NCBI GenBank assembly: GCA_017514845.1
Contig: JAFWIM010000250.1
Location: 1-47,478, forward strand
DNA: 47,478 bases
Direction: 5' to 3'
From: Lachnospiraceae bacterium
GTDB taxonomy: Bacteria > Bacillota > Clostridia > Lachnospirales > Lachnospiraceae
Made by a program: the position numbers and the translations under genes. Below, one piece after another: positions 1-47,478 of this stretch. A model generated the notes under the pieces. That model did not search any database, was not told the DNA's origin, and saw nothing but the letters and a program-made list of their open reading frames with translations. Position 1 is the first letter of the stretch. Each line of letters begins with the position of its first letter.

Positions 1-142
1 GGCCGAGCATGACGCCTGCAAGCTGTCTTCCCTGCAGTGAAGGCTCGGCGGAGCCTACGAGGAGGACACCGAGCGTTGAGAGGGTCACGAGCCAGATGAT
101 CAGTCTGAAGTTGTAGTCTTTGAGTTTATACTGTCTCCACAT
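1..142 (-). CDS. rodA: RodA/FtsW/SpoVE-family SEDS protein, N-terminal fragment
   Basis: Only the first 47 codons are in the window; the gene runs off the left edge. The fragment opens with a short cytoplasmic segment (WRQYKLKDYNFR) followed by a hydrophobic helix and the GSAEPSLQGRQ stretch typical of the first transmembrane segment of clostridial SEDS proteins. SEDS proteins are the membrane glycosyltransferases that polymerise lipid II, working with a class B PBP. Lying directly behind mrdA (PBP2) in the mre cluster, RodA of the elongasome is the natural assignment, but FtsW or SpoVE cannot be excluded from 47 residues. The ATG is preceded by GGAGG with a rather long 12-nt spacer. Confidence 0.75.
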   Translation of the reverse strand, partial: MWRQYKLKDYNFRLIIWLVTLSTLGVLLVGSAEPSLQGRQLAGVMLG

Positions 143-177
143 TATTATATGAAGCCTCCGTGTAACTGCTTTGCAGG

Positions 178-198
178 GTCTCGCATTTACTGCGAGAC
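178..198. repeat. Hairpin 1 in the mrdA-rodA gap
   Basis: Perfect 8-bp inverted repeat GTCTCGCA/TGCGAGAC with a 5-nt loop. It is the rodA-proximal one of three consecutive hairpins filling the 158-bp gap between mrdA and rodA. No T-tract follows on the minus strand, so it is not a classical terminator; a leader or mRNA-processing role is possible. Confidence 0.6.
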
Positions 199-224
199 AG
201 CTGCATATTGCACTAGATCGACCG

Positions 225-266
225 CACCGCATCGGTATTTTTTTGCCGAAGGCCACCGATGCGGTG
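225..266. repeat. Hairpin 2 in the mrdA-rodA gap
   Basis: Perfect 12-bp inverted repeat CACCGCATCGGT/ACCGATGCGGTG around an 18-nt loop. The loop holds a smaller GCC-GAA-GGC hairpin next to a run of seven T (A on the minus strand). On the minus strand the A-run is inside the loop, so this does not look like an intrinsic terminator for mrdA. Function unknown. Confidence 0.65.
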
Positions 267-292
267 TAACTATTCAGGTTACTGAATAGTTA
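267..292. repeat. Hairpin 3, just after the mrdA stop
   Basis: Perfect 11-bp inverted repeat TAACTATTCAG/CTGAATAGTTA with a 4-nt loop, beginning 8 nt beyond the mrdA stop codon. AT-rich and without a T-tract. The 8-mer AGCCTCCG flanks this gap on both sides (153-160 and 293-300) and recurs at the left edge of the 31-kb repeat units. Confidence 0.65.
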
Positions 293-300
293 AGCCTCCG

Positions 301-3198
301 TTAGTCGGTCTGTGACGAGGAGATCCAGTCGGATCTCGCCTGTCCGGTGATGAGTGAAGACTCATCGGCCAGACCGAACCTGTACTGAATGACATCGCGG
401 GCTACCAGCATGGAGTTGGTGGACGAATACCCGTTTCCTATACGGACTGCAATGGCAATCTCCGGGTTCTCCGACGGAGCGTAACCGATGAACAGAGCGT
501 GGGAAGGTCTGGATTTTGATTCCTGCGCTGTCCCGGTCTTTCCGGATACGTCGATCGGGAAATCCGCGAACTCGCCTTTTTCGGCGATAACGGACCGCAT
601 ACCCTCATGAATGATGTTCCATGTATTGGTGCTGATCGAGACTTTGCTCTGCACTGTCGGAGAATAGTCCTGAATCAGATTTCCCGCGGCATCCGTGATC
701 CTGTCGATCAGCGAGATGTTGTAGGAAGTGCCGCCATTTGCAAGTGTTGTGACATAGCGGGCGAGCTGAGTCGTCGTGTAGGAGTGCGTTCCCTGTCCGA
801 TGGAGGACGGGACCGCGTACTGGTCAGTGACGGACGGCGTGGCTTCCGGGATCTCGATGCCCGAGTTCAGGTCAAGATTGTACATTTTCGCGTATGTCTG
901 GATCTTTCCCAGAGACAGCGAGTCGGACCATATGCCCTCCTCATTGATGCCCATGAGATAAGCGACATTCGAGAAGAAAACGTTGCAGGAATTGGCTATG
1001 CCGCCGATGATATTGAGCGTGCCGTGTCCCTGCTTATACCAGCATTTCAGAGGTGTCTCAATGAGATCGAATGTGCCGGTGCACTTGAATTCGGTCGTCG
1101 GCGAGATTACCTTCTCCTCAAGTCCCGCGGATGCGGTGACCAGCTTAAAGGTGGATCCGGGAGCCGTTGTCTGCTGGGTGGCCTTATTGTAAAACGGTCT
1201 GGATTTGTCCGCCGCAAGCTTGTTGTAATACGCGACGTCCATTGTGTTCGCCAGCCGGTTGTTGTCGTAGCCGGGATATGTCACGCAGGCCAGGATCTCG
1301 CCTGTCTTTGGGTTCGTGATGACCGCGGAACCCGAGCAGGGATCCAGGGCAAGCATGGAAGGCTTCAGCGAGAGGTTGTGGATCTTGGCAAGAACGAGGT
1401 CATAGGTGTCATAGTCACCGTCGATGAAAGCCTCGTAGAAACCGTCGTCCTTGCTGAACACGCCCTGGTCATACAGGACCTTCATGATCGTTCTGCCGCT
1501 GATGCGGTCCTGCTGGATAAGGTACTTGTACAGCTTCTTGCTGAAGTCGACGTCCGTCGAGAGATAGTTCTCGATGTATTCCGACAGTTTTGCGTAGATC
1601 TCCGCTGAATCAAGATACGTCTCGTCTGTCGCGAACACTGAGATGTCGATCCAGTTCTTGCTGGCTGCGTAGGTCAGATACTGACGAAGAGTGATGGTCT
1701 CATCACGCGTCCAGGCGAGGTAGGTCTCGTCTGTGCGGTCGATGGCGGTGCTGTTCAGTATATCGAGCTTGGACGTCAGAAGATCATTGACGATGTAGCT
1801 CTCATACTCTTTCATTTCGTTCGACAGATCTTTGTAGGCGGAGGGCTCGGCTCCGGTCAGCTCGTTGTTCAGGGCCGTGAAGATTTCCTCCTGCTTGGCC
1901 AGGAACTCTGTGTTCATGAGGGTCTCGTTTTCCGTCGCGTCGGGCTCGCTCAGGTGTTCAAGGGAGAGCACGTTGTTGGAAATAAGAGCCTCATAGACGT
2001 CATAGATCGGGATCATGATGTTGGCCGTATCCGTGACTTCCGATGTGTCGAACTCTTTCGCGTCAATGATGACGGTCTCGAGAATACCGGCGATACGCTG
2101 CTCGAGCAGCTTGTAGGTGGCGACCTGCAGCTCCTTGTCTATGGTGAGGTACACGTCGTTGCCGGCGGTCGGCTGGATCCTGGAGTTCTCATCGACCTTG
2201 AGGACCTTGCCGAGGTTGTCGACATAGACGGTCTCCTCGCCGTCGAAGCCCTGCAGATTGAGCTCGAGTATTTTTTCGATGCCGCTCTTTCCGACGATCG
2301 AGTTGTTGTTATAGCTGGAATTCTCCTGCTGAAGTTCGGAGAGATCCTCCGCGGAGACTTTGCCTGTGTAGCCGATGATGGAGGCGAAAGCCTCGGGTTC
2401 ATCGTACACGCGGATCGTATCGTCAACGATATCGATACCTGTGAGCTCCGTGCTGTGCTCCATCAGATCGGCAACGGAGTCCGGTGAGACGTCTGTCGCG
2501 ATCGTCACCGGAAGGTACTTACGGTAGCTGGTCGTAAAGAGCTGATAGCGCACATAGATGATATTCAGGATATCCTGCTTGCCGAGCTCCTTGGGAAGGC
2601 CGGCTTCCTCAAGCTCCTCGGGGGTGTAGGGCTTGTTCCCTCGGATGATCGCGAACCCGTCTTTCTCGCCGATCAGGGTCTTCATCATATCATCCGCTGT
2701 CGCGTTCAGCTGCTCATCGGTCAGGTCGTCGATGTAGGCTTCGCCGAAAACGTCGGCCTTAAAGCGGCTCAGACTGCGGCCTGACACGTTAAAAGCGTAC
2801 TCTCCGTTTTCGTCGAGTACGATGTGGAAGTCATTGCTCAGGGAATCACCGTGAGACTCAAGAATTTTAGAAATGCGGTAAGCCTCGCCGTTCAGGGCGA
2901 GGGCCTTTGACCTGTTCGTGGCGTATGTCCCGTTATCCTCAAGCGTCACGCTGTAGCTCAGCTTGTTGGAGGCGAGAAGCTCCCCGTTCCTGTCGAGAAT
3001 GTTGCCGCGGGATGCCTTGAGAGTTCTCTTCTTGGTCGTCATGAGACGGAAATTGTCCCTGTAGGCAGCCCCATTCACGATCTGCAGGTCGTAGAGCCTG
3101 TGGATCAGTACGCTGGACATGAGGACGAATATTATTGCGAGAACGGCAGGTCGGCTGATCCGTATCCTGCCGATAAATTTCTTTAATCTTTTATCCAA
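301..3198 (-). CDS. mrdA: Penicillin-binding protein 2 (peptidoglycan D,D-transpeptidase)
   Basis: Class B PBP that cross-links peptidoglycan during elongation, anchored by one N-terminal membrane helix (about residues 16-35). The PBP dimer region carries the RGNILDRNG motif (64-72). The transpeptidase triad is intact: STFK with Ser682, SCN at 737-739 and KTGT from Lys887. At 965 aa it is far longer than the usual 600-700: about 250 residues (roughly 365-615), mostly helical-looking and acidic, sit between the linker and the transpeptidase core. Translation probably starts at TTG: upstream in frame there is only a stop codon, with AAAGGA 11 nt before. It overlaps the mreD end by 16 nt and lies directly upstream of rodA, its expected SEDS partner. 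Confidence 0.95.
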   Translation of the reverse strand: MDKRLKKFIGRIRISRPAVLAIIFVLMSSVLIHRLYDLQIVNGAAYRDNFRLMTTKKRTLKASRGNILDRNGELLASNKLSYSVTLEDNGTYATNRSKALALNGEAYRISKILESHGDSLSNDFHIVLDENGEYAFNVSGRSLSRFKADVFGEAYIDDLTDEQLNATADDMMKTLIGEKDGFAIIRGNKPYTPEELEEAGLPKELGKQDILNIIYVRYQLFTTSYRKYLPVTIATDVSPDSVADLMEHSTELTGIDIVDDTIRVYDEPEAFASIIGYTGKVSAEDLSELQQENSSYNNNSIVGKSGIEKILELNLQGFDGEETVYVDNLGKVLKVDENSRIQPTAGNDVYLTIDKELQVATYKLLEQRIAGILETVIIDAKEFDTSEVTDTANIMIPIYDVYEALISNNVLSLEHLSEPDATENETLMNTEFLAKQEEIFTALNNELTGAEPSAYKDLSNEMKEYESYIVNDLLTSKLDILNSTAIDRTDETYLAWTRDETITLRQYLTYAASKNWIDISVFATDETYLDSAEIYAKLSEYIENYLSTDVDFSKKLYKYLIQQDRISGRTIMKVLYDQGVFSKDDGFYEAFIDGDYDTYDLVLAKIHNLSLKPSMLALDPCSGSAVITNPKTGEILACVTYPGYDNNRLANTMDVAYYNKLAADKSRPFYNKATQQTTAPGSTFKLVTASAGLEEKVISPTTEFKCTGTFDLIETPLKCWYKQGHGTLNIIGGIANSCNVFFSNVAYLMGINEEGIWSDSLSLGKIQTYAKMYNLDLNSGIEIPEATPSVTDQYAVPSSIGQGTHSYTTTQLARYVTTLANGGTSYNISLIDRITDAAGNLIQDYSPTVQSKVSISTNTWNIIHEGMRSVIAEKGEFADFPIDVSGKTGTAQESKSRPSHALFIGYAPSENPEIAIAVRIGNGYSSTNSMLVARDVIQYRFGLADESSLITGQARSDWISSSQTD

Positions 3199-3710
3199 AG
3201 TGACTGACGTCCTTTCTTCTGATTATTCACCAGTGCATGATTGATGACGTAGAACAATCTGTACAGGATAAGCGTCATCAGAGCTGTGTAGACAGCCTCG
3301 GGGATGATGATCCCTGTTAAAAAGCGTGCAAATGCAAGCCTGCCGCGAAGCAGGAAAAACACCACATACACGATGAAGTTGCACAGCACGTCGGATACAG
3401 TCGCCAGAATGAGCGGCATCTTTACATCGTTATCAAAGTAGACCTGGCAGAAAAAGCCCGAGGCATAGCCGACCAGCATATAGAGCAGGCCGTAGAAGCC
3501 GAAAACGGTGCCGTAGGTGAAGTCTATAAGAAGACCGCTGATGAGACCGGTCAGAATACCCTCTTTCTTGCCCTGCATAAAGGCGATGGAGATCGTTATG
3601 ATGATCATCAGATTCGGGGACACGGAAGTGACACTCTGCAGAGCGAACACTGTCGTCTGCAGAATGCAGCATGCCACGATCAGAATAAATATGATTATCT
3701 TCCGGATCAA
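3183..3710 (-). CDS. mreD: Rod shape-determining protein MreD
   Basis: Small polytopic membrane protein (175 aa, mostly hydrophobic, about five helices) of the elongation machinery that links MreC to PBP2/RodA. Recognised by position between mreC and mrdA, by length, and by the MreD-like segment MQGKKEGILTGLISGLLIDF followed by a Tyr/Gly-rich helix. The start is TTG (Leu codon read as Met) preceded by GGAGG five nucleotides upstream, a strong ribosome-binding site that settles the start. It begins 10 nt after the mreC stop and overlaps mrdA by 16 nt, implying coupled translation. The C-terminus is basic (NNQKKGRQSLWIKD). Confidence 0.9.
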   Translation of the reverse strand: MIRKIIIFILIVACCILQTTVFALQSVTSVSPNLMIIITISIAFMQGKKEGILTGLISGLLIDFTYGTVFGFYGLLYMLVGYASGFFCQVYFDNDVKMPLILATVSDVLCNFIVYVVFFLLRGRLAFARFLTGIIIPEAVYTALMTLILYRLFYVINHALVNNQKKGRQSLWIKD

Positions 3711-3720
3711 TAGAGCCTCC

Positions 3721-4584
3721 TTATGAGTTTTCCCTGGTCTGCTTTAATTCGCGGATGACAAGGACTTCCCGGATGTTCTTGAAATCGGCCGCCGGGATGA
3801 TCGTTCCGGAGCGGGTCAGATGATTGGAGTCGTCACCCACCTCTGAGACGTACCCGATGAGAAGGCCGGTCAGGAACTTTGTGCTGATGCTCGATGTGAC
3901 GATCTTGGTTCCCTCTGTGACGACATTGCCGTCGTCCCGGAGTTCCGAGAAATCAATCTTGCCCGAACTCATGCGGCTGAGGTTTCCGGACACGATGCAA
4001 GTGTCGGATGTGGATGCGACCATGGCGCTGATGTTGGATTCATCGTCGATGATCGATTCGACCAGGGCCCAGTTCTCCCCCACCTCGGTTATGATGCCGA
4101 TGAGACCGCCGTTGGCTATGACGTTCATATCCACGGCGAGATTGTCTTTAGTACCTTTATTGATGACGAAGCGGTTGTACCAGTTGCCCGGATCTTTGGA
4201 TATGACCTGGGCTGCCACCTTGGTGTATTCCGGATATTCTTTGTCGAGCGCGTAGAGTTTTTCGAGCCTGTCAAGCTCGGACACACTCTGCGAAAGCCGT
4301 GCGTTTTCTTCTGTCAGATCGCCGACTCGCGCCTTGAGTTCCTCATTCTCGGCTGCCAGAGCCTGCACATTCCGAAAACCGGAAGCCCATGACCCGAGAA
4401 GATTGCCTACTTTATTTACACCGTTCTGGAAGGGAACGATGAACTGATTTGTCACCTGGCGGACACTTCCGTTCGTACCGGACGAAAATGTCATGGCCAT
4501 GAGGCCTATGCATATGATCGCCAGAATAATGAGAAGATGCTGGCTTTTCAGCTTCTGCCTCAGAAAATTCAAATTCTTCTTCAT
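3721..4584 (-). CDS. mreC: Rod shape-determining protein MreC
   Basis: Bitopic scaffold of the elongasome: a membrane helix at about residues 16-35, a coiled coil at 70-112 (AAENEELKARVGDL...SVSELDRLEKL) and the extracellular beta-barrel domain with the family signatures DPGNWYNRFVINKG and NGGLIGIITEVG. The start is taken as the ATG that overlaps the mreB stop in an ATGA arrangement; the open frame extends 26 codons upstream, but that part lies wholly inside mreB. It is 287 aa, normal for the family, and translationally coupled to mreB. Confidence 0.95.
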   Translation of the reverse strand: MKKNLNFLRQKLKSQHLLIILAIICIGLMAMTFSSGTNGSVRQVTNQFIVPFQNGVNKVGNLLGSWASGFRNVQALAAENEELKARVGDLTEENARLSQSVSELDRLEKLYALDKEYPEYTKVAAQVISKDPGNWYNRFVINKGTKDNLAVDMNVIANGGLIGIITEVGENWALVESIIDDESNISAMVASTSDTCIVSGNLSRMSSGKIDFSELRDDGNVVTEGTKIVTSSISTKFLTGLLIGYVSEVGDDSNHLTRSGTIIPAADFKNIREVLVIRELKQTRENS

Positions 4585-5609
4585 TTCTTCTTCCTTATCG
4601 TGTAGCCCCATCTCCACAGGGCCTTGTGGTTCACAAGCTCCTCGAGTCCCCGGACGGTGCACAGTTCATAATGTGTTGAGAGCTTTACATCGACTCCGAT
4701 ATAATGCCTCAGATATCTGTCTATGAACGGAATGCGTGCCGTGCCGCCCGTGAGATAGATTCCTTCTCGTCGGATAGATTCGCTGATCTGGGGAGGTGTT
4801 CTCTCCAGGAAGTTCCGGATCTCGTATGCAAGCTGGGAAATCTGAGCTTCGACCGCGAGCGATACCTGCTCGGATGTGACGATACCCTCTTTCGGGAGTC
4901 CGGACAACGTGCTGATGCCGTAGATCTTTCTTTCTTCCCGGATATCTTCTCCGAGGGATGAGAGAACGGCCTTGAGACGCTTGGCGGTGTGATGCCCTAT
5001 GAGGAGATTATCGTCTCTGCGAATGACATCGCAGATCGCCCCGTTGAGCTGCTGACCGCCGATCGGGATATCCTTGCTGATGATGACCTGCTCGTTGGCA
5101 AGGACCGATATTTCTGTATTCTGGCCTCCGATGTTCACGATCATGGAACCGCGGGTGCGGTGGATCGGAATGCCGAGGGCGATCGCGTCGCAGATTGCGC
5201 GGTCTACCAGGTATACTTTGGGATTCTGGATGATGTTTCCCTGACTGATCGCGTAATAAGCCCGCTTCTCTATCTCGGACATATTGACGGGAGCCGAAAA
5301 AAATATGATCGGAGCGTAGCCGATCCTTCTGTCCGCTCTCTGCATGAGCGCGGTGAGAACATACAGCGCTTCGGTGACGTCAGCGATCCGTCCGTTCTTT
5401 ACCGGCTGATGTACTTTGATGTTCGGCGGGTTTTTTTCGTACATATCAAACGCGTCATTTCCGACCGCGAGGACCTCGCCGTCATCCTTGAACGCTATCA
5501 TATTCTTCTCTGTCGTGATCTGCCCGGTGTGCTGGCAGTATATCTTAACGGCGCTGGTCCCAAGATCAACGCCGAAAGCGTTATGGATTATCGGATTGTG
5601 AAATTTCAT
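4581..5609 (-). CDS. mreB: Rod shape-determining protein MreB (actin-like)
   Basis: Actin-fold ATPase that polymerises under the membrane and orients wall synthesis. Phosphate-1 motif GVDLGTSAVKIY (about 13-24), phosphate-2 NIGGQNTEISVL and adenosine motif LTGGTARIP are all present; 342 aa. It is rather divergent from the canonical MreB (for example the VKNGRIADVTEAL segment replaces the usual GVIADFD form), as in other clostridial copies. The chosen ATG has GGAGGAGAGC immediately upstream; an earlier TTG six codons before overlaps that ribosome-binding site and is less likely. The start lies inside the 3' end of radC (29-nt overlap). Confidence 0.93.
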   Translation of the reverse strand: MKFHNPIIHNAFGVDLGTSAVKIYCQHTGQITTEKNMIAFKDDGEVLAVGNDAFDMYEKNPPNIKVHQPVKNGRIADVTEALYVLTALMQRADRRIGYAPIIFFSAPVNMSEIEKRAYYAISQGNIIQNPKVYLVDRAICDAIALGIPIHRTRGSMIVNIGGQNTEISVLANEQVIISKDIPIGGQQLNGAICDVIRRDDNLLIGHHTAKRLKAVLSSLGEDIREERKIYGISTLSGLPKEGIVTSEQVSLAVEAQISQLAYEIRNFLERTPPQISESIRREGIYLTGGTARIPFIDRYLRHYIGVDVKLSTHYELCTVRGLEELVNHKALWRWGYTIRKKK

Positions 5610-6327
5610 GCTCTCCTCCGGAAGCAAGAAGTCCTTCCTCGCTGAAACTCACGAAGCGGCGGTCGCCGATTATGATATGGTCGAGAAGGCGTATTTCCAG
5701 AAGTTCCCCGGCCTCGCGCACGCGCTCTGTAAGGAGTATATCCTCATGGCTGGGCGCCGGATCACCGCTCGGATGATTGTGTATGATAATGATACCGACT
5801 GCCCGCGCGCGGAGGGCGGTGAGGAATAGATCACGAATAGAGACGACAGTCCAGTTCACTGTCCCCTTCGACATATGCTCTTCTCCGATCAGCCGGTTCC
5901 TGCTGTCTAACATCATGCAGATAAAGCTCTCTTTTTCCTCATGCCGCAGCTGCTCCATGTAGTAGTCAGCGATGGACGACGGTTCGGAAAATGAAAGCTC
6001 CTCTCTCGCTTTGTAGGTGGCGATCCGCTTGGAAAGCTCACCCACGCATTTAAGCTGAATTGCCTTGACCTGCCCTATGCCCGGGACTGACATGAGCTCG
6101 TCGATCGTCAGATGACAGATGTCGAGCAGTCCGTTCGGGTTCGGGTGGAGATGCAGGATCTTACCTGCCAGATCCTCTGCGGAGGCGCCCTTTGTGCCGG
6201 TCTTTATTATGACTGCCAGGAGCTCCGAATCTGACAGAGCGCCCGGTCCGTACATGAGGCATCTCTCGTAGGGACGGTCAAAGTCCGCTTTATTTTTTGC
6301 CAGTAAGTTCTTCAAATATCCCTCCAT
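5581..6327 (-). CDS. radC: RadC-family JAB1/MPN metalloprotein
   Basis: Helix-hairpin-helix segment VPGIGQVKA (81-89) followed by a JAB1/MPN metal-site domain with the signature HNHPSGDPAPSHED (His183, His185, Asp196). The family was historically tied to DNA repair, but that role is not firmly established and the biochemical activity is unknown. At 248 aa it is slightly long; the extra residues are a C-terminal tail (GEHEISQSDNP). It sits at the head of the mreBCD cluster, a placement conserved across Firmicutes, and is the first gene behind the promoter at 6368-6396. Confidence 0.93.
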   Translation of the reverse strand: MEGYLKNLLAKNKADFDRPYERCLMYGPGALSDSELLAVIIKTGTKGASAEDLAGKILHLHPNPNGLLDICHLTIDELMSVPGIGQVKAIQLKCVGELSKRIATYKAREELSFSEPSSIADYYMEQLRHEEKESFICMMLDSRNRLIGEEHMSKGTVNWTVVSIRDLFLTALRARAVGIIIIHNHPSGDPAPSHEDILLTERVREAGELLEIRLLDHIIIGDRRFVSFSEEGLLASGGEHEISQSDNP

Positions 6328-6367
6328 CTACTCTCCGGGAGCGATAATCGAAAATTAGGCAATATGC

Positions 6368-6396
6368 ATTTTAACACAAAATAGGGTTACTGTACA
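6368..6396 (-). promoter_or_regulatory. Sigma-A-type promoter of the radC-mre-mrdA operon
   Basis: Minus strand: TGTACA, 17-nt spacer, TAAAAT, with an extended -10 (TG one base before the hexamer). It lies in the only free gap upstream of radC and points toward it, about 40 nt before the start codon. Confidence 0.6.
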
Positions 6397-6400
6397 CGGC

Positions 6401-8032
6401 TCAGGTCAGTTTTCGAAATCTTTTTATAATTGCCTCGGCGCACCTCATTCCGTCCATGGAGGCGGAGGTGATTCCCCCCGCATAGCCGCAGCCCTCCCCG
6501 CAGGGATAGATTCCGTCTATATTGGAGACATATTTTTCGTCCCTTGTGATGCGTACAGGGGATGAAGAGCGGCTCTCAATCCCTGACAGAATTGCGTCCG
6601 GCCGGTCGAATCCGCGGATCTTTTTTCCGAAGGCCGAGATTCCCTCACCTATATCTCTCACCATGAATGCAGGCATGACGGAAGAAAGGTCTGCAAATGC
6701 GGCACTGCCCCGCACACAGCTCCCGAACTCACCGTAATTCGTGCTGACGGTCTTTTTCATAAAATCGGCATAAAGCTGCTGAGGAATGCATCCGCCCGCG
6801 GCAGCAAATGCCCGCTTTTCAAGCTCGGCCTGAAAAGCCGTGCCCGCTAAGGCGTCCGGCAGATCATCCGGCTTACCCGGCATAAAGTCGTCCGGGGTGA
6901 CGGTGACGAGGATGGCTGAGTTCGCATTTGCACTGTCACGCCTCATATAGCTCATCCCGTTCACGGCGAGAAGCCCTTTCTCGGAGGAGGCATTGACGAC
7001 ATAGCCGCCCGGGCACATACAGAATGAGTAAACGCCGCGCCCGTCGGCAGCCGTACATGTCAGCTTGTAGGGGGCGGGACCGAGACTCTCATCACTGGGT
7101 CTTCCGTACTGGGACAGATCGATCATTTCCTGGGGATGCTCGATGCGCACTCCGGCGGCAAATGCCTTCGGCTCCATTCGAAGCCCCCGCGCGTTAAGCA
7201 TGCGGAAGGTATCTCTTGCAGAGTGACCGGGGGCAAGAACGCACACCTCGGCAGGGATGCGCTCACTGTCGTTGACCAGGACAGCGGTCAGTTTACCGTT
7301 CGTTATCTCAAGATCAGTCACCTGAGAGAGGAAGCGATATTCGGCACCGAGCTCTGTGAGCCGCTCCCTCATGCGTACTAATACCTGTGTCAGGACGTCG
7401 GTCCCGACGTGGGGCTTCTGCTCATACAATATGGACTCGTCCGCGCCGAACAGGACAAATGTTTCTTTCATGAACTGCGCGCGGCAGCCCGGATCCTTGA
7501 CGGAGGTGTTCAGTTTGCCATCGGAGAATGTGCCGGCACCGCCCTCTCCGAACTGAACGTTGGTCCTTGTGTTCAGCTCGCCTGTCGCCCAGAAGTGTTC
7601 GACCCGCGACGTCCTTGTGAGAGCGTCCGCGCCCCGCTCGAGAATGAGCGGTTTATAGCCGGACAGAGCGAGCACATAGGCGGCAAAGAGTCCGGCAGGG
7701 CCAGACCCGATGATCACGGGTCTTTGATGCAGCACCTCGTCCCCGGGATCGGGTATGGTATACGTCTCTCTTTCGGTAAACATAATATTATTATGTTTAC
7801 TTCTGCCCGAACGCTTTCTGCTCCTGCTCCGCAGCTGCTCTTCTTTCCTGGATGAGAGCAGCACGGTATAGATATAGTAAAGGTCAGGTTTTCGCCGTGC
7901 GTCGAGTGAACGGCGGAGGATAACGATCTCCCGGATGTCTTCCGGTCTGATGCCGGCCTCGTGAGCAGCTTTTTTTATAAGAGCTGCCTGATCGGCTTCA
8001 ACAGGCAGCTTAATGTCAGATACTTTTATCAT
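6401..8032 (-). CDS. COG2509-type FAD-dependent dehydrogenase of unknown substrate
   Basis: Flavoprotein of 543 aa. After a basic N-terminal domain comes the Rossmann FAD motif IIGSGPAGLFAAYVLALSGY (about 107-126). Later landmarks are FGEGGAGTFSDGKLNT, the FCMCPGGYVVNA segment and a C-terminal FAD-contact region GEGCGYAGGITSASMDG. This pattern matches the uncharacterised FAD-dependent dehydrogenases widespread in Firmicutes; no substrate is established. The ATG has GGAGG four nucleotides upstream. It follows another two-dinucleotide-binding-domain flavoprotein by 51 nt, so the two are probably cotranscribed. Confidence 0.85.
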   Translation of the reverse strand: MIKVSDIKLPVEADQAALIKKAAHEAGIRPEDIREIVILRRSLDARRKPDLYYIYTVLLSSRKEEQLRSRSRKRSGRSKHNNIMFTERETYTIPDPGDEVLHQRPVIIGSGPAGLFAAYVLALSGYKPLILERGADALTRTSRVEHFWATGELNTRTNVQFGEGGAGTFSDGKLNTSVKDPGCRAQFMKETFVLFGADESILYEQKPHVGTDVLTQVLVRMRERLTELGAEYRFLSQVTDLEITNGKLTAVLVNDSERIPAEVCVLAPGHSARDTFRMLNARGLRMEPKAFAAGVRIEHPQEMIDLSQYGRPSDESLGPAPYKLTCTAADGRGVYSFCMCPGGYVVNASSEKGLLAVNGMSYMRRDSANANSAILVTVTPDDFMPGKPDDLPDALAGTAFQAELEKRAFAAAGGCIPQQLYADFMKKTVSTNYGEFGSCVRGSAAFADLSSVMPAFMVRDIGEGISAFGKKIRGFDRPDAILSGIESRSSSPVRITRDEKYVSNIDGIYPCGEGCGYAGGITSASMDGMRCAEAIIKRFRKLT

Positions 8033-8083
8033 ATACCCTCCGATACAGAACGTCTTTCTGCATATGAATCCCTGAAAAAAGGT

Positions 8084-9274
8084 TCAGTCTGCTGCGTGTC
8101 TCCCTGCATTTGCTCCCGTCGACCATGCAAGCTGCAGATTCCAGCCACCGCAGGCGCCGTCGATGTCCAAAAGCTCTCCTGTGATAAAGAGACCGGGGCA
8201 GATCCTGGACTCTGAGGTGGCCGCATCGACCTCGTATGTGCGGATACCGCCGGACAAGACCTGGGCGCTTCCGGCTCCGGCAGAACCTTTCACAAAAAGC
8301 GTGCACGCCTTGATGTTCTCCGTGAGCTCCGCGATATTGTGAGCGCCGCCTGTCAGCGCGGGAATGAGTTTTTCGGGGAAGAGACCTGTCAGGATCGATT
8401 TCATGTCGTCTGTCCCGAGAAGAATCCGTCTTGACTCAAGGAAAGCCTGCGTCATCTCCCTGTCAAAGTCGGGGAAAAAATCGAGTTTGAGTGTTACCGG
8501 GAGACCGCCGCCCATGAGGATCAGAGCTCTCCCCGAGATGTTGAACACCGGTATGCCGGAGACTCCCTGCTCGGTCAGCTGGAGCTGGCCTGTCTCGGAG
8601 GCGAGCATAATGCCCTCTGACCACAGAGAGCAAGTTCCCTGGATCCGGACACCTGCCCAGCCCTTTTTCTCCGCTCCTTCGCACACGAGCGGCACAAGGG
8701 ATGGCCGCTGGGGTACTGTGCTGTGGCCGAGACTTTCGGCGAGCGTAAGACCGTTGCACGGAAGCTGGGATTTGACCAGAGAGGCAGCGGTGCCGCACGC
8801 TAGGATCACACTGTCGGCTCTGTAGGTCCAGGTGGACGTCTGTACGTCGAAATGATCGTCTTTTTTGGTTACAGCGGTGACTGTCTCATTATTCTTGATT
8901 TTAATTCTGAGCTTTGCGGCTTCCCGGAGGAGGCAGGCGAGAACACTCTCCGCCTGTCCCGCATAGGGGTAGATCCATCCGTCCCTGCTCGTCGTGTAGA
9001 GACCGATCTCGGTGAAGAAGCGGATCGTATCCTGCACGGAAAACGCGTCGAGCGCGCGGGCGGCAAAGCCCGGGTCAGTGCCGTGGTATGCGTGGCGGGG
9101 GTCACCGGTGTTGGTCAGATTGCATTTGCCGTTGCCGGTGCGGAGCAGCTTTCTGCCCGGCTTTTTTTCCTTTTCAAGGATCGTGACGGCGGCTCCGCCT
9201 CTTGCCGCCATGATTCCGGCCATGAGACCGGACGCGCCGGCACCGATGATGATGACCTGCTTAATATCTGACAT
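8084..9274 (-). CDS. HI0933/YhiN-family flavoprotein (annotated as aminoacetone oxidase family)
   Basis: FAD motif IIGAGASGLMAGIMAARGG near the N-terminus followed by GRKLLRTGNGKCNLTN, the hallmark of the HI0933/YhiN family. The C-terminal signature LLDIDGACGGWNLQLAWSTG closes the FAD site. The length of 396 aa is typical. Database labels such as aminoacetone oxidase rest on thin evidence and the physiological role is unknown. The start is the ATG with AGGAG six nucleotides upstream; the open frame extends five codons further without a ribosome-binding site. The 350-bp region upstream holds the structured repeat at 9412-9608. Confidence 0.85.
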   Translation of the reverse strand: MSDIKQVIIIGAGASGLMAGIMAARGGAAVTILEKEKKPGRKLLRTGNGKCNLTNTGDPRHAYHGTDPGFAARALDAFSVQDTIRFFTEIGLYTTSRDGWIYPYAGQAESVLACLLREAAKLRIKIKNNETVTAVTKKDDHFDVQTSTWTYRADSVILACGTAASLVKSQLPCNGLTLAESLGHSTVPQRPSLVPLVCEGAEKKGWAGVRIQGTCSLWSEGIMLASETGQLQLTEQGVSGIPVFNISGRALILMGGGLPVTLKLDFFPDFDREMTQAFLESRRILLGTDDMKSILTGLFPEKLIPALTGGAHNIAELTENIKACTLFVKGSAGAGSAQVLSGGIRTYEVDAATSESRICPGLFITGELLDIDGACGGWNLQLAWSTGANAGRHAAD

Positions 9275-9312
9275 AAATAACTCCTGCAAAGTGGTCGGTT
9301 CAAATTTCAGAG

Positions 9313-9419
9313 AGACAGATGCGTGGCTGACAGTACAGTAAAGGCAGTATTGGAGTTTTGCTGTCGGCGTAAGGCATCCTATCCATATGAGAATGAGATA
9401 GATTCGTGGTTGACAGTTC
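9313..9419. repeat. 83-bp-spaced direct repeat at the edge of the structured element
   Basis: Two 24-nt sequences, 9313-9336 and 9396-9419, match at 20 of 24 positions (pattern AGAYAGATKCGTGGYTGACAGT). The right copy runs into the left terminal inverted repeat of the element at 9412-9608; the left copy is also followed by a degenerate form of that end (CAGTAAAGGCAGTATTGG). It looks like a partial duplication of the element's left boundary. Confidence 0.6.
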
Positions 9420-9608
9420 AGGCAGGCTGATTTGGAATATCGTTACAGGCGCAAACATCAATCTTCGTGAGAAAAGCATTGCATATCCGACTGAAAGATC
9501 GAAACATGCGTAGCATGTTTCAAGCTTGCAGGGAAGGATATGCGCTTTTCGATGAAGATGATGTTTGAGCCTGTTTAATGGACTTCGGTACAGCCTGTCC
9601 GAACTGTC
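9412..9608. repeat. Structured intergenic element, copy A (complete)
   Basis: A 197-bp element with imperfect terminal inverted repeats: GACAGTTCAGGCAGGCTG at 9412-9429 and its complement with two changes at 9591-9608. The interior folds on the plus strand as nested helices: ATCTTC/GAAGAT (9461-9466 with 9554-9559), GAAAAGC/GCTTTTC (9471-9477 with 9544-9550), GCATATCC/GGATATGC (9481-9488 with 9536-9543), CTGAAAG/CTTGCAG (one mismatch; 9491-9497 with 9525-9531) and GAAACATGC/GCATGTTTC (9501-9509 with 9513-9521, triloop GTA). The outer stem continues through AAACATCA/TGATGTTT. Compensatory changes relative to the 31-kb copies support the fold. No coding potential is apparent. It fills most of the gap between the methionine gamma-lyase-like gene and the YhiN-like gene. 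Confidence 0.8.
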
Positions 9609-9626
9609 TTAAGGTCTGATCTACAA

Positions 9627-10910
9627 TTACGGGAGGGTGACAAGCCCGGCGTTTTTCATCTCCTGCAGAGACATGAGGATGCCAAGCTTAGCGGACGGCC
9701 AGGTGAGACCGCCCTGAAAATAGACCGAATACGGCGGGCGGATCGGCCCGTCAGCGGAAAGCTCAATCGAGGATCCCTGAACAAACGCCCCTGCCGCCAT
9801 GACGACCGGGTCGTCGTAACCGGGCATATCCCATGGCTCCGGGGTGACAAAGGAGTCGACCGGCGCGGCCTTCTGAATGCCTTTGCAGAAGGCGACGACC
9901 GCTTCCGGTGAGCCGAGGGTGATCGACTCAATGATGTCGTGCCGATCCTCTTTCCCGTCAGGCAGGGCGGAAAATCCGAGCCGCTCGTAGACATTTGCTG
10001 CAAATATCGCCCCCTTGAGAGCGGATGCCGTTACAATGGGGGCCATGAAAAAGCCCTGATAGAAGGCGGGATTCACGCCCAGTGACGGGCCGACTTCGCT
10101 GCCGAGGCCGGGGCACGTCATGCGGTAGGAAGCGTTTTCAACATACAGAGCCTTGCCGGCGATGTAACCGCCGACGGGGGCCAGGCCGCCGCCCGGATTC
10201 TTGATGAGGGAACCGACGATGAGGTCCGCTCCGACATCGGACGGCTCGATCGGCTCAGTGAATTCACCGTAGCAGTTGTCAACCATACAGATGATATCGG
10301 GACGGACGCTCTTTACACAGGCAATGGCTTCACCAATCTGGGCTACGGACAGTGTCTTTCTCACTTCATAGCCCTTGGAACGCTGTATCGTGATCATTTT
10401 TGTCTTATCGCTGATTGCCTTTCTGATACCTGCAAGGTCAAAATTGCCGTCCGGCAGCAGGTCGACCTGCCTGTAGGTGACGCCGTACTCAGCCAGAGAG
10501 CCTCTTGACGGGCGGATCCCTATGACTTCCTCGAGGGTGTCATAAGGCTTTCCCGCAATCGATATGAGCTCGTCGCCCGGCCGCAGATTGCCGAACAGTG
10601 CAATCGCGAGAGCGTGGGTGCCGCATGCGATGAGTGGCCGGACGAGCGCTGCCTCCGTGTGGAACACCTTGGCGTATACTTCCTCCAGCGTGTCACGGCC
10701 GATGTCATTGTAGCCGTAGCCGGTCGTCGTTCCGAGGCAGGCTTCGCTCACGCGGCATTCCTGCATGGCACCGATGACCTTCAGCTGGTTGATCTCTGAG
10801 ACTTCGTCTATTACTGCGAAACGGCCGGCAAGCTCGCAGCAGATGCTCTCTCCGTATCGGAAGACATCTTCGTCGATGCCGAGGCCTTTATAAATATTTG
10901 TCTTATTCAT
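9627..10910 (-). CDS. Methionine gamma-lyase-like PLP enzyme (COG4100, 'aluminium resistance protein')
   Basis: PLP-dependent fold-type I enzyme of 427 aa. Family landmarks: GTTTGYGYNDIGRDTLEEVYA near the N-terminus, CMVDNCYGEF with Asp210 to contact the pyridine nitrogen, and GSLIKNPGGG with Lys236 as the probable Schiff-base lysine. Relatives are labelled methionine gamma-lyase family or aluminium resistance protein; the real substrate, probably a sulfur amino acid, is not established. Its ATG shares one base with the miaA stop (TAATG) and has AAAGGA upstream, so it is the last gene of the miaB-mutS-mutL-miaA operon. Confidence 0.88.
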   Translation of the reverse strand: MNKTNIYKGLGIDEDVFRYGESICCELAGRFAVIDEVSEINQLKVIGAMQECRVSEACLGTTTGYGYNDIGRDTLEEVYAKVFHTEAALVRPLIACGTHALAIALFGNLRPGDELISIAGKPYDTLEEVIGIRPSRGSLAEYGVTYRQVDLLPDGNFDLAGIRKAISDKTKMITIQRSKGYEVRKTLSVAQIGEAIACVKSVRPDIICMVDNCYGEFTEPIEPSDVGADLIVGSLIKNPGGGLAPVGGYIAGKALYVENASYRMTCPGLGSEVGPSLGVNPAFYQGFFMAPIVTASALKGAIFAANVYERLGFSALPDGKEDRHDIIESITLGSPEAVVAFCKGIQKAAPVDSFVTPEPWDMPGYDDPVVMAAGAFVQGSSIELSADGPIRPPYSVYFQGGLTWPSAKLGILMSLQEMKNAGLVTLP

Positions 10911-11866
10911 TACTGTCCTTTCTTAAGCCCGATCGTACTGGCCATGAACTCCGCAATTTTAATGCTGTCTCCGCCAAAGTCAGCGCGGTCGATCCAGATG
11001 GCGTCTTTTTCCCGCTTGAACCAGGTGACCTGCCGCTTTGCGTAGTGGCGGCTGTCCCTCTTCAGGACCCGCACGGCCTCATCAAGGTCGTATCTTCCGT
11101 CCATACAGTCGAGCATCTCCTTGTAGCCGAGCCCCTGCATGGAGACCATATCGCGGGTGAGTCCCATCTGGCGGAGATACAGGACTTCGTCGTAGAGTCC
11201 CTCCGCCATCATAAAGTCGACTCTCCGATCGATCCGGTCGTACAGCACTGCTCTGTCATCGTTCAGCACAAAGAAATGAAGATCATAAGGAGTCTCCCGC
11301 TGCCGCTCTGCCTCGTTGTGGGCAGAGATCGTCATGCCGGTCTCTTTGTAGTATTCCAGCGCGCGGATGACACGCTTCAGATTGTTCGGATGGATCGTCT
11401 CATAGGAGACAGGGTCGATCGTTCTGAGCCGCTCGTGGAGAGCCTCGTTTCCGTGTTCCGCCGCATAAGCTGCAAGTTCCTCCCTGTATTCGGGCAGAGA
11501 ACCGGTCTCCGAGAAGTCTATATCGCGGGTCACTGCCTGAATATAGAATCCGGTGCCCCCGCAGAGAATCGGGATTTTTTCTCTGGAGATAATGTTCGAT
11601 ATCGCTTCCCTGGCCATACGCGCATATCTCACGACATCGAATTCCTCCGTTGGGTCGGCGACATCGATCAGATAATGGGGAATTCCCATCATCTCTTCTT
11701 TTGTGATTTTGGCTGAGCCGATATCCATGTGGCGGTAGACCTGCATGGAGTCGGCGGAGATGATCTCTCCTCCGATCATGCGGGCCAGTTCGACAGCGGC
11801 CGCACTCTTTCCGGATGCGGTGGGGCCTGCTACAACGATCAGCATAGGTTTATCTTTCTTAGTCAT
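10910..11866 (-). CDS. miaA: tRNA dimethylallyltransferase MiaA
   Basis: Transfers a dimethylallyl group from DMAPP to N6 of A37 in tRNAs reading UNN codons; MiaB, encoded upstream in the same operon, then methylthiolates that base. P-loop GPTASGKS near the N-terminus, the SADSMQVYRHMDIGSAK segment with the catalytic Asp, and DVADPTEEF are all present; 318 aa, full length. The ATG shares its A with the mutL TGA stop (TGATG), and a GTG one codon earlier is an alternative start. No good ribosome-binding site is visible, so translation probably depends on coupling to mutL. Confidence 0.96.
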   Translation of the reverse strand: MTKKDKPMLIVVAGPTASGKSAAAVELARMIGGEIISADSMQVYRHMDIGSAKITKEEMMGIPHYLIDVADPTEEFDVVRYARMAREAISNIISREKIPILCGGTGFYIQAVTRDIDFSETGSLPEYREELAAYAAEHGNEALHERLRTIDPVSYETIHPNNLKRVIRALEYYKETGMTISAHNEAERQRETPYDLHFFVLNDDRAVLYDRIDRRVDFMMAEGLYDEVLYLRQMGLTRDMVSMQGLGYKEMLDCMDGRYDLDEAVRVLKRDSRHYAKRQVTWFKREKDAIWIDRADFGGDSIKIAEFMASTIGLKKGQ

Positions 11867-13884
11867 CACACTATTCTCTTAAAACGTTTTTCCAGTTCAC
11901 TTTCCGTAAATGAGATGATTGTCGGACGACCGTGCGGGCAATGATAGGGGTCATCGCACTCGTCGAACAGCTCGTTGATCAGCGCCCTGGCCTCGGAAGC
12001 CGAAATCCTGTCGCCTCCCTTGACGGCAGCTTTGCAGGCCTCTGTCGCGACGCGGCGCACATAGATTTCCAGTTTCTTTGGATCCTGGGTGATTTCAAGA
12101 CTGTCCAGAAGTTCTGTGAAGAGCTGCTTTGATCCGAGAGCTTCCATTGAATATGGGACCGCACTGATCTTGTACTCCCTGCCGCCGAAAGGCTCTATCT
12201 CAAAGCCGGCCTTGCTGAAGGCTTCCATATACTCATCGAGCAGGGCTTTCTCCTCTTCGGTGACGGAGAAAATGACAGGCGGCGAGACCATCTGGGATGT
12301 GATCCCGCTCTGTTCATACTGCTTCATAAACCTGCAGTACAGGACTTTCTCGTGAGCTGCGTGCTGATCGATCATGAACAGAGTGTTCTGATACTGAACG
12401 ATCCAGTATGTGTTGAAAGCGCAGCCGATGATGACCCTGTCAGGCTCGGCCTTAGGATCAAGAAAGTCATCAAATATGCTCTGCTGTTTATAGGCCATCG
12501 GCCCGTCCGCGGAGCGCACTGTCTCTGCGGCTTCTCCCGTCGCCTCATTGCTGTCCGCAGTCTGTATGCCTGAAGCACCCGCTGACTGTATAATCGGGTC
12601 ACCGGCAGCAGGCAGGCTTGTTTGCCCCACAGCCTGCATCTCCGTGTCACGCACAGCCGGCAAGCCGAATCCGCCTGCTGTCCGCACATTCATCGAACTC
12701 GATTCCTGCGCTGTAGTTCTGTCAGGCGTCTGCCTCTCAAAAGCACCCGGCGCTGGCGTGTCTGCACCGGTGCCCCCGTAAGTGGGTTTCTCTCGCAGGT
12801 AATTCTTTTCAAATGGTGCAGGCGCCGCATACCTGACTTCTTTCTTTTCAACTTTTGGCTTTACGGGAGGATTGAGAGAAGACCGGATGATCATCTCCTG
12901 CTCGTACAGAGCCTTTTTTATGCAGGTCGATAACTGATTCAGGATAAATCGCTCGTCGGAGAAGCGCACATCCATTTTAGTCGGATGTACATTCACATCG
13001 ACAGCGTCACCCGTGACAGTGATCATGAGGCAGGTGAACGGATACTGGTGCTGCATGAGCTTGTTCCCGTAACCGTCCTCTATCCCTAAGGAAATGACGC
13101 GGCTCTTGACATAGCGGCCGTTCACATAGTAATTTTCAAAGTTTCGGTTGCCCCTGCAGATCGACGGCTTTGCGATAAAGCCTTTAATCTGTATTCCTTC
13201 CTCAGAGTAGTCGATGGGAAGGAGCTCCGAGGCAAGCTCGCGGCCGTAGATGTGATAAATCGTGTCCTTCAGATTGCCGCTGCCGGTCGTCGCAAGGCGT
13301 GACGCCCCGTTCACAATATATTCGAAGGCGACGCTCGGGTTCGACAGGGCCAGCTGCTCGACAATGCTGCCTACATGGGCAGCTTCTGTCATCGCTGTCT
13401 TGAGGAACTTCGCTCTTGCGGGAGTGTTATAGAAAATGTCGCGGATGACGAAGGTTGTTCCGTCCGGCGCTCCGATCTCTTCAAGCAGCTTTTCGCGGCC
13501 GCCCTCGATCACATACCTCATGGCAGTGATCTCATCTTCCGTTTTGGTGATCAGTTCTACCCTGCTGACAGCTGCTATGGACGAGAGGGCTTCACCTCGA
13601 AAGCCGAGGGAAGCGATCCCCTTGAGATCCTCGACGGATTTGATCTTGGACGTGGCGTGGCGCAAAAAGGCCAGACGGATCTCATCCGGGGCTATGCCGG
13701 ACCCGTCATCGGTGATACGGATCATCCTGATGCCGCCGTCCCGGATCTCGATCGTGATTCTTGCCGCTCCCGCGTCGATGGCATTTTCTGTCAGTTCCTT
13801 GACCACGGATGCCGGTCTCTCGACGACTTCACCGGCCGCAATTTTATCGATAGTGTTCTGGTCTAATACATGTATGCTGCTCAA
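11866..13884 (-). CDS. mutL: DNA mismatch repair protein MutL
   Basis: GHKL ATPase with N-terminal motifs DQNTIDKIAAGEVVERP, ENAIDAGA and DDGSGI plus GFRGEALSSI, a low-complexity linker (about 350-480), and a C-terminal endonuclease domain. The endonuclease motif reads DQHAAHEKVLYC (506-517): the last conserved position, normally Glu, is Cys517. The other metal-site motifs, ACKAAVKGG and CPHGRP, are present, so nicking activity is likely but altered. Translation starts at TTG, with AAGGA eight nucleotides upstream inside the mutS 3' end; no in-frame ATG lies near. It follows mutS by 5 nt. Confidence 0.95.
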   Translation of the reverse strand: MSSIHVLDQNTIDKIAAGEVVERPASVVKELTENAIDAGAARITIEIRDGGIRMIRITDDGSGIAPDEIRLAFLRHATSKIKSVEDLKGIASLGFRGEALSSIAAVSRVELITKTEDEITAMRYVIEGGREKLLEEIGAPDGTTFVIRDIFYNTPARAKFLKTAMTEAAHVGSIVEQLALSNPSVAFEYIVNGASRLATTGSGNLKDTIYHIYGRELASELLPIDYSEEGIQIKGFIAKPSICRGNRNFENYYVNGRYVKSRVISLGIEDGYGNKLMQHQYPFTCLMITVTGDAVDVNVHPTKMDVRFSDERFILNQLSTCIKKALYEQEMIIRSSLNPPVKPKVEKKEVRYAAPAPFEKNYLREKPTYGGTGADTPAPGAFERQTPDRTTAQESSSMNVRTAGGFGLPAVRDTEMQAVGQTSLPAAGDPIIQSAGASGIQTADSNEATGEAAETVRSADGPMAYKQQSIFDDFLDPKAEPDRVIIGCAFNTYWIVQYQNTLFMIDQHAAHEKVLYCRFMKQYEQSGITSQMVSPPVIFSVTEEEKALLDEYMEAFSKAGFEIEPFGGREYKISAVPYSMEALGSKQLFTELLDSLEITQDPKKLEIYVRRVATEACKAAVKGGDRISASEARALINELFDECDDPYHCPHGRPTIISFTESELEKRFKRIV

Positions 13885-13889
13885 TTCAC

Positions 13890-16538
13890 TTATCCTTTCC
13901 AGCGATTGTTGAGCTTATTCTGGAGCCTGTACAGTTCATTCATGGCTTCGATCGGAGTCAGCTCCATGACTTTCATCTCCGCCAGCTCCTTCAGAATGTC
14001 CTCATCTCTCACGGTGTCGAACAGCGTCATCTGCGCGAGGTCGACGTCATCGTAGTGCTGCGGCTTTTTCGCTTTCGGCTTCGGCTGTCCTGCCACAGTT
14101 TCAATGGCGGCTGTGATATCCGCGCTGGACAGCTCATCGAGAAGCTGCCCGGCCCTCGAAAGGACCGCCTCCGGGACGCCGGCCAGTCTCGCGACCTGTA
14201 CGCCGTAACTCTTGTCGGCACCGCCCTTCACGATCTTTCTTAGGAATACGATACCGTCCCCCTTCTCGCGGACTGCTATGCAGTAATTATTGACGCCGTC
14301 GATCTTGCCCTCGAGCTCTGTCAGTTCGTGGTAGTGGGTCGCGAACAGTGTCTTCGCCCCGATGATTCTTCGGTCCGCCACGTACTCGATGACGGCCCAT
14401 GCGATGGAAAGACCGTCGAATGTGGATGTGCCGCGGCCGATCTCATCGAGAATGAGCAGAGATTTGCTGGTGGCGCTCCGCAGAATATTGGCAACCTCCG
14501 TCATTTCCACCATAAAGGTGCTCTGGCCGCTGCCGAGGTCATCGCTCGCACCGATCCTGGTGAAGATTCGGTCGACGAGACCGATATCCGCTTTTTTGGC
14601 CGGGACGAAGCTGCCGATCTGCGCCATAAGTACAATCAGCGCGACCTGCCGCATATAGGTGGACTTGCCCGCCATGTTGGGGCCTGTGATGACAGAGATG
14701 CGTTTTTTCTTATTATCAAGCAAGGTGTCGTTGGGGACAAAGGCTTCATTCTCGATCATCTTCTCCACAACGGGATGCCTGCCCTGCTTGATCTCAATAG
14801 TGCCGTTCGTATTCAGCTTCGGACGCACATAGTGGTTCCTGCGGGCAACTTCAGAGAGCGATGCCAGAACATCGATCTCTGACACGATTCTGGCTGTGTC
14901 CTGAATGCGCACGATATTGTCGCCGATCTGATCGCGGATACTGCTGAAGATCTCATACTCGAGAGAATTGAGCTTATCTTCCGCACCGAGGATCTTGTCC
15001 TCCAGCTCCTTGAGGCGCGGCATTGTATAGCGCTCTCCTCCGACGAGTGTCTGCTTTCTTGTGTAGGTATCCGGCACCATGTTCTTAAAGGAATTAGATA
15101 CTTCAATGACATAGCCGAAGACGCGATTGAACTTGATCTTCAGTGTGTGGATGCCGGTCTTCTCCCTCTCCTCGGCCTCGAGCTGGGCGAGCCAGTCCTT
15201 GCCCTCGGTCCTTGCGTGGCGGTACTCATCCACATCGGGGTCATAACCGTCCTTAATGATGCCGCCCTCTTTCATAGCGAGGGGCGGATCATCGCAGATG
15301 GCATCGCCGATCAGCGAGCAGAGGTCATCCAGCGTGTCGAAGGTCTCAAGAAATGTCATAAATCTCGATCCGGACAGTTCCGAAAGGAGAGCCTTTATAT
15401 GGGGCAGCATTTCAAGTGACGAGCGCAGCGCGATCAGGTCACGCGGATTAGCGCTCTTGTAGCTGATACGGGCTGCGAGGCGTTCAAGGTCATATACGGG
15501 ATTAAGGTATTCGCGGATCTCGGCGCAGGTGATTTCATTTGCATTCAGCGCTTCAATCGCGTCATACCGGGCGTTGATCGCGTCTGCGTTGATCAGGGGC
15601 TGCTCGATCCACGTGCGGAGCATGCGGGCGCCCATGGCAGTCTTCGTCTTATCGAGCACCCAAAACAGAGACCCTCGCTTCTCTTTCTCGCGCAGCGTCT
15701 CTATGAGTTCAAGATTTCGCATTGCCGTCCCGTCAACAATCATGAATTCTTCGGTGTGGTAAGGCTGAATTCTTGATATATGCGTCAGATCGTTTTTCTG
15801 TGTCTCGAAGAGGTATGTGAGCAGCGCGCCGGCGGCGTTCATGCCGCACGTGAACTCTCCGATACCGAGGCCTTCCAGCGTGGCTACATGGAAGTGGTCG
15901 AGAAGCGTCTTTCTGCAGACAGTGTCTCCGAAATATCTCGGGTCCATCGGTGAAATCATGATGCCGAGACGACCGCGCAGATCCTCTATATCGAGACCGG
16001 ACATCATGAGGGCTTCGCTGCAAATGATCTCTGACGGAGACAATTTGTATATCTCATCCGTCAGCTTGCGAATGCTGTCGACTTCTGTCAGCATAAAGTC
16101 GCCCGTTGTGACATCTGCGCAGGCGATGCCGAACCGATCCTCGGTGCAGACAATGCTCATGAGGTAATTGTTCCGACTTTCACTGCCGGCATCTACCTCC
16201 AGATTCGTCCCGGGTGTGACGACGCGGGTCACTTCCCTCTTCACCAGTCCTTTGGCCAGCTTCGGGTCCTCGACCTGATCGCAGATCGCGACCTTCTGGC
16301 CCTTTTTTATAAGTCTGCTCACATACACGTCGAGTGCGTGATGCGGAACGCCGCACATCGGTGCCCGCTCCGGCAGACCGCATTCTTTTCCTGTCAATGT
16401 GAGTTCCAGCAGTCTCGATACGTGGACCGCATCGTCGAAGAACATCTCGTAGAAGTCCCCGACCCGGTACATGAGGACGCAGTCTTTGTACTGCTCCTTC
16501 ATCTTCACGTACTCCTGCATCATTGGTGATAATGCCAT
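13890..16538 (-). CDS. mutS: DNA mismatch repair protein MutS
   Basis: Mismatch-recognition ATPase of 882 aa. The Phe-X-Glu mismatch-reading motif lies in VGDFYEMF (Phe29, Glu31). The Walker A motif GPNMAGKS is at 619-626 and Walker B in LLILDEIGRGTSTFDG, followed by the TLFATHYHELTEL region. The C-terminal clamp/tetramer part ends in NKLNNRWKG. The ATG has GAGG nine nucleotides upstream. It sits 72 nt behind miaB and 5 nt ahead of mutL, so mismatch repair and A37 tRNA modification share one transcript here, as in many Clostridia. Confidence 0.97.
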   Translation of the reverse strand: MALSPMMQEYVKMKEQYKDCVLMYRVGDFYEMFFDDAVHVSRLLELTLTGKECGLPERAPMCGVPHHALDVYVSRLIKKGQKVAICDQVEDPKLAKGLVKREVTRVVTPGTNLEVDAGSESRNNYLMSIVCTEDRFGIACADVTTGDFMLTEVDSIRKLTDEIYKLSPSEIICSEALMMSGLDIEDLRGRLGIMISPMDPRYFGDTVCRKTLLDHFHVATLEGLGIGEFTCGMNAAGALLTYLFETQKNDLTHISRIQPYHTEEFMIVDGTAMRNLELIETLREKEKRGSLFWVLDKTKTAMGARMLRTWIEQPLINADAINARYDAIEALNANEITCAEIREYLNPVYDLERLAARISYKSANPRDLIALRSSLEMLPHIKALLSELSGSRFMTFLETFDTLDDLCSLIGDAICDDPPLAMKEGGIIKDGYDPDVDEYRHARTEGKDWLAQLEAEEREKTGIHTLKIKFNRVFGYVIEVSNSFKNMVPDTYTRKQTLVGGERYTMPRLKELEDKILGAEDKLNSLEYEIFSSIRDQIGDNIVRIQDTARIVSEIDVLASLSEVARRNHYVRPKLNTNGTIEIKQGRHPVVEKMIENEAFVPNDTLLDNKKKRISVITGPNMAGKSTYMRQVALIVLMAQIGSFVPAKKADIGLVDRIFTRIGASDDLGSGQSTFMVEMTEVANILRSATSKSLLILDEIGRGTSTFDGLSIAWAVIEYVADRRIIGAKTLFATHYHELTELEGKIDGVNNYCIAVREKGDGIVFLRKIVKGGADKSYGVQVARLAGVPEAVLSRAGQLLDELSSADITAAIETVAGQPKPKAKKPQHYDDVDLAQMTLFDTVRDEDILKELAEMKVMELTPIEAMNELYRLQNKLNNRWKG

Positions 16539-16610
16539 AGTCTTTATCCTCTATATAGTAGGAATCGTCCTCTGACCCTGCGAGCCCTGGTCATCGCATG
16601 AGCCTTTGCT

Positions 16611-18029
16611 TTATTCCCTGACCGGTTCGCCGAAATAATAGAAGCCCTTGCACTCTTTGAGATGTACCGGAATGATTTTTCCGATCATGGAAGCGTCTCC
16701 GGGCAGATGGACGACGATATTATGCCCGATCCTTCCCGTGACCAGACCCGGCTCACGGTTCTCCTCCTCGATGAGGACGTCCATAATCCTGCCGGTGAAG
16801 CGGGCGCACCGCTCCTCCGCCGTGACCTTGACTTCATCGAGAAGTCTTTTGAATCTTCTTTTTACCACTTCCTCGGGCACCTGGTTCTCCATCTCGGCAG
16901 CGGGCGTTCCTTTGCGCTTTGAATAGATGAAAGTAAAAGCACTGTCGAATCCGACTTCGCGGATCAGGGAAAGTGTGTCTTCAAAGTCCTCCTCTGTCTC
17001 CCCCGGGAAACCGACGATTATATCAGTGGTGAAGGAGATGTCGGGGATGGCTTCGCGAAGCTTCCTGACTGTATCGAGATATTTTGCCCGGTCATAGTGA
17101 CGGTTCATCTTTTTCAGGATTTCGTCACTTCCCGACTGGACCGGCAGGTGCATGTGGGGGCAGATGATCGGGTTTTCCGCCATGACTTCGATGAGCTCAT
17201 CAGAAAGATCCTTCGGATGGGAAGTCATGAATCGGAGGCGCTGCAGACCTTCGATTTTACACACTTCACGGAGGAGTTCGGCAAATGACGTCTTCTCCGG
17301 GAGTGTCTTTCCGTATGAGTTCACATTCTGCCCGAGAAGCATAATTTCGACGCACCCGTCCGCGACGAGGCGACGGACTTCATCCAGAATCTCCTCAGGT
17401 GCCCGGCTGATCTCCCGTCCGCGTACATATGGTACGATGCAGTAACTGCAGAAATTGTTGCAGCCGTACATGATGTTGACGCCCGATTTGAAGAAGTGCT
17501 TTCTTCTGACCGGAAGACTTTCCGGGAAGATCTTGGTCTCCTGGCGAATGTCGATGACTCTCTTATCCTCGCTCAGGGTCCTGACGAGGAGCTCCGGAAA
17601 CGCGTATAAATTGTGTGTCCCGAACATGAGATTGACAAAGGGGTAGCTCTTTTTGATTTTCGCGACGACGTGGTCTTCCTGCATCATGCAGCCGCACAGA
17701 CCGATGATCATACTCGGCCGCTTTTTTCTGACTGCGTTCAGGTGGCCGAGCCTGCCGTACACATGCTGGTCCGCGTTGTCTCTGACCGTGCAGGTATTAT
17801 AGATGACAAGATCCGCCTCATCTTCATTTTCTGTATCCCTAAATCCCGCTGCATCAAGGATACCGCGGAGTTTTTCGGAGTCTCGGGCGTTCATTTGGCA
17901 TCCGAATGTCACTACGGATGAGACGAGCGGGCGTCCAAGTAAGGTTGATCTCTCAGAGACCAACAGCTTGAGCTCCTCAATATATCTCCATTGTTCTTCA
18001 ATCTTTGCGTTATATTCCTGATCGGTCAT
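16611..18029 (-). CDS. miaB: tRNA-2-methylthio-N6-dimethylallyladenosine synthase MiaB
   Basis: Radical SAM methylthiotransferase of 472 aa acting on i6A37 of tRNA. The N-terminal UPF0004 cluster cysteines are Cys44, Cys80 and Cys114, and the radical SAM triad is CNNFCSYC (190, 194, 197). A C-terminal TRAM domain ends the protein. A roughly 35-residue N-terminal extension is normal for clostridial MiaB. The ATG has GGAGG six nucleotides upstream. First gene behind the promoter at 18071-18099; the downstream gene miaA makes its substrate. Confidence 0.96.
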   Translation of the reverse strand: MTDQEYNAKIEEQWRYIEELKLLVSERSTLLGRPLVSSVVTFGCQMNARDSEKLRGILDAAGFRDTENEDEADLVIYNTCTVRDNADQHVYGRLGHLNAVRKKRPSMIIGLCGCMMQEDHVVAKIKKSYPFVNLMFGTHNLYAFPELLVRTLSEDKRVIDIRQETKIFPESLPVRRKHFFKSGVNIMYGCNNFCSYCIVPYVRGREISRAPEEILDEVRRLVADGCVEIMLLGQNVNSYGKTLPEKTSFAELLREVCKIEGLQRLRFMTSHPKDLSDELIEVMAENPIICPHMHLPVQSGSDEILKKMNRHYDRAKYLDTVRKLREAIPDISFTTDIIVGFPGETEEDFEDTLSLIREVGFDSAFTFIYSKRKGTPAAEMENQVPEEVVKRRFKRLLDEVKVTAEERCARFTGRIMDVLIEEENREPGLVTGRIGHNIVVHLPGDASMIGKIIPVHLKECKGFYYFGEPVRE

Positions 18030-18070
18030 AGATGGCCTCCATACGTATCATTCTTTTTTACCAATAGCCT

Positions 18071-18099
18071 ATCTTATCTCATAAATTGTGTTTTGGCAA
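18071..18099 (-). promoter_or_regulatory. Sigma-A-type promoter of the miaB-mutS-mutL-miaA operon
   Basis: Minus strand: TTGCCA, 17-nt spacer, TAAGAT. It lies directly after the proB terminator and about 40 nt before the miaB start, so it is well placed to start the operon. Confidence 0.6.
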
Positions 18100-18101
18100 A
18101 C

Positions 18102-18129
18102 AAAAAAAGCGGAATGATTCCGCTCTTTT
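18102..18129 (-). terminator. Rho-independent terminator after proB
   Basis: Minus strand: AGCGGAA-TCA-TTCCGCT, a perfect 7-bp stem with a 3-nt loop, followed by seven T. The plus strand has the same stem followed by CTTTT, so it may work weakly in both directions. It ends the phoH-ybeY-DUF3048-proB transcript. Confidence 0.85.
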
Positions 18130-18141
18130 GAATATAGGGTA

Positions 18142-18232
18142 ATAGTTCAGACTGGCTGTTCTTGCAGTTCGTTTCCGACTGCATAGCACTCATCTTCGTG
18201 AGATATGCATTACAGGTCCGATAGTTCGATCT
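18142..18232. repeat. Structured intergenic element, copy C (truncated)
   Basis: Carries the left end of the element family only: ATAGTTCAGACTGGCTG (18142-18158) matches the terminal repeat. After 48 nt, the same spacing as in the other copies, comes CATCTTCGTGAGATATGCAT and then ACAGGTCCGATAGTTCGATC. The central hairpin, the returning strand and the right terminal repeat are missing; similarity stops a few bases before the proB stop codon. It lies between proB and its terminator, so it is probably transcribed as 3' UTR. Confidence 0.65.
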
Positions 18233-18235
18233 GGC

Positions 18236-19075
18236 TCAGGCGTTCTCAAGGTAGTCCAGGAGATAAAACTCCTCCTTGGGATTGGCCAGGAAGATCGTGC
18301 CGAATTCCCTGCCCTCCACGAGCTTGTGAATAATATGGAAGTCCGAGGCATTGGCAATGATCATGTCGCAGCCGGCAGATGTCGCGATATCCGCCGCGAT
18401 GAGCTTTGTGTTCATGCCGCCGCTGCCGAAACGGCTCCCCGTGGATCCCTTGCCCATATTCATGAAGGATTCGTCAAGCTTCTCAACGATGGGGATGAAC
18501 TTCGCGTCCTTGCAGGTCCTCGGATCGTCTGTGTAGAGACCGTCGATGTCGGACATGAGCAGCAGCAGATCCGCGCCGATCAGGGCAGCGACGACCGCTG
18601 ACAGCCGGTCATTATCGCCGAACTCGATTTCAGCAGTGGAAATCGTGTCATTTTCATTGACGATCGGAATGACGCCCATGGCCAGCAGCTGCTCGAATGT
18701 ATTGCGGGCGTGTCTGCGGCTCTCGGTGTCGGTAAAGGTATCCTTGGTCATCAGGATCTGGGCTGAGTTGAGCCCGTACTCGGCGAAAAACTTCTGATAG
18801 ATGGAAAGCAGTCTTACCTGACCGATCGCTGCGCATGCCTGCTTGGCCTGCACGCTGGTGACCTCAGTAATCCCCATAGCAGCCTTGCCGACTGCGATAG
18901 CCCCTGAGGAGACCAGAACGACAGAGACTCCTTTATTGTGGAGATCGGCAACTTCGCGCACAAGAATTTCCATTTTTGGAAAATTCAGGCGGCCTGTCTC
19001 CTGGTGGACCAGAGATGATGATCCTATTTTTATAACGACTCTTCTCTTATTTTTAAGGTGTTCTCTCTTACTCAC
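18236..19075 (-). CDS. proB: Glutamate 5-kinase
   Basis: Phosphorylates glutamate in the first step of proline synthesis. Amino-acid-kinase fold motifs VIKIGSSSL, SSGAIAVG, PIVNENDTI, FGDNDRLSA and the C-terminal GSGGMNTKL region are present. There is no PUA domain, so at about 279 aa it is the short form. The preferred start is GTG, which has GGAG six nucleotides upstream and gives the family N-terminus M-SKREHLKNKRR. The alternative is an ATG at 19090, overlapping the stop of the preceding gene (ATGA) but without a ribosome-binding site. No proA or proC is adjacent. Confidence 0.94.
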   Translation of the reverse strand: MSKREHLKNKRRVVIKIGSSSLVHQETGRLNFPKMEILVREVADLHNKGVSVVLVSSGAIAVGKAAMGITEVTSVQAKQACAAIGQVRLLSIYQKFFAEYGLNSAQILMTKDTFTDTESRRHARNTFEQLLAMGVIPIVNENDTISTAEIEFGDNDRLSAVVAALIGADLLLLMSDIDGLYTDDPRTCKDAKFIPIVEKLDESFMNMGKGSTGSRFGSGGMNTKLIAADIATSAGCDMIIANASDFHIIHKLVEGREFGTIFLANPKEEFYLLDYLENA

Positions 19076-19086
19076 TTTTTTCTCCG

Positions 19087-20484
19087 TCATCCTTCGACTT
19101 TTGATCGTCCGCCGTGGGCAGCAAGATTCCGCTCCTTCTCCTGGTTCATGATCGTCAAATAGACGTCCTCGCCCCACTTGTAGGCTGCCTTCCACTCAGC
19201 GTTGTACACTTCAGCTGCGGCTGCCTCCTCCTCCGTGACTGCCATGACGGCTGACTGGGAATCCTCTCCGATCACACAGTTCCGTATGTACTGATTTTGT
19301 ACAAGGCAGATCCAGGTCTTTCCGGTGTTAATATGAAGCTCTTCTCCGCTTCGTGTCCTGTAAGTGACCGGTTCGTAGAAGCTCGGTCTCTCCCAGGTGA
19401 TATCAATGCACTTGCCGTCGGAGATATAGAGTCCGTTTCCTCCGGCAGTCGTGTCATAGTGAAGGTACTGGGACGTCTGGTAATAATCATAGTTCTGGAA
19501 CTCGACGATGATATTTTTCACTTCGAGCTGCTTGTTATTCTCGACGTCGTAATGGCGGTCACCGTATTGATAGCGCAGGTATGTCCCCGTCTCTTCCTGG
19601 TAGACGAACCAGGGTTTGTTGATGAGGAAACCGGGGGCAAAATACTTCGCCGGCCTTCCGCCCTCAAGATCATGAGAAGTATCTCCGACCCAGACGTAAT
19701 TCAGCTGGGGTTTAAAATCATCGTTATGTGTCTTTCTGTAGCCGAGAAAATCGATCGCCTCATTGATCTTGGCTCCGCTTATATACGCGTTGTGAGGTGC
19801 ACGGTGGAACGTATTGTCCCGGTAGAAAAACTTGCCGGCGTACCAGGCGAGACCGGAGATGTTGTCGACATCATCGGATTCAAGATACGGGAAGGCATAG
19901 GCTGCCTGACCATAGTGCTCATAAATCTCGTCGAACCCGGCAGCAATCGATAGGAAATAGTCGCGGCAGCTGCGCAGCGGCCCGATGCGCGGGAGATCGT
20001 CGTAGTAGTCAAAAAGGGCACAGAAGCGCGTAAGACTTCCCTCAACGACAGCTTCAATATAGAGATCCGCCTGGCTGACACCGCTCTGCGGGTAGGCGCC
20101 GGTGACATTATCAATCATAAATCCGACAGGACGGCGTTTCACGAGATCGGCGGAGATATATTCGCCGGTCAGAATGCTCTTCCCCATACCTTCCGGGATC
20201 GGCTCTGTCGGGATTGGCGACGGTGTCGGTGAAGGTGTCGGAGTCGGCGTGCTTGTGGGCGTCGGCGTTGCGGTCTTGAAGATATCAAAGACAGACGCAA
20301 CCGTGGATTCATCTTTCGGTGCCTCGGCGACTGACGAATCCTGTACGATCGGCTCCGTCGTCCTCGCCTCACGCAGAAAAGCGCATCCGGGCTCGATCGG
20401 GGTCCAGAAATACTCTCTGACCGCACAGCCTGTCAGAAGGACAGCAAAGATCATGGCAGGGAAGAAATAAAACAGTTTGCGCAT
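19087..20484 (-). CDS. DUF3048 lipoprotein (YerB-like)
   Basis: Secreted lipoprotein of 465 aa. The signal peptide ends in a lipobox LLTGC with Cys20 as the lipidation site. A Thr/Pro/Ser linker (about residues 71-97, repeated TPTP and PSPT units) leads into the DUF3048 region with landmarks GFMIDNVTGAYPQSGVSQADL, EGSLTRFCALF and GPLRSCRDYF. The function of the family is not known. The ATG nine nucleotides after AAAGG is preferred over a TTG three codons earlier. It is 19 nt behind ybeY, and its stop codon overlaps the region of alternative proB starts, so it is cotranscribed with both. Confidence 0.88.
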   Translation of the reverse strand: MRKLFYFFPAMIFAVLLTGCAVREYFWTPIEPGCAFLREARTTEPIVQDSSVAEAPKDESTVASVFDIFKTATPTPTSTPTPTPSPTPSPIPTEPIPEGMGKSILTGEYISADLVKRRPVGFMIDNVTGAYPQSGVSQADLYIEAVVEGSLTRFCALFDYYDDLPRIGPLRSCRDYFLSIAAGFDEIYEHYGQAAYAFPYLESDDVDNISGLAWYAGKFFYRDNTFHRAPHNAYISGAKINEAIDFLGYRKTHNDDFKPQLNYVWVGDTSHDLEGGRPAKYFAPGFLINKPWFVYQEETGTYLRYQYGDRHYDVENNKQLEVKNIIVEFQNYDYYQTSQYLHYDTTAGGNGLYISDGKCIDITWERPSFYEPVTYRTRSGEELHINTGKTWICLVQNQYIRNCVIGEDSQSAVMAVTEEEAAAAEVYNAEWKAAYKWGEDVYLTIMNQEKERNLAAHGGRSKVEG

Positions 20485-20503
20485 TAGTATCAACCTTTCA
20501 GTG

Positions 20504-21019
20504 TCAGTTTCTTGTTATTCCCAGTTCCTCTAGTACCTCATCCTGCTTTTTGAACATGACCTCGGCTTCATCCTCCGTCATATGGTCATATCCGATCAGA
20601 TGAAGAACGCTGTGAGCTATAAGGAACGCGTACTCCCTCAGAGTGCTGTGACCGTACTCTTCCGCCTGGCTTTTGATCCTGGGTATGCACAGGACGATAT
20701 CGCCGAGGAGCAGTGAGCCGTTCTCCGGATCGAAATCATCGAAGGAATCCGGGTCGATTTCGTCGAAATCGGCGGGATGCTCGTATTCATGCATCGGAAA
20801 AGACAGGACATCGGTCGGGCTCAGGATCCCCCGCATCTCGCTGTTGATCTCCTGAATCTCAGAAAGACCCGTGAGCAGAAGGTTGACCTCCGCTTCATAG
20901 GGACACGAACAATCGGAAAGAACGCGGGATACGACAGCATCCGCAGTCTCTTGATAATCAAAATTCAGGATCTCGTCAAAATCGGATCCATCATATTCAT
21001 TTTCTATAACGACAAGCAT
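20504..21019 (-). CDS. ybeY: rRNA maturation endoribonuclease YbeY
   Basis: Zinc endoribonuclease of UPF0054 involved in 16S rRNA 3'-end maturation and ribosome quality control. The metal motif H-x3-H-x5-H is intact as HSVLHLIGYDH (His136, His140, His146). PTDVLSFPM and LLLGDIVLC match the family core. At 171 aa it is normal length; an acidic insert (EYEHPADFDEIDPDSFDD) lies between the PTDVLSFPM strand and LGDI. It starts 13 nt after phoH, the classic partner in this gene order. Confidence 0.95.
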   Translation of the reverse strand: MLVVIENEYDGSDFDEILNFDYQETADAVVSRVLSDCSCPYEAEVNLLLTGLSEIQEINSEMRGILSPTDVLSFPMHEYEHPADFDEIDPDSFDDFDPENGSLLLGDIVLCIPRIKSQAEEYGHSTLREYAFLIAHSVLHLIGYDHMTEDEAEVMFKKQDEVLEELGITRN

Positions 21020-21032
21020 ATATACCTCTCTC

Positions 21033-22052
21033 TCAGCTGCGTCTGCGCTTTATCTGATAGCGGGCACCGGCATCGTGCGGTCTGCTCTTCCTGTTTTTTT
21101 CTTCATACACCTCGTAAGCCTGGACGATCTTCTGGACCAGCGGATGTCTGACGACATCCTTGGAAGTCAGTTCGCAGAAACCGATCTCATCGATTTTCTT
21201 CAGGACTTTCATTGACACGTCAAGTCCGCTCTCCTGATCTCTCGGCAGATCCTTCTGGGTGCGGTCGCCTGTGATCACGACCTTGGTGCCGAATCCTATG
21301 CGGGTCAGGAACATTTTCATCTGGGCGGGCGTCGTATTCTGAGCCTCATCCAGAATAATGAAAGCGTTGTCAAGTGTACGGCCGCGCATGTAGGCGAGTG
21401 GTGCCACTTCGATCAGGCCTTTCTCTGAATTCTTCTGAAAGGCTTCCGGCCCCATGATCTCGAAGAGAGCGTCATACAGGGGGCGCAGGTAGGGATCGAT
21501 CTTGCTCTGCAGGTCTCCCGGAAGAAATCCGAGCTTTTCACCGGCCTCGATTGCGGGTCTTGTCAGAATGATCCTGCTTACTTCATCTTTTCTGAAAGCT
21601 CTGACGGCCATTGCCATGGCCAGATATGTTTTTCCGGTTCCGGCGGGTCCTATGCCGAAGGTGATCATTTTACCGCGAATGGATTCAACGTAGGTTTTCT
21701 GACCGAGGGTCTTGGCTTTGATCGGCCTGCCGGCCATCGTGTGGATAATGACGTCGTCATCCAGTGAATCGAGCCGGTCGCCCATGTCATCCATGAAGAG
21801 GGAAAGCGCATAATTGACATTCTGGGTGGTGACGGTCTCACCCCTCTCCGATTTGGCGAGCAGCTGGGCGAGCAGTCGTCGGGCACGGGCTGCGTTCAAT
21901 GTCGGCCCCTGCACTTTCACACTGTCGTCCCGCACAATGATGTCAACATTCAGTGTGCGCTCGATTGATTTGATATGTTCGTCGAGTTCTCCGAAAATAT
22001 TTTTCTGGTGCTCGGCGGGTATGCTCATGCTGATTTCGGTTCTATTGCTCAT
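21033..22052 (-). CDS. PhoH family ATPase
   Basis: P-loop ATPase of 339 aa with an N-terminal KH-like region (about 20-70). Walker A is GPAGTGKT (135-142), followed by the PhoH signature ILTRPAIEAGEKLGFLPGDL and Walker B IILDEAQN. PhoH/PhoH-L proteins are RNA-associated ATPases usually encoded beside ybeY, as here. The C-terminus is basic (KNRKSRPHDAGARYQIKRRRS), consistent with nucleic-acid contact. It is preceded by a 150-bp gap holding a long imperfect hairpin (22081-22148). Confidence 0.92.
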   Translation of the reverse strand: MSNRTEISMSIPAEHQKNIFGELDEHIKSIERTLNVDIIVRDDSVKVQGPTLNAARARRLLAQLLAKSERGETVTTQNVNYALSLFMDDMGDRLDSLDDDVIIHTMAGRPIKAKTLGQKTYVESIRGKMITFGIGPAGTGKTYLAMAMAVRAFRKDEVSRIILTRPAIEAGEKLGFLPGDLQSKIDPYLRPLYDALFEIMGPEAFQKNSEKGLIEVAPLAYMRGRTLDNAFIILDEAQNTTPAQMKMFLTRIGFGTKVVITGDRTQKDLPRDQESGLDVSMKVLKKIDEIGFCELTSKDVVRHPLVQKIVQAYEVYEEKNRKSRPHDAGARYQIKRRRS

Positions 22053-22080
22053 AAAAACCCCTTTTTGCGTAGGCGTGGGG

Positions 22081-22148
22081 CCAAGGTGCCTGGGTCGTGC
22101 CGGCGGCGAGGCGCCGGACCTTCAGGGCATGAAATGCAGGCACTTTGG
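22081..22148. repeat. Long imperfect hairpin in the rlmH-phoH gap
   Basis: Outer 12-bp stem CCAAGGTGCCTG (22081-22092) with CAGGCACTTTGG (22137-22148), broken only by one G/T position. It encloses a GC-rich stem CCGGCG/CGCCGG around GCGAGG. On the minus strand it would form in the phoH 5' leader, ending 28 nt before the start codon. There is no T-tract, so it is not an intrinsic terminator. Could be a leader structure; unassigned. Confidence 0.6.
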
Positions 22149-22186
22149 ACATACAGTGTATTTTAGCATCTTTGCCGCATAATATA

Positions 22187-22208
22187 AAGTGCAAATCTTG
22201 CATCACTT
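22187..22208 (-). terminator. Weak terminator-like hairpin overlapping the rlmH stop
   Basis: Minus strand: AAGTG-A-TGCAA, 3-nt loop, TTGCACTT, then TATATTAT. The stem has one bulge and starts upstream of the rlmH stop codon. The T/A-rich tail makes termination possible but not certain. Confidence 0.4.
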
Positions 22209-22682
22209 GTGATACGGCTCACCTTTTATTATCCGGAAAGCTCTGTATATCTGCTCAAGGAGAATGACCCGCATGAGCTGATGGGGAAAAGTCAGGGCGG
22301 AGAAGCTGAGTTTTTCATTTGCCCGCGCAAGGACTGCCCGTGAAAGCCCAAGGCTTCCGCCTATAACTAAGACGATAGTGCTTTTGCCGCCCTGCATGAG
22401 TTTGTCCAGATGATCGGACAGAGCTTCGGAAGAATACGTCCTGCCGTCAATCGCCAGGGCAATGACATAGTCGCCGTCTTTTATTCTGCCGAGAATGCGC
22501 TCTCCCTCCCTGGACTTTATCTGTTGGCAAAGCTCGTCCGAAGCGTTGTCGGGAGTTTTCTCGTCCGCGCACTCGACGATCTCCAGCTTTGTATAGCGGG
22601 AGAGACGCTTTGAGTATTCAAGTACGGCATCCCGATAGAACTTTTCTTTAATTTTTCCGACACAGATGATCTTAATGAGCAT
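22203..22682 (-). CDS. rlmH: 23S rRNA (pseudouridine1915-N3)-methyltransferase RlmH
   Basis: SPOUT-family methyltransferase that methylates pseudouridine 1915 in helix 69 of 23S rRNA. Length 159 aa is exact for the family. The SAM-binding knot motif VLVIGGSLGLS and the C-terminal segment FPHQLMRVILLEQIYRAFRI ending in PYHK are canonical. The start ATG has AAGGAG six nucleotides upstream. It is separated from the nfnB gene by a strong terminator. Confidence 0.97.
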   Translation of the reverse strand: MLIKIICVGKIKEKFYRDAVLEYSKRLSRYTKLEIVECADEKTPDNASDELCQQIKSREGERILGRIKDGDYVIALAIDGRTYSSEALSDHLDKLMQGGKSTIVLVIGGSLGLSRAVLARANEKLSFSALTFPHQLMRVILLEQIYRAFRIIKGEPYHK

Positions 22683-22702
22683 GAATCTCTCCTTGTTATG
22701 AG

Positions 22703-22738
22703 CGAAAAATAAGGACTGCCGTATGCGACAGCCCTTAC
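22703..22738 (-). terminator. Rho-independent terminator after nfnB
   Basis: Minus strand: AAGGGCTGTCG-CATA-CGGCAGTCCTT, an 11-bp stem with two G/T pairs and a 4-nt loop, followed by ATTTTT. It closes the nfnA-nfnB transcript 20 nt after its stop codon. Confidence 0.85.
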
Positions 22739-22757
22739 ATGTTTCATTTTCGGGAAG

Positions 22758-24161
22758 TTAAGCGTTCGCTTCCTTGCTCTTTATATAGTTGTCGATACCG
22801 CGTGCGCCGGCACGGCCTGCGCCCATGGCAAGGATAACGGTCGCGGCTCCGGTGACGGCATCGCCGCCTGCGTAAACGCCTTCCTTCGTTGTCTTGCCCT
22901 CATCCTCTGTGGCGACAAGGCACTTTCTGCGGTTGATTTCGAGACCCGGTGTTGTGGAGGAAATGAGCGGGTTCGGGGATGTTCCGAGGGACATAATGAC
23001 ACAGTCGCATTCCATCTCGAATTCGGATCCGGCAATCGGGACAGGACGGCGTCTGCCGGACTGATCCGGCTCGCCGAGCTCCATGCGGATGCAGCGGATG
23101 CCGATGACATTCTCGTTCTCATCGGTGAGGATCTCTACCGGATTCGTGAGAATATCGAACTGAACGCCCTCTTCCTTGGCATGGTGAACTTCCTCTGCTC
23201 TTGCGGGAAGCTCAGCTTCGCTTCGGCGATATACAAGATGCACTTCCGCGCCAAGACGAAGAGCTGTACGAGCAGCGTCCATTGCAACATTGCCGCCGCC
23301 GACGACAACCGCCTTCTTTGCGTGGAAGATCGGTGTATCGTGATCATCGCGGAATGCTTTCATGAGGTTGTTTCTGGTCAGATATTCATTTGCAGAGAAT
23401 ACTCCGTTAGCATTCTCGCCCGGAATACCCATGAACATCGGAAGACCTGCGCCGGAGCCGATAAAGATGGCCTCATAGCCTTCCTGCTCGATCAGTTCAT
23501 CGACAGAGATCGTTCTGCCGACGATGACGTCTGTGATGATCTTGACGCCGAGCCCTTCGACATTCTTGACTTCCTCAGCGACAACAGCATCTTTCGGGAG
23601 ACGGAATTCCGGAATACCGTAAGTGAGAACGCCGCCTGCCTTGTGCAGTGCTTCATAAATGGTCACATCGTAGCCGAGCTTTGCAAGGTCGCCGGCACAT
23701 GTGAGACCTGCAGGACCGGAGCCGATCACTGCGATCTTGTGTCCGTTCTTGACTTTTGCGCCTTCCGGCTTGATGCCGTCGGCTTTCGCACGGTCAGCGA
23801 CGAATCTTTCGAGTTTGCCGATGGATACCGCCTCGCCCTTCAGACCGCGGACACATTTGCCTTCGCACTGTGTCTCCTGCGGGCAGACACGGCCGCAGAC
23901 TGCAGGCAGTGAGCTGGACTCGCTGATGACCTGATATGCGCCGGCGAAATCTCTCTCTGTTACTTTCTTGATGAAGCCCGGAATGTTGATGCTGACCGGA
24001 CAACCTTCGATACAGCGCGCGTTCTTGCAGTTGAGGCATCTCGTAGCTTCTTCTACTGCTTCTTCCTCATTGTAGCCATAGCATACCTCGTCGAAATTCG
24101 TAGCTCGAACGAGAGGCTCCTGTTCTCTTACAGGGACTTTGGTCTTTGACATATTCGGCAT
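22758..24161 (-). CDS. NfnB-like / glutamate synthase small-subunit-type flavoprotein
   Basis: A 467-aa flavoprotein of the GltD/NfnB type. Two N-terminal [4Fe-4S] sets: Cys42, 45, 50, 54 and Cys89, 93, 99, 103. FAD motif VIGSGPAGLTCAGDLAKLGY and NADP motif VVGGGNVAMDAARTALRLG follow. Since the partner encoded immediately upstream is an NfnA-like protein (shared base, TAATG), the pair most likely forms NfnAB. That enzyme is an electron-bifurcating transhydrogenase coupling NADPH, NADH and ferredoxin in Clostridia. No large glutamate synthase subunit is nearby, which argues against a GOGAT role. Database names such as gltA for this family are therefore misleading here. Confidence 0.88.
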   Translation of the reverse strand: MPNMSKTKVPVREQEPLVRATNFDEVCYGYNEEEAVEEATRCLNCKNARCIEGCPVSINIPGFIKKVTERDFAGAYQVISESSSLPAVCGRVCPQETQCEGKCVRGLKGEAVSIGKLERFVADRAKADGIKPEGAKVKNGHKIAVIGSGPAGLTCAGDLAKLGYDVTIYEALHKAGGVLTYGIPEFRLPKDAVVAEEVKNVEGLGVKIITDVIVGRTISVDELIEQEGYEAIFIGSGAGLPMFMGIPGENANGVFSANEYLTRNNLMKAFRDDHDTPIFHAKKAVVVGGGNVAMDAARTALRLGAEVHLVYRRSEAELPARAEEVHHAKEEGVQFDILTNPVEILTDENENVIGIRCIRMELGEPDQSGRRRPVPIAGSEFEMECDCVIMSLGTSPNPLISSTTPGLEINRRKCLVATEDEGKTTKEGVYAGGDAVTGAATVILAMGAGRAGARGIDNYIKSKEANA

Positions 24162-25048
24162 TATTTCTCACCTCCACAATTTCCGCAGCCACCGTGATGC
24201 GTTTCACCTTCCTGATACTTCAGCATAGCGCGGCCTTCTTCTGTCTTATACAGCTGTGATCTCTTCATGGCCTCTGCCCAGTTGATCTTGAAACCGTCAA
24301 ATTCCGGGCCGTCGACGCATGCGAACTTGATCTCGTCGCCGACTGAGAGGCGGCATGCACCGCACATTCCGGTTCCGTCGACCATGATCGGGTTCATACT
24401 TACGATTGTCGGGATATTGTATTTCTTAGTCGTGAGGCAGACGAATTTCATCATGATCATCGGTCCGATCGCGACACAGTGATTGTACTCTTTACCCTCT
24501 TCTACCAATTCATCGATGACTGATGTGACAACGCCCTTGTGCATATAAGAACCGTCGTCGGTCGTAATATAAAGGTTGCCGGCGACTTCTCTCATCTTAT
24601 CCTCGAAGAAGAGAAGATCTTTTGTTCTCGCGCCGATGATGACGTCCGCGCTGATTCCGTGCTCGTGAAGCCACTTGACCTGCGGATATACCGGTGCTGT
24701 GCCTACGCCGCCCGCGACGAAAAGAAACTTCTTCCCGGCCAGTTCTTCTTCGCTCATTTCAATGATATCGGAAGGTCTGCCAAGCGGACCGACGAAATCA
24801 TCGAATGCGTCGCATTCGTTCAGGTGAAGGAATTTATTGGTCGCTACGCCGACAGGCTGGAATACGATCGTGATCGTACCCTTCTCGCGGTCATAGTCGC
24901 AGATAGTAAGTGGGATGCGTTCACCCTCGTCGCCCTTTTTGACAATGATGAACTGTCCAGGTTCACAGTGACGCGCAACAAGCGGTGCTTCGACTTCCAT
25001 GAGCCAGACAACGCTGCTGAGCTGCTCTTTCCTGATGATTTTGTACAT
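24161..25048 (-). CDS. NfnA-like ferredoxin-NADP reductase subunit (sulfide/dihydroorotate dehydrogenase-like)
   Basis: Ferredoxin-NADP reductase-fold protein of 295 aa: flavin motif RIPLTICDYD (44-53), NAD site VAGGVGTAPVYPQ (111-123), and a C-terminal [2Fe-2S] region with Cys229, Cys232 and Cys244 (MCGACRLS...KFACVDGPEF). The last residues add a Cys/His/Gly-rich tail (HHGGCGNCGG) with two more cysteines. Length, motifs and the downstream NfnB-like partner fit NfnA of clostridial NfnAB. The ATG has GAGGAGG five nucleotides upstream. The 143-bp gap before it shows no clear promoter. Confidence 0.88.
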   Translation of the reverse strand: MYKIIRKEQLSSVVWLMEVEAPLVARHCEPGQFIIVKKGDEGERIPLTICDYDREKGTITIVFQPVGVATNKFLHLNECDAFDDFVGPLGRPSDIIEMSEEELAGKKFLFVAGGVGTAPVYPQVKWLHEHGISADVIIGARTKDLLFFEDKMREVAGNLYITTDDGSYMHKGVVTSVIDELVEEGKEYNHCVAIGPMIMMKFVCLTTKKYNIPTIVSMNPIMVDGTGMCGACRLSVGDEIKFACVDGPEFDGFKINWAEAMKRSQLYKTEEGRAMLKYQEGETHHGGCGNCGGEK

Positions 25049-25191
25049 GTATACCTCCTCTTTCGCGTGTCAAAATAACGCGCATACACTGTTTCCCGTA
25101 TAAACGGAAATATTTTCAGAAACGATAAATCGCTTCGAAAAGACATATTGAGCTTAGCCCTGCAGGACAGGCAAAGCTTTGAACTTAGTAC

Positions 25192-26325
25192 TCAGCCGAC
25201 AATGACATACATGGCGTTCACATTTTCACTGGGATTGCCGTCTCTGTCAACGGCGATGCATGAAAATACATGCGAGCCCACCGGCATGGCGACCGGTCCT
25301 GTGTACTCAGCCGACCCTGTCGACGGAACATCATCAAATGCGTAGTAGATAATACAGTCTTCCGGGGCAGTCACATGAATCATGGAACCTTCCTCGTAGA
25401 CGCCTGTCGGCTCGGAGATGACCGGCGGATCCGGTCTGGTGACCTCGATGTTGTACACACATACGGTGACATTGCTCTTTATGCCTATGTCGTTGACAGC
25501 GATCGCACGGATCTCATTTCTTCCGATTTTGGTCCTGATCTTGTCGGTGTAAAGATCCGAGGCTGTCGTCGGATCTGTTCCGTCTGTCGTGTAATATATA
25601 AGCTTTTCGGGAGAACCGATCGTGACCGAGATCTCCTTGCTGTATGTCCCGGCAATCGGGGTGATCGCGGGGGCGGTACAGACATAATCCGCGTATTCGA
25701 GAAGTACTTCTTCGGACTTGCAGTTTTCCATGAGTTCATGGATGGAATCGTAGTTGTTGGTCTCCAAATAGAGACTTATGAGCTGACCGTAGACATCAAT
25801 GTTGCCGGGGTCGATCTCAATCGCAGATTCCAGGGTCCGTGAGGCGGCTTCGAGATTCCCTTCGCTCTTTTCTATCTGAGCCATAAGGCGCAGACATTTT
25901 ACTGACTTCGGAGACAGCTCGAGAGCTTTTTCCGCGTATGACCGCGCCGATGCAGTGTCCCCTGCGAGGAATTCCTCCTGAGAGCGCTCGTACTGGTATT
26001 CAAAACTTCTGGTATTTCTGTACCGTATATATCGGATGATGCCGACTGCCGCGACAATAATGAGAAGCAGGACCAGAAAGGTCGCAATCAGCGACCTTCT
26101 GTTTTCCTTCTTCCTTGCGACCTGTTTTTTCCTTTTTCTTCTTCTTCTCCGCTTTTGCCGGACGGCTCTTTGTCGTTGCTTCTGTTTTTCTTTATCCTCC
26201 CGCTCTTTTTCATCAATCATGAATTCAACGGGGCGATAATCCGGCACGAGATTGATCTCAGCGCCGCATCGAGGACAGATCAGTTCGCCGTCAGGTATCT
26301 CTGAATTGCATTTACGGCATTTCAT
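25192..26325 (-). CDS. Zinc-ribbon membrane protein with TPR and chitobiase/FN3-like C-terminal domains
   Basis: Not a named family member that I recognise, but the architecture is clear. An N-terminal zinc ribbon has Cys3, Cys6, Cys17 and Cys20 and is followed by a long Lys/Arg/Glu-rich segment (41-77). Then come one membrane helix (about 79-98), TPR-like repeats (about 105-195), and two beta-domains of the chitobiase C-terminal/FN3_7 type; the first has the signature IYYTTDGTDPTTAS. The basic, cytoplasmic N-terminus and outside C-terminus suggest an envelope-spanning scaffold. The ATG lies six bases before the ftsK stop codon ends, eight nucleotides after GGAG, so it is coupled to ftsK. Confidence 0.8.
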   Translation of the reverse strand: MKCRKCNSEIPDGELICPRCGAEINLVPDYRPVEFMIDEKEREDKEKQKQRQRAVRQKRRRRRKRKKQVARKKENRRSLIATFLVLLLIIVAAVGIIRYIRYRNTRSFEYQYERSQEEFLAGDTASARSYAEKALELSPKSVKCLRLMAQIEKSEGNLEAASRTLESAIEIDPGNIDVYGQLISLYLETNNYDSIHELMENCKSEEVLLEYADYVCTAPAITPIAGTYSKEISVTIGSPEKLIYYTTDGTDPTTASDLYTDKIRTKIGRNEIRAIAVNDIGIKSNVTVCVYNIEVTRPDPPVISEPTGVYEEGSMIHVTAPEDCIIYYAFDDVPSTGSAEYTGPVAMPVGSHVFSCIAVDRDGNPSENVNAMYVIVG

Positions 26326-26330
26326 AAATA

Positions 26331-29300
26331 TCACTCCGCTTCGAACATATCATCGAATGTTTCCTTAGACATGAGGATTTTTCTTGGTTTTGTTCCTTCT
26401 TCCGGACCGACAACACCTGCTTCGCAGAGCTGATCCATGATGCGGGCCGCCCTGTTAAAGCCGATTTTGAACATTCTTTGAAGCATACCGATCGAGGCCT
26501 TGTCCTTTTCAATGATGAACCTGCCGGCCTCAATGAAATAAGGGTCTCTGTCATCCTCAGGCTTTGGGGTGTTCTGGACAGAATTATTCATTGATTCAAT
26601 AATTTTATCTTCAACCTCATTATTATACACTACATGATTTGATTGTGAAGATAAATATTTGACCACTTTAGTGATATCGTCGTCAGACACATACGCGCCC
26701 TGAAGTCTTGCCGGTTTGGGATAACCCTGCGGATAATACAGCATATCACCGTTGCCGAGAAGCTTTTCCGCTCCATTCATGTCGATGATCGTACGGCTGT
26801 CCACGCCCGAAGATACTGAAAGCGCGATCCTGGACGGCATATTGGCCTTGATGAGGCCCGTGACGACGTTAACGGACGGCCGCTGGGTGGCTATGACCAG
26901 ATGGATGCCTGCTGCACGGGCAAGCTGGGCGAGACGGCAGATCGCGTCCTCGACTTCGCCCGGCGCGACCATCATAAGGTCCGCGAGCTCGTCGACAATA
27001 ATGAGTATCTGCGGCAGTCTTGCTCTCTTTTCACTGTCGGGCAGGCCCTCGTTGATCCGGTCGATCTTCTGGTTATACGTCTTCAGATCTCTGACACCGG
27101 GGTACTCCGAGAACTTGTTATAGCGGTCGTTCATCTCGTGGACGGCCCAGTTCAGGGCTCCTGCCGCCTTCTTCGGGTCAGTGACGACCGGAATGAGCAG
27201 ATGAGGGATGCCGTCGTAGATCTTGAACTCGACGACCTTCGGGTCGATCATCAGCATCTTGACTTCGTCCGGTGTAGACTTGTAGAGGACACTCATGATC
27301 AGCGTGTTGATGCAGACGGATTTGCCGGAACCGGTAGCTCCCGCGATCAGCAGGTGGGGCATTTTGGCTATATCTGAGACGACTGCCTTGCCCGAGATGT
27401 CTTTTCCGACTGCAAATGTCAGAGGAGCCTTACTCTTCCTGTACTCCTGGGATTCGATCATATCCCGGAAAGTGACAGGTGAGACCTCCTTGTTGGGAAC
27501 TTCGATGCCCACTGCTGCCTTTCCCGGAATCGGAGCTTCGATTCGGATCTCCGATGCCGCAAGGTTGAGCTTGATGTCATCTGTGAGGGCAACGATCCTG
27601 GAGACCTTTACACCCTGCTCTGGCTGAAGCTCGTAACGGGTGACGGTCGGTCCCTTGCTGACGTTGATCACGTGGACAGCAACGCCGAAGCTGTTGAAAA
27701 TCTCCTCAAGTTTGTTGGCAGTCTCAAGAAGCTGTTTTTTGGAGTCACCGCGGACAACTTCACCTTTTGTGAGCAAATTAACCCCGGGAAGCTTGTATCT
27801 GACCGGCTTCGGGACCGCCTGTCTGATCTCGGAATCAATACTGAGAACGCCCTCTTCGATCTCCGCTTCCGCGCTCTTCGGATTCTTTCTTACGCTGCGG
27901 GATGGCACTTCTTCTAAAGGCGCGCTGTCTTCGGACGGTTCTTCATATGAAGTGTCTTTCGCCGGGCTGACTTTTTGAGCCGTCTTCTTTTTTATGGATG
28001 CGGATTTTACTTTGGGTTCTTCACGGCCGTCATATGAAAGCTTTCCGTCTTTGCCTACTTTGATTTCAGACAGAGGGATGAATCTTGTATCATCTTCCTC
28101 GTCCTCCTCGTCATCAAAACCGGAAGTGATGATTTCCGGGTCATCAAAATCGTGCTCCGTTCCCTCGATGAATTCATCGTCATCATCCTCTGAAGCCAGG
28201 ATTTCCATCACACTGGAGGCCAGCACCTCATCTCCCTCTGCATCGAATCTGGGCAGAGATGAACTCTTTTCTTTCTTGCGGTCTCCCGCCCCGGTCATGA
28301 CAGCCCTTGTATCCTTGCCCGCAAGGACACCGTGAAGGAAGGATGGCATGACGGATCCGTCCGTCTTGGGGGCATTTCCCGCCGGTTCAGGTGACGGGGT
28401 GTCCGGCACGGGAGTGATATCGGTCGTGTCTCCGACCTGCTCGCCGTTGATCGTGATTCGGTCCTTAAGGCTGACGACAGTTTTGCTGCCGGTTTCCTCG
28501 GAGAGCGGTGTTTCGCTCTTAGCGGCTTTCTTTTTCGCCGTTCTGCGGCTGTCTCTTGTACCGCTCTTTGCTTTCGGGGCTTTTCGGGGTTCGACGAATT
28601 TCGATTTATCCTCATCTTCGTCCCAGGCATTCTCGCCCCACTCGCTGTCATCGGTCCGACGTACTGTCCTGACAGGCGCCTTTTTCCTGTGAAGTCTGGC
28701 GGCTTCCCTGGCGGATATCGGTTCGTCGTCATCGTCAAAGAGATCGACATCATCCTCTTCGTCAATCTTATTTCCGGCTTCACCGGTCTTAAGATCGAGT
28801 TCCATCTGATGGGCTTCACTCTCACGCATTCTGCGCTTTATGTGCTCACGCTGCGTGTCGCGGGCGCGGCGGACCCTGTCGCGGCCCTTTCTGCCGAAGA
28901 GCGTGAACAGTGGTTTCTGCGTGATAATAATGAGTGAGATGAATATCATCGTAATCGTCGCCACAACGGACAGAATCGTATTGAATCCGGCCATGTAGAA
29001 CGCGTATGCAAAGACACCGGCCACTATACCACCGCCGGTCCTGTTATCCGCGCAGATCTTGAAGTACTCCGTGATCCCGGTACTGCCCTTTACGCCTTCT
29101 ATTGTCATGAGGTGGAGGAGCACACACATAAAAATGAACAGCATAATAAGGCCGATCATCTTTCGGATGATCATGCCGTTTCTTTTGTTCGCTATGTAAA
29201 ATGCGGTTCCTCCGAACAGGGCCAGCGGAAAGATGTAAGCCATGAGACCGAATGTCCCGAACAGGGCATAACTGGCAAATCTTCCGAATCTGTCTCCGCG

Positions 29301-29522
29301 GCCGAGAACGCAGACGAACAGTATGACTGAGCAGACAAGGATCAGGACCAGCAGGATGTCCCGCCGAACCCCGTTTCCGGAGGATGCGGGCTGTGTTTTT
29401 GTCCTTCCTGTTCCGGCGCCGGTGCTGCGGCTTTTTGCGGCACTTTTGTTTCCGGAGGAGCGGCTGCCTGATCCGGCGGAACTCTTAGCCCGACTGCCGG
29501 TATTCTTTTTCTTAGCTGCCAT
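26331..29522 (-). CDS. ftsK: FtsK/SpoIIIE-family DNA translocase
   Basis: Membrane-anchored DNA pump for chromosome segregation at the septum. After a basic Ala/Ser/Lys-rich N-terminus come about four to five membrane helices (about 50-215), then a very long acidic, low-complexity linker (about 215-600). The motor domain follows with Walker A GATGSGKS (728-735), Walker B IIVDELADLMM and ATQRPSVNVVTG. The winged-helix gamma domain (about 985-1063) reads KASIGMLQRMFKIGFNRAARIMDQL. At 1063 aa it is longer than the B. subtilis homologues because of the linker. Whether it acts as FtsK/SftA or SpoIIIE cannot be told from sequence. Start ATG follows GAGG by eight nucleotides. Confidence 0.96.
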   Translation of the reverse strand: MAAKKKNTGSRAKSSAGSGSRSSGNKSAAKSRSTGAGTGRTKTQPASSGNGVRRDILLVLILVCSVILFVCVLGRGDRFGRFASYALFGTFGLMAYIFPLALFGGTAFYIANKRNGMIIRKMIGLIMLFIFMCVLLHLMTIEGVKGSTGITEYFKICADNRTGGGIVAGVFAYAFYMAGFNTILSVVATITMIFISLIIITQKPLFTLFGRKGRDRVRRARDTQREHIKRRMRESEAHQMELDLKTGEAGNKIDEEDDVDLFDDDDEPISAREAARLHRKKAPVRTVRRTDDSEWGENAWDEDEDKSKFVEPRKAPKAKSGTRDSRRTAKKKAAKSETPLSEETGSKTVVSLKDRITINGEQVGDTTDITPVPDTPSPEPAGNAPKTDGSVMPSFLHGVLAGKDTRAVMTGAGDRKKEKSSSLPRFDAEGDEVLASSVMEILASEDDDDEFIEGTEHDFDDPEIITSGFDDEEDEEDDTRFIPLSEIKVGKDGKLSYDGREEPKVKSASIKKKTAQKVSPAKDTSYEEPSEDSAPLEEVPSRSVRKNPKSAEAEIEEGVLSIDSEIRQAVPKPVRYKLPGVNLLTKGEVVRGDSKKQLLETANKLEEIFNSFGVAVHVINVSKGPTVTRYELQPEQGVKVSRIVALTDDIKLNLAASEIRIEAPIPGKAAVGIEVPNKEVSPVTFRDMIESQEYRKSKAPLTFAVGKDISGKAVVSDIAKMPHLLIAGATGSGKSVCINTLIMSVLYKSTPDEVKMLMIDPKVVEFKIYDGIPHLLIPVVTDPKKAAGALNWAVHEMNDRYNKFSEYPGVRDLKTYNQKIDRINEGLPDSEKRARLPQILIIVDELADLMMVAPGEVEDAICRLAQLARAAGIHLVIATQRPSVNVVTGLIKANMPSRIALSVSSGVDSRTIIDMNGAEKLLGNGDMLYYPQGYPKPARLQGAYVSDDDITKVVKYLSSQSNHVVYNNEVEDKIIESMNNSVQNTPKPEDDRDPYFIEAGRFIIEKDKASIGMLQRMFKIGFNRAARIMDQLCEAGVVGPEEGTKPRKILMSKETFDDMFEAE

Positions 29523-29561
29523 ATGTTATCCTCATAAATCTGTCATTGTATTTGCGTAAAA

Positions 29562-29592
29562 TGTATAAAACACGGGAAGATATACTTCCCGC
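29562..29592 (-). terminator. Rho-independent terminator after uppP
   Basis: Minus strand: CGGGAAG-TATAT-CTTCCCG followed by TGTTTTAT. Perfect 7-bp stem. It separates yebC-uppP from ftsK; a second GC-rich inverted repeat (GACGG...CCGTC) lies just after the uppP stop. Confidence 0.8.
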
Positions 29593-29637
29593 ATTCATGG
29601 TTTCCAATTTTGGACGGAGCGCAACCACGCGGGACCG

Positions 29638-30516
29638 TCAGACCGTGAGCGCGAAATTTAGTACAATAATGACCGCTCCGATCAGAAAATTGTAATAGGC
29701 GAACTGTCTGAAACTTCTGGTTCGTATATAGCGGAGAAGGCGCTGAATGAACAGGACGCCGATGAGCAGCGAACACAGTGTTCCGATTGCGCACATGCCC
29801 ATATAATCCGGTGTAATCAGAGCCTCATCGAGAGAAAGGATCTCGACGATGAGCGCGCCTATGACGCACGGAACGGACATCAGATACGCGTAGCGGATAG
29901 CCAGTCTCTTGTTGAAGCCCAGCAGGATGCCGGACGAGAGCATGATAGCTGAATGAGATACACCGGAGATGACCGTAAAGCCCTGGGCGATACCTGCCAA
30001 AAATCCCCGAAGCGACGTAATATCCTTGGGAATCTTGTTTCCGGGCGTCAGCTGCCCGACGACAAGTAATACGATTCCGCTCATAAGCATTCCGATTCCG
30101 GTATATAAAAGGGATCGCGAGGAGATCTCCGCGACTTTTCTGAGCGCGATCCCTATGACAGCAGTCGGAACGGCGCCGACTGCGATGAGCATCGCAAGCC
30201 GTCTGTAATTGGAAGTGAGGAGCTTTCTCAGCTTTGGCTCTTCATGCTTCCTGGCTGCCCGGAGGAACGCGAACAGATTAAAGAACACGTCCCTGATCAT
30301 GAGCAGCGATTCGGCCAGAAGCCTTGCGAGATCTTTCTGGAGTGCAATCAGGATAGCCAGCAGCGTCCCCATATGGACACATACATTGAAAAATGACATG
30401 TCATACGGGAGCCGGATCAGCTGTTCGACGGCTGCCAGATGTCCGGAAGAACTGACAGGCAGGAATTCCGATATACCCTGAATAATGCCAAGTATTGCTG
30501 ATAGCAGAAATTCCAT
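29638..30516 (-). CDS. uppP: Undecaprenyl-diphosphatase (BacA/UppP family), variant catalytic motif
   Basis: Polytopic membrane protein of 292 aa (about eight helices) expected to dephosphorylate undecaprenyl pyrophosphate for wall-lipid recycling. The first active-site motif is intact: QGISEFLPVSSSGH with Gln13, Glu17 and His26. The second motif, normally PGxSRSxxT, reads SGVSHSAIM (184-192). The invariant Pro, the catalytic Arg (here His188) and the Thr are all replaced. The rest of the helix (LLGFNKRLAIRYAYLMSVP) is family-like. It follows yebC by 39 nt. Either it keeps activity with a shifted mechanism or it has a different substrate. Confidence 0.85.
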   Translation of the reverse strand: MEFLLSAILGIIQGISEFLPVSSSGHLAAVEQLIRLPYDMSFFNVCVHMGTLLAILIALQKDLARLLAESLLMIRDVFFNLFAFLRAARKHEEPKLRKLLTSNYRRLAMLIAVGAVPTAVIGIALRKVAEISSRSLLYTGIGMLMSGIVLLVVGQLTPGNKIPKDITSLRGFLAGIAQGFTVISGVSHSAIMLSSGILLGFNKRLAIRYAYLMSVPCVIGALIVEILSLDEALITPDYMGMCAIGTLCSLLIGVLFIQRLLRYIRTRSFRQFAYYNFLIGAVIIVLNFALTV

Positions 30517-30555
30517 AAAGCGCGATATCCTTTGCGAGACACTTGCGTGCCGGTA

Positions 30556-31287
30556 TTAATCTTCGTCCCAGTTGTGGTATACATTCTGGACGTCGTCGCT
30601 GGCGTCGAGAAGATCCAGGATCCTGTTCAGGTTATTGATCTGCTTCTCATCTGTCAGCTTGACATATGTCTGCGGGATCATTGTGACTTCAGCCTGAGCC
30701 ATCGGGATACCTTCGGCCTTGAGTGCTTCCTCGACCTGCTGGAAGGAATCCGGATCCGTGAGAACTTCGTAGCTGTCATCTTCCTCGTTGAAGTCTTCCG
30801 CGCCGGCGTCGAGAGCGATCATCATGAGGTCATCGGAGTCCATCTCGCACTCTTCCTTGTCAATGATGATCTGTCCCTTTTCATCGAACATGAAGGATAC
30901 ACAGCCGGGTGTTCCGATATTTCCGCCGCCCTTGGAGAACGCGCTTCTGACATCTGCTGCCGTGCGGTTCTTGTTGTCAGTCAGAGTGCGGACGATGATA
31001 GCAATGCCGGCCGGGCCATAGCCTTCGTATGTGATCGTCTCATAATTGGCTCCGCTTCCGTCGCCTGCTGCCTTCTTGATTCCACGCTCGATCGTGTCAT
31101 TCGGCATATTGTTGGCTTTGGCTTTGGCGATGACTGTGGCCAGCTTGAAGTTATTCGCAGGATCAGGACCGCCTTCTTTTACGGCTACAGCGATTTCACG
31201 GCCGATGATCGTAAAGATCTTGCCTTTTGCGGCATCATTCTTTTCCTTCTTGTGCTTGATATTTGCAAATTTTGAATGTCCTGACAT
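30556..31287 (-). CDS. yebC: YebC/PmpR-family protein
   Basis: Member of the YebC/TACO1 family with the hallmark N-terminus [24 protein letters not shown] and the segments [25 protein letters not shown] and [11 protein letters not shown]. Family members have been described as transcription regulators and, more recently, as ribosome-associated factors that ease translation of difficult motifs. At 243 aa it is full length. The ATG has AGGAG five nucleotides upstream; an open-frame start five codons earlier lacks one. Driven by the strong promoter at 31367-31395. Confidence 0.95.
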
Positions 31288-31339
31288 AACTTCTCCTTTC
31301 AAACCGCGCTTGCGGCGTCTTTCCTTATCTCAAAATCAG

Positions 31340-31355
31340 GTGTTCAGGCGAACAC
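31340..31355. repeat. Small hairpin in the yebC leader
   Basis: GTGTTC-AGGC-GAACAC, perfect 6-bp stem with a 4-nt loop, shortly downstream of the yebC promoter. Its TTCAGGCGAA core resembles the TTCAGACGAA core of the element terminal repeats at 31446 and 31627. Confidence 0.5.
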
Positions 31356-31366
31356 ATGTATTCTTA

Positions 31367-31395
31367 ACTATAGCATTTTTTAAACAAATTATCAA
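31367..31395 (-). promoter_or_regulatory. Sigma-A-type promoter of yebC-uppP
   Basis: Minus strand: TTGATA, 17-nt spacer, TATAGT; each hexamer is one base from consensus. It lies about 80 nt upstream of the yebC start and separates yebC from the tandem structured elements. Confidence 0.75.
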
Positions 31396-31425
31396 CTGGC
31401 AATTCGAGTACCGTATTTCGACCGC

Positions 31426-31787
31426 TGTGTCAGCCTCCGGAGTAAGGTCACAGTTCAGACGAACTGATATAGTGGTATGGCAGCCGGAAGCAAAGCATTC
31501 ATCTTCGTGAGAAAAACATTGCAGGTCCGACCGAGAGATCAGAAGATGCGGATGCATCTTCTAAGCTCGCAGAGGAGAATCTGCGTTTTTCGATGAAGAT
31601 AGTGTTTGTGTCAGCCTCCGGAGTAAGGTCACAGTTCAGACGAACTGATATAATGGTATGGCAGCCGGAAGCAAAGCATTCATCTTCGTGAGAAAAACAT
31701 TGCAGGTCCGACCGAGAGATCAGAAGATGCGGATGCATCTTCTAAGCTCGCAGAGGAGGACGTGCGTTTTTCGATGAAGATGATGTT
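31426..31787. repeat. 181-bp tandem duplication carrying two element copies
   Basis: Two consecutive 181-bp units (31426-31606 and 31607-31787) align without gaps and differ at about six positions. Each unit holds a 20-bp left flank (TGTGTCAGCCTCCGGAGTAA), the left terminal repeat and nearly all of the hairpin body. The right terminal repeat exists only once, after the second unit. Confidence 0.85.
31446..31606. repeat. Structured intergenic element, copy B1 (lacks right end)
   Basis: Left terminal repeat at 31446-31466 (core CACAGTTCAGACGAACTG). Helices on the plus strand: ATCTTC/GAAGAT; GAAAAAC/GTTTTTC (31511-31517 with 31585-31591); GCAGGTCC/GAATCTGC (31521-31528 with 31577-31584, one G/T and one A/C); CCGAGAG/CTCGCAG (31531-31537 with 31566-31572); AGAAGATGC/GCATCTTCT (31541-31549 with 31554-31562, loop GGAT). 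The right terminal repeat is missing where the second unit begins. Confidence 0.8.
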
Positions 31788-31833
31788 TGCTCAGGCGTAT
31801 GAGACTTCGCTTCAGTTCGTCTGAGCTGTAACC
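31627..31833. repeat. Structured intergenic element, copy B2 (complete)
   Basis: A complete element of 207 bp. Left terminal repeat 31627-31647 and right terminal repeat 31813-31833 are inverted copies of each other with two changes in 21 positions (core CAGTTCGTCTGAGCTG on the right). The hairpin body is as in B1; the third helix is GCAGGTCC with GGACGTGC (one mismatch). It lies in the 600-bp gap between yebC and alr; that gap otherwise holds only the yebC promoter and a 10-bp tandem repeat. Confidence 0.8.
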
Positions 31834-31878
31834 GTGTCTAACCGTGTCTAACCGTGTCTAACTGTGTCTAACCGTGTC
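31831..31878. repeat. 10-bp tandem repeat at the alr 3' end
   Basis: Unit ACCGTGTCTA repeated 4.8 times, with one C-to-T change in the fourth unit. It begins inside the last bases of the B2 right terminal repeat and stops 9 bp short of the alr stop codon. Non-coding; likely prone to slippage. Confidence 0.85.
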
Positions 31879-31887
31879 GTCCCCGGA

Positions 31888-33054
31888 TCAGTCAAAACAG
31901 GAGGTCTGCTCCACACAGATGCCGTTCTTCATGAAGCATCTCGGCACCCGCTTTCCGATGTCGCAGACGAACTCGTAGTTGAAGCGTCCCGAGAGCGCTC
32001 CGAGCTCCTCGACGGAGATGTGCTCATCTCCCTGGGTCCCGACGAGGACGACCTCGTCCTTCTGGGCGGCTTCGGGGATGTCCGTGACGTCGACCATGAA
32101 CTGGTCCATGCAGACTCTGCCGAGAATCGGAGCCTTCCTGCCGTGGATCAGCACATAGCCCTTGTTGGACAGCTGGCGCGGATACCCGTCCGCATAGCCG
32201 ACCGGGATCGTCGCGACGCGTTTCGTCTCAGTCACTTTGTAGGTCCCGCCGTAGGAAATCTCTGCCCCGGGCTCAAGAGTTTTCACGTAGGAAATGTGGC
32301 TTATGAGGCTCATGACCGGTCTCAGAGGGACCGGCTCCGTCTCGACCTCATCTGACGGATAGAGACCATAGACTGTGATTCCCGCCCGGACCATATCGGC
32401 GTTCGCTGACTGGAGGCGAATGATGCCGGCGCTGTTCGACATGTGGTGGATCGGTATCTCTACACCCGCCTCTTTGAGCATCTCCGAGAAGCGCGTGTAT
32501 CTCTTCATCTGTGTAATTGCCGGAGTGATGCAGAGCTCGTCTGCCCTCGCAAAGTGGGTGAACAGGCCTTCGACTCTGATGTTCGGCAGAGCTGCTATCC
32601 TCTTTATCGTCTCGACGGACTCAGCCGTATCCGCGAATCCTATTCGACTCATGCCTGTGTCGAGAGCAAAATGGATGATCGCCGTTTTGCCGAGACTCGA
32701 CGCGCAGGCCGAAAGTGCCCGGGCTGTCGCCTCCTCGAACACGCATGCGCGGATGTCATAATCGATCAGATCTTCATAGGATTCCTCAAAGGCGTAGCCG
32801 AGAAGCATGATCGGCTTTGAGATACCCTTTGTGCGGAGCTGCATGGCTTCCTCGGCCGTCGCCACCGCAAATCCCCAGATATAATCGAAGCCCTGAATAT
32901 GCCTTGCAATCTGGACCGCTCCATGACCGTAACCGTCGGCCTTGATGACTGCCGCCATCTTAGTGCCGGGTGTCAGATTGTTCTTCATGCTCTCAAAATT
33001 GAACCTGACAGCGTCGAGATCGATTTCTGCCCGTACCCTGCTGTATTTTTTCAT
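31888..33054 (-). CDS. alr: Alanine racemase
   Basis: PLP enzyme of 388 aa that makes D-alanine for peptidoglycan. PLP lysine is Lys38 in VIKADGYGHG; the catalytic Tyr from the partner subunit is in EISYGGTYK; CMDQFMVDVT is also canonical. The ATG has AAGGAG six nucleotides upstream. It follows nnr by 112 nt, an alr-nnr pairing common in bacteria. No T-tract terminator follows; transcription would run into the 10-bp tandem repeat and the structured elements. Confidence 0.96.
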   Translation of the reverse strand: MKKYSRVRAEIDLDAVRFNFESMKNNLTPGTKMAAVIKADGYGHGAVQIARHIQGFDYIWGFAVATAEEAMQLRTKGISKPIMLLGYAFEESYEDLIDYDIRACVFEEATARALSACASSLGKTAIIHFALDTGMSRIGFADTAESVETIKRIAALPNIRVEGLFTHFARADELCITPAITQMKRYTRFSEMLKEAGVEIPIHHMSNSAGIIRLQSANADMVRAGITVYGLYPSDEVETEPVPLRPVMSLISHISYVKTLEPGAEISYGGTYKVTETKRVATIPVGYADGYPRQLSNKGYVLIHGRKAPILGRVCMDQFMVDVTDIPEAAQKDEVVLVGTQGDEHISVEELGALSGRFNYEFVCDIGKRVPRCFMKNGICVEQTSCFD

Positions 33055-33114
33055 AATAATCTCCTTATGTCTCAGTTTGAGATGCTCCGCCTCTCATGGC
33101 GATGAGCTTATCCG

Positions 33115-33144
33115 GATCCCGCGTTCTCGTCTCGGCGCGGGATC
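33115..33144. repeat. Hairpin in the nnr-alr gap
   Basis: Perfect 9-bp inverted repeat GATCCCGCG/CGCGGGATC with a 12-nt loop. There is no T-tract on the minus strand; it could stabilise or attenuate the nnr-alr message. Confidence 0.5.
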
Positions 33145-33166
33145 GGAACGGATGCGATGCCCGGAT

Positions 33167-34732
33167 TTATTTCAGGACATCGCTCAAATGCGTAATGATA
33201 TCGGACGCGATCATGAAGCGCTCGCCTTTATCCCTGCAGGCCGCGTCGCCGGCGAGTCCGTGGATCAGAGCCGCCATCGGTGCCGCGGCGAAAGGTTCCG
33301 TCCCCTGCGCGAGGAGTGAGGCGAGTATTCCTGAGAGCACATCTCCGCTGCCCGCTGTCGCCATGCCGCTGTTGCCGGAGACGTTGATGTATACGCTGCC
33401 GTCAGGCTGGGCTATGACCGTGCGGGCATCCTTCATGACTGTGAAGACACCGCAGCTCCGCGCGAGGTACACCGCGGAGGAAATCGGGTCTGATTTCAGC
33501 TCGGCGACGGATTTCATGGTCAGCCTTCCCATCTCTCCCATATGCGGCGTTACGTAGAGCTTGCCCATATAGGAAGAAAGAAGCGTCGTATCGCCGAACA
33601 GGCAGTTGAGACCGTCCGCGTCGAGGACGAGCGGGTGTGAACAGGAAAGAAGCACGTAGCGGACGATCTTGGCTGCCCGCTCCGTCGTTCCGAGTCCCGG
33701 TCCCATACATACGACGTCCGCCCATGCGAGGGAGGCGTCCAGGGCCATGACTACGTCCTCATCGTTCGTGTATGTCTCAAGCAGGGCTTCGGGGATCTCC
33801 CTCTGCAGTATGTCGCGGTTCGATTCGGCGGTCAGTATCTTGACCATGCCGGCACCTGATCTCATCGCGGCGAGGGCGGAGAAATAGGCAGCTCCAGCCA
33901 TATTTTTTGAACCGGCGATGATCAGAACTTTGCCGAAAGTGCCCTTGTTGCCGGATGCAAGACGCATCGGGAGATACTTCTTAATATCTTCCTGCTCAAG
34001 ATAGTGGATCTCATCGAGGGAGAGTTCTTTCGGGATGTCGGAATCCGAGGTCTCGTCGCCCGCGAGTTTGTTCGTTCTGGCAGCAATTTTGCCGCCCGGG
34101 ATGTCGTCGAGGATGCCGATCTCCTCCACCACGATCCTGCCCGCGTGCAGAGCGCCCGGGTAAAGAACAAGACCGGGTTTTGTCAGCTGCATCGTGACAG
34201 TCACGTCAGCGTGGACGGCGTTCCCCATGACCGCGCCCGTGTCTGCGTTGATGCCGGACGGAATGTCCGCGGAGATCACGTAGGCTCCGCAGTCGTTTAT
34301 CGCGGAAATGACATCGGAGGCCTCGCCCTCCACGTCCCGGGAAAGACCGATGCCGAACATTGCGTCAACGATGATCTGATAGGACAGGTAATTCGGGTTG
34401 GTCACCTCAAGGATGCCCAGTTTCTTGCAGATTTTTTCCTGGAGCCGCATCTCGCCGGTGAATTTTTCCGGATCGCCGACGATAAAGAGGTCAGCTCTCA
34501 CACCCTTCATGTGAAGGATCCTCGCGCAGGCAGCGCCGTCGCCGCCGTTGTTGCCCGTGCCGCAGATGCACAGCACCCGGCCTTTGCTTCCGAGCTCCTC
34601 ATATTTCTGTATGACTTCTCTGGCAATGCCGAGGGCGGCTCGCTCCATGAGAACGGCCGACGGAATGCCGAGATTTTTTATTGTATAGTTGTCGCGGGCC
34701 CTCATCTGTTCCGCTGTCACGATATGCTTCAT
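33167..34732 (-). CDS. nnr: Bifunctional NAD(P)H-hydrate epimerase / ADP-dependent hydratase-repair dehydratase
   Basis: Repairs damaged NADHX/NADPHX. The N-terminal YjeF_N epimerase half has GTGNNGGDGAACARIL (58-73) and DAMFGIGLSRDVEG. The C-terminal YjeF_C/ribokinase-like dehydratase half has GSKNMAGAAYFSALAAMRSGAG, GPGLGTTERA, VLDADGLN and the nucleotide motif GSGDVLSGIL. At 521 aa it is the usual fused form. The ATG with GGAGG six nucleotides upstream is chosen; the open frame runs 12 codons further. It is transcribed divergently from the ABC-F gene from a good promoter at 34788-34816. Confidence 0.95.
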   Translation of the reverse strand: MKHIVTAEQMRARDNYTIKNLGIPSAVLMERAALGIAREVIQKYEELGSKGRVLCICGTGNNGGDGAACARILHMKGVRADLFIVGDPEKFTGEMRLQEKICKKLGILEVTNPNYLSYQIIVDAMFGIGLSRDVEGEASDVISAINDCGAYVISADIPSGINADTGAVMGNAVHADVTVTMQLTKPGLVLYPGALHAGRIVVEEIGILDDIPGGKIAARTNKLAGDETSDSDIPKELSLDEIHYLEQEDIKKYLPMRLASGNKGTFGKVLIIAGSKNMAGAAYFSALAAMRSGAGMVKILTAESNRDILQREIPEALLETYTNDEDVVMALDASLAWADVVCMGPGLGTTERAAKIVRYVLLSCSHPLVLDADGLNCLFGDTTLLSSYMGKLYVTPHMGEMGRLTMKSVAELKSDPISSAVYLARSCGVFTVMKDARTVIAQPDGSVYINVSGNSGMATAGSGDVLSGILASLLAQGTEPFAAAPMAALIHGLAGDAACRDKGERFMIASDIITHLSDVLK

Positions 34733-34787
34733 GTGTACCTCCGTTTTCAGGCAGCAGGCGGCTGCCACTGGATTTTCAGTCAGATAA

Positions 34788-34816
34788 AGTATAATCCATG
34801 AATGTCAACTTTTCAA
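34788..34816 (-). promoter_or_regulatory. Sigma-A-type promoter of nnr-alr
   Basis: Minus strand: TTGAAA, 17-nt spacer, TATACT; each hexamer is one base from consensus. It lies about 55 nt upstream of nnr, and only 20 bp separate it from the opposing ABC-F promoter. Confidence 0.75.
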
Positions 34817-34835
34817 TGGAGCTGTTATTTTTCAC

Positions 34836-34864
34836 TGGTCAAGCAGGAAAAAGTCGGGTATCAT
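34836..34864 (+). promoter_or_regulatory. Sigma-A-type promoter of the ABC-F gene
   Basis: Plus strand: TGGTCA, 17-nt spacer, TATCAT, ending 36 nt before the GTG start. The -35 hexamer has two mismatches, the -10 one. Confidence 0.6.
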
Positions 34865-34900
34865 AGCAGTACACTGTATAACATGTTAAAGGAGCAGGCT

Positions 34901-36817
34901 GTGATACTTGACATACAGAAAGTGAGCAAGACATTCCCGGGCAACGAGGTGCTCCGGGAAGTCTCTTTTCATATCGAGGAGAATGAGAAAGCCGCGCTTG
35001 TAGGCATAAACGGAGCCGGCAAGTCCACACTTCTTAAGATCATCATGCAGGAGATGCAGGCGGATTCGGGCATTGTGACACTCTCCCGCGGCAAAAATAT
35101 CGGCTATCTTGCCCAGCATCAGGACCTAACCGGTGACGCGACCATATTTGAGCAGCTCATGATGGTGAAAAAGGATATTCTGGAGCTTGACCGCCGCATG
35201 CGGATTTCCGAAAAGCGCATGGCCGGGCTCTCAGGCGAAGCCCTGGAGTCCGAGATGAAGGCCTATGCGCATGACCAGGAGAAGTTCGAACGTGCAAATG
35301 GATACGCGTACCGCTCGGAGGTCACGGGTGTACTGAAGGGTCTCGGATTTGAGGAGGAAGACTTTTCCAAACAGGTCGGTACCCTCTCCGGAGGCCAGAA
35401 AACTCGCGTTGCCCTCGGTGCTCTTCTGCTTACGGCGCCGGACATCATCATGCTCGATGAGCCGACGAACCATTTGGACATGAATTCGATTGTCTGGCTG
35501 GAGACCTATCTCATGAACTACAGAGGCGCGGTCCTCATTGTCTCCCACGACCGCTATTTCCTGAACCGCGTTGTCACCAAGGTCATAGAACTCGACCATG
35601 GCAGATCAAGGACCTATATGGGCAATTATGATGCCTACAGCAGGAAAAAGGCGGATATCCGCCATGCGGAGTATCTGGCTTTCATGAAGGCGGAACAGGA
35701 ACGAAAGCACCAGGAAGAGGTCATTGCTAAATTAAAGCAATTTAACCGCGAGAAATCGATCAGACGAGCCGAGAGCCGGGAGAAAATGCTGGCCAAAATG
35801 GAGATGCCTGATAAGCCCTACGCGGAAAACGCGGTGATGGGACTCTCATTCTCCCCAAGGTTCGAGAGCGGTAGGGACGTTCTCACTGTCTCTCATCTGG
35901 CCAAGGCGTTCGGGGGGATATCGCTCTTCGAAGATCTTTCATTTGAAATAAAAAAGGGAGAGCATGTTGCGCTCATAGGCAACAACGGAACGGGCAAATC
36001 AACACTGCTCAAGATCTTGAACGAAGTGTACGCGCCGGATTCCGGCAGCTTTACTCTCGGGGCAAATGTCGAGATCGGCTACTATGATCAGGAGATGGCC
36101 GTTCTTGACATGAACAAGACGATCTTCGACGAAATCTCCGACGACTATCCGGAGCTCAACAACACGAGAATCCGCAGTGCTCTCGCCGCTTTCCTCTTCA
36201 CCGGAGAGGATGTCTTCAAGTACATCCGCGATCTCTCCGGCGGCGAGCGGGCCAGAGTCTCCCTGTGCAAGCTCATGCTTGGCAGCGCCAACTTCATCAT
36301 TCTCGATGAGCCGACAAACCATCTGGACATCGACTCAAGGGAGATCCTTGAGACTGCGCTGAACAGCTACACAGGCACCCTCTTCTACGTCTCCCACGAC
36401 CGCTATTTTATCAACCATACAGCGTCCCGCATTCTCGACCTGACGCACAAGTCTCTGATCAGCTATATAGGAAATTACGATTATTATCTGGAGAAAAAGG
36501 AAACGCTGGAAAAGGCGTATCTGGGAATCGACCCGAAAGCTGACGTGATCAAGGAGGAGACCCTCGCCAAGCAGGACTGGAAAGCCCAGAAGGAGGAGCA
36601 GGCAAGAGCGCGCAAGCGCGCGAACGACTTAAAGCGCACTGAAAAGGAGATCGAGGAGCTCGAGCGCGAGGACGCCTCTATCGACGCCGAGTTCGAAAAA
36701 CCCGAGGTGGCCTGTGATCCGGTCAAGTGTACGGATCTGGGGAATCGAAAAGAACAGATCCTTCTGAGGCTTGAAGAGCTCTATGCTGTCTGGGAGGAAT
36801 TGTCTGAGGACCAGTAA
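34901..36817 (+). CDS. ABC-F family ribosome-associated ATPase
   Basis: Duplicated ABC ATPase without membrane domains. First Walker A GINGAGKS (35-42), signature LSGGQKTRVALG and LDEPTNHLD; second Walker A GNNGTGKS, LSGGERARVSLC and LDEPTNHLD. A charged inter-domain linker (EYLAFMKAEQERKHQEEVI) and a C-terminal coiled coil complete the ABC-F plan. ABC-F proteins act in trans on the ribosome; this one resembles housekeeping YdiF/Uup-type members more than antibiotic-resistance ones, but that is inference. The start is GTG with AAGGAG six nucleotides upstream, giving M-ILDIQKVSKTF; an ATG at 34883 precedes that ribosome-binding site. It is the only plus-strand gene; 638 aa. Confidence 0.92.
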   Translation: MILDIQKVSKTFPGNEVLREVSFHIEENEKAALVGINGAGKSTLLKIIMQEMQADSGIVTLSRGKNIGYLAQHQDLTGDATIFEQLMMVKKDILELDRRMRISEKRMAGLSGEALESEMKAYAHDQEKFERANGYAYRSEVTGVLKGLGFEEEDFSKQVGTLSGGQKTRVALGALLLTAPDIIMLDEPTNHLDMNSIVWLETYLMNYRGAVLIVSHDRYFLNRVVTKVIELDHGRSRTYMGNYDAYSRKKADIRHAEYLAFMKAEQERKHQEEVIAKLKQFNREKSIRRAESREKMLAKMEMPDKPYAENAVMGLSFSPRFESGRDVLTVSHLAKAFGGISLFEDLSFEIKKGEHVALIGNNGTGKSTLLKILNEVYAPDSGSFTLGANVEIGYYDQEMAVLDMNKTIFDEISDDYPELNNTRIRSALAAFLFTGEDVFKYIRDLSGGERARVSLCKLMLGSANFIILDEPTNHLDIDSREILETALNSYTGTLFYVSHDRYFINHTASRILDLTHKSLISYIGNYDYYLEKKETLEKAYLGIDPKADVIKEETLAKQDWKAQKEEQARARKRANDLKRTEKEIEELEREDASIDAEFEKPEVACDPVKCTDLGNRKEQILLRLEELYAVWEELSEDQ

Positions 36818-36839
36818 TGATATAATGTCAAATAAAGAT

Positions 36840-36898
36840 GCGCCCTGCATATGGCAGACATTCGGATGAATGCCATATGCAGGGCGCGCCGTTTTGTT
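36840..36898 (+). terminator. Strong palindromic terminator between the ABC-F gene and icd
   Basis: A 17-bp perfect stem GCGCCCTGCATATGGCA (36840-36856) with its complement (36871-36887), followed by GCCGTTTTG on the plus strand. On the minus strand it is followed by ATCTTTATTT, so it can serve both convergent genes. The inner half resembles the hairpin at 46388-46430. Confidence 0.75.
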
Positions 36899-36908
36899 CG
36901 ACAGCTTT

Positions 36909-38117
36909 TTACATGAGTGTATCGAGTGTCTTACGCACTGCCTTGATGAAGTCAAGGGTGCTCAGCTTTTCCTTGTTTTCGAGATCGGAAATGAGGATCA
37001 GGTCTCCGGTCATTTTTCCGGATTCAATCGTCGCGAGCGTAGCATGCTCGAGTTTATCCGCAAATGCGGCGAGCTCCGAATTTCCATCAAGCTCTCCGCG
37101 TTTTCGCAGAGCGCCGGTCCACGCAAAAATCGTGGCGACGGAATTGGTCGATGTGGTCTCTCCCGCCAGATGCTTATAATAGTGGCGCTGGACTGTACCG
37201 TGGGCAGCCTCGTACTCGAAATATCCGTGAGGCGATACGAGGACGGAGGTCATCATCGCCAGGGATCCGAATGCGGATGAGAGCATGTCAGACTGAACAT
37301 CTCCGTCATAGTTCTTGAGAGCCAGCACGAAACCGCCCTCATTCTTCATGAGGCGGGCTGCGACGTCGTCGATCAGCGTGTAGAAGTAGATGATCCCTTC
37401 CTCATTGAATCTTTCCTTGAATTCCTCTTCGTAGATTTTTTCAAAGATGGCTTTGAAATCACCGTCGTAGACCTTGGAGATCGTGTCTTTTGTCGCGAAC
37501 CAGAGGTCCTGCTTGACTGCAAGCGCGTAGGTGAAGCAGGATCTCGCAAAGCTCTCAATGGAGGAATCCAGATTGTGCATACCCTGAATGACGCCGGGTC
37601 CCGTGAACTCGAAGATGGTCTTCTTTGTCACCGTTCCGTCAAGAGCGGTGAACACCAGCTCTGCCTTTCCGGGGACATCAATTTTCATCTCTGTGTTCTT
37701 ATAGACATCGCCGTAGGCGTGTCGGGCGATGGTGATGGGCTTTTTCCATTTTCTGACAACGGGTGAGATCCCTTTGACAAGGATCGGCGCGCGGAAGACC
37801 GTGCCGTCCAGCATTGCGCGGATCGTGCCGTTGGGACTCTTGTAGAGGCGTTTCAGACCGTACTCTTCCTGACGTGCAAGATTCGGAGTGATGGTGGCGC
37901 ACTTTACGGAGACTCCGTATTTCATGTTCGCGTTCGCGGCGTCGATCGTGACCTGATCATCCGTCTCATCGCGGTGCTTAAGCCCAAGATCGTAATACTC
38001 AGTATTGAGATCAATATAGGGACTCAGCAGTTCGTCCTTGATCATCTGCCAGATGATTCTTGTCATCTCATCTCCGTCCATCTCGACGAGCGGTGTGGCC
38101 ATTTTAATCTTATTCAT
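36909..38117 (-). CDS. icd: NADP-dependent isocitrate dehydrogenase
   Basis: Homodimeric eukaryote-like (subfamily II) isocitrate dehydrogenase of 402 aa: [18 protein letters not shown] at the N-terminus, substrate motif [32 protein letters not shown] and the C-terminal [11 protein letters not shown] with [10 protein letters not shown]. Oxidises isocitrate to 2-oxoglutarate with NADPH formation. It starts 20 nt after the HMGL-family synthase with GGGAGG as ribosome-binding site. The pair fits the oxidative branch that makes 2-oxoglutarate for glutamate. No aconitase is in the window. Confidence 0.96.
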
Positions 38118-38137
38118 TCTTATCCTCCCGGGATTCG

Positions 38138-39544
38138 TTATTTCTTCAACTTGAGGCTCAGGCCGAGCTGTCCGAGTGCGGTGTCCGTAACGCCGAAGAG
38201 CTCGTCGTTGGTTATGACGGTGACACGGCCGTTTGCGTACTGCTCGTCGACCCAGGCTTTGATCATAGCGACCAGCTCGGATTTCTTGTCGATCGGATTC
38301 TCCTCAGGAACCTCATAGTGCCTGTTGACCCAGTGAGCGATGCCCGCGAGACCGGATGTGTTCGAGATCGCGACTTCGACCGGTCTCTTCAGGAATTTCT
38401 CGGTGTCAAAAATGTTGTAGATCTCCTCGTTCTTTAAGAGACCGTCAGCGTGGATGCCCGCGCGCGTGATGTTGAAATTCCTGCCGACGAACGGAGTTCT
38501 CTCGGGAATTTTGTAGCCGATCACGTTCTCATAATACTCTGCCAGATCTGTGATAACAGTTGTGTCCATGCCGTCGAGTGTTCCCCTGAGCTGTGCATAC
38601 TCAAAGATCATGGCCTCGAGCGGAGTGTTGCCCGTGCGCTCTCCGATGCCGAAGAGCGAGCAGTTGACGCCGCATGCTCCGTAGAGCCACGCAGTTGTCG
38701 AATTTGAAACGGCCTTGTAGAAGTCATTGTGGCCATGCCACTCGATGAGCTCCGAGGGTACGCCCGAATGGGTCATGATACCGTAGATGATGCCGGGCAC
38801 GGAGCGCGGAATAACGGCGCCGGGATAGTTGACACCGTAGCCCATTGTGTCGCAGCAGCGAACTTTGATCGGGATGCCGTACTGGTCACGCAGCTTCATG
38901 AGCTCGAGACAGAAAGGAATGACGTAGCCGTAGATATCGGCGCGCGTAATATCCTCCAGGTGGCAGCGGGGGCTGATACCCATCTCGAGACACTCTTTGA
39001 CAATCGTGAGATAATGCTCCATGGCTTCACGACGTGTCATATGCATCTTATAGAAAATATGGTAGTCAGAACAGGAAACGAGAATGCCGGTCTCGCGCAT
39101 GCCCATGGATTTGACAAGCTCAAAATCCTTCTTGCTGGCCCTGATCCAGGAGGTGACCTGCGGGAAACGGTAGCCTCTGTCCATGCATTTCTCGACAGCT
39201 TTTCTGTCCTTCTCATCATACAGGAAGAATTCACATGCCCGTATCTTGCCCTTGGGACCGCCGAGCTTGTGCATGTAATCATAGATTGTCACGATCTGCT
39301 CTGTCGTGTAGGGAGCTCTGGACTGCTGTCCGTCGCGGAAGGTCGTGTCAGTGATCCAGATCTGATCGGGCATATGGTGCGGAACAGTTCTGTCGTTGAA
39401 AGCGATCTTCGGAATCTCGTCGTAGGGATACAGATTCCTGAATGTGTTTGGTCTGGCCACGTCGACCAGGGGGTACATATACTCTTCCAGCTCAAGCAGG
39501 TGAGTGTTATGGTTCATATGTACTCTTCTTGTCTCATTTTCCAT
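38138..39544 (-). CDS. HMGL-like condensing enzyme, probable Re-citrate synthase
   Basis: Member of the isopropylmalate/homocitrate synthase (DRE-TIM) family, 468 aa. Active-site motif DTTFRDGQQ (66-74), metal-binding His270 and His272 in [15 protein letters not shown], and [14 protein letters not shown]. It lacks the C-terminal LeuA allosteric domain. The operon with NADP-isocitrate dehydrogenase suggests the acetyl acceptor is oxaloacetate, that is the Re-face citrate synthase known from Clostridium kluyveri; homocitrate synthase or an unknown condensation are alternatives. The ATG has GAGGAG six nucleotides upstream; the longer open frame adds 39 codons without a ribosome-binding site. No Si-type citrate synthase is in the window. 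Confidence 0.8.
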
Positions 39545-39663
39545 AATAATCTCCTCAAATAGATGTCGCCATACAGCCCCTGCGCCGTCTTTACTGCCGC
39601 ATGATCTGCTGCCCGTGCGGATGGTCCGGGGCTGCACATAAGTTTTCCGGACCGGCCTCAAAC

Positions 39664-40203
39664 TTACATGGATGTCATGACACCTTTATTATCAATAATG
39701 TATGTAACCAGGGAAATAAGAGTCAGCGCACAGGCAATGTACATGACAGCAGTCGTCACCATCTGCATAGCCGGAATATCGAAGTTGGCGATCATAAGGA
39801 TGACCATTGCCATCTGGCTTACAGTCTTGGTCTTGCCCCACATATTTGCGGCGATGACAACTCCCTTGTCGGACGCAATCAGACGGAATCCGCTGATCGC
39901 AAACTCCCTGGCGATGATAATGATGCATATCCATGCAGGGAGACGACCGAGTTCTACCAGACAGATCATGGCTGAGCAGACAAGCAGCTTGTCCGCCAGC
40001 GGATCCATGAACTTGCCGAAATCGGTGATCAGATTATATTTTCTGGCGATTTGACCGTCGAGCATATCCGTCAGGGACGCGATAATGAAGATGGCGAGCG
40101 CAATCCATTTGTACATACCCTCGCCGGCACCTGCCAGCATAAAGATGACGAACGGGATAATGAGCACCATGCGAAGACATGTGAGTTTGTTCGGCAGATT
40201 CAT
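39664..40203 (-). CDS. pgsA: CDP-diacylglycerol-glycerol-3-phosphate 3-phosphatidyltransferase
   Basis: Membrane enzyme of 179 aa that makes phosphatidylglycerol phosphate. The CDP-alcohol phosphotransferase motif DGx2ARx8Gx3Dx3D is intact (Asp49, Gly50, Ala53, Arg54, Gly63, Asp67, Asp71). About five hydrophobic helices are visible. The ATG has AAAGGAG eight nucleotides upstream and lies 31 nt after rimO, a gene order common in Clostridia. An inverted repeat GGTCCGG/CCGGACC (39623-39653) follows in the gap before the next gene but lacks a T-tract. Confidence 0.95.
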   Translation of the reverse strand: MNLPNKLTCLRMVLIIPFVIFMLAGAGEGMYKWIALAIFIIASLTDMLDGQIARKYNLITDFGKFMDPLADKLLVCSAMICLVELGRLPAWICIIIIAREFAISGFRLIASDKGVVIAANMWGKTKTVSQMAMVILMIANFDIPAMQMVTTAVMYIACALTLISLVTYIIDNKGVMTSM

Positions 40204-40234
40204 AAAAAGACTCCTTTCTAAAATCAGCTTTCCT

Positions 40235-41629
40235 TTAATAGATTTCCTCGGGGACTTCCTCTCCGGTCAGGTCGTACTCGGAAGCTCCGGTGATTCTTAC
40301 CTTCACGAAATCCCCGCTCATATGCGGGTACGTCGTCGGGATGAAGACAAGCCCGTCGACGCCCGGAGCATCACCGTAGGTGCGGGCTTCATAAATCCCC
40401 TCATCCGGCAGTTCTCCTTCGATCACACACTCGATTGTCTGCCCGATGCGGCCTTTTCCGCGGGCTCTGGATATCTTCTGCTGGATCCGCATGATCTCGT
40501 TCCTGCGTTTATTCTTCAGGCGCTTCGGAATCTGCTGTTTCATTCTGGCTGCCGGCGTGTTCTCCTCTTTCGAGTAGGTGAAAACGCCGAGCCTGTCGAA
40601 CCGCATCTCCTCCACGAAGGAACAGAGGATCTCGTGGTCCTCCTCGGTCTCACCGGGGAATCCGGAGATCAGTGTCGTGCGAAGAAAAATATCCGGGATT
40701 CGTTTTCTGAGCTTCGTGACGAGACTCCGGAGATCCGCCTCGCTCGTCCTGCGGTTCATTCGCCGAAGGACCGTGTCGGACGCGTGCTGAATTGGCAGAT
40801 CGAGGTAGTGGCAGATCTTGCTTTCATTTGCAAATGTGTCGATCAGCTCCGGGTAAATCTCCTCCGGATAGGCGTACAGGACACGGATCCAGTGGAGACC
40901 ATCAATCCTGCAGAGTTCTTTAAGGAGCAGATGCAGCGACTTTTGTCCGTACAGATCCAGACCGTAGATCGTCGTCTCCTGCGCGACGAGAATGAGCTCC
41001 GTCACGCCCTCGGAGGCAAGTTTTCGCGCCTTGGCCACAAGCTTTTCCATCGGAAAGCTCCTGTAATGACCGCGGATCTTCGGAATGATGCAGTAGGTGC
41101 AGTTCTTGTCGCAGCCCTCGGCAATCTTCAGATAGGCATAGTGTCCGCCTGTGGAAATCAGGCGATCCGGGAGCGGGATATCTTCCGTATTCGGCTTTTC
41201 GGAGACGAAAGAGGTATCGTATTCGTCATCGCTGGGATCACGGAGCAGCATTGTCTGCCTGCCGCTCAGGGCATCGTCGACAGCGCGGGCGATTCCCAGC
41301 TTGCCGGTAGTCCCGACGATCGCGTCGACCTCGGGGATCTCCCTCAGAATCTCCTCCTTGTAGCGCTGGGCCATGCAGCCTGTCACGACGAGGACCTTGA
41401 GGCGCGCGGTCTCCTTGAGATCCGCGAGAGCCAGTATCTCCTCAATGCTCTCCTTCTTGGCATCTTCGATGAAGCAGCACGTGTTGATGACTGCACAATC
41501 CGCCTCGGTCTCGTCATCTGTGATGACGTAGCCGTGGTCAGCCAGAATTGCCAGCATCTCCTCAGAGTCGACAAGGTTCTTGTCACAGCCGAGAGACACC
41601 ATATATATTTTCGTGTTCGTATGATTCAT
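40235..41629 (-). CDS. rimO: Ribosomal protein S12 methylthiotransferase RimO
   Basis: Radical SAM methylthiotransferase of 464 aa that modifies Asp of ribosomal protein S12. N-terminal UPF0004 domain MVSLGCDKNLVDSEEML (Cys15), CCFIEDAKKES and VVTGCMAQRY; radical SAM motif EGCDKNCTYCIIPKIRG; C-terminal TRAM domain with GRIGQTIECVIEG. The DKN after the first Cys and the CDKNCTYC motif separate it from MiaB, which is also in this window. No clear ribosome-binding site precedes the chosen ATG, so the start is less certain than the product. Confidence 0.96.
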   Translation of the reverse strand: MNHTNTKIYMVSLGCDKNLVDSEEMLAILADHGYVITDDETEADCAVINTCCFIEDAKKESIEEILALADLKETARLKVLVVTGCMAQRYKEEILREIPEVDAIVGTTGKLGIARAVDDALSGRQTMLLRDPSDDEYDTSFVSEKPNTEDIPLPDRLISTGGHYAYLKIAEGCDKNCTYCIIPKIRGHYRSFPMEKLVAKARKLASEGVTELILVAQETTIYGLDLYGQKSLHLLLKELCRIDGLHWIRVLYAYPEEIYPELIDTFANESKICHYLDLPIQHASDTVLRRMNRRTSEADLRSLVTKLRKRIPDIFLRTTLISGFPGETEEDHEILCSFVEEMRFDRLGVFTYSKEENTPAARMKQQIPKRLKNKRRNEIMRIQQKISRARGKGRIGQTIECVIEGELPDEGIYEARTYGDAPGVDGLVFIPTTYPHMSGDFVKVRITGASEYDLTGEEVPEEIY

Positions 41630-41717
41630 AAATCTGAGAACAGGACGGCTCGCGCGGGAGCTTATCGCATTTCACCGACGAAGACGGTCCTGTGTAATAG
41701 TGCATATGTCACTGGTT

Positions 41718-41758
41718 TCAAAAGAAATGGGCTGTCACCTCTGCGACAACCCCTTTTT
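41718..41758 (-). terminator. Terminator-like hairpin between rpoZ and rimO
   Basis: Minus strand: GGGTTGTC, 8-nt loop, GACAGCCC, then ATTTCTTTTG. On the plus strand the stem is followed by TTTTT. It begins 6 nt after the rpoZ stop and may attenuate transcription into rimO. Confidence 0.65.
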
Positions 41759-41759
41759 A

Positions 41760-42005
41760 TTATGCGTTTTCTTCTTCAGGGAGGATCTTGACGGCGCCTT
41801 TATACACTTCCTCGACGGCTACGGAGAGAGGTTTTTCTTTCTCACCGGACTCGACGAGGGCTTCGTCTCCGTCTATGAGCTGGCGCGCGCGCTTTGCGGT
41901 GGCCATGACGATTGAATAGCGGCTGGAAACTACCGGCACTGTTCCGTCTTCGACCTCAGAGTTTACTGCTGTGATCATTTCTTTGTAGGACGGGTGGATC
42001 ATCAT
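41760..42005 (-). CDS. rpoZ: RNA polymerase omega subunit
   Basis: Small subunit (81 aa) that assists beta' assembly. The diagnostic helix SSRYSIVMATAKRARQLI is present, with MIHPSYKEM at the N-terminus as in clostridial omega proteins. The ATG overlaps the gmk stop (ATGA); GGAG lies ten nucleotides upstream, and a second ATG follows immediately. The position behind gmk is conserved widely. Confidence 0.95.
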   Translation of the reverse strand: MMIHPSYKEMITAVNSEVEDGTVPVVSSRYSIVMATAKRARQLIDGDEALVESGEKEKPLSVAVEEVYKGAVKILPEEENA

Positions 42006-42643
42006 AACGTTTCGTCTCCTTTCAAAAGTTCCTTCAGTTCTGTGGTCATTCTTGTTATCGGAGCGCTGTTTCTTTCGCTCTTTTTGTGTTCTGCCCTGAC
42101 GATCTCATCCAGCTCCGTGACGGCTGCCTCGAGGTCATCGTTGACGAGAATGTAATCGTAAGTGGGCATATATTCGGCTTCGACGACCGCACGGCGCAGT
42201 CTTCCGCGAATCTGATCCGCCGATTCCGTTGCGCGTTTAGTCAGCCGGTCGCGGAGTTCGGCCGCGCTCGGCGGGGTGACGAAAATGAGAACAGTATCCG
42301 GCAGCAGCTCTTTGACTTTTGTCGCTCCCTGGACTTCAATCTCTAGAATGACATCCCTGCCGGAATTCAGCTGTTTCTCCACATATGCTTTCGGTGTTCC
42401 GTAATAGTTGCCCTGGTATGACGCGTATTCGATCAGTTCATCTTTGTCGATCATCTTCTCGAACTGCTTCTGCGTCTTATAGAAGTAATCCTGACCATCC
42501 ATTTCGCCCGGTCTCGGGTCGCGAGTTGTCGCGGATATGGAAAGGGCATAGTTATCATATTTCTGCAGGATTCTTTTCATGATAGAGCCTTTGCCGGCTC
42601 CGGAAAAACCGGAAACGACGACCAGTAAACCTTTATCTGCCAA
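42002..42643 (-). CDS. gmk: Guanylate kinase
   Basis: Phosphorylates GMP to GDP. P-loop GFSGAGKGS (12-20), GMP-binding RDPRPGEMDGQDYFY, and IEVQGATKVKELLPD; about 213 aa. The best start is TTG at 42643, five nucleotides after GGAGG, which gives the family-typical M-ADKGLLVVVSG N-terminus. A GTG five codons earlier overlaps the yicC stop (GTGA) but has no ribosome-binding site. The remA/ylzA gene found between yicC and gmk in many Firmicutes is absent. Confidence 0.94.
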   Translation of the reverse strand: MADKGLLVVVSGFSGAGKGSIMKRILQKYDNYALSISATTRDPRPGEMDGQDYFYKTQKQFEKMIDKDELIEYASYQGNYYGTPKAYVEKQLNSGRDVILEIEVQGATKVKELLPDTVLIFVTPPSAAELRDRLTKRATESADQIRGRLRRAVVEAEYMPTYDYILVNDDLEAAVTELDEIVRAEHKKSERNSAPITRMTTELKELLKGDETL

Positions 42644-42654
42644 GTCAGCCTCCG

Positions 42655-43533
42655 TCACTCAATGTTCTGTATTTGCTCGCGGATTTTTTCCACTTCGGTC
42701 TTCAGTTCAATTCCGACGTTCGACGTTGCAAGGTCTCCCGCCTTGGAGAGGATCGTATTGGATTCCCTGTTCATCTCCTGTGCCAGGAAATCAAGCTTTC
42801 TGCCCACACTCTCGTCCTTGCCGAGCTCATCGATCATCTGTGTGATATGGCTCTTCAGGCGGACCGTCTCCTCATCGGTGCAGATTTTGTCGCTGTAGAC
42901 GATAAGAGCTGTGGCCAGTTGACTCTCATCGATTGTTCTGTCTTCGAGGATATCGGACAGTTTCTTCATGAGCCTTGCCCTGTAATCGGCCATGATCTGG
43001 GGCTCATGTTCTTCGATGTAGGCGACGCTCGACTTCATCTGCTGTAGTTTCGCGGTCATGTCTTCTCTGAGCCTTTCGCCTTCGGAGACCCTGGCTGCGT
43101 TGAATTTCTCTGCGCACGCCCGGACGACCGCTTCTATCTCGGCCCAAAGCTCCTCCTCATCCGTCTCCGGCTCTCTGACCGTGATGACGTCCGGGAAGCG
43201 GGCTATATCCGTGATCTTGACCTGCCCTTCAATTCCCAGCTCGCTGCTGATAGAATTGCAGGCGTCCATATACTGCTTTGCCAGCGCGGTATTCAGAACA
43301 ACCTCGCCGACACCCTCGGCAAATGTCTCCTCAGTGATAAAGACATCCACCTTACCTCGCGATACATATTCTTTCAGAACATTTCGTATCTGCGCTTCGA
43401 ATGCGCTGAATTTCTTGGGCATGCGGATGTTCACGTCGAGGTATCGGTTGTTGACCGATTTCATCTCAACGGTCAGCTTACGTTTTTCGCCGACGGCTTC
43501 CGCATGGCCGAATCCTGTCATACTTTTAACCAT
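42655..43533 (-). CDS. yicC: YicC family endoribonuclease
   Basis: 292-aa protein with the family N-terminus VKSMTGFGHAE and MKSVNNRYLDVNIRMPKKFSAFE, a central coiled-coil region and the C-terminal DUF1732 segment KLDFLAQEMNRESNTILSKA. YicC/YloC proteins act as endoribonucleases in RNA turnover. The ATG six nucleotides after AAGGG is preferred to an open-frame start 11 codons earlier. It heads the yicC-gmk-rpoZ operon behind the promoter at 43570-43598. Confidence 0.94.
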   Translation of the reverse strand: MVKSMTGFGHAEAVGEKRKLTVEMKSVNNRYLDVNIRMPKKFSAFEAQIRNVLKEYVSRGKVDVFITEETFAEGVGEVVLNTALAKQYMDACNSISSELGIEGQVKITDIARFPDVITVREPETDEEELWAEIEAVVRACAEKFNAARVSEGERLREDMTAKLQQMKSSVAYIEEHEPQIMADYRARLMKKLSDILEDRTIDESQLATALIVYSDKICTDEETVRLKSHITQMIDELGKDESVGRKLDFLAQEMNRESNTILSKAGDLATSNVGIELKTEVEKIREQIQNIE

Positions 43534-43569
43534 GGGGCACCCTTTTAACTTTGATTTATAATCCAAAGT

Positions 43570-43598
43570 ATTTTACATCATTTGCATACACCCGTCAA
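43570..43598 (-). promoter_or_regulatory. Sigma-A-type promoter of yicC-gmk-rpoZ
   Basis: Minus strand: TTGACG, 17-nt spacer, TAAAAT; each hexamer is one base from consensus. It lies in the 79-bp gap after rqcH, about 35 nt before the yicC start. Confidence 0.75.
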
Positions 43599-43612
43599 TG
43601 TGAAAATGGCTT

Positions 43613-45421
43613 CTACATGCGCCGAAGGGACGATATATCCGGCGTTGCCATCAGCGAATAATTCGTATGGTAGGTTACAAAGCCCGGCTTGCCGCCGTTC
43701 TTTTTCCGGAGGTTGCGCCGCTCGGTATAATCGATCTCGACTTTCGGGGCTTTTCTGCCGGAGGAATAATAGGCCGCGAGGGCTCCTGCCTCCTCGTACG
43801 TCCGGTCGGTCAGCTCGCGTCCGTCTGTCTTGACGATCACATGGCTGCCGGGCATCTTCTTGGCGTGGAACCACCAATCGGACCCGCTCCCGATCTTGAA
43901 CGTGACCTCCTCGTTCTGATAGTTATTGCGGCCGACATACATGGTGAAGCCGTCCGTGGAAATAAAGACGAGTGGCTTTGCCTTCGCTTCCCGGGCTTTG
44001 CCTTTTGCTGCGCTCCTCTTCTGCATGAAGCCGAATTCACCGAGCTCTCTACGAATCTCGACGAGATCGGCCTCCGTCTCGGCCATATCTATGGCGGCAA
44101 GACAATACTCGAGCTGTTCCCGGTCCGCCCGGGTCTCCTCGATCTGGGTCGCCAGCGCGTCCGCGGTCCGCTTCAGTTTTGCGTAGCGGTCAAAATATTT
44201 CTGTGAATTCTGGCGCGCGTTCAGCTGCGGGTCGAGCGGGATGGTCAGCGGTTCGTTCGTATAGTAGTTGATGACTTCAATCGACTTCGCACCGTCAGGG
44301 ACATTGTAGCCGTAGGTGTTCAGCATCTCGCCGTAGATGCGGTATTTATCCTTCTTTTCAGTCTGCAGCAGCTGCTTCTCCTGCAGCGCGAATTTCTTGT
44401 TCGTCCGCTCGAGGGCTGTCGTCACGACGTGGCGAAGGTCCGCTGACTTCTGACGGATCCTGGCCTGGGCATCCCTCTCTCCGTAATATGAGATCAGCAT
44501 GTCGCTGGGGGACTCAAAGCCGACAGATGAGAAACCTGACTCGGACGCGAAGCTCGATACTGACCCGAGATCTTCGCCCTCGAAGAAGATTTTTTCCGGT
44601 GATCCCGCATAGATATTCAGCGGAAATGTGGCAAAATCCTTCGGTATTCCGTCTGCAAATACGATCTGCGGCTCGAAGAGACCCATCCTGACGGCATCCA
44701 TATGGCGGTGGAAGACCCTGAAAAGCGAAGATGCCTCATCCTCTGAGAGTTCAGCCGCCTTCTTCCTGGGAAGTATCCCTGCCTCGTAGGCAAATTCTTC
44801 CGAGACAATCGGCGAAAGACCCGTGTAGGACATATAGAGAGCCTTGACGACGTCATGGGGAGAGGACGTGATGAGGTCCTTGAAGGTCGAATCGTCCGCC
44901 TCGAGCGGATTTTTCTTTTCATCGGCGCCGGGGATGAAATAATCACGGCCGGGAAGGACTTCGCGGACGGAACTCATTGATGCCGGGACGCGCTTTATAC
45001 TGTCGAGGATCCTGTTATTATTGTCCGTCAGGATAATATTACTGTATTTGCCCATCAGTTCTATGATGAGATTTCTGGTGATGAGATCACCGAGCTCGTC
45101 TCTGTGGGACACCTCAAATATGACCACACGCTCAAGTGACGGCTGGTAGATCCGGAGGATCTGTCCGCCCTGAAGATGCTTTCGAAGGAGCATGCAGAAA
45201 TTGGGCGCTGTCAGAGGTGCCTGTTTATTGACAGGGATCAGGTACAGAAGAGGCAGCGAGGCTGATGCGCTCATGAGGACGCGGTAGGTCTGCCTGCGGC
45301 TTTTCACAGTGAGCACGAGCTCATCTTTTTCCGACTGCACGATGCGGCTGATGCCTCCTCCCGCGAGTTTAGTATTCAGTTCGTGGACGACCGCGGCGGT
45401 CGTGATTCCGTCAAATGCCAT
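43613..45421 (-). CDS. rqcH: Rqc2 homolog RqcH (NFACT protein)
   Basis: Ribosome quality-control factor that recruits tRNA-Ala to stalled 50S subunits and adds alanine tails; formerly called fibronectin-binding protein FbpA. NFACT-N domain starts MAFDGITTAAVVHELN; coiled coil about 370-440; NFACT-R domain with GFTMYVGRNNYQNEEVTF and WWFHAKKMPGSHVIV near the C-terminus. At the position of the functionally required Asp97-Arg98 of B. subtilis RqcH, it has Glu97-Arg98. The ATG has GGAGGT six nucleotides upstream; 602 aa. Confidence 0.95.
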   Translation of the reverse strand: MAFDGITTAAVVHELNTKLAGGGISRIVQSEKDELVLTVKSRRQTYRVLMSASASLPLLYLIPVNKQAPLTAPNFCMLLRKHLQGGQILRIYQPSLERVVIFEVSHRDELGDLITRNLIIELMGKYSNIILTDNNNRILDSIKRVPASMSSVREVLPGRDYFIPGADEKKNPLEADDSTFKDLITSSPHDVVKALYMSYTGLSPIVSEEFAYEAGILPRKKAAELSEDEASSLFRVFHRHMDAVRMGLFEPQIVFADGIPKDFATFPLNIYAGSPEKIFFEGEDLGSVSSFASESGFSSVGFESPSDMLISYYGERDAQARIRQKSADLRHVVTTALERTNKKFALQEKQLLQTEKKDKYRIYGEMLNTYGYNVPDGAKSIEVINYYTNEPLTIPLDPQLNARQNSQKYFDRYAKLKRTADALATQIEETRADREQLEYCLAAIDMAETEADLVEIRRELGEFGFMQKRSAAKGKAREAKAKPLVFISTDGFTMYVGRNNYQNEEVTFKIGSGSDWWFHAKKMPGSHVIVKTDGRELTDRTYEEAGALAAYYSSGRKAPKVEIDYTERRNLRKKNGGKPGFVTYHTNYSLMATPDISSLRRM

Positions 45422-45478
45422 GTGTTTACCTCCAATAGGAATGTCCCCGACGCTCATGCCTGACCGCGGGATAAAATC

Positions 45479-46345
45479 TCACTCTTTGACGTGCAGATTA
45501 TAATACCATTTTATCACGGCTGTCCCGATGATGATCAGGTAACCGACAAAGCTCCATATATCCGGCATCTCGCCAAAAATGAGGAAGCCGAGGAGTGCCG
45601 CAAATACGACCTGGGAGTAATCGAACACAGAGATTTCCCTGGCCGGAGCATATGTGTAAGCGGCCGTGACATTCAGCTGGCCGACGGAGGCCATGACACC
45701 CGCCATGAGAAGGCAGGCAAGCTGTTTTGCCGACATGGGGACGAATCCCGCGATCATGCCGGGGACGGACACCAGGCAGGAAAATGCGGAGAAGAACAGA
45801 ACGATGACAGCCTTCTTCTCCCCCATGAGTCCGAGTTTTCTCACATAGGTGTAGGCAGTGCCGGCAGAAATGCCTCCGAGAACGGCGATGACAGCCGGCA
45901 GCGAGGCGATTCCTGCACCGGGCTTTACGATGAAGGCAGCGCCGATAAAGGCTGTGATGACAGTTCCGACCTCAAAGAGATTGGGCTTTTCGCCTATGAT
46001 GAAGATCGACATGACGATGGCCGCAAAGGGTGCCAGCTTATTCAGGATATTGGCATCCGCGATGGCCATGTGACTGATTGCCCAGAAGTTTGCGTATATC
46101 CCGAGAGTTCCGGCAATGCTCCTTTTGAGCAGAATTGGAAGACAGCCCTCCCTGACGCGCAGCTTATCTCCGCTTCTTTTGAGCAGATACATAGCGACGA
46201 GAGCAGCTATGAGATTGCGAAAGAATGCTTTCTCCGCTGTCGGCAGATCTCCTGACAGCCTGACGAACAGCGACATGGCTGCAAATCCGAAGGCCGCCAG
46301 CACTATGTGAAAGATGCCTCTGGCTTTATTATTGACCACTTCCAT
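45479..46345 (-). CDS. DMT-superfamily (EamA) transporter
   Basis: 288-aa membrane protein with about ten hydrophobic helices in two EamA halves: FGFAAMSLFVRLSGDLPTAE with FFRNLIAALVAMY in the first and GVMASVGQLNVTAAYTYAPA with FDYSQVVFAALLGFLIFGE in the second. EamA exporters move metabolites or amino acids; the substrate cannot be predicted. The start is the ATG after CAGGTAATT, since the open frame upstream runs through the leuS terminator hairpin. The stop lies 57 nt before rqcH. Confidence 0.88.
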   Translation of the reverse strand: MEVVNNKARGIFHIVLAAFGFAAMSLFVRLSGDLPTAEKAFFRNLIAALVAMYLLKRSGDKLRVREGCLPILLKRSIAGTLGIYANFWAISHMAIADANILNKLAPFAAIVMSIFIIGEKPNLFEVGTVITAFIGAAFIVKPGAGIASLPAVIAVLGGISAGTAYTYVRKLGLMGEKKAVIVLFFSAFSCLVSVPGMIAGFVPMSAKQLACLLMAGVMASVGQLNVTAAYTYAPAREISVFDYSQVVFAALLGFLIFGEMPDIWSFVGYLIIIGTAVIKWYYNLHVKE

Positions 46346-46357
46346 AATTACCTGAAA

Positions 46358-46462
46358 GAAGGGCTGTCGCACTGAGGAGCGTCCCCACTGCATACAGCAG
46401 ACATTATGTGCAAATGACTGCTGCACGTAGCCGGGGACACTGTCCGATGCGGCAGCCCCTTC
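46358..46462 (-). terminator. 105-nt composite hairpin after leuS
   Basis: Outer stem GAAGGGCTGTCGCA (46358-46371) with TGCGGCAGCCCCTTC (46448-46462). After a 9-nt internal loop comes GTCCCC/GGGGAC, then CTGCATACAGCAG (46388-46400) with CTGCTGCACGTAG (46418-46430), then CATT/AATG around a 7-nt loop. On the minus strand it is followed by TTTC. It most likely terminates leuS, though its nested construction suggests one palindrome inserted within another. Confidence 0.7.
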
Positions 46463-46473
46463 AATATGCTGTA

Positions 46474-47478
46474 TTATTTTGCTACGAAGTTCAGAATCTT
46501 GCCCGGTCTGTAGATGACCTTGACAATGCGCTTTCCTTCTGTGAGTTTGGCGATCTTCGGAAGCGCAAGGCCTGCTGCCTTTGCTGTCTCCTCATCCGCG
46601 TCCACTGCAATTGAGAGGACGTCGCGCGGCTTGCCGTTGACCTGCACGGAGATCTCCACAGTGGCGTCGATGGTCTTGGCCTCGTCGTACTCCGGCCACG
46701 GGGCAAGCGAGATGAAGCCTTCCTGTCCGAGGTACTCCCAGATCTCCTCGCAGAGGTGCGGAGCAAACGGTGTGAGCAGCTTCACAAATGTGAGATACTG
46801 ATTCTTTCCGACTTTGCCTGCCGCCTCAAAGTCATTGAGCAGTGCCATCATGGAAGCGATACCGGTGTTGAATTTCATGTCCTCGATATCGTTCGTGACT
46901 TTTCTGATGGTCTTGTGGAGACCGGACTCGAGGGACTTTACGTCCTCATCCTGCAGGTTGTCCGCAAGGCGGGCAATGCGGTCAAGGAAACGCTTGCAGC
47001 CGCGGACCGATGTCTCGCTCCACGGTGAAGACGCGCCGTAGTCGCCCATGAAGAGGACGTAGGTGCGCAGTGTGTCAGCTCCGAACTCATTGACGACCTC
47101 TACAGGATCGACAACGTTGCCGACGGACTTGCTCATCTTTGTGCCGTCTGCTCCGAGAACGAGTCCCTGGGCGGAGCGCTTCGCGTACGGCTCGAATGTC
47201 GGAACGACACCGATATCGTACAGGAAATGATGCCAGAATCTGGAGTAGATCAGATGGCGTGTTACGTGCTCCATACCGCCGTTGTACCAGTCGACCGGCA
47301 GCCAGTATTTCAGTTTCTCCGGATCTGCGAGCGCTTTATCGTTCTTCGGATCGATGTAGCGCAGGAAGTACCAGGAGGATCCTGCCCACTGCGGCATCGT
47401 ATCTGTCTCGCGCTTTGCCGCGCCGCCGCACTTCGGGCATGTGCAGTTCACGAAGCTCTCGATCTTGGCCAGTGGAGA
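46474..47478 (-). CDS. leuS: Leucyl-tRNA synthetase, C-terminal part
   Basis: The last 334 residues are present; the 5' part lies beyond the right edge. The class I catalytic end is visible: a zinc-binding segment CTCPKCGG, DTMPQWAGSSWYFLRY, WYNGGMEHVTRHLIYSRFWH and the KMSKS loop in GTKMSKSVGN. The anticodon-binding helical bundle and the C-terminal LeuS-specific domain (VEISVQVNGKPRDVL) follow. The reading frame stays open to the window end without a start (SPLAKIESFVNC upstream of the Cys pair). It attaches leucine to tRNA-Leu. Confidence 0.97.
   Translation of the reverse strand, partial: SPLAKIESFVNCTCPKCGGAAKRETDTMPQWAGSSWYFLRYIDPKNDKALADPEKLKYWLPVDWYNGGMEHVTRHLIYSRFWHHFLYDIGVVPTFEPYAKRSAQGLVLGADGTKMSKSVGNVVDPVEVVNEFGADTLRTYVLFMGDYGASSPWSETSVRGCKRFLDRIARLADNLQDEDVKSLESGLHKTIRKVTNDIEDMKFNTGIASMMALLNDFEAAGKVGKNQYLTFVKLLTPFAPHLCEEIWEYLGQEGFISLAPWPEYDEAKTIDATVEISVQVNGKPRDVLSIAVDADEETAKAAGLALPKIAKLTEGKRIVKVIYRPGKILNFVAK

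Follow-up and report, generated by a model that had tools for sequence, protein, structure and literature searches.

The structured intergenic DNA described here is read, with a probability of roughly 0.7, as a miniature element of IS66 type in which selection acts on the single-strand fold of the core, probably in the form of RNA. In the proposed mechanism, a non-autonomous element of about 203 bp with IS66-type ends would be spread in trans by an IS66-family transposase, an enzyme that the carriers may since have lost. Inside, the element would form one long hairpin, with a core of several internal loops and covarying helices that is probably selected for the folding of a single strand, the one that is + in the window. 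The fold most likely acts as RNA, transcribed through or from a neighbour, with a putative role as a protein-binding or transcript-shielding structure, and the element would thereby scatter a structured RNA through the genome. Selection for the fold of one strand is argued from the covariation, from loops common to families with different ends, from a core that changes more slowly than its arms, and from a wobble bias.

The window is the whole stretch of 47,478 nt analysed, contig JAFWIM010000250.1 of a Lachnospiraceae bacterium, and it carries the following copies and parts.

9410..9610, + strand: copy A, whole element, TTGAC-AGTTCAGGCAGGCTG ... CAGCCTGTCCGAACT-GTCTT
9450..9569, + strand: conserved core of copy A (the region of model R1), with internal loop GTGA (at 9467-9470)/GAT and a variable apical helix at 9501-9521
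18139..18221, + strand: 5' half copy, with the end GTAAT-AGTTCAGACTGGCTG, the arm, and the core as far as GGTCCGA
31447..31610, + strand: copy B1, from the 5' end through the core end, with AGTTC at 31452; core 31490-31610, the 3' end merging into the tandem duplicate
31628..31832, + strand: copy B2, whole element, core 31671-31791; second unit of a 181-bp tandem duplication

The sequence-only reading had described a nested hairpin shared by copies A, B1 and B2, and the hairpin is present as claimed when the sequence is re-read and the repeats and the alignment are inspected. All six paired changes on which that reading relied were recovered in A1, the alignment of 32 short copies: G-C in A and A-T in B at columns 27-99, A-T and G-C (in B2) at 36-93, A-T and G-C at 47-81, and the apical-helix changes at 53-74, 54-73 and 57-70. 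B1 and B2, however, are 97% identical units of the 181-bp tandem duplication and are not independent, so that the independent copies compared are two. B1 and B2 also have one mismatch apiece in helix 32-39/90-97. Palindromic DNA can regain pairing by template switching, and because of this and the tandem duplication the six changes on their own are a weak argument. Five 10-bp tandem units, TAACCGTGTC, begin at the 3' end of B2 (31829-31878), and comparable tandem repeats that include element ends adjoin other copies, at L022 and at site A (described below) in G025 and G003.

Further copies beyond A and B were found in large numbers in the window's own genome (G000), in the sister species G003 and G025, which are rich in the element, and elsewhere in the genus. 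A DNA search of the own genome gave at least 45 matches (40 of 150 candidates scored), and model R1, built from 32 copies, gave at least 59 in each of G000, G003 and G025, where all 59 scored candidates per genome matched. Six further species have 1-7 R1 matches, which places R1 in 9 of 37 genomes of the genus; none of 24 genomes from other families of the order has it. With model R2, the long form, the element was detected in 9 of 42 genomes of the genus, and family-wide in 1 of 397, the own genome, although this search scored 8 candidates per genome and the absence beyond the genus is weaker than it appears. Within 775,034 bases of G025 there are 87 matches, 56 in the sense of the model and the other 31 in reverse sense at the same places, which extrapolates to about 217 copies per 3.0 Mb. 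Plasmids gave no match; phage contigs gave 0 with the end pattern and 2 with the core pattern, neither matching R2. The sequence-only reading did not recognise a known RNA class, and this agrees with Rfam, which has 0 matches at gathering scores across the whole window. For copy A at E up to 5, Rfam returns only two miRNA-family matches (E 0.19 and 2.8), far under their gathering scores and attributed to chance.

The fold of copy A spans its whole length, at -102.4 kcal/mol (z -10.1, with none of 200 shuffles as stable), and its opposite strand folds too (z -13.7). The covariation seen between A and B became strong once more copies were aligned, exceeding shuffled and slid controls in A1 and controls in the two long-copy alignments, with the reservation that kinship among copies inflates all of the counts. 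In A1, 98.0% of 1333 cells pair as against 92.3 after shuffling, both sides have changed in 18 of 42 pairs as against 7.7, and the covariation score is 0.213, compared with 0.103 after shuffling and 0.027-0.052 when the pairing is slid by 1-3 columns. Among 16 distinct long copies (A2), 99.6% of cells pair and 15 of 46 pairs have changed on both sides. The alignment of 43 distinct long copies (A4), which was fitted to the model, has 97.1% of cells paired versus 87.6 shuffled, 21 of 46 pairs changed on both sides, and 206 doubly changed cells versus 69. The measure of further pair types has no excess over shuffles in A2 or A4. Wobble differs between the strands: across 40 pairs in 127 short cores there are 109 G-U against 30 A-C, and this excess identifies the kept fold as that of the strand that is + in the window. 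The core has the internal loops GACC/GCAGGGNA and GTGA/GAT, and most copies of all forms have AACATT, GTCC and CGAGA in common, with GCA-GG-AGGAC on the other side. In L226 (G000 C227:4849-5050) and at G025 C3:157918-158108, the asymmetric internal loop is now nearly perfectly palindromic, possibly through correction by a template switch.

The element has sharp inverted ends with the consensus 5'-GTAACAGTTCAGACAGGCTG and measures about 203 bp in the window's species. Among 129 copies with both ends recognised, the distance from AGTTC to GAACT has a median of 193 nt, and outside AGTTCAGACAGGCTG GTAAC is the majority on both sides, with nothing conserved further out; on the 5' side the bases G-T-A-A-C beyond AGTTC occur in 74, 51, 59, 62 and 90% of copies. 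The 8-mers that flank these 129 copies have an identity of 0.374 against 0.254 expected, and among target-duplication lengths from 2 to 15 a clear excess is present at 8 alone, the others reaching at most 0.285. When GTAAC is exact at both ends (20 copies), the 8-mer identity rises to 0.512 against 0.272, with other lengths up to 0.342. Duplications of at least 7/8 are seen in 7 of the 129 copies and exact 8/8 duplications in two, GGGCAGAG and CTGGGTCT. Two empty sites were found, one for a G003 element absent in G025 and one for a G025 element absent in G003, with a clear duplication at neither. The pair L041/L015 was rejected as an empty site because of poor alignment, L015 being a partial deletion relative to L041. 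At site A, where a methionine gamma-lyase gene is followed by an HI0933-like gene, G000, G003 and G025 carry the element; among 27 other loci fetched, 20 other species have the same gene pair without it, with 13-309 nt between the aligned ends. Site B lies between alanine racemase and YebC and has two units in G000 and one unit plus a decayed remnant in G025, while 14 species have 44-202 nt there and no element. The sharp ends, 8-bp duplications and empty sites uphold the mobile-DNA half of the earlier reading.

An 8-bp target duplication is typical of IS66, and GTAAC-type ends in combination with it are taken here as suggestive of that family. G027, of the same genus, has four copies of an IS66 element 1,967 bp long; the one listed, L365, contains ORFs of 126 and 483 aa. 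The ends of the four are perfect over 18 bp (GTAACTGTTCAGAACCCC) and match the element at 12 of the first 13 bases, and exact 8-bp duplications occur in three of the four copies; the R2 search found no element in G027 itself. The agreement in end bases and in duplication length makes an IS66-type enzyme the most likely mobiliser of the element. According to a portion of PMC12888890, IS66 members begin with GTAA. A single similar end, GTAACTGTTCAGT, is present in an IS66 of G001, and similar ends sought for the IS66 of G035, G033 and G003 were not found. The transposase domain PF03050 occurs in 7 of 20 genomes searched, including G033, G035 and G020; it is absent from G000 (83% complete) and G025 (97%), with a weak match of 27.6 bits in G003 (64%), and the G027 IS66 enzyme has no match in G000 or G025. 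A sample of G025, loci over 6 kb and the window contain no autonomous element with the same ends between 320 bp and 4.7 kb, and four longer end pairs beyond 4.7 kb were put down to chance. The enzyme may have been lost from the carriers, may lie within assembly gaps, or may be another relative. The element resembles IS66 insertion sequences in its ends, which begin GTAAC or GTTAC and read GTWACNRTTCAG, and in its 8-bp duplication. In contrast, it is gene-free and only about 203 bp long (about 256 bp in G020/G022), its interior is a conserved hairpin, and no parent insertion sequence was found in G000 or G025. It thus behaves like an IS66 MITE, and the only IS66 elements seen with similar ends are those of G027 and, at one end, G001.

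The core is not confined to one set of ends. In G020 and G022 the element that holds it is about 256 bp long and has the ends GTTACYATTCAGCTGCC, which start with GTTAC. Both ends were recognised in 15 of 29 core hits, the other 14 being left out, and in these 15 copies the flanking 8-mer identity is 0.533 against 0.261, a value reached in 0 of 2000 shuffles. Five of the 15 look like a locus already represented in the other species; when each locus is counted once, 10 loci remain and the identity is 0.500-0.550 against 0.25-0.26, reached in at most 1 of 5000 shuffles, and one locus has the exact duplication TCGTGCAA. The apex of the hairpin differs between forms. An extra apical domain with the loop motif GTGACC...GCGGGA is present in G005, G033, G035, G011 and most G020/G022 copies, whereas the apex of the short form in G000, G003 and G025 is a variable stem, except in composite copies, where it is a hairpin like that of Clostridiales-1 RNA. 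There are five composite copies, L215 (G000 C153:6569-6862), L216, L217, L218 (counterpart at G025 C7:148198) and L219, with a similar extra apical hairpin of roughly 120 nt. In four of them (L215, L216, L217 and L219) the insert scores 34.5-40.5 bits against Clostridiales-1 RNA (RF01699), below the gathering score of 48. RF01699 itself is multi-copy in the 15 genomes searched, with 26 matches in G017, 19 in G020, 14 in G018 and 14 in G022, and for this reason it may be a mobile repeat too. One G025 copy, L075 (C4:13983-14123), is of the long form at 117.5 bits, whereas the other listed G025 matches score like short forms; it is possibly a remnant of the ancestral form.

Constraint on inserted copies was assessed at positions shared between species. 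Pairing through both flanks gave 32 pairs in the same orientation and 3 with an inverted interior; 30 rows (about eight loci) in which no partner core was recognised, owing to tandem arrays, decay or absence, and one redundant L017 row were left out. The median identity of the 32 pairs is 0.925 in the core, 0.814 in the arms, 0.808 just outside and 0.878 in the wider, mostly genic flanks. The core is more alike than the arms in 26 of the 32 and more alike than the wider flanks in 23, with the qualification that the pairs are partly dependent through three-way comparisons and that loci fetched for a good match favour conserved copies. The 10 pairs found by position form a cleaner set, in which the core exceeds the arms in 9 and the wider flanks in 5 (medians 0.900 vs 0.902). 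Arms are more alike than the core in 6 of the 32 pairs, and in some cases the core may therefore have been swapped between copies or converted. At 30 shared positions, pairing survives 83 of the changes (39 double compensated and 44 wobble) and is lost through 39 (33 single breaking and 6 uncompensated double). Divergence is 2.1% in stem 13-28, 7.1% in stem 32-39, 7.8% in stem 47-49, 8.6% in the internal loops and 11.7% in the apical stem. The lower stem is thus the most constrained part, and at sister-species distance the internal loops show no stronger constraint than the inner stems. Identity between copies within G000 is 0.839, so the shared positions retain their own history. At L003/L047, L017/G025 C1:66302 and L218/G025 C7:148198 the interior is inverted between sister species while the flanks are collinear. 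The pairs at L003/L047 and L218 share copy-specific variants, and the inverted interiors appear to be in-place flipping of the long palindrome.

Gene context was counted for 114 of 143 copies with simple ORF calls, 29 that overlapped a call being dropped. Forty-two copies are sense and 38 antisense to both of their neighbours, 21 lie between convergent and 13 between divergent genes, and orientation relative to genes is random (42 vs 38). Copies lie nearer to the 3' ends of genes than to the 5' ends, and such a context suits a mobile element that is tolerated downstream of genes. No promoter was detected at A or B, but shuffles also gave fewer than one, so that this negative carries little weight. 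The terminator scan found 0 sites at A and 1 terminator-like site at B, in B1. Most short copies have GCAGGTCC/GGACCTGC followed by GTTTTTC, and in most G020/G022 copies the T-tract is missing and GTTTACC or GTTTCCC is present.

The earlier reading left the choice between a conserved RNA and a mobile DNA selected for its fold, and both the mobility and the covarying fold have been borne out. A conserved hairpin shape in an element of many copies suggests the spread of a functional, RNA-like structure. The reading as DNA, in which a single-stranded hairpin is recognised by the transposase or the replication fork and the inserted copies have no function, accounts for a mobile element with IS66-type ends, one favoured strand and random gene orientation, and the random orientation together with the flipping of interiors leans towards single-stranded DNA used in transposition. 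Random orientation and the three in-place inversions also weigh against RNA from one fixed strand. However, the core exceeds the arms in identity at positions shared by G000 and G025, in both of which no IS66 transposase was found, and such in-place constraint leans to RNA. The inner parts of the ends lie in the arms, and the arms also change faster than the core; the DNA reading is accordingly held to be rather doubtful. The covariation could also come from mutation, if template switching copies one arm from the other in an inert palindrome. This fits the loss of the internal loop in L226 and its G025 counterpart, which became more perfectly palindromic, as well as the shortened copies L220-L222 and the flipping of whole interiors. 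But template switching should erase unpaired loops, whereas most copies still have them, as do element families whose ends differ, and it does not predict an excess of G-U over A-C on one strand; as the whole explanation it is unlikely, and it may add to the covariation. Since it may partly produce covariation in palindromic mobile DNA, a covariation test alone is no proof of RNA.

The hairpin could instead be a mobile transcription terminator or transcript end, being GC-rich with an A-tract before and a T-tract after it, as the GTTTTTC of most short copies and their position nearer to gene 3' ends would suggest. Against this, the scan gave one site in B and none in A, most G020/G022 copies have no T-tract, and termination does not need the conserved internal loops, which makes a terminator decidedly unlikely. 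Movement as a REP/IS200-like element by a Y1 (HUH) transposase, in the manner of REPINs and RAYTs, would suit the hairpin form, the intergenic location and the many copies. Y1 genes are present in 8 of 9 carriers, and G003 C42 encodes a RAYT-like Y1 transposase of 266 aa (L196:1114-1914). The 8-bp target duplications speak against it, as Y1 enzymes are not known to make such duplications. Of the 42 genomes of the genus, 8 have the RAYT-like protein, but 7 of these do not have the element, and the protein is thus found in 1 of 9 carriers; of 30 loci fetched around Y1 genes, one has elements, at a contig end. On this distribution and these loci a Y1 or RAYT enzyme was rejected as the mobiliser, and the reading is highly improbable. 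An IS66-type miniature element with a core selected for its fold remains the preferred reading. A more specific version of it is possible but tentative: the core would represent a new class of structured RNA that IS66-type miniature elements carry as cargo and whose copies are kept at many gene junctions as functional RNA parts, with one core, exchangeable apices (a conserved 45-nt domain, in round figures, a short variable stem or the Clostridiales-1-like hairpin), and carriage by element families with different ends.

BOX and bcr1 are among the bacterial MITE-like palindromic repeats, and palindromic repeats in bacteria have often been read as inert or simple hairpins. Like the present element, Correia/NEMIS, ERIC, RUP, RU-2 and CIR are 100-200 bp long, intergenic and form a stem-loop over their whole length in transcripts, as described in a portion of PMC2229807, where RNase III processing of the transcript hairpin is given as proposed for Correia/NEMIS. 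By that description, MITE families with long stem-loop transcripts are a kind already known. The present element is set apart from such repeats, by description, through loops common to families with different ends, strong covariation and an exchangeable apex. With regard to Clostridiales-1 RNA, the insert of the composite copies is alike, in contrast to the element itself, which is unmatched. In titles and abstract openings on MITEs or structured RNAs in Lachnospiraceae, on intergenic hairpin repeats and on Clostridiales-1, and in portions of PMC2864571, PMC2229807 and PMC12888890, the element is not described. The novelty lies in the retention of internal loops, in a second vehicle and in an apex that can be exchanged; a mobile element has retained its hairpin together with unpaired loops across end types and at sister-species positions. 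If the fold works as RNA, transposition would be distributing an RNA part among many gene junctions, and the effect on neighbouring genes could be tested by comparing sister species that are rich in copies with those that have none.

A pattern scan of named genomes gave at least 86 stretches, and among the 80 listed the labels are Lachnospiraceae, Clostridia or Clostridiales, nearly all of them MAGs, plus one Bacteroides record. That record, L125 (Bacteroides ndongoniae), and two others, L166 and L177, have no R1 match, and with R2 only L125 responds (E 0.018); the three loci are unexplained or chance. The carriers are some uncultured gut bacteria, in which the element lies between genes. Among the stretches from the pattern scan, the RGIG record titles name goat ileum, and the RUG prefix presumably stands for rumen.
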